This document shows, one piece after another, positions 1-24,979 of a stretch of DNA of 24,979 nucleotides (within the stretch, counting starts at the first letter, position 1; every line of letters begins with the position of its first letter). The notes under the pieces were generated by a model. That model did no database searches, was not told the origin of the DNA, and saw only the letters and a program-made list of their open reading frames with translations. Source of the stretch: a virus; the IMG/VR virus record IMGVR_UViG_3300009311_000060, positions 1-24,979 of that record; one strand, given 5' to 3'. The position numbers were made by a program, and so were the translations under genes.

Positions 1-1
1 G

Positions 2-124
2 TGTGCGGAGTGTGGGTCGTTGTTCGTGAAGACGGACGGGAGGCAGCGGTTCTGTCCTGGTGAGAAGGGGAGTAGATGCGGGGCGAGGGCTAGGCAGCGT
101 CGAAGGAGGGAGCGCGATGGGTGA
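2..124 (+). CDS. 3' end of a small zinc-finger protein (partial)
   Basis: The gene is cut by the left edge of the window; its last 40 codons are read in frame 2 and stop with TGA at 122-124. The visible part begins CAECGSLFVKTDGRQRFCPG, followed by another cysteine, giving a CxxC pair and a later C-x-C-like pair typical of a small zinc ribbon. It ends in a very basic tail (ARARQRRRRERDG). The family is not identified; such proteins are common in phage accessory regions and often bind nucleic acid. Its stop lies 8 bases inside the next gene, which suggests translational coupling. The start codon is outside the window. Confidence 0.6.
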   Translation, partial: CAECGSLFVKTDGRQRFCPGEKGSRCGARARQRRRRERDG

Positions 125-485
125 GACGGTGAGTTCGGATCGAGTTGTAGAAGTTCAGTGGCCGTTCTGCGCTCAGTGTGGTGACGTTGGTCGTCCTGCG
201 AGCCATCTGAAGCATCTTTACGTCTGCGACGACTGCTGTCGTGCTTGGCCGAAGGATGGCGATTGGCGTCATCCAGAGCGCCTGAACCCTCGCTGTCCGG
301 TGTGTGGGGAGGATGAGGCTGAGATGGGGGCAAACTGGCAGTACGGTGAGTCGTTGCCGTGGTCTTCGCACCATCCCAAGATGGCCTTCCTTGCCAGATG
401 CCGCCGTTGCAAGCACCTGTGGGAGATTGAGCCTCTGAGCAAGCCGTGGGAGAAGAAGGCTCGTGACCTTGAGGAGCAGTGCTGA
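117..485 (+). CDS. Hypothetical protein with two zinc-ribbon-like CxxC pairs of pairs
   Basis: This 122-residue protein has unknown function. The start ATG at 117 is preceded by AAGGAGG at about 103-109 with good spacing; the same frame is open to position 60, but nothing supports an earlier start. Four CxxC motifs are visible: C18/C21, C37/C40, C60/C63 and C95/C98, enough for two zinc ribbons. The protein is otherwise rich in Trp and charged residues, with no membrane segment. It overlaps the partial gene upstream by 8 bases and the next gene by the TGATG at 483-487, so the three probably share a transcript. A DNA- or RNA-binding accessory role is inferred from the metal sites only. Confidence 0.75.
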   Translation: MGETVSSDRVVEVQWPFCAQCGDVGRPASHLKHLYVCDDCCRAWPKDGDWRHPERLNPRCPVCGEDEAEMGANWQYGESLPWSSHHPKMAFLARCRRCKHLWEIEPLSKPWEKKARDLEEQC

Positions 486-664
486 TGCCGACGAACGTCG
501 AGGGCGACTTACAGGCACTCATTGAAAAGCTGCTTCAGGACCGTCGCGTGTCTGAGTTCAAATACGAGGTTGAAGGGGAGGTCGGCTGGTCTACGACCTA
601 CTCGCCCGCCAAGCGTCTGCTCTGCGAACACGTCAAGTTGGAAATCACGCTGGAGAAGGACTGA
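485..664 (+). CDS. Small hypothetical protein, 59 aa
   Basis: The ATG at 485 overlaps the preceding stop (TGATG), with GAGGAG at 471-476 as ribosome binding site. A GTG at 479 in the same frame is a weaker alternative. The protein begins MPTNVEGDLQALIEKLLQDR, an amphipathic helix, then has beta-like segments (FKYEVEGEV, HVKLEITLEKD). There are no cysteine pairs or membrane segment. It ends in a TGATG overlap with the next gene. No family recognised; it is supported by coupling, G/C-rich third positions and a ribosome binding site. Confidence 0.65.
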   Translation: MPTNVEGDLQALIEKLLQDRRVSEFKYEVEGEVGWSTTYSPAKRLLCEHVKLEITLEKD

Positions 665-1215
665 TGCCGATTAGAGACCCTGAGAAGCGGAAGGCTGCTG
701 CGCGGGCGCGGATGAAGCGTTTGCGAGAGGAGCGACGGGCGAACAGGGCGAACGCGGGCGAACAGCCAAAAACGCGTGTTCGCCCGGAAAAACGTGCGCC
801 CGGATGTTCGCCCGAAACCGACGTGATTGGGCGTCCGATTCGGGTCATCGAATGGACGGATGCGGAGGGTGTTGAGCGGGTGACGCGGTATGTTCCTCCT
901 CGGGCTGATTGGAAGGGTATTGGGTGGTGCCGCGATTGCAATACGGGGGTCGGCTCAGGGAACACAGTGTGCCGGACTTGTCGGATCGATCCTGAGCGGA
1001 AGGATTTGCCGCCTGTGGGTGAGGTGAAGCCTGAGCGATGGCCGCAGGTGGTTCCGATGTCTGCCGACTTCCTGAAGCCTAACCAGAACCTTTCAGATCG
1101 GGAAAGGGCGGCGACCGTCCAGAAGCTCCTTGCTGACCCGAAAGGCAAGGAGTTGGCCAAGCACATTCGCTGGGGAGTCGGCGGTCCGACGATAGCGGAG
1201 ATTGGGAGGATGTGA
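664..1215 (+). CDS. Basic zinc-finger hypothetical protein
   Basis: This 183-residue protein starts at an ATG overlapping the previous stop (TGATG, 662-666). The N-terminal 30 residues are strongly basic and helical (MPIRDPEKRKAAARARMKR), a layout often seen in small phage DNA-binding proteins. Residues 28-52 look like a low-complexity linker; the DNA encoding it carries a nested inverted repeat (736-814). A compact CRDC...CRTC zinc site lies at C89, C92, C103 and C106. The C-terminal third is helical with no known motif. Function unknown. It lies in the small-gene cluster upstream of the terminase, so a packaging-associated or regulatory role is possible but unproven. Confidence 0.75.
   Translation: MPIRDPEKRKAAARARMKRLREERRANRANAGEQPKTRVRPEKRAPGCSPETDVIGRPIRVIEWTDAEGVERVTRYVPPRADWKGIGWCRDCNTGVGSGNTVCRTCRIDPERKDLPPVGEVKPERWPQVVPMSADFLKPNQNLSDRERAATVQKLLADPKGKELAKHIRWGVGGPTIAEIGRM
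736..814. repeat. Nested inverted/direct repeat of decamer CGGGCGAACA inside a gene
   Basis: The decamer CGGGCGAACA occurs at 736-745 and 755-764. Its exact reverse complement TGTTCGCCCG occurs at 777-786 and 805-814. An additional eight-base copy, GGGCGAAC, lies at 746-753. The inner pair forms a perfect 10-bp stem with a 12-base loop; the outer pair forms a second perfect 10-bp stem around almost the same centre. It lies in the linker-coding part of the 664-1215 gene. The half-sites CGAAC/GTTCG recall actinobacterial LexA boxes, but the spacing (14 rather than 4) does not fit. It could be an operator, replication or packaging site, or an RNA structure. Confidence 0.8.
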
Positions 1216-1442
1216 TGCCATATCGGGACCATCTCAGCGAGTTGGTGGAGCAGGTCCCTGCTGGCGAGGTTTGGAGTTGCTTCGTTCTGCACGACGATTG
1301 GTGCCCATGCGAGCCGTGCGTCTGTGACCCTGACTTCGTGACACGGCCCTATCCAGTTGACCCTGAGGGCCGAGAGATGTTCCTACTCGCAGACCCAGAT
1401 CAAGCCTTCCTCGAAGTCAAGTTCAAGACCACCGAGCGGTGA
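1215..1442 (+). CDS. Small cysteine-rich hypothetical protein
   Basis: This 75-residue protein starts at the ATG at 1215, which overlaps the preceding TGA (TGATG); a GTG at 1212 is in frame. GGGAGGA at 1204-1210 serves as ribosome binding site. The core HDDWCPCEPCVCDPDF places C30, C32, C35 and C37 in a tight cluster, with C22 nearby, suggesting a metal-binding knuckle. The rest is acidic. It is probably cytoplasmic, with no signal or membrane segment. Similar His-Asp-Asp/Cys clusters occur in small unannotated phage proteins as far as I recall, but I cannot assign a function. Confidence 0.7.
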   Translation: MPYRDHLSELVEQVPAGEVWSCFVLHDDWCPCEPCVCDPDFVTRPYPVDPEGREMFLLADPDQAFLEVKFKTTER

Positions 1443-1457
1443 ACGAGTGGTGAGAAG

Positions 1458-1580
1458 ATGAAGGAGTGGGGAAGGCTGTCGGGTGACGAACGCATGGCCT
1501 CGGTGTTTGGGTACGTTAGCCTTCTCTGCTGGATTGCTGCCTTCGTCGCCTTTGGGATATGGCTGTGTCTTGAGTGGTGA
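1458..1580 (+). CDS. Putative 40-aa single-pass membrane protein
   Basis: ATG at 1458, stop TGA at 1578-1580. The N-terminal 12 residues are charged (MKEWGRLSGDER), followed by one long hydrophobic stretch from about residue 14 to 38 (containing FGYVSLLCWIAAFVAFGIW). A weak ribosome binding site (GGTGAGAAG) lies just upstream. It fits end to end between its neighbours. It is a candidate small membrane protein such as a holin-like or superinfection factor, but no lysis enzyme lies nearby and the function is unknown. Confidence 0.55.
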   Translation: MKEWGRLSGDERMASVFGYVSLLCWIAAFVAFGIWLCLEW

Positions 1581-1589
1581 GGTGAAGGG

Positions 1590-1800
1590 ATGAAGTTCTG
1601 GTTCCGAGTTGTCATGTGGTGGCTGGACCTCAAGTTGCTCCGCATCTACCCGAAGTGTCGCACAGACCGCAGCGGCGTGGTACCAGCACGTCGTGGGCAT
1701 GGGGTGCCGCATGTCGTGCAGATACCTTCGGGGATTCTGGGCGCTGATTGTGGAGGCCCAAGAGATGCGGCCTGCGGTCTGTAACGGGGGCGGGTGGTAA
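1590..1800 (+). CDS. Small hypothetical protein, apparently frameshifted
   Basis: The ATG at 1590 follows GAGG (1580-1583) and opens a frame beginning MKFWFRVVMWWLDLKLLRIY. Read straight on, it stops at 1782-1784 after 64 residues, but third-position G/C falls from about 88% over codons 1-24 to near 50% afterwards. The +1 frame takes over from about 1663 with more than 80% G/C at third positions and encodes AAAWYQHVVGMGCRMS, RYLRGFWALIVEAQEMR and a stop at 1798-1800. The simplest reading is one gene of about 69 codons with one extra base near 1655-1665, either a sequencing error or a real mutation. The function is unknown; it is rich in Trp and basic residues with possible membrane-associated helices. 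Confidence 0.5.
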
Positions 1801-1840
1801 GCGGCAGGGACGTGACCCACTAAGGCCGACCTGCCCGCCC
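1788..1840 (+). other. Long-loop inverted repeat in a gap
   Basis: GGGCGGG (1788-1794) is an exact 7-base complement of CCCGCCC (1834-1840), with 39 bases between. It overlaps the end of the frameshifted gene and leads into the largest poorly coding stretch of the window (1801-1985). Stem quality is moderate and no U-run follows. It could be a weak termination or processing structure. Confidence 0.3.
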
Positions 1841-1868
1841 TCAGTCAGCATCTAGCGGTGTTGGCGGC

Positions 1869-1985
1869 TTGGACCTGAGCGTGGTGCTGCTTCCGATTCG
1901 CAAACGGCAGTTCCTACGCAGATGGCGACACAGTGAGTGGGGGAATCGGCGGGCCGTCCCGACCCCCGCACCGCCCGTGGAGTAG
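1869..1985 (+). CDS. Doubtful 38-aa reading frame
   Basis: A TTG at 1869 (or GTG at 1881) opens a frame ending with TAG at 1983-1985, reading LDLSVVLLPIRKRQFLRRWR and then a Pro-rich basic tail. About three quarters of third positions are G or C, which is compatible with coding. No clear ribosome binding site precedes it, and a strong hairpin (1939-1967) lies inside it. It may be a small basic protein or simply chance in a structured non-coding gap. Confidence 0.25.
   Translation: MDLSVVLLPIRKRQFLRRWRHSEWGNRRAVPTPAPPVE
1939..1967 (+). promoter_or_regulatory. GC-rich stem-loop upstream of the 1986 gene
   Basis: GGGGG (1939-1943) pairs with CCCCC (1963-1967). After a two-base bulge (AA), TCGG (1946-1949) pairs with CCGA (1959-1962), leaving a 9-base loop. 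Nine G-C-rich pairs sit 18 bases before the next start codon. No U-run follows, so a classical intrinsic terminator is unlikely; a processing or attenuating structure is possible. Confidence 0.4.
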
Positions 1986-2225
1986 ATGATGGTCGCGCCG
2001 AAGTTCTCGTTAGTGCAGGCTCATTCCGTGGCGTTTCATGGCGGCGAGTCGTTCCCGATGCGGCAGGCCGTGACGTTATGTGCGTGGGTCTGTGACGAGT
2101 GCTTCAGCGAACCTGATGTAGAACAGACCATCGAGGGCATCATGGCCTTCTTGCAGAGCACCCCGCTGGACGAACAACCCGGAGTCATTTGCACTGACCG
2201 AGAGACACGTTCTTGGCGAGGGTGA
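1986..2225 (+). CDS. Hypothetical protein, 79 aa
   Basis: Two adjacent ATGs (1986 and 1989) follow GGAG at 1979-1982; the second has the better spacing. The sequence starts MMVAPKFSLVQAHSVAFHGG and has a single CDEC motif (WVCDECF) near residue 37, then a helical segment (VEQTIEGIMAFLQ). One CxxC alone is not a full zinc site, although C32 and C69 could contribute. Function unknown. It follows the structured gap at 1801-1985 and precedes a -10-like box. Confidence 0.55.
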   Translation: MMVAPKFSLVQAHSVAFHGGESFPMRQAVTLCAWVCDECFSEPDVEQTIEGIMAFLQSTPLDEQPGVICTDRETRSWRG

Positions 2226-2246
2226 AGGATGAAGACTGATGTGGAG

Positions 2247-2252
2247 TAGAAT
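2247..2252 (+). promoter_or_regulatory. -10-like box TAGAAT before the terminase group
   Basis: TAGAAT lies in the 66-base gap between the 1986-2225 and 2292-2453 genes, in the context GTAGAATGT, which recurs at 4149-4157. No -35 match at 16-18 bases is visible. Actinobacterial-type promoters often rely mainly on the -10 (TAnnnT), so it is a plausible promoter for the 2292-4147 group. Assignment is by motif and position only. Confidence 0.3.
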
Positions 2253-2291
2253 GTCCGACTAGCCGCGGCGACCCCGCGCAAGGAGTCGAAC

Positions 2292-2453
2292 ATGAAGATT
2301 CCGCTTACCCTCCCTCTGACCATCCGAGGTGACTGCAAACTGCTCATTCACCTCTTCGACCTCAACCCGAAAGATCATTCGCTGAAGATTGGCCTTGAAC
2401 TGCGCCTGAGCGTTCGGTGCGCCCTCAAGGTTGGCGTAGAGTTCGTCTGGTAG
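2292..2453 (+). CDS. Hypothetical protein, 53 aa
   Basis: The ATG at 2292 is preceded by a strong AAGGAG (2279-2284) with 7-base spacing; the frame ends with TAG at 2451-2453. The protein begins MKIPLTLPLTIRGDCKLLIH and continues with alternating hydrophobic and polar residues (LKIGLELRLSVRCALKVGVEF), suggesting a small all-beta protein. There is no membrane segment or metal site. It may open the terminase transcript. The function is unknown; the strong ribosome binding site is the main evidence. Confidence 0.6.
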   Translation: MKIPLTLPLTIRGDCKLLIHLFDLNPKDHSLKIGLELRLSVRCALKVGVEFVW

Positions 2454-2465
2454 TAGGAGATCGCC

Positions 2466-2648
2466 GTGAGCGACGGAAACATCCGAGTCTTCATCTCCAA
2501 CCCGCGCCCGTGGGAAGAGACACAGACGCCCCTCGAACGCCTGAAGAACCGTCGTGCCCACTGGGAACGAGAGCGCGCCCGCATCGACGAGCAGATCGCG
2601 GTGCTTGATCGCGAGATCGAGACGCTGGAGGAACGTCAGGAAGACTGA
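2466..2648 (+). CDS. 60-aa coiled-coil protein coupled to terminase
   Basis: The GTG start at 2466 follows TAGGAG (2454-2459). The N-terminal half is extended (SDGNIRVFISNPRPWEE); residues about 23-58 form a highly charged helix with heptad-like Leu/Ile spacing (LERLKNRRAHW...IDEQIAVLDREIETLEER), a probable coiled coil. Its stop overlaps the terminase start (TGATG, 2646-2650), so translation is probably coupled. Its position directly before the large terminase raises the idea of a packaging partner, but it is much shorter than usual small terminase subunits and lacks a visible DNA-binding domain. Confidence 0.65.
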   Translation: MSDGNIRVFISNPRPWEETQTPLERLKNRRAHWERERARIDEQIAVLDREIETLEERQED

Positions 2649-4147
2649 TGGACTTCGGATTCATCGTCGGCATCTCCGAGGTCATGGGCTGGATATGGAC
2701 CAAGGCCCAGGCCCGTATCCTCGAAAACCTCACGCGATTCGTCTTGCTCTGCGGTGGCAGGCGTGCTGGGAAAAGCCTCACCACCGCCCGCTGGATGTTC
2801 CTTCAGGTCGTCCGCACTCTCATGGAATGGGAAGATGCGGGCAGGCAGCGCGTGCAGGGCGGCATCATCCCGTTCTGGCTTGTGGGAAAGTCCTACGAGG
2901 CCACGGAGCAGGAGTACAACTACCTCGCCGACGACCTTGAGGAACGGTTCGGCACCGACTTCGTGCATGTGACCCGCCGCAACATCGGGCCGAACGAAAT
3001 CACCATCCGAGTCTCCGAGAAGCCGAAACTGGACTTTGTGGTCCGCACCAAGTCGGCACAGGACGAAGGCTCGCTGGAGGCCGAGGCTGTCGGCGCGGTG
3101 GCCGTCTGTGAGGCGGCGCAGATCAGCTACTCGGCGTACCTGCGGCTTCAGGGCCGTATCGCACAGCGCCGAGCGCCCATCCTGCTGTCGGGATCGCTGG
3201 AGGACGACTTCGGCTGGTACAACGACCTGATGGTGGACTGGGGTCACGAGAGGGCGTGGAACGAGGAAGATTCCCGCTCGTGGGTGATTGAGTCCGAGAC
3301 CAACCAGTTCGACTTCCCCGAGGGAGCGAACGACCCCGAGCTTCAGCGCCTTCGGAACTCGATGTCCGAGGACGACTTCAACCGGATGTTCATGGGGCGT
3401 CCGGCACCGATTCGGGGTCTTGTCCATCCCACATTCCGCAATACCGTCCACGTCCAGAACGTTCCCTACATCCCCGGCGAGGATGTGTGGCTGGCCATCG
3501 ACCCCGGCATCTCCGGCCTTGAGAACCGCGGCTCGGCCTACGCAGTCCTGTTCTGCCACATCGTGGACGTTCAGGGCATCCACAAGCAGTACCGCGTCTT
3601 CGACTCGATCTACGTGGGGAATGTGGATGAGGATGTCATCATTGAGACGGCGATGAACAAGCCGTGGTGGGGCAAGGCTGACATCTACGGCGTCATCGAC
3701 CGGGCGGGCAAGAACCGCACCAACTTCAAGGAGGCTGCGACCTCTCATGCGACGTGGCGGAACCTCGCTGGACTTCGGCTGCGCTACTCGAAGAAGACCA
3801 TCCTGCTCAGGGACGCTCGCCAACGTTTCAACGCCATGCTCAGGGTGCATGGGACTACCGGCCAGCCTGGCCTGGTAATGGACGCGGAGCGGTGCAAAGG
3901 TTTACAGTCTGAGTTGGGTGGATGTGCGAACCCGCTTCGTCCCGATCTGTCGGATCAGGTTTACCGCTGGGAACTGGACTCCGACGATATGATTATGGGC
4001 AAGGACCCGCGCGACCGTTTCTGCGACTGCATCAAGGCGGCGTACTACCTTGGCTGGGACCGTGAAAAGCACGTCTATCCCCGCAACATGCAGCGCCAGT
4101 CTGCGACCCGCAGGCGTCGGACTCTGAGAACTCCCGTGCGCGCGTAA
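2648..4147 (+). CDS. terL: Terminase large subunit (DNA packaging ATPase/nuclease)
   Basis: This 499-residue protein has the two-domain layout of phage large terminases, the motor that translocates DNA through the portal and cuts concatemers. The Walker A motif GGRRAGKS is at residues 36-43. The Walker B-like strand AVAVCEAAQ carries E155, with Cys at the place usually held by Asp. A coupling-type Ser-Gly-Ser follows at 181-183 (LLSGS). The C-terminal RNase H-like nuclease shows D285 (WLAIDPG), D351 (GVIDRAG) and a late acidic pair D456/D460 (DRFCDCIKAAYY). Length matches the family. The basic tail (TRRRRTLRTPVRA) may contact portal or DNA. It is translationally coupled to the gene upstream and precedes the portal by 17 bases. 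Confidence 0.95.
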   Translation: MDFGFIVGISEVMGWIWTKAQARILENLTRFVLLCGGRRAGKSLTTARWMFLQVVRTLMEWEDAGRQRVQGGIIPFWLVGKSYEATEQEYNYLADDLEERFGTDFVHVTRRNIGPNEITIRVSEKPKLDFVVRTKSAQDEGSLEAEAVGAVAVCEAAQISYSAYLRLQGRIAQRRAPILLSGSLEDDFGWYNDLMVDWGHERAWNEEDSRSWVIESETNQFDFPEGANDPELQRLRNSMSEDDFNRMFMGRPAPIRGLVHPTFRNTVHVQNVPYIPGEDVWLAIDPGISGLENRGSAYAVLFCHIVDVQGIHKQYRVFDSIYVGNVDEDVIIETAMNKPWWGKADIYGVIDRAGKNRTNFKEAATSHATWRNLAGLRLRYSKKTILLRDARQRFNAMLRVHGTTGQPGLVMDAERCKGLQSELGGCANPLRPDLSDQVYRWELDSDDMIMGKDPRDRFCDCIKAAYYLGWDREKHVYPRNMQRQSATRRRRTLRTPVRA

Positions 4148-4149
4148 AG

Positions 4150-4155
4150 TAGAAT
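4150..4155 (+). promoter_or_regulatory. -10-like TAGAAT just before the portal start
   Basis: TAGAAT lies in the 17-base gap between terminase and portal, in the same GTAGAATGT context as at 2246-2254. A transcript starting 6-7 bases after this box would begin at about 4162, only 2-4 bases before the portal ATG, giving a near-leaderless mRNA. No ribosome binding site is visible before that ATG, which supports this reading. No -35 match is seen. Confidence 0.35.
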
Positions 4156-4164
4156 GTACCCGCG

Positions 4165-6255
4165 ATGGTGAATCCCACCGAACAACGACTCGCCTCCGCT
4201 CAAGCCTTCACCCCTGAGCCTTCTCGTCCGTCTCCTCCCTCGGACGACGACCTCCGCAACCTCGCCGACAAGATATACGACCGCATCGACACGCGCTTTC
4301 AGGCGTGGGACCCGATGGTCCAGCGCATGGAGCGGTCGATGGACAAGTGGCGGATGAAGCCGTACATCCCGCCTGTCAAGGAAGCCATCGACCTCGAAAA
4401 CGCCTACACCTCCCGGCTGGACGGTGTATTGGCTCGGAAGGTCGTCTACTCCATCGCAGCAGGCGAGCCACAGGTTCGTATCGAGAACGACGCAGCATGG
4501 CGGAACCGGGCCACGGCTAACGAGAACGCCGAGCGGTTCGCCATCGGATGCCTGAACATCGGCAACGATCTGCTGCGAGACGAAATCCGCCCGACCCTTC
4601 AGAAGCAACTAGCGTGGTTCGCCACGGTTCGGGGTGCCTTCGTCGCCTGCCGCGGTCTGCTCAACAAGGATCCTCTGACCGGCGAGACCTACCCCGACTG
4701 GTTTGTCCTTGATCCTCGCAATGTCGTCTACAGTCGGCGCTCCAAGGGGGTTAGGTGGATAGCGCATCGCTTTGAGCGCACCCGTGCCGAGATTCGAGAG
4801 CAGTACCCGAACTTCCAGTTCACTGAATACGGCGAAGACCCCTATGTTCCTGACGATGAGCGAACGACCGAGGTTTGCTACGACTACTACGAGCGCATCG
4901 ACATTCCGATTCCCGGCCCTGACGGCAACCCTGTAGCCGTCGTTCCCCGCTACTACAACGGCACGCTCATCATGCACCGCTGGGCGCGGCTGATGATGGA
5001 CACTCAGGCTGAGGACTGGCCCATCACCATCGTCCCTGTCGGGTACATGCCGGAACTCGGTACCCAGAACCCCGTCGTGGACCAGGACACGATGGTGGAC
5101 TTCGGTGAGGATGTCTTCGCCCTGACGGACGGCATCACTGATTCCATCAACCTCACGATGTCCTACGCCCAGCAGGCCATCGCCCAGCAGGTCCACCGCG
5201 CCTACAAGAAGATGGGCGCTGGTGGTGGCCCCGATGTTGCGGACCATCCCTCCCAGCCGGGTGTTGAGGTCAATCTGGACACCGACGCCGAACAGGACCT
5301 TGAGTTCTTCCAGCCAGCAGACATTGGTGCGGCACCGCAGGTTCTACTCGGGAACGGGCAGGCGGAATGGTACGCAGCGGGCCTGACGGCTCATGCTCTC
5401 GGCCAGATGCCTCCGGGCGGCCTCTCGGGTGCGGCCCTGCGACTCGTCGGCTCGAACATCGGCGAACGCTCTCACCCCTTCCTCGGACCGGTGGAACTCT
5501 GCATCGAGGGATGCCTGACCCAGATGCTCAAGCAGTTCGCTGCCGGGGGATACGGGCCGTTGCAGGTCTATGGCAAGTCCCTCAGTGGTGCGCCGTTCGA
5601 TAGGCCCATCAACGCACAGGACGTGCAGGGCCACGGCAGACTCACGTTCAAACTGAATCAGACTCTCCCCGAGGATGTGTACGAGAAGTGGGCCATCGCG
5701 CAGATGGCGACTCGGGTGGACCCGGTGACGAAGAAGAGCCTCGTGCCTCTCGACTGGGGCCAGTCGCACCTGCTGGGCATCGAGGACACGTCGCTGATGA
5801 ACCAGAAGCAGGATGTGGAGCGGGTCAAAGAAATGATGCCCGTCATCACGCTGCTGGACTGGCGGCAGTCGTCTATGGAGCGTGGGGAGTGGAACGCGGT
5901 CCAGTATCTTGACACGAAGATCGCCGAGGAGTTCGGCAAGGATCGCCTGACCCAACTCGTCCTGTGGTATCAACTCATGCAGGCTGGTGGTGCGGGTAGC
6001 ATGATGGAACTCATGCAGATTATCGGCGGGATGACACAGGGTGGCACCGAGGGTGCTGCTCGCAACATCAGCAGCAACGGGCAGGGCGTTGACCCTCGCC
6101 TGTCTTCAGTGGAAAACGAGAGGCCCGGAACGGTGGGACAGAACCCGTCCCCGGAAGCAGGGGTGAACTCACCTATGCCGAGGCCCGGAGCGCAGCGTCC
6201 CGGACTTGAGGATGCTGGACTGATAACGGCAAGTCGATTCGGAGCGCCGCTCTAA
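4165..6255 (+). CDS. Portal protein
   Basis: This 696-residue protein directly follows the terminase and has the size and character of short-tailed phage portals (around 700 residues), which form the dodecameric DNA gate at one capsid vertex. The N-terminus is Pro-rich and disordered (to about residue 28). Next come helical and beta segments typical of the portal clip/stem region (LTDGITDSINLTMSYAQQ, about 328-345), with a long helical part after it. The tail is Gly/Gln/Pro-rich and probably flexible. The assignment rests on position, length and overall resemblance rather than on a diagnostic motif. The start ATG lacks a clear ribosome binding site. Confidence 0.88.
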   Translation: MVNPTEQRLASAQAFTPEPSRPSPPSDDDLRNLADKIYDRIDTRFQAWDPMVQRMERSMDKWRMKPYIPPVKEAIDLENAYTSRLDGVLARKVVYSIAAGEPQVRIENDAAWRNRATANENAERFAIGCLNIGNDLLRDEIRPTLQKQLAWFATVRGAFVACRGLLNKDPLTGETYPDWFVLDPRNVVYSRRSKGVRWIAHRFERTRAEIREQYPNFQFTEYGEDPYVPDDERTTEVCYDYYERIDIPIPGPDGNPVAVVPRYYNGTLIMHRWARLMMDTQAEDWPITIVPVGYMPELGTQNPVVDQDTMVDFGEDVFALTDGITDSINLTMSYAQQAIAQQVHRAYKKMGAGGGPDVADHPSQPGVEVNLDTDAEQDLEFFQPADIGAAPQVLLGNGQAEWYAAGLTAHALGQMPPGGLSGAALRLVGSNIGERSHPFLGPVELCIEGCLTQMLKQFAAGGYGPLQVYGKSLSGAPFDRPINAQDVQGHGRLTFKLNQTLPEDVYEKWAIAQMATRVDPVTKKSLVPLDWGQSHLLGIEDTSLMNQKQDVERVKEMMPVITLLDWRQSSMERGEWNAVQYLDTKIAEEFGKDRLTQLVLWYQLMQAGGAGSMMELMQIIGGMTQGGTEGAARNISSNGQGVDPRLSSVENERPGTVGQNPSPEAGVNSPMPRPGAQRPGLEDAGLITASRFGAPL

Positions 6256-6268
6256 GGGCAGGTGAGAT

Positions 6269-7111
6269 ATGGCAGTTACGCAATCGGTAGGTGCGGGACA
6301 ATACTGGCGGGTGCTTGGCAACAATGGCACGGTCTACTTCGTGTGGGGCATCTCGGCGGAAGATGCTGCTGCAAGGTTTGAAGAGGCCACCCCTGGCGCT
6401 GGCGGTGTTAGCGGCATTCCTACTGCATGGGGAACGGACCTTCCCCAGAATATTGACGATTGGAGGGTTATTGGTGGTGATGGCGACGAGGGTACGGACG
6501 ACGATGGTCCGATACTGCCCGGTGATACAGACAGCGTTCTGGAGCAGGACTCGGCACGGGCTGCGTACTACCGGCACCTTGCGGACCTCGGGTTTGACAT
6601 CGAATCCCCCGACCGCAGGTTCAGGGTGGCTGCTCAGCAGTACGAACCCCTCATGGACCTGTTCACAGCCTCGGAAATCACCGCCGCCCGTGACCCTGAG
6701 CGGTTTGAGACCCCGGAGGCTCGTGAGGCGGCGCTGAGCCGGTTCCTGACGGCTCGCGCTGGCCCGGGTGGTGTCGCAACGGAGGAGCGTCAGATTCCCG
6801 GTGCCACGTCCGCTGATCTCATGCAGGCGTGGGAGAACATGGAGGCTCTCGCTCAACCGGGAGCAGAAAGGTTGGACTTCCAGCAGGCGGCGATTGACCC
6901 ACAGTATGCTTCTGCCGCAGCCCCGGTGACGGGACTCGGGCAGTCGCTCCTGCGGTCTTCGGCATCACCTCTGGCCCTCGGCTGGTACAGGATGCCGTCT
7001 CAGACCGACCTCGCCAGCAGATACCTCGCAGGGCGAGAGACGGGTGACATCACCAGTAACTACGTGGACTTCATCAAGAAGCAACTCGGACTCGGCGCTT
7101 TCTATAGCTAG
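6269..7111 (+). CDS. Unknown probable virion-associated protein, 280 aa
   Basis: The ATG at 6269 follows AGGTGAG. The first 50 residues look like a compact fold found at the N-terminus of some virion proteins (QYWRVLGNNGTVYFVWGISA), then comes an acidic Gly/Asp linker (about 68-90), then a helical, Ala-rich domain. No enzyme motif or membrane segment is visible. It sits between portal and the 1389-residue protein, where short-tailed phages often encode internal or portal-associated proteins. There is no Ser-Asp-His or ClpP-like pattern, so it is probably not a capsid maturation protease. Function unassigned. Confidence 0.8.
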   Translation: MAVTQSVGAGQYWRVLGNNGTVYFVWGISAEDAAARFEEATPGAGGVSGIPTAWGTDLPQNIDDWRVIGGDGDEGTDDDGPILPGDTDSVLEQDSARAAYYRHLADLGFDIESPDRRFRVAAQQYEPLMDLFTASEITAARDPERFETPEAREAALSRFLTARAGPGGVATEERQIPGATSADLMQAWENMEALAQPGAERLDFQQAAIDPQYASAAAPVTGLGQSLLRSSASPLALGWYRMPSQTDLASRYLAGRETGDITSNYVDFIKKQLGLGAFYS

Positions 7112-7120
7112 GAGGCAGTC

Positions 7121-7504
7121 ATGCCCAGTCCATTCCTTGACAATCCGCTCGTTCGATACCTCGAAGAAGAGGCCCCGGAGGCTATCGTTCGGGCTGGTCT
7201 GCCCGTTGGTGCCAGCCTCGGGATGCAGCAGTTCGCGCAGCAGTACGCTCCTCTGGCCATCAGCGGGTATCAGGGGGAAATAGGCCGTCGCACGCTGGCA
7301 AACGAGCCGATTGATCTCATGTTCACGGACTGGTGGAGGTCCAATGTCGGTGCTCCGTGGGCTAGCCGTGAGGGCATGACGCCGATGCCGTCTTCGCCCT
7401 ATCGCCTCTCTGGTATGGAGAGGCAGCGTCGCGGCACCCAGCGTCTCTACCGCCGATACGGTACGGGCAGAGGACTGTCAGGCCCGATTCGACGCGCCTA
7501 CTAA
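7121..7504 (+). CDS. Unknown small protein, 127 aa
   Basis: A strong AGGAGG ribosome binding site precedes the ATG at 7121 by 5 bases. The protein begins MPSPFLDNPLVRYLEEEAPE and contains a mildly hydrophobic Ala/Gly segment (IVRAGLPVGASLGMQQFAQQ), then a Trp-rich section (FTDWWRSNVGAPWASR) and a basic Arg/Tyr/Gly-rich tail (RQRRGTQRLYRRYGTGRGLS) that could bind DNA. It is tightly packed between two other unknown genes, presumably cotranscribed with the 1389-residue gene, which begins 10 bases after its stop. It could be an internal capsid protein; this is inference from context. Confidence 0.75.
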   Translation: MPSPFLDNPLVRYLEEEAPEAIVRAGLPVGASLGMQQFAQQYAPLAISGYQGEIGRRTLANEPIDLMFTDWWRSNVGAPWASREGMTPMPSSPYRLSGMERQRRGTQRLYRRYGTGRGLSGPIRRAY

Positions 7505-7513
7505 GGGGGAACT

Positions 7514-10500
7514 GTGCCGCGACCGCAGTACCGAGGCCCCCTCCTTCTGCCCTATCAGGAAGAGCGGAAGCGCCGCGAGGCTGACGAACTCGCCCAGCAA
7601 CTCACTGGCGGTCAGGCGCGGCTGAACCCCGCTGACCCCGACGCTCGCAACAAGTTCAATGCGTTCCTGCGCGATTCGGTCATCGAGTATGAGAACGAGC
7701 AACTGGTCGGGCGGATTCAGTCTCTTGGCCAAGAAGTACCGCCCCTTCCGCCTGAGTCCACACCCGAAGAACGCAACTTCTACCTCCGTCGCTTCGTGGG
7801 CGCGTATGATCCAGAGGAACGCGTACGCGCGCGAGAGTCCTTCACTCGTATCCTGACGGAACCCTTCGCCGCTCCCGCTGCCACTGCTGCGTCCCAACTT
7901 GCCGCTGCGACGGGTCTCGGCCCCGAGTCCTTCCGACAGGCGCTGGCTGAGGAAGCGGAATCCCCCGGCGCACCGATGATTGGCGGTGATGTCAGGCGTG
8001 CCTTTGAGCGGACCCGCGGCGACTGGACTCAGATTGCTACTACTCCGCTGCGTGCCTTGATGGACCCAGGGGCGGTGGCGCTGGAAGCGGCTACAGGGCG
8101 GGAGCTATTCCCGTTGCGGCGAGTGGGCACAGCGGAACTCCTTGAGGCTGCGGTTGACCCGTACAACCTTGCTGCTGCTGGCCCTGCTGCGCGTGGGGTA
8201 GGTCAACTGGCGCGGCGCGGCGCTCCGATTGTTGCTCGCGCAGGCCGTGAAGTCGCGGAAGAACTCGCTGAGTCTGCTGTCCGCGGCGGTCGTAGGCTCG
8301 CAGGCGAGGTGGTGCCCGAACCCGCAGCCGCGGCGAGGGCGCAGGCAGGTGGTATCAGGCCCCCGACAGGGGAGGGGGGTAGGCTAGCTACCCCCGTCGA
8401 GACACTGCCATCGCCTAGCGTTGCCGAGGCCACATCCAACGTCATTGGACTGCGGAGGATCGTTCCGCAACTGACCCGTACCGAGCGGATGGCCAACCTC
8501 GTTCGGAAAACTATCGGTCAGCCGTTCGAGGCGATTTTAGACGAACCGCGTGCCACCGCCGCGATGAACGAAATGAACCGCGTTCGGCAGGTGGCTGACT
8601 CGGTATCCAGTGATCTCAGCGCACGCACAGGGGCGATGGTCCGCGAGGCGTTTGATCTTGACGAAGTTGACCGTATCCCGTCTCTTGCAGGTGTTGACCC
8701 CGGTATTCCTGGCGCACCGACCGTGCAAGACGTGGCTGCACGCCTGCCTCGGTATCTGGACAATCTCACCCCTGCACAGCGGCAGGTGATGACGGACCTT
8801 CAGACCGATGTGGGGCAGTTCCGCACGATGATGGAAGGCGTTGGAGTTGAGGTGCCGACACGCCCTGACATTGTGGAAGGCGGCTTCTATCTGCCCCGTG
8901 GCGGTGCTGATCCGTCTGGTCTGTCCTACGACCTGCCGCGTGTTCCGTCAAGGCAACGTCGTGGCGGTGGCGCTGGATTCATGAAACCCGCCACCTTTGA
9001 CTCTATGGCCGAGGGTATCGAGCAGGGCTTCGAGTACGGTCCGATTGAGCAGGCGATTGCTGGATACGCCAGCGGTGCAAGCCGCAACTCAATCGACGCC
9101 CACGTCGCCAACTACTTCAAGGCTCTCAGGAACGAGTCAGGCGCTCTCGTCGGCACAACTCCGAAGACGCGGCTCATGCAAAGAGACCCGCAGATTCGCG
9201 AGAAGGTCATGGGTTTGCGTCAGACCCTCGCACGGTTGCAGGCATCCGGGGCGCGCCTCTCGGATCGCCAGTATCGAGCGGTACAGCGGTTCGTCCACGA
9301 CCCGCTCTTTGATGACATTGACGAACTCGCTGTTGCCCTTGGCCAGCCGATAGAGCAGTGGACTCCGAAGGGCCATCCCGCCTTTGCGCGGACGGCTGGT
9401 GGGCGCAGGCTGCTTGAGCAAACCGAACGTCTGCCCCAGCGGATACAACGTGGGAGGTGGGCCAAAGCTAGTGCTCAGGATGTGCGGCGGTTGACGAGAG
9501 AGGTGAACATCCGCCTCAAAGCTCTGATGCCCGCGTGGAAAACGGCCCAGCGACGCGCGAGGAGCCTTGCTCGTGGCGAAGGGGCGATAGACCTGCCCAG
9601 AATGCAATCGTGGGGTTTCCCGGACGAGGTGGCGAACGCTGCGAACAAGGTCCTTCAGGATATGACTCCGTATCAGAGGGGTCGATACGGTCCTGTGACT
9701 CGAACCGCCGAGGCGTTCAACAACCTCTACCGGGGCATGAGAGCCACCCTCGACAACTCGGCACTGGGTATTCAGGGGTTGCTTGGGCTGGCTGATGATC
9801 CGAGGGCCTACGGCAACGCCTTGAGAGTGAATGTTCAGGCGTGGGGGAATGGTGGAGATCGCGCACTCGGGAAGTTCCTTGTCAACTTTAACCGAGAGGT
9901 ACTTCAGGGTGCGGATAGGCGGTTGACCAGCCAGGAATGGGCACGCCACGGCCTGCGGGTTGGTGGGGCTGAAACGGAGTTCATGTTGGGTCGTGGGCCG
10001 CTTGCAGGACTTGGTCGCTTGCCTCTGGTACGTCAGGCCAACAGGGCCTTCGGGTACTTCGGTGATGCCCTCCGACTGGAGTGGGCCGACGACATGCTTC
10101 AGGGTGAACTCCGTCGAGATAGGCCGCTTGCGGAACTCGTGGCCTCGGGGGATGTTGAAAGAATCGCCACTGTCACCAACAACATGACTGGCTGGGCCAG
10201 AGGGCGGGCTGGTGGAGCGTGGGGTGAGATTCTCATGTTCGCTCCCCGGTTCTTCCAGAGCCGCCTTGAGACAGTCGGGCGGGCGATGATGTCGGCGCGA
10301 CTTGGAGCCACAATCGAGCAGCGTGCCGCTCGCCGTAGCCTGCTCAAGCTCATTGGTGGTGGTGTTCTGCTGACAGTTGCTATGAACGAGGCGCTGGGCA
10401 ACGAGACGGACTTCCGCCCTGTCGTGAACGGACGCAGGAACTCTAACTTCCTCCGTATCAGGTTTGGTGGCCGGGACTGGTCTCTATTCGGGACGTGGGA

Positions 10501-11683
10501 CAGCCTCCTCGGGGCGTTTATAGAGACGGCGATGGGTAGGCCAGAACGGGCTTTCCGAGGTATGTCATCAGGGCTTGTGGGTGTTACGTGGGACACACTC
10601 TCAGGTACCGACTTCCTCGGGCGTCCGGTGCGGGACACGCCAGAGGACTTCGGGCGCTACGTCATGGAGGAAGTCTCGCCGTTCGCCATGCAGGAGATTC
10701 CTTCTGCTATTGAAGAGATACGTGAGGGGAATGTGCCCGGTGGTACGGCTACGATTCTCGGCGAGATGGTTGGTGCCAAGTCAGCCCCCCTGTCCCGCAT
10801 TGACAGGCTAGATGTAGCGACTCAGCAGGCTACGAACGGCGCTGTTATGAAGTACGACGATCTTGACTACAATCGCCAACGCATTCTGCTCGATACGCTG
10901 CCCGAAGAGGTAGTAGCTGACATGCACGCTCGGGATGAGGAGTTGATGCGCGCTGGCAATCCCTTTGCCAAGAACCGTATTGAGCAGCGCGAACTTGATG
11001 AAAGCCGGGTGCTGCGCGAGGCAGAAGCTCTGCTGATGGTGTTCGGCACGACTGCCGAGGAGAATCCGTGGCTGTTCGACTCCAAGGGTCGCAAGCGTTC
11101 TTCGGTGTCCCTCTTCCAGCAGTTCTGGCGGTATGGCTCTGGCGACAACTACTCAGAGATTCAGGACTCTGTGCGGGATCGGAAGTTCCAGGCCCGAAAG
11201 AGCAACCTGCGCGGGATGCCTGAGTTTGAGCAGGAACGCCCAGCGGATGACGAACCTCTGGCACAGGCCCTCTCCGACTACTGGGCCATCAACGACAAGG
11301 CCACGACTGAGGCCGGGAACTATCGTGCCGACATCTGGGCGCAGGAGTACGAGAAGTTGCAGGCTGTGTGGACGGACGAACAGAAGGCGTACATCGAAGA
11401 GTATCGCAGCCTCCGTGAGCACGCTCCGGGTATCGCCGAGATGATGGAGCTTGCCAATATCCAGTCGTCGCGCACCCCCGAGCAGTTGAACCGTCAGCAG
11501 ATGGCTAGTCGCCTCAACGACATCTGGCGTCAGTACCACACTCAGTGGGAACAGATACTCGCTGGACAGGGCGTTGAGCCGACAACGGCAGAACCCCAGC
11601 CTGTGCAACCCACGCCCACTCCTACGCCCGCCCCTGTGTGGTTCAGTCCGCGCAGGCGCAGCGAGGGTGCAGGCGTGCGATAG
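7514..11683 (+). CDS. Very large (1389 aa) polyvalent-type protein, candidate internal/ejection protein
   Basis: The GTG start at 7514 follows AAGGGGGA. The protein is mostly helical, with Ala/Arg-rich regions, a Pro/Gly linker around residues 275-305 and a Pro/Thr-rich tail (PTPTPTPAPVW). A segment from residue 736 (NNLYRGMRATLDNSALGIQG), the NNMTGW near 890 and FAPRFFQSRLE near 909 resemble motifs I associate with large polyvalent phage proteins. A hydrophobic stretch lies at about 941-958 (LLKLIGGGVLLTVAMNEALG). The large, helical, mid-module position between portal and scaffold fits proteins packaged in the capsid and ejected to form a DNA conduit. No transglycosylase or protease motif is evident to me. 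The coding sequence is certain; the role is inferred. Confidence 0.85.
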   Translation: MPRPQYRGPLLLPYQEERKRREADELAQQLTGGQARLNPADPDARNKFNAFLRDSVIEYENEQLVGRIQSLGQEVPPLPPESTPEERNFYLRRFVGAYDPEERVRARESFTRILTEPFAAPAATAASQLAAATGLGPESFRQALAEEAESPGAPMIGGDVRRAFERTRGDWTQIATTPLRALMDPGAVALEAATGRELFPLRRVGTAELLEAAVDPYNLAAAGPAARGVGQLARRGAPIVARAGREVAEELAESAVRGGRRLAGEVVPEPAAAARAQAGGIRPPTGEGGRLATPVETLPSPSVAEATSNVIGLRRIVPQLTRTERMANLVRKTIGQPFEAILDEPRATAAMNEMNRVRQVADSVSSDLSARTGAMVREAFDLDEVDRIPSLAGVDPGIPGAPTVQDVAARLPRYLDNLTPAQRQVMTDLQTDVGQFRTMMEGVGVEVPTRPDIVEGGFYLPRGGADPSGLSYDLPRVPSRQRRGGGAGFMKPATFDSMAEGIEQGFEYGPIEQAIAGYASGASRNSIDAHVANYFKALRNESGALVGTTPKTRLMQRDPQIREKVMGLRQTLARLQASGARLSDRQYRAVQRFVHDPLFDDIDELAVALGQPIEQWTPKGHPAFARTAGGRRLLEQTERLPQRIQRGRWAKASAQDVRRLTREVNIRLKALMPAWKTAQRRARSLARGEGAIDLPRMQSWGFPDEVANAANKVLQDMTPYQRGRYGPVTRTAEAFNNLYRGMRATLDNSALGIQGLLGLADDPRAYGNALRVNVQAWGNGGDRALGKFLVNFNREVLQGADRRLTSQEWARHGLRVGGAETEFMLGRGPLAGLGRLPLVRQANRAFGYFGDALRLEWADDMLQGELRRDRPLAELVASGDVERIATVTNNMTGWARGRAGGAWGEILMFAPRFFQSRLETVGRAMMSARLGATIEQRAARRSLLKLIGGGVLLTVAMNEALGNETDFRPVVNGRRNSNFLRIRFGGRDWSLFGTWDSLLGAFIETAMGRPERAFRGMSSGLVGVTWDTLSGTDFLGRPVRDTPEDFGRYVMEEVSPFAMQEIPSAIEEIREGNVPGGTATILGEMVGAKSAPLSRIDRLDVATQQATNGAVMKYDDLDYNRQRILLDTLPEEVVADMHARDEELMRAGNPFAKNRIEQRELDESRVLREAEALLMVFGTTAEENPWLFDSKGRKRSSVSLFQQFWRYGSGDNYSEIQDSVRDRKFQARKSNLRGMPEFEQERPADDEPLAQALSDYWAINDKATTEAGNYRADIWAQEYEKLQAVWTDEQKAYIEEYRSLREHAPGIAEMMELANIQSSRTPEQLNRQQMASRLNDIWRQYHTQWEQILAGQGVEPTTAEPQPVQPTPTPTPAPVWFSPRRRSEGAGVR

Positions 11684-11686
11684 AAT
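11681..11686 (+). promoter_or_regulatory. -10-like TAGAAT before scaffold/capsid genes
   Basis: TAGAAT overlaps the stop codon (TAG, 11681-11683) of the 1389-residue gene and lies 33 bases before the scaffold start. It is the third TAGAAT noticed in a gap. A dedicated promoter for scaffold and capsid, the most highly needed products, would make sense. No -35 match is seen. Confidence 0.3.
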
Positions 11687-11718
11687 AACGTCCCAGAAGC
11701 CCTAAGAAAGAGGCATCA

Positions 11719-12699
11719 ATGGTCACACGAGAGCAGGTACAGGAGACCACATCCCCTCCAGTGGAGGACGAGGCACCCGTCCAGCCTGTTGCTGACGACG
11801 AACCCTTGATTCCCCCGGACCCGCCCGACGAAGAGATGGTGGTTCCACGGGACGAGGTAGAAGCGCCAGAGGCAGCGCCCGACGAGGCTGAGTCCGAAGC
11901 CCGAGAGGATGAGGCTGCTGAACCCCCTCTGGCAGAGACCGAAGAGGAATCGGCTGACGAAGAGCCTGACCTTGAGGCTCGCATTGCGGCTGCGGTCGAG
12001 GAACGACTGAAGCCCCTGCGGGACACATGGCAAGGGCGGCAACGAGCCGATCAGGAACGCATCCGCCAACTCAGGGCGGAACGACAAGAGAGTGCGGTAA
12101 ACGAGCGAGTTGAGGCGCGCAGGCGAGACCTGACGCAGTGGTTCGCAGATCGCGGCATTTCCGCCGAGGACGCTGAAGAGCAGATTCGGCAGGGAGTTGA
12201 TGCCGAGAGAGCCAACATCACCACAGAGCAGGAACGGGCCGAATCAACTACCCGCGAGGCCACACGGCTTCGCACTATCGGGAAGTTCGGTCTGGATCGC
12301 TGGGTGGAGAAGTTGGTCACGGACAACACCCTCAACGATACCGATAGAGACTTCCTCTCTGGCTACTACGACGCTGAAACCCTGCCGCTGCTGCAAAACC
12401 AGCAGACAGGCGAGTTGCTCTTGGACCAGGATCGGACAGTTGACCTCATGGCTCGACTGGACCAGATGGCCCAGCGACTCAGCGGCACAGCAGAAGCGAC
12501 ACGTTCGGCCAGCGAGTCAACCGAGGCGGCTGCTCGTGCCGTTCAAGCAAGGACTCCCCATGTCCCGCTGGAGACACCTGAGGCTACGTCCGTTGAGACT
12601 GACGACGCCTTCCTGCGAAGGTACGCAGACCCGGACGACCCGGAATCGAACACGGCGAGGGCTAGGGAGATTCTCAGACGCAGGGGTCAACACCCCTAG
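11719..12699 (+). CDS. Scaffolding protein
   Basis: This 326-residue protein has the hallmarks of a procapsid scaffold. Residues 1-90 are extremely acidic and Pro-rich (DEEMVVPRDEVEAPEAAPDE); residues about 88-190 are a charged coiled-coil region (RIAAAVEERLKPLRDTWQGR onward); and the C-terminus is basic (AREILRRRGQHP), like the capsid-binding end of known scaffolds. It lies directly before the major capsid gene, 12 bases apart. Ribosome binding site AGAAAGAGG precedes the ATG. No protease domain is fused to it. Scaffolds of this kind guide capsid protein assembly and leave before or during packaging. Confidence 0.88.
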   Translation: MVTREQVQETTSPPVEDEAPVQPVADDEPLIPPDPPDEEMVVPRDEVEAPEAAPDEAESEAREDEAAEPPLAETEEESADEEPDLEARIAAAVEERLKPLRDTWQGRQRADQERIRQLRAERQESAVNERVEARRRDLTQWFADRGISAEDAEEQIRQGVDAERANITTEQERAESTTREATRLRTIGKFGLDRWVEKLVTDNTLNDTDRDFLSGYYDAETLPLLQNQQTGELLLDQDRTVDLMARLDQMAQRLSGTAEATRSASESTEAAARAVQARTPHVPLETPEATSVETDDAFLRRYADPDDPESNTARAREILRRRGQHP

Positions 12700-12711
12700 A
12701 GGACAAACGAA

Positions 12712-13596
12712 ATGCCAACCGGCGAGACGATCACTCAGAGTCTTGCGGACTCTCTGCCGACCGTAGTCGCTCAGGCCCGAATCGTCCGAGAAGACGAAGG
12801 TGTGATGCCCCAGGTCTCCGACAACGTGAGGCTTGGGGAGGGAGTCGGAAACACGTGGCGGGAGATTTCTCTTGCCCAGTTGACGGCCTCGGCAATCACA
12901 GAGACAACCGAGGAGGACAACCCTCAGCAGTTGTCGGACAGTGTGATTACCGCCACACCTGCTGTCATTTCCGTCCACACGATCATCACTGACCGGACGG
13001 CACGGAACATCTCGAAGAACGTGTTTGCCAAGACGGGTTCGCTCGGGCAGAACGCCATCGAGAGGAAAAAGGACGAAGACGGCATCACGGCTCTGGACGG
13101 TGCAACCACGTCGCTTTGCGGCACGGGTACAACGCTCCAGACCGGGCACATTGCGGCGGGCGCATCACGAATCCGCAGCAACACGACTGAGACGTGGGCA
13201 GGACCCATCGCGTTCGTGCTCCACGGTTACCAGATGAAGGACCTTTTCGACGAACTGGTCGCAGGCGTCGGCACCTACCCGATTCCCGAGGGTTCGACCG
13301 CTCGGGTATTCCAGGGTGGCTGGAACCTGCCGATCATGGAGGCGACAGGGTTCACCGACAACAACATCAGCATCGACTCGACCCCCGACGCCAAGGGCGG
13401 CGTTTTCGCATCAGGACCCGGCGGAGCCATCGTGCTTTGTCAGGCCCGACAGCCCTGGATCAAGGTGGTCCGCAACGAGAAGTCCGGCGGCGGCGCTTCG
13501 GAAGTGCTGCACCGAGACGAGTACGCCTACGCAGAGCGCAGTGCAGGGAACTGGTTGTACGAGATCGCGAGCGACGCGACTGCCCCTACGAGTTGA
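12712..13596 (+). CDS. Major capsid protein
   Basis: The 294-residue protein follows the scaffold, the canonical position for the shell subunit. AGAGGA (12698-12703) overlaps the scaffold stop and serves the ATG at 12712. It begins MPTGETITQSLADSLPTVVA, then has a segment resembling the E-loop of HK97-type capsid proteins (VGNTWREISLAQLTASAITE), a helical spine (VFAKTGSLGQNAIERKKDED) and a beta-rich remainder. The HK97 fold is inferred from position and pattern. It starts without a long cleavable delta domain, in keeping with the absence of a protease gene. The tail ends near a weak hairpin. Confidence 0.85.
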   Translation: MPTGETITQSLADSLPTVVAQARIVREDEGVMPQVSDNVRLGEGVGNTWREISLAQLTASAITETTEEDNPQQLSDSVITATPAVISVHTIITDRTARNISKNVFAKTGSLGQNAIERKKDEDGITALDGATTSLCGTGTTLQTGHIAAGASRIRSNTTETWAGPIAFVLHGYQMKDLFDELVAGVGTYPIPEGSTARVFQGGWNLPIMEATGFTDNNISIDSTPDAKGGVFASGPGGAIVLCQARQPWIKVVRNEKSGGGASEVLHRDEYAYAERSAGNWLYEIASDATAPTS

Positions 13597-13625
13597 GTGA
13601 TGCAACAACTCCGACACGCTACAAT
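13590..13625 (+). promoter_or_regulatory. Weak hairpin and -10-like TACAAT between capsid and HNH genes
   Basis: GAGTTG (13590-13595) can pair with CAACTC (13606-13611), a 6-bp stem spanning the capsid stop codon. It is followed by TACAAT (13620-13625), a good -10 match 20 bases before the HNH start. A transcript would begin near 13632, leaving a short leader with AAAGGGG. The HNH gene may therefore have its own promoter. No -35 match is seen at standard spacing. Confidence 0.3.
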
Positions 13626-13645
13626 CATCCTGAAAGGGGTGAGGC

Positions 13646-14188
13646 ATGTCGGCAACGCTGCACTGTCAACGATGTGGGGAACAGTTCGAGGCGAAGCGGA
13701 GTGATGCACAGTTCTGCAAGCCCTGTCAGCGGGTATGGCGCAAGGAATACCTGCACCGCTATGACAAGCGGCGTAAGGACTCCTGCCCGCGCTGTGGGGC
13801 ACCGAAGGGGACACGTGCTCGATTCTGCCTTCCTTGCGAAAACAAGGCTCGAAGGGAACGATATGTCGGTGAGTCCAACCCGAACTGGCGGAAGGGGCGC
13901 TCCCGCAGTGGTGGGTACGTTCAGGTCCGCATCAAGGCGGGGACTCCCGGCAAGGGCAAGGGGGCCTTCTACCGCGGCGAGCACATCGTCGTCTGGGAAG
14001 AGGCCAACGGGCCACTCCCGAAAGGCTACGTCGTTCACCATCTCAATGGGGTCAAGGACGATAACAGATTGGAAAATCTGCTCGCCTTGCCTCGGGGAGA
14101 ACACCACGCTCACCCACGGGACGCACTGCGTCCCTACGAGAAGCGTATTCGCGAACTTGAGCAGCAGGTCGCTGCTCTCAACAAATAG
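13646..14188 (+). CDS. HNH endonuclease with two N-terminal zinc sites (free-standing homing type)
   Basis: The 180-residue protein starts at the ATG at 13646 after AAAGGGG. Two CxxC...CxxC zinc ribbons lie at C7/C10/C24/C27 and C47/C50/C61/C64. The nuclease core at residues 108-153 matches the HNH_3-type pattern: EHIVVWEEANGPLPKG, then VVHHLNGVKDDNRLENL, with H113, H131/H132, N140, N144 and a late H152/H153. A C-terminal coiled helix (EKRIRELEQQVAALNK) follows. Such enzymes cut specific DNA sites and often act as mobile, selfish genes in phage structural clusters; some HNH proteins next to terminases aid packaging. Its place between capsid and decoration genes favours the homing view. Confidence 0.9.
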   Translation: MSATLHCQRCGEQFEAKRSDAQFCKPCQRVWRKEYLHRYDKRRKDSCPRCGAPKGTRARFCLPCENKARRERYVGESNPNWRKGRSRSGGYVQVRIKAGTPGKGKGAFYRGEHIVVWEEANGPLPKGYVVHHLNGVKDDNRLENLLALPRGEHHAHPRDALRPYEKRIRELEQQVAALNK

Positions 14189-14190
14189 AT

Positions 14191-14222
14191 TTGCCCAAAC
14201 CCGCCTTATCGGTTAGGGGCAA
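14191..14222 (+). promoter_or_regulatory. Stem-loop overlapping the next ribosome binding site
   Basis: TTGCCC (14191-14196) pairs with GGGCAA (14217-14222), and AACC (14198-14201) with GGTT (14211-14214), giving 10 pairs around a 9-base loop. The right arm ends in the first AA of AAGGAG (14221-14226), the ribosome binding site of the 14233 gene, so folding could limit its access. There is no U-run. Confidence 0.5.
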
Positions 14223-14232
14223 GGAGTGAGAA

Positions 14233-14973
14233 ATGCCACAGGGTGAACCTGGACGCATCAGGCTCTTCTACGACTTCTTCGGCGAGGACAACATCGCCAA
14301 TACAGCCGAGACGAGATTGCTCGGTCCGTTCGTGGTGGGCGGGCAGGGCAATGCCGAAACCGACGCTGGTGTGCCGACTCTTAGCTCAGATGGCCTGAGC
14401 GGGGTCGGGCGAATCACCACCACGAACGAAGACAACCACACGACTTTGGTGGGCACGCCCATCGCGTTCGATGTGGCGCTCATGGCACCGCTTGTCGCTG
14501 AGGTCCGGGTTCGGTTCGCTGACCTGGACACGAAGGAAGCCTTCATTGGCTTCTGCGACATTGACCCCAACACGCTGTCAATCGAGACGGACGTGATGAC
14601 TGGTGCCACGGCTGCCCTTACGCTCACGGCTTCCGACATCTGCGGGTTCTTCCTCTCGGCGGAACTCACGGACGACGAGGACTGGCATGGCGTGTACAAC
14701 GGCGGCACCACGACTGGCGAGACGACCTCGACGAGCGTGGACCTCGATGACGACGCCGTGGCCGGCGAGTGGCAAATCCTCAAGCTGGAGATCGACCCGA
14801 ACGGGACGGCGCGGTGGTACATCGACGAAGACCTGAAGCAGACGGTTTCGACGGCTGTTTCCACCACGACCGACCTGTCGTTCATCTGCGGAGTTGAGGC
14901 CAAGGGCGACGCAATCGAAACGATGGATGTGGACTACATCGTCGTGAAAGCCAACCGAGACTGGACCGTCTAA
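14233..14973 (+). CDS. Beta-sandwich structural protein (probable capsid decoration/head fibre)
   Basis: The 246-residue protein begins MPQGEPGRIRLFYDFFGEDN and is dominated by alternating polar/hydrophobic strands rich in Thr, Asp and Gly. The pattern of the second half (GEWQILKLEIDPNGTARWYI, a turn, then DVDYIVVKANRDW) resembles a lectin-like (concanavalin-type) jelly roll: strands ending in a short 'measure the ligand' hairpin and a terminal strand. Its place after the capsid gene suggests a surface decoration protein. AAGGAG lies 6 bases before the ATG and partly in a hairpin. The fold is inferred from the sequence pattern only; it could also be a tail component. Confidence 0.7.
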   Translation: MPQGEPGRIRLFYDFFGEDNIANTAETRLLGPFVVGGQGNAETDAGVPTLSSDGLSGVGRITTTNEDNHTTLVGTPIAFDVALMAPLVAEVRVRFADLDTKEAFIGFCDIDPNTLSIETDVMTGATAALTLTASDICGFFLSAELTDDEDWHGVYNGGTTTGETTSTSVDLDDDAVAGEWQILKLEIDPNGTARWYIDEDLKQTVSTAVSTTTDLSFICGVEAKGDAIETMDVDYIVVKANRDWTV

Positions 14974-14976
14974 GTC

Positions 14977-15027
14977 CTAAGTCTGCTGGGCAGGGCTTCT
15001 TGACGGCAACGTGACTTAGCCCTGCCC
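14977..15027 (+). promoter_or_regulatory. Strong stem-loop with a competing alternative pairing
   Basis: GGGCAGGGCT (14988-14997) is perfectly complementary to AGCCCTGCCC (15018-15027), a 10-bp stem with a 20-base loop. In the loop, ACG and CGT can close a GCAA tetraloop. A second option pairs CTAAGTC (14977-14983) with GACTTAG (15013-15019), which overlaps the right arm of the main stem, so the two are mutually exclusive. It lies 4-54 bases after a stop codon and before AGGAGA. There is no U-run. Confidence 0.6.
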
Positions 15028-15053
15028 GAGCGACCAAAACAGGAGACAGCAAC

Positions 15054-15535
15054 TTGGGTACGAGGCTCGCGTTCACCGAGACGGCGTATGACGAGGACCA
15101 GCCTCAGCTTGCTCTCAGGATGCCCGAGGGGACCTTGATGATCCCGCTGATGCTGAACGTCAACTACGAGATCGTCCCTGGTACGGCGAGCCACCTGATC
15201 TGGTCCACCACGACCAACGACATCGGTGACGGGACATCGACCGAACTGGCAGTCGTCAACTATCGCCGGGACAACAAATACGCGGCGACGGTCAAGGCTC
15301 GCTCGAAATACACGGCGAACGCTACGGCGGCGACTGGACTGATTGAAGTTCGACGGTTCTACCACCCGTACGCGGCGGCAGCCGTGACGGACGCGGAGCC
15401 GAAGCACATGCCGTGGTCGATCAACGACCCGGACATGCCGGTCCTGCTTGGGCCAGCAACAATTCAGGGACGGACGCGGAGGGCTACGGCCAGTACACAT
15501 GGGTGGAACTGGACGCGGAGCAGATGGGTCTGTAG
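15054..15535 (+). CDS. Probable capsid/virion beta protein, split by a -1 frameshift
   Basis: The TTG start at 15054 follows AGGAGA (15041-15046). Frame 1 encodes a beta-rich protein beginning MGTRLAFTETAYDEDQPQLA, with LMIPLMLNVNYEIVPG and VVNYRRDNKYAATVKARS. After about residue 133 (near 15452) that frame turns Arg/Trp-rich with low third-position G/C and runs to 15671, into the next gene. The -1 frame instead reads SNNSGTDAEGYGQYTWVELD, AEQMGL and stops at 15533-15535, just before a hairpin. I take the gene as about 160 codons with one base missing near 15450-15464, or with a programmed shift; I see no classical X-XXY-YYZ slippery site. Its place suggests a virion surface protein. Confidence 0.7.
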
Positions 15536-15545
15536 ACCTGACAAC

Positions 15546-15569
15546 GGGGGCGGGCTTCGGTCCGCTCCC
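15546..15569 (+). terminator. 10-bp hairpin closed by a cUUCGg tetraloop
   Basis: Bases 15546-15555 (GGGGGCGGGC) pair with 15560-15569 (GTCCGCTCCC) through 8 Watson-Crick and 2 G-U pairs, with TTCG as the loop inside a C-G closing pair: the exceptionally stable cUUCGg tetraloop. It begins 11 bases after the inferred true stop at 15535 and lies in a 104-base gap. No U-run follows, so it may be an actinobacterial-type terminator, an RNA processing site or a 3'-end stabiliser. Confidence 0.65.
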
Positions 15570-15604
15570 TACATACAGCGAGAGAAACCACAGCCTCAGT
15601 TCAT

Positions 15605-15624
15605 GTGCGGGCCTAATCTCGCAC
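15605..15624 (+). promoter_or_regulatory. Small stem-loop before the fibre gene
   Basis: GTGCG (15605-15609) pairs with CGCAC (15620-15624) around a 10-base loop, immediately before the ribosome binding site GAGGAG (15626-15631) of the 15640 gene. With only 5 pairs it is modest, but it adds a second structure to the same gap. Confidence 0.3.
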
Positions 15625-15639
15625 TGAGGAGAAAGAGAA

Positions 15640-16977
15640 ATGGCAGGAAGACGCGGATGGCGCTGGAGTAACGCCAATAGCCGTCTCTCCGTCTACGTGG
15701 ACGGGACAGAGATGGCTCGGTTTGACGACGCCACTAACGACCTTCAACTTCTAGGTTCCAACGGCATGACCATCGACGCCGGAGGTCTCACAGTCACAGC
15801 GGGCGGGGCCACCATCACTGCTGGCAACGTGGCTGTGACAGCGGGAGACCTGATTCTCGGCAACGGCTACGGCTTGATCGTCGGGAACACCGCGCAGGTC
15901 ACGACTGCCGCTGCTGGAAAGTTCCAGGTTCTCGGTACTGGCGCGGCGGACAGCACGGTAATTGTTGGGCGCTTCGCAGCGAACAACAGCGACCCAGAAT
16001 TGCACTTCCTCAAGGGGCGCTCCGGGACCATCGGTGGGCTGACTATCGTCGCCGACAACGACAACCTTGGGCAGATCAGTTGGTTCGGTGCGGATGGTGA
16101 GGACCTCGCTACCGAGTGTGCGCGGATTCAGGCCGAGGTTGACGATGGCACACCTGCGGCTGGGGCTATTGGTTCAGCCCTAGTGCTGTATTCGGCTACT
16201 ACCAGTGGAACGCTGACCGAGGCTATCAGGATCGACGCCAGTCAAGATGTCCACCTTACGACCGACTCGGCGACCAACCTGTACCTTGGTGCGGGCGACG
16301 ACGCCAGTTTCGGTCACGATGGAACCAGCCTTGTGCTGGACTTCCCTCAGACCACAGACGAGTTCGTCATCAACGAGTCGGGAGCGAACACGGACTTCCG
16401 CGTGGAAGGCGACTCCGACACCGACCTGCTGCATGTGGATGCCGGGAATGACGCGGTAGGTATCGGGCAGTGCATCTTTGGGGGAGCGCCCGCGGCTGTC
16501 ACCAACGGGGACGCGCTGTTCACCAACGGCTTCTCCATCGGTTCGGACGCAACGAACAACAAGGTCGACGACGCCACCGCAGGTAGCGGTACCACGACCA
16601 TGTACATCGGCAACGAGGCCATCACCACGTCCTCGGACATCCGGGTGAAGACCGACATCAAGCCGTGGGATGGCAACGCGCTGGAACTGCTCGACAAGGC
16701 CAGCCTGGTTGAGTTTGAGTACAACCTGCCGGGTGACGACTCAGAGTGGGGTCCCGGTAGCCGGGGCAAGTACATCGGCATGACGGCGCAGGACACAATC
16801 AAGTGGGCACCGTGGGTCATCAACGCTGGTGACGCTGCGGACTGCCCGAGGTGCTCCGTGGGCGAGAAGTGCGAGGAACACGACCACTTCTGGACCGCTC
16901 AGTACCAGCACCTTGTCCCGACGCTCATCAAGGCCGTTCAGGAACTCAAGGCTGAAGTGGCTGCGCTGAAGGCGTAG
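15640..16977 (+). CDS. Fibre/spike protein with C-terminal S74-type intramolecular chaperone
   Basis: This 445-residue protein starts with a short N-terminal segment (MAGRRGWRWSNANSRLSVYV), then beta-repeat shaft sequence including three tandem seven-residue repeats (LTVTAGG, ATITAGN, VAVTAGD) and fibre motifs such as LYLGAGDDASFGHDG. From residue 331 it carries a chaperone of the Peptidase_S74 family: SSDIRVKTDIKPW, ELLDKASLVEFEY, YIGMTAQD and a final coiled helix (TLIKAVQELKAEVAALK). Members trimerise the fibre and then cut themselves off at the conserved Ser (here S331/S332, with K337). Unusually, residues 402-416 form a CPRC-x5-C-x2-H-x-H knuckle inside the chaperone. It probably binds the host surface. 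Confidence 0.88.
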   Translation: MAGRRGWRWSNANSRLSVYVDGTEMARFDDATNDLQLLGSNGMTIDAGGLTVTAGGATITAGNVAVTAGDLILGNGYGLIVGNTAQVTTAAAGKFQVLGTGAADSTVIVGRFAANNSDPELHFLKGRSGTIGGLTIVADNDNLGQISWFGADGEDLATECARIQAEVDDGTPAAGAIGSALVLYSATTSGTLTEAIRIDASQDVHLTTDSATNLYLGAGDDASFGHDGTSLVLDFPQTTDEFVINESGANTDFRVEGDSDTDLLHVDAGNDAVGIGQCIFGGAPAAVTNGDALFTNGFSIGSDATNNKVDDATAGSGTTTMYIGNEAITTSSDIRVKTDIKPWDGNALELLDKASLVEFEYNLPGDDSEWGPGSRGKYIGMTAQDTIKWAPWVINAGDAADCPRCSVGEKCEEHDHFWTAQYQHLVPTLIKAVQELKAEVAALKA

Positions 16978-16992
16978 GGAAGCATGGCTGAA

Positions 16993-17015
16993 GGGCGGGT
17001 CGCGGTGGCCCGTCC
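16993..17015 (+). promoter_or_regulatory. GC-rich stem-loop after the first fibre gene
   Basis: GGGCGGG (16993-16999) pairs with CCCGTCC (17009-17015) with one G-U pair and a 9-base loop. It starts 16 bases after the fibre stop and 11 bases before AAGGAG of the next gene. It follows the same stop, hairpin, ribosome-binding-site arrangement as the preceding gaps; there is no U-run. Confidence 0.45.
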
Positions 17016-17038
17016 ACAGCCGCAAAAGGAGAAGACCG

Positions 17039-17269
17039 TTGAGTCTCTACGAGATGCTCGGCAAGCAGGTGGAAAAGACCGAGGTGGCCGAGCAACAGGT
17101 GGTTGCCCTGCTCGGGGTGATTCGCGATATCAAGGAGGGCAAGTTGCCTCTTGAGCGCGTGACGATAGATGGTGCGACTCCTGGCCAATTGACCCTCCAC
17201 ATCGCCCCTGAGGCAGCGGAGCAGATCAGTGCCCAATCTAACGGTAGCGGCGACGACAGTTCGGAGTGA
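17039..17269 (+). CDS. Small helical protein, 76 aa
   Basis: The TTG at 17039 is preceded by AAGGAG (17026-17031) with 7-base spacing, and no better start exists until an internal Met. The N-terminal 35 residues form an amphipathic helix (SLYEMLGKQVEKTEVAEQQV), followed by a short beta-like segment (GQLTLHIAPEAAEQI) and an acidic Ser/Asp-rich tail. There is no metal site or membrane segment. Its 3' end overlaps the next gene by 41 bases in another frame. Function unknown; it may be a small partner of the adjacent fibre. Confidence 0.6.
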   Translation: MSLYEMLGKQVEKTEVAEQQVVALLGVIRDIKEGKLPLERVTIDGATPGQLTLHIAPEAAEQISAQSNGSGDDSSE

Positions 17270-17651
17270 CGAACCTGCCTTCCTGCTGACGGAGGGCAAC
17301 TTCAACATTCCCTTTACGGACGGCGAGGTTCATCGTATTCAGAAGATTCTGGTGGTTCGGGGGGACAGGCTGGCGATCTGGAAGGATGACCTCGGCGACG
17401 CGGGCAAATGGCCCGACGCTACACCCCTTGCTATACCCGGTGGGCAGATAGACGAGCATGGCCGCGGTGAGTGCTGGGAAACGGTCGGGTCTCTGAGGGA
17501 GATTGCCGAGGCGCATCGGCACAGAACCAGAACGGATATCGTGAATCTGTGGGAATACGACGACCCGACGCCAGACTGGGAAACCATGTATCACACCGAG
17601 CGCGAGAAGCGCGACGAACAGGCAACAGGGCGCATCGTGGTGCCCACGTAA
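17229..17651 (+). CDS. Hypothetical protein, 140 aa
   Basis: The GTG at 17229 is preceded by GGAG (17218-17221) and gives a 41-base overlap with the upstream gene. The true start could be later, since the first confident protein-like segment is FLLTEGNFNIPFTDGEVHRI. The middle has beta strands and turns (ILVVRGDRLAIWKDDLGDAG), and the end is charged and helical (ETMYHTEREKRDEQATG). No cysteine pairs or membrane segment. It is located among tail and connector genes, but no family is recognised. Confidence 0.65.
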   Translation: MPNLTVAATTVRSDEPAFLLTEGNFNIPFTDGEVHRIQKILVVRGDRLAIWKDDLGDAGKWPDATPLAIPGGQIDEHGRGECWETVGSLREIAEAHRHRTRTDIVNLWEYDDPTPDWETMYHTEREKRDEQATGRIVVPT

Positions 17652-17663
17652 GGAGAGGCTCAG

Positions 17664-18374
17664 ATGACAACGGAGCAGAACATCATCACCGAGGAGAACG
17701 AACAACTCCTTGAAGAGATGCTGCTTGACGCACAGGAAGCCCAGGGGCCACAGGTAGAGCAGGTGGTGAACCGACCGGGTTCGGAGTCGCCCCTGCCCAT
17801 GACGGCGCAGGAACTCGGTCGGAATCAGTGGGTCTACGTCTGGCACCGCTTCACCGGCGACAGGAGCCTGTGCAACCGGAACATGCTGGGAATCCAACTG
17901 GACAAGCGGGAGAACGACCCTGCCTCGCCCAACTTCGGGCAGCGGGTGTTCGTGACGCGTGACCCCGGCATCAAGCCACCCACGTTCCACACCCTCTGCT
18001 GGCTGCACAAGGACCATCCTCAGCGTGATGAGTGGGACAAGATCGGCCTGCCGTACTGCCCTGCCGCGCACCTTCGGAACGACTACAACGCGCGCCTACA
18101 CATGCAGCACCGTCACGGGGCTGAGTGGGCAGCGATTCAGGAAGAGGACCGGCGTGTGACCGAGGAAGAGGAACGACAGGTGCGCCACGCCCTCATCAGG
18201 GCCAACACACCTGCGCCCGAGACTCCTGTGGCAGTTGAGGAACCTGAGCCAGCGCCACCTCCGAGGGCTGTGGAGACTTGCCCTGACTGCGACGGTGAGA
18301 TCAGCGCCAAGAGCCGGAAGGGCATCAACCTTGCTCGGCTAAACCACAAGAAGAAGTGTCCTGCCGCGTCGTAG
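17664..18374 (+). CDS. Two-site zinc-binding hypothetical protein
   Basis: The 236-residue protein starts at the ATG at 17664 after AAGGAG. An acidic helical N-terminus (residues 1-35) precedes a Cys/His-rich core: C112, H115, H118, then CPAAHLRNDYNARLHMQHRH with C132, H137, H146, H149 and H151, a C2H2-like finger of a type I recall from actinophage proteins ending in HxxxH-x-x-EW. A Pro/Glu linker (183-204) leads to a second site at C206, C209, H228 and C232. Zinc fingers are unusual inside a tail gene cluster. It could be a DNA-binding regulator or a metal-stabilised virion component. Confidence 0.72.
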   Translation: MTTEQNIITEENEQLLEEMLLDAQEAQGPQVEQVVNRPGSESPLPMTAQELGRNQWVYVWHRFTGDRSLCNRNMLGIQLDKRENDPASPNFGQRVFVTRDPGIKPPTFHTLCWLHKDHPQRDEWDKIGLPYCPAAHLRNDYNARLHMQHRHGAEWAAIQEEDRRVTEEEERQVRHALIRANTPAPETPVAVEEPEPAPPPRAVETCPDCDGEISAKSRKGINLARLNHKKKCPAAS

Positions 18375-18383
18375 GAGGGCTGA

Positions 18384-19616
18384 ATGGCAAGTCTCATTCC
18401 GCAGGATCGAAAGGAGATTCGGGGCAGCGTAGGCCGCAACCTGAAGGCGGTCTACTTCGGGACCTGTACCTCCAACGGAAACACGACGACGTGGGTTGAT
18501 TCCCTTCTCGAAAACTCCAACGACTACATCAACGGCCAATGGTGGCTCGGCACGTCATCGCCCAACGACGGCGAAGAGCGCATCGTTGACGACTACGTAG
18601 GGGCTACGACTACCGGGACCATTCGCGGCGATGCCCTGAGTTCAACGGCTGACGGGAACACCTACGAACTCCTTGAGCAGTGGCTTCGCCCGTTGGACCT
18701 TCACGACTACATCAACCAGGCCATTCGTGCCGTGCCCCGTAAGGGCGCTCCCGACTACACTGACGAGTCCGTCCACACAGCCCGTGACCTTCAGCGATAC
18801 TCGATTCCCTCGACGTTCGTCGGCATCAAGGCGGTGGAATACCTTGAGGGTGAGGACGGGCGCATCATCGAGGAGTGTGACGACGACTGGGATGAGCAGA
18901 CCGTCTCGGGCGTGACTCGGACCCTTGACGATGAGGACAAGATGCATGGCGGGGCGTCGGTACGCCTCCAGACCACGAGCATCGGTACGAACACCATCCT
19001 TGCCTCCGAGGTGATCGACGAGGACCTCTCGAAGTTCACCCACCTTGACTTCTGGATGAAGTCCACCGTCGCCACGTCAGCCGGGGACCTGACCATTCGC
19101 CTATCCTCCAGTGCGAATGCAGCGTCAGCCACCGATGACCTTCAGGTCCCCGCCCTCACAGCGAATACGTGGAAACGCTGCCGAGTGGCTCTCGGCAATC
19201 CTCACCTCGACACAGCCATCATCTCTATCGGCGTCCGGCAGGTAACGGACCTCGCGGACGCGTACTTCTGGATAGATCAGGTGCGGGCGGTACGCGCAGA
19301 GACGGGTACGTGGAAGCCCGTGAACCCGATTCACTGGAAGATCGACTCGTATGCCCGAGAGTTGGACTTCACCCGTGGCGCACCTCAGTACAACTGGCTG
19401 CGGCTGATAGGCGCTCAGGAACCGACCGAACTCACGTCTGACACCACGGACTGCGACATCGACCCTGCGTACATCATCGCTCAGGCCACGGCTATCGCCA
19501 TGCGAGCGAACACCGACAGGTTCAGCGACGGGGACATCTCTATCCACACGAGGGAGGCAGAGCGCCGATGCGCTCGGATGCAGACGCCACAAGGTATGAG
19601 GTGGATTGACGGATAG
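18384..19616 (+). CDS. Putative head-tail adaptor with an inserted beta-sandwich
   Basis: The 410-residue protein starts at the ATG at 18384 after AGGAGGG, which overlaps the preceding stop. The N-terminal 110 residues show the layout of short-tailed-phage adaptors I recall: basic leader, VGRNLKAVYFGTCTSN, beta strands (GQWWLGTSSPNDGEERIVDD) and a helix (LHDYINQAIRAVP). Residues about 175-310 look like a carbohydrate-binding-type beta-sandwich (GGASVRLQTTS, FTHLDFWMKS, DAYFWIDQVRAV). A C-terminal helical part follows (PAYIIAQATAIAMRANTDRF). Adaptors dock onto the portal and join it to the tail hub. Identification rests on position before the nozzle-like gene and on pattern. Confidence 0.65.
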   Translation: MASLIPQDRKEIRGSVGRNLKAVYFGTCTSNGNTTTWVDSLLENSNDYINGQWWLGTSSPNDGEERIVDDYVGATTTGTIRGDALSSTADGNTYELLEQWLRPLDLHDYINQAIRAVPRKGAPDYTDESVHTARDLQRYSIPSTFVGIKAVEYLEGEDGRIIEECDDDWDEQTVSGVTRTLDDEDKMHGGASVRLQTTSIGTNTILASEVIDEDLSKFTHLDFWMKSTVATSAGDLTIRLSSSANAASATDDLQVPALTANTWKRCRVALGNPHLDTAIISIGVRQVTDLADAYFWIDQVRAVRAETGTWKPVNPIHWKIDSYARELDFTRGAPQYNWLRLIGAQEPTELTSDTTDCDIDPAYIIAQATAIAMRANTDRFSDGDISIHTREAERRCARMQTPQGMRWIDG

Positions 19617-19619
19617 GTC

Positions 19620-19934
19620 ATGGAGATTGCCCACGGAATCGTAGACGTTCCCGCGGCGGGCACCCGAGTCCGGCTCACAACCAGCACTACGCCCTGCAAG
19701 TGGCTGCGGTTTCGGAACGTTGAGGGGAATACGGGTGAGACGTACGTTGGTGGAGCCTCTGTAGCCTCTACGACGGGCTGGACGCTTTGGGCGGGCGTGG
19801 ACAGCGTGGACAGCACCCTGACCCTCGACCCCGGAGCCTACGGCGGAACCCTCGACCTCAAGGACTTCTACGTTGATGCTGCAACCAACGGTGACGATGT
19901 GGAGTATTTCGCTATCGTCGCAAGGTCATCCTAA
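19620..19934 (+). CDS. Small beta-rich structural protein, 104 aa
   Basis: The ATG at 19620 lies 3 bases after the previous stop with only a weak ribosome binding site, suggesting translational coupling. The sequence (MEIAHGIVDVPAAGTRVRLT, then CKWLRFRNVEGNTGETYVGG, SVDSTLTLDPGAYGG and VEYFAIVARSS) is a succession of beta strands typical of small virion beta-sandwich proteins. It overlaps the next gene through TAATG at 19932-19936. A tail-hub or decoration role is likely from context, but no family is assigned. Confidence 0.7.
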   Translation: MEIAHGIVDVPAAGTRVRLTTSTTPCKWLRFRNVEGNTGETYVGGASVASTTGWTLWAGVDSVDSTLTLDPGAYGGTLDLKDFYVDAATNGDDVEYFAIVARSS

Positions 19935-21925
19935 TGCCTGAGCGCATCACCCAAGAGGGTGCCATCGCCATAGACGGGAAGTTCTACGAACTCCGCGACA
20001 AGGTGCGCTGGGGCATCGTCTCGGGCAACCCGCCGAAGTTCTCTACGGGTGCCTACACCGAGGACACGAACCCGAGAGCGTCAACAGTCTACTGGGACGA
20101 TCTGAGCGGCGGCATCGGTGCAGAGGACGTTGATCCGAAGACGCCCGAGCGACACAAGCGGGCGTGGTACGGCCCAGCGAATCTGCGGCACCCTGGGCAG
20201 GTGATTCTACCCGGACGTGTTATCGCCACGGCACAGGCGACGACCTCGGATGTGGACGCTATCTGCGACTACAACAACACCATCTACAAGTGCCACGGCA
20301 CAACCGTCTACGAGTACGAATACGTCACCGACACAAACACCTCGTCGCGGACCCTGCTGAACGCAGCCAAGGACTGGGCAAGGGGTCTGGTCGGTGGTAC
20401 GGACACGCTGGTCATCGCTACTGGTGCAGAGGTGGACTACCTTCAGAGCACGACGTGGGCGCGGAACACCACGGACATCGACTACGTGACGTTCCTGAAC
20501 GAGTTGCTCTGGGGGCTAGACGCAACGACCGGGCAACTCTACTACACCGACGATCTCTCAGCAGCGTGGTCAAGCGACGCCGTGCTTCAGACGCCAGCAG
20601 ACTACGCCACGAGTCTGTTCACCGTCTGGGATGGTGAGCGCAGGCGCATAGCAGTCGGCACCCGTATCGGCATCTACCTGCTGGACGACGAGCATCGACG
20701 GTTCGAGCCTGCCTCGTTCTCTGAACTTCCCTACCACCCGGACGGTGGACTCGGGCTGGACGTGTGGCGTGGTGCGGCAGCCTACGCAGCGGGTTCGGGG
20801 ATGCACCTCGTCGGGTTCAGCGACTCAGCGCCTGTCGGCAAACTGGACGTGGCGATGGGGCCAGACCGCGACCACGGCCTGCCATCGAACAGGCGCGGCA
20901 CCATTGTTGACGTAGCTGCGTCTCACAACGAACTGTTTGCCGCGATGGACGGCACAAAGGGCCTCGGGTTCTGGGAGACGACCTATCAGGTCGATCAAAC
21001 CCACGAGCAGTTCTACGGTTCCACGGGTGCTGGCACAAGCCGCATATCGACTTTCGGCATCAAGCGAGGATACTCGACCGTGCTCGGCTGGAACGAGGCG
21101 GCATGGCGACGGCATAACAACTCTGGCGGCTGGCAGGTGACGTGGGAAAGCGAGTCTACTGCCCTTGCCATCACTGCTATCACCGTGTCCGACGCCTACA
21201 GCCGCTACAACCTCTGGATTGGTGCGAACCACAACGTCTACTACCTGTCCCTGCCGACAGACGTGGTGAACCCTCTGAAGGTCACGACATCGGAGTTTGA
21301 CGACTCGACAGTCCTGTACTACCCGCGGTTCAGCAGCGGAATGCCGAACGAGGACTTCCTAGCTCTGTCCTTCGTGGCACAGACGACGAACCCGTCCACG
21401 AGCGAGACGATGAAGTTGCAATACGCCACGGACTACGCCGACCCCGAGGTATCCGCCAACCTGAACGATGTGACGTTCGCCAGTGCGGCCTCGGCAACCA
21501 TCTCGGCATCCGGTCGGGACAGAGCGTATCTCGGCACGAACCGGGAAGGCGTGGTAGCGCAGGCCGTTCAGCCTGTTGTCACCCTGTCTCGTGGTGCAGG
21601 GAACCTGAACAGTACCCCGATTCTGAGGCTGCTGGGCATGGCCTATCGGGTGCGCCCGCGTAGGATGTACGGCATCCGGGCACCGCTGAAGATCACCGAG
21701 CGGTCTCCTGACGGGCGGGATGCGAAGACGCAGCGGGCTGATCTACGAGCGGCGATGAACAACACCACGCTGCTTGAGGTGACGTGGCGGGACGACGACA
21801 GCAACGTTGAGAACTACTACATGGACCCGGAGGACCTCATCACCGAGGACGAAAGCGGACGGCAGTACGAGACCGATCAGGTGGACTTCGTAGCCGTGGA
21901 ACCCGAGCAGAGCACGAGCCGCTGA
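19934..21925 (+). CDS. Probable beta-propeller tail hub/nozzle protein
   Basis: This 663-residue protein starts by TAATG overlap with the gene before it. Repeated blade-like units, each a strand pair with a Gly/Asp turn (DAICDYNNTIYKCHGTTVYE, DTLVIATGAEVDYL, NELLWGLDATTGQLYYTDD, RRIAVGTRIGIYLLDDE, NELFAAMDGTKGLGFWE, NLWIGANHNVYYLSL), suggest a beta-propeller over about residues 95-440. A beta-sandwich-like C-terminal region follows, with RRMYGIRAPLKI and LLEVTWRDDDSN. In short-tailed phages, propeller-containing nozzle proteins cap the tail below the adaptor, which matches the gene order here. An alternative is a general tail surface protein. No enzymatic motif is visible. Confidence 0.65.
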   Translation: MPERITQEGAIAIDGKFYELRDKVRWGIVSGNPPKFSTGAYTEDTNPRASTVYWDDLSGGIGAEDVDPKTPERHKRAWYGPANLRHPGQVILPGRVIATAQATTSDVDAICDYNNTIYKCHGTTVYEYEYVTDTNTSSRTLLNAAKDWARGLVGGTDTLVIATGAEVDYLQSTTWARNTTDIDYVTFLNELLWGLDATTGQLYYTDDLSAAWSSDAVLQTPADYATSLFTVWDGERRRIAVGTRIGIYLLDDEHRRFEPASFSELPYHPDGGLGLDVWRGAAAYAAGSGMHLVGFSDSAPVGKLDVAMGPDRDHGLPSNRRGTIVDVAASHNELFAAMDGTKGLGFWETTYQVDQTHEQFYGSTGAGTSRISTFGIKRGYSTVLGWNEAAWRRHNNSGGWQVTWESESTALAITAITVSDAYSRYNLWIGANHNVYYLSLPTDVVNPLKVTTSEFDDSTVLYYPRFSSGMPNEDFLALSFVAQTTNPSTSETMKLQYATDYADPEVSANLNDVTFASAASATISASGRDRAYLGTNREGVVAQAVQPVVTLSRGAGNLNSTPILRLLGMAYRVRPRRMYGIRAPLKITERSPDGRDAKTQRADLRAAMNNTTLLEVTWRDDDSNVENYYMDPEDLITEDESGRQYETDQVDFVAVEPEQSTSR

Positions 21926-21934
21926 GGAATAGCA

Positions 21935-24397
21935 ATGGCAATACGATTGACAGGAACCTTCCGGGACGACGAGGACGCGAAAGTCACGGGTGTCGTCGGC
22001 TCGATGCGGGACGCTGGGACGACCACCGAACGCCACACCGACACGTCTGGCGCTGACGGCCTCGTTGAACTCACCTTCGCCACGGACGCGCTCTACGACG
22101 CCCGATTCCAGTACGGCAGCAAATACTGGACGTGGAACGGCGGCGACGAGGTGCAGGTCAAGACTATGCAGACATGGAACTCGGATGCCGACGAGTACAC
22201 GTTGTCCGTGATCCGAGGGGAGGACGCTGCCGATCAGTCCGTTGAGGTCGCGGAATTCTACGCCCTGTACGGCAACAACAACGCGCAGGACAACGACGAG
22301 GGCTATATATCTCTGGGCCTCGGCAACGACAAGACGGACGACATGCAGAAGTGGGAGGCAGCGCGCCTGACCTGGGTGGGCACGGATGTCTCGGACGGTT
22401 CAGAGGACGGCAGGCTGGACATCGGTGTGATGACGGGAGGGTCGCTGGCCGACGAACTGGCTCTGACCGGGGCGGCGCTGTACCCGTCTACGACTGACGG
22501 CTTGAATCTTGGCGGGAGTTCCAACGAGTGGGCGCACGTCTACGCGTCCGCTGCCACGATTACCGGGGACATAACTAACACTGGTGACATCACCATCGAC
22601 GCTGATAACAAGGGCTTGGTGCTCGGTGATGGGCAGGACGTTGACCTGTTCTTTGACGGCACTGATGTCGTCATGCAGATAGCAGCGACAGCGCAGATGG
22701 TGGTAGCCCGCAGCGCCGTGTCGCCTATCTACGCAAACGCCATCATGGAAATCCAGCACAACGGGGCCAATGCTGCACTTTCGCTGGCGACCACTGCCGC
22801 CTCTGAGGCGTTCATCCTCGCAAGTTCAGGTTCTTCCGGGAACGACGTGAGCGATGGGACTGATCTGTTCGCCTTCTACGGGCGCGGCTATCACACTGCT
22901 GCTTACTACCACTGTGGGAAGTTCAAGTTGGAGGTGGACGGCGCTTGTGGTGCAGGTGATATGCCGGGGCGGTGGGTGTTCGAGACGACACCGGCTGGCG
23001 GCTCTGCCACAGCCGAGGCGTTCCGCATCTCTGCGAACAAGACATTCACCTCTCAAGGCGTTGGCTACATCCCTGGCATCGACCTCGTGGCGACAGGCAA
23101 CCGCATCGACCTTGACACCGACAACGACACGTCGATCCGGGCGTCGGCGGACGATGTAGTCAAGTTCGAGATCGCAGGCACAGACGAACTAGTCCTGAAC
23201 GCCACGGAGTTGACGCCAGAGGCCAACGGCGGGCTGGCACTTGGCACGAACGTGCTTCAGTGGGGCGGGCTGGAACTCAAGGCAGGTGGCGGGATCTACT
23301 GGAACAACCACGCCAATGCCCTCCTCGAGACCTCGGGGAAACTGGTGGCTACTGGCGACCTAGTGGCGAACGACGCGGCGGGGCCGGGTTTCATTAACGA
23401 AGCCGCGACGACGACCAATCCCACCCTCGTGCCGAACAAGGCCGAAGAGGACACGGGGATCGGCTGGGCCAGCGACACGCTGCACTTCGTCGGGGGTGGG
23501 GCGAGCCTCGGCAACATCAGCGCGACAGCCCTGACGCTGCCAGCCCAGCTGGACATCGAGGGCTACGCGGCTATCGGGAACGGGAGCGCGCTGAGTGCGG
23601 ACTACACTCTATCTGTGGACCGAGACTTCAGCAGCACGGGCACAGCTGCCCAGTTGCACGTGGCGGGTGTCACGACAGTAGCGACAAACCAGGATGCTTT
23701 TGGACAAATCATTGGCACAGACCTTTCGTTCACGACGCACGCCGCAGGCACACACGGCATAATTGCTGCTCTGGGCCTGTACCCGTCTGCTGGCCTCGCC
23801 GGGAACTCTGACATCACAGTTCTGGCGACCCTGTACGTGAACAATGCCCCAGTGTACTCGGGCGGTGGCGCTGCTGCCACCACGGCATCAATCTACGTGG
23901 GGGATGGCCCCGTTGTCCTGGCTGGCACCACAAACTCAAGCAGTGCCACAACGGGCGAACTGCAAGTAGCGGGGGGTGCGGGCTTCGCCAAGGACGTTTA
24001 CCTTACTCAAGCCATCAACACACCCGACGGTATGGGCGCAGACGGCGAGCAGTTGACCTCGGGCGGCAACAGCGTGGCGATGGACTGGGCTGCGGCTGGC
24101 TCGCTGCGTGAGTTCAAACACATCCACGGCTGGCTTGACCCAACCCTGGCACTGGATCGAGTTGTCAACATCGGCAAACGAGTAGCTCTGTTCACGTACC
24201 GTCAGGGCAAGGACATCATCAACACTGGGGACTTCCAGACCGAGTATGCCGGCGTGCTGGGTGACGAGGCTCCATGGGCGATGCACCACCACGGACGCAT
24301 CTTCGACCCTGTGAGCGCCTTCGGGCACACGGCGGCGGCCATCACGGCGCTTCAGGACCGTGTGCGCTATCTGGAGGGCCAGTTGGCGGCGGCATGA
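21935..24397 (+). CDS. Large tail fibre with divergent C-terminal chaperone
   Basis: The 820-residue protein starts at the ATG at 21935 after GAGGA. It is a fibre-type protein: beta-helical stretches with motifs such as ADNKGLVLGDGQDVDLFFDG, GGLALGTNVLQWGGLELKAG and SSATTGELQVAGGAGFAKDV. The last 100 residues resemble a divergent S74-like intramolecular chaperone: S723LREFKHIHGW, then VALFTYR, TEYAGVLGDEAPWAM, and a final helix (ALQDRVRYLEGQLAA). K728 stands where the family places its Lys. It shares several fibre motifs with the 445-residue fibre at 15640-16977, so the two may be related or complementary. Host recognition is the likely role. Confidence 0.82.
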   Translation: MAIRLTGTFRDDEDAKVTGVVGSMRDAGTTTERHTDTSGADGLVELTFATDALYDARFQYGSKYWTWNGGDEVQVKTMQTWNSDADEYTLSVIRGEDAADQSVEVAEFYALYGNNNAQDNDEGYISLGLGNDKTDDMQKWEAARLTWVGTDVSDGSEDGRLDIGVMTGGSLADELALTGAALYPSTTDGLNLGGSSNEWAHVYASAATITGDITNTGDITIDADNKGLVLGDGQDVDLFFDGTDVVMQIAATAQMVVARSAVSPIYANAIMEIQHNGANAALSLATTAASEAFILASSGSSGNDVSDGTDLFAFYGRGYHTAAYYHCGKFKLEVDGACGAGDMPGRWVFETTPAGGSATAEAFRISANKTFTSQGVGYIPGIDLVATGNRIDLDTDNDTSIRASADDVVKFEIAGTDELVLNATELTPEANGGLALGTNVLQWGGLELKAGGGIYWNNHANALLETSGKLVATGDLVANDAAGPGFINEAATTTNPTLVPNKAEEDTGIGWASDTLHFVGGGASLGNISATALTLPAQLDIEGYAAIGNGSALSADYTLSVDRDFSSTGTAAQLHVAGVTTVATNQDAFGQIIGTDLSFTTHAAGTHGIIAALGLYPSAGLAGNSDITVLATLYVNNAPVYSGGGAAATTASIYVGDGPVVLAGTTNSSSATTGELQVAGGAGFAKDVYLTQAINTPDGMGADGEQLTSGGNSVAMDWAAAGSLREFKHIHGWLDPTLALDRVVNIGKRVALFTYRQGKDIINTGDFQTEYAGVLGDEAPWAMHHHGRIFDPVSAFGHTAAAITALQDRVRYLEGQLAAA

Positions 24398-24407
24398 GAC
24401 TACGAAA

Positions 24408-24424
24408 CCACACCTGGGTGTAGG
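24408..24424 (+). promoter_or_regulatory. Stem-loop touching the next ribosome binding site
   Basis: CCACAC (24408-24413) pairs with GTGT-A-GG (24418-24424, one bulged A) around a CTGG loop. The right arm contains the start of AGGAGG (24422-24427), the ribosome binding site for the 24433 gene, so folding could modulate initiation. Only 6 pairs form. Confidence 0.3.
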
Positions 24425-24432
24425 AGGACAGC

Positions 24433-24702
24433 ATGGCGACGACAGGACAGCTCAGGGACTTCCTCGGGGAACGGCTCGGGGACACGACGGCGGCCAGGAA
24501 CGCGAAGTTGAAGCGGGCCGCTATCGGCCTCGGCCACCGATGGAAGCTCGTCGATGACCCGGAGGCCGAAGAGCCGGTAGCTCGAGACGCCACAGCCGAC
24601 GACATCGCGGACCGCGTGTTCACGTACCTACAGGGCGAGGTCCTTGCGGGCGAGGAGGAGAAGGCGGTGGAAGACGCGGCAGCTACCGCGTCCGACTTCT
24701 AA
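24433..24702 (+). CDS. Hypothetical protein, 89 aa
   Basis: AGGAGG precedes the ATG at 24433 by 5 bases. The protein is helical and charged, beginning MATTGQLRDFLGERLGDTTA; ATADDIADRVFTYLQGEVLA is followed by an acidic tail. There are no cysteines and no membrane segment. The first part (LRDFLGERLGDTTAARNAKL) looks like a small adaptor- or helix-bundle-like N-terminus, but no family can be named. It follows the long fibre gene and precedes another small gene. Confidence 0.65.
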   Translation: MATTGQLRDFLGERLGDTTAARNAKLKRAAIGLGHRWKLVDDPEAEEPVARDATADDIADRVFTYLQGEVLAGEEEKAVEDAAATASDF

Positions 24703-24736
24703 ACGGCATAACACCAGGCATGGGGGAGATTGAAAC

Positions 24737-24979
24737 GTGGCAGAGAACAGACGCATCCCGATCAAGGACACGATCGTCGACATCTACGGCGACCCACTCC
24801 GGTATGCCGTCATTGACCAGCTGACGGGGGAGGCGAAGCCGGACCCCGACAGCGAGCGGTGCGATAGGTGCAGCCGAGGGGTCCGGAACCTCGTGTACGC
24901 ACCCGGCACCCTGGACGTCCTCCGGCAGCTCATTGACGGCCTGCCGGTCGAGGTCATCCGGCGTGGGGACTCCGCCGCG
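24737..24979 (+). CDS. Hypothetical protein, 3' end missing
   Basis: The GTG at 24737 is preceded by GGGGGAGA (24723-24730); 81 codons are open to the window edge. The visible part begins VAENRRIPIKDTIVDIYGDP and contains a single CDRC motif (residues 42-45) followed by a helical segment (LDVLRQLIDGLPVEVIRRGD). Half of a zinc site is present, and the rest may lie beyond the window or the cysteines may be incidental. The function is unknown. Confidence 0.6.
   Translation, partial: MAENRRIPIKDTIVDIYGDPLRYAVIDQLTGEAKPDPDSERCDRCSRGVRNLVYAPGTLDVLRQLIDGLPVEVIRRGDSAA

Follow-up and report, generated by a model that had tools for sequence, protein, structure and literature searches.

The locus and its repeated words

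The stretch analysed here (the window, 24,979 nucleotides) is a piece of the complete circular phage genome G001 (44,387 bp) that begins at position 20282 and crosses the ends of the record, which closes into a circle via a 119-bp terminal overlap; such an overlap is compatible with a circularly permuted, terminally redundant genome, although assemblies of cos phages can show it too. The window starts just right of the gene for the small terminase subunit (TerS; G001:19436-19969; PHROG terminase small subunit, E=2.8e-4) and contains the gene for the large subunit (TerL). Between the two, a small gene was found to carry an array of short repeated words in both orientations. The features of this region are as follows.

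664-1215, plus strand: array-bearing gene (ORF), encoding a 183-aa basic protein with an Arg-rich N-terminal helix, a linker and a CxxC...CxxC motif
679-753, plus strand: DNA of the N-terminal helix, residues 6-30 (AlphaFold pLDDT 70-87; homolog alignment)
736-745, plus strand: word copy F1, CGGGCGAACA
746-753, plus strand: word copy F2, partial (8-mer), GGGCGAAC
755-764, plus strand: word copy F3, CGGGCGAACA
757-834, plus strand: DNA of the predicted disordered linker, residues 32-57 (AlphaFold pLDDT <50)
777-786, minus strand: word copy R1, exact reverse complement of CGGGCGAACA
793-802, minus strand: word copy R2, imperfect inverted copy, CGTGCGCCCG on the plus strand, 8/10 match
805-814, minus strand: word copy R3, exact reverse complement of CGGGCGAACA
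928-981, plus strand: DNA of the zinc-ribbon-like motif CRDCNTGVGSGNTVCRTC, residues 89-106 (translation)
2648-4147, plus strand: TerL (PHROG_2, E=1.9e-13)

The array begins 72 bp inside its gene and consists of three forward words followed by three reverse ones. Five of these six copies had been placed correctly in a sequence-only reading of the locus; the sixth, R2 at 793-802, was absent from it, and with it the fold prediction contains three concentric stems. The exact decamer CGGGCGAACA, searched on both strands of the whole window, occurs at four sites, all in the array, and the search of the 44-kb genome that the same reading had suggested returned these four alone (G001 positions 21017, 21036, 21058 and 21086), with no copies scattered elsewhere. 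Allowing one mismatch gave 7 sites in 25 kb against an expected 3.0 +/- 1.65, so the three one-mismatch sites lying elsewhere are what background would give. In a scan for clusters of at least three copies of any 8-mer, in both orientations, within 130 bp, the array was the sole match in G001, and among 5000 synonymous codon shuffles of the gene none reached its five copies, the best having four. These results bear out the earlier view that chance is an unlikely source, and the array is a real feature of the gene. Like iterons, it packs multiple copies of a short word into a small region and is unique in its genome.

The encoded protein had been described beforehand as a basic zinc protein with a linker, upstream of the terminase, which agrees with the CxxC...CxxC protein encoded 1.4 kb before TerL. 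Its helix (residues 6-30) is the part conserved among homologs, with the pattern MPxRDPEKR..A.R..M...R, and the 3' end of the helix DNA already contains the first two words. No family match was found in Pfam, PHROG or NCBIfam profiles. Searches of an annotated phage collection with the proteins of the window and of its two homologs (see below), together with two composite peptides, gave no usable match, and peptide-pattern scans of viral and genome contigs returned mostly HNH or chance matches. The mean pLDDT of the AlphaFold model was 52.5; the model was used for helix and disorder only, and a search by fold would have no meaning.

Arrays and word turnover in homologous genes

Two distant homologs of the gene were identified, one (L007:252-569) reached through its TerL, which is 61% identical to that of the window, and the other (L022:7664-7951, on the 42-kb contig G003) reached with a DNA pattern for the N-terminus of the gene. 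All three proteins open with MPxRDPEKR. The L007 gene, upstream of TerL, encodes 105 aa beginning MPTRDPEKRREATRLRMRRLR and has the zinc-ribbon-like motif with its four Cys retained; that of L022 begins MPYRDPEKRREAARESMRKRRQGLTMEEPLTPVPVNP, and its C-terminus FGVGGLTMGDIGR resembles WGVGGPTIAEIGR of the window protein.

Both homologs carry word arrays in their linker DNA: one copy of GGGCGTCACAT, four of ATGTGACGCCC and two of ATGTGCGCCC in L007, and, in L022, one of GGGGTTAAC and two of GTTAACCCC in different frames (also written as one GGGTTAAC and two GTTAACCC). The word differs from phage to phage, being TGTTCGCCCG in the window, ATGTGACGCCC in L007 and GTTAACCCC in L022; the three can be aligned as related forms (GGGCGAACA, GGGCG(T)CACA and GGGTTAACA) yet are not identical. 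In all three cases the first forward word has its start somewhere in nucleotides 62-74 of the gene, and the reverse words come later. By the cluster scan, the L007 array is the sole cluster in 5 kb and the L022 array one of two in the 42 kb of G003. Since synonymous shuffles matched the array in 54 of 5000 cases for L007 and 36 of 5000 for L022, which is a moderate result, the weight rests on the coincidence of the three arrays.

The words of the window array are translated as RAN, AGEQ, VRP, RAP and CSP. Between them they use every reading frame and both orientations, which shows that selection acts on the nucleic acid and not on the peptide. The array would be placed in linker DNA because a disordered peptide there tolerates almost any sequence. 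A nucleic-acid function accommodated by the linker was what the sequence-only reading had proposed, and the use of three frames, the predicted disorder and the arrays in two distant homologs favour it. The comparison of homologs turned out differently from the pattern which that reading had set out as a test: the word is not kept at synonymous sites and changes between phages, whereas the presence and layout of the array persist. That distant relatives keep an array at the same spot with a changed word probably marks a landing site for a protein, serving the start of packaging or of replication, and not a chance occurrence. A recognition site at the DNA level, whatever its role, is very likely, and repeat-rich linkers in phage proteins, such as VTPVTP or VRP/CSP stretches, can be DNA sites instead of protein motifs.

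Further searches for related loci gave the following. The only near record of the window was 100% identical to it, and a gene with the MPxRDPEKRR start was absent from 80 loci whose TerL is related to that of L022. L008 and L010 each have exact inverted decamers, which were taken as chance because they are solitary in the stretches examined. In L007, the core of the window word, GTTCGCCC, occurs twice at 701-752, within the short intergenic gap that immediately precedes TerL; the array of L007 itself uses a different word.

The terminase neighbourhood and the candidate roles of the array

The order TerS (or a gene of that type), array gene, TerL was observed in all three phages, which is the location that a pac site would have. 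In L007, a TerS-like fragment homologous to the C-terminal part of the G001 TerS (E=1e-13) ends 3 bp before the gene. In G003, a DUF5681 gene abuts the array gene upstream, at the TerS position, and the gene after it was read as TerL, supported by terminase-annotated matches; these terminase genes look unrelated to those of G001 and L007. Searching the annotated phage collection with the G001 TerS returned nothing usable. The early genes of G001, including a CHC2 primase and an AAA_25 helicase, lie about 10 kb off on the opposite strand, and the early region also encodes a C5-cytosine DNA methylase (G001:6081-6782, minus strand, outside the window; Pfam DNA_methylase, E=5e-6).

Because the array lies between terS and terL in three phages, our tentative first choice is a recognition site for packaging start or terminase loading, similar to pac or cosB, with a replication origin ranked second and an operator third. 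The array would be a double-stranded-DNA site of six 9-10 bp words bound by a putative phage DNA-binding protein, for which the candidates are the product of the gene itself, through its Arg-rich conserved N-terminal helix, and TerS. Protein binding, the identity of this reader and the packaging role are what we infer here.

Known sites offer precedents, which are a further reason for this choice. In phage P1, TGATCA/G words are clustered in coding DNA (pacA) directly before the terminase partner gene; these are hexamers around a mapped cleavage site within the TerS gene itself, whereas the words of the window measure 9-10 bp and occupy a small gene distinct from TerS. The pac site of SPP1 overlaps the coding sequence of gene 1, terS, according to a section of PMC6316719, and that of phiH1 lies inside terS according to a section of PMC6210493; both are packaging-start sites that overlap terS coding DNA. 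They differ from the window array in that the reader is TerS, and an inverted word array of the window's layout is not described in the cited sections (PMC6316719, PMC6210493). The choice is also favoured by the lack of an AT-rich element near the array and by a separate replication locus in G003. There, the linker of a putative replisome organizer (G003:7190-7480, L124) carries CAACTCG and AACGGTT repeats flanking a short Arg-rich segment, and its gene adjoins one for an IstB/DnaA-like ATPase.

Several observations weigh against a packaging site. In G001, 1.05 kb separate the array from TerS upstream and 1.83 kb from TerL downstream, and other small genes are interposed. L026, a fourth protein that shares the N-terminus, speaks for the packaging reading by being encoded directly before TerL, but it has no obvious array. 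The support comes from three homologs, with the moderate shuffle results of L007 and L022. In addition, in lambda, P22 and P4, the detector that finds the array recovers replication iterons and not pac sites: the scan returned the ori iterons of lambda (gene O), the ori of P22 (gene 18) and, in P4, the iterons of both ori and crr along with the attP arms; P22 gave two further sites. In P1 pacA, the annotated cleavage sites have TGATC hexamers on either side, which the 8-mer detector would miss.

The same calibration speaks for replication iterons, the second reading, which would make the array either an origin or, by analogy with SPP1 oriR and P4 crr, a secondary one, with a phage initiator binding to it in a coding linker just as the lambda ori sits in gene O; we regard this as unlikely, though less so than the readings that follow. 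It is the sole iteron-like array in G001, and SPP1 oriR is located in the late region, as stated in a section of PMC6316719. The origins of lambda (gene O) and P22 (gene 18), together with SPP1 oriL, which a section of PMC6316719 places in gene 38, likewise are protein-binding repeats in phage coding DNA. However, those genes are replication initiators with an AT-rich element nearby, whereas the array gene is no replication gene and neighbours the terminase; none of the recognisable replication genes is adjacent to the array, the primase and helicase being on the other strand, and the lowest G+C content of any 60-bp stretch in window positions 1-2260 is 48%, with no AT-rich stretch to serve as an unwinding element. 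Moreover, G003 and L102 have their word repeats in the linker of a putative replisome organizer instead.

The word also resembles known iterons of P4. The type I iterons of its ori and crr (GGTGAACA) share 10 of 11 bases with the word, occur in both orientations and follow each other in 9-10 bp steps; the ori iteron CGGGTGAACAG differs from CGGGCGAACAG of the window at one base, and crr consists of two words 9 bp apart and then inverted ones. A match as good was given by 7 of 200,000 random 11-mers, a figure to be read in the light of the comparison having been chosen after the fact. The P4 iterons differ in being non-coding and read by the alpha primase-helicase, and no primase-helicase of this type was found among the G001 proteins scanned.

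An operator, bound by the product of the gene or by another phage regulator and controlling its own or late transcription, appears rather improbable. Autoregulation is common among phage DNA-binding proteins, the array falls in the opening part of the late operon, and at another locus, L079, a small putative ribbon-helix-helix gene has GTAATAC words around and within it. Yet the array is intragenic and not intergenic, lying past the gene start, and six words exceed what an operator usually needs.

An RNA structure, in which the three concentric stems would act in the mRNA on translation, stability or processing, was among the options of the sequence-only reading and is very unlikely. The fold in the window is strong (-51.3 kcal/mol on the plus strand and -54.2 on the minus strand; z-scores -4.8 and -6.1), but any inverted repeat folds, and the complementary strand folds better still. 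In the homologs the option is weakened by unbalanced copies (one forward against six reverse in L007, one against two in L022) and by plus-strand z-scores that fall to -1.6 and -2.6, the three sequences being highly diverged; the direct copies are left unexplained as well. Slippage and an RNA hairpin were both judged unlikely. That the repeats arose by mutation in an unconstrained linker and have no function is the least probable reading, since, although disordered linkers accumulate repeats and L007 shows two 12-nt tandem steps, inverted copies with unequal and unrelated spacers are no product of slippage, and, against a background of about one cluster per 38 kb, three homologs that share little else each carry one, at matching gene positions.

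Whichever role applies, the array is close in kind to the iterons and pac sites known to be embedded in coding DNA. What is new is the gene family, its position in the terS-terL interval, and an array that persists while its word turns over. One possible, though doubtful, generalization is a portable cassette, in which the conserved helix would bind words in the linker part of its own gene and the word would drift with its reader. If so, each phage would direct its packaging or replication machinery by an address of its own, and the arrays of the unrelated phages L089, L090, L102, L107, L049 and MetMV described below would be further instances. Packaging-start and origin sites have been mapped in few phages; if arrays in terminase-adjacent coding linkers mark such sites, these addresses could be predicted in uncultured phages from sequence, and one could follow how a site and its reader change together.

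Word arrays at other phage loci

Word clusters were also surveyed at the 80 loci with a TerL related to that of L022, together with L007 and the Methanosarcina virus MetMV. Clusters in both orientations were located mainly upstream of TerL (15 versus 2); leaving out ascertained and duplicate loci, the counts were 12 versus 2, again biased upstream (p=0.0017 for the lengths searched). Since some of these arrays are probably origins of replication, their excess on the upstream side is by itself no evidence for packaging.

One of them, at L089:340-1140, comprises about 17 words resembling TTGGCCAGTTTT, some forward and some reverse, which extend for 800 bp across fragmentary ORFs upstream of TerS and TerL. 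Other arrays upstream of TerL contain GTTACA / TGTAACA words (L090:2500-2800), GGTATCAnnnnTGATACC words (L049:3056-3163) and TATCAACA words (L039:1749-1970; MetMV). In L102:1413-1595, GTAACG words lie upstream of TerL in the coding linker of a putative replisome organizer, for which no profile match was found and whose assignment comes from reading the translation. In L107:1917-2151, CGGACAGTT words follow a putative primase-helicase gene, again read from the translation, upstream of TerL. A long tandem array at L047:296-650, with units of about 16 nt (TTGCCTAAGCTCACGT...), is no inverted-word array; it is a coding tandem repeat that encodes LGNDVSLGNYVRLGN repeats on the minus strand. Downstream of TerL, at L079:6917-7168, the GTAATAC words stand before and inside the putative ribbon-helix-helix gene and are perhaps the binding sites of its own product.
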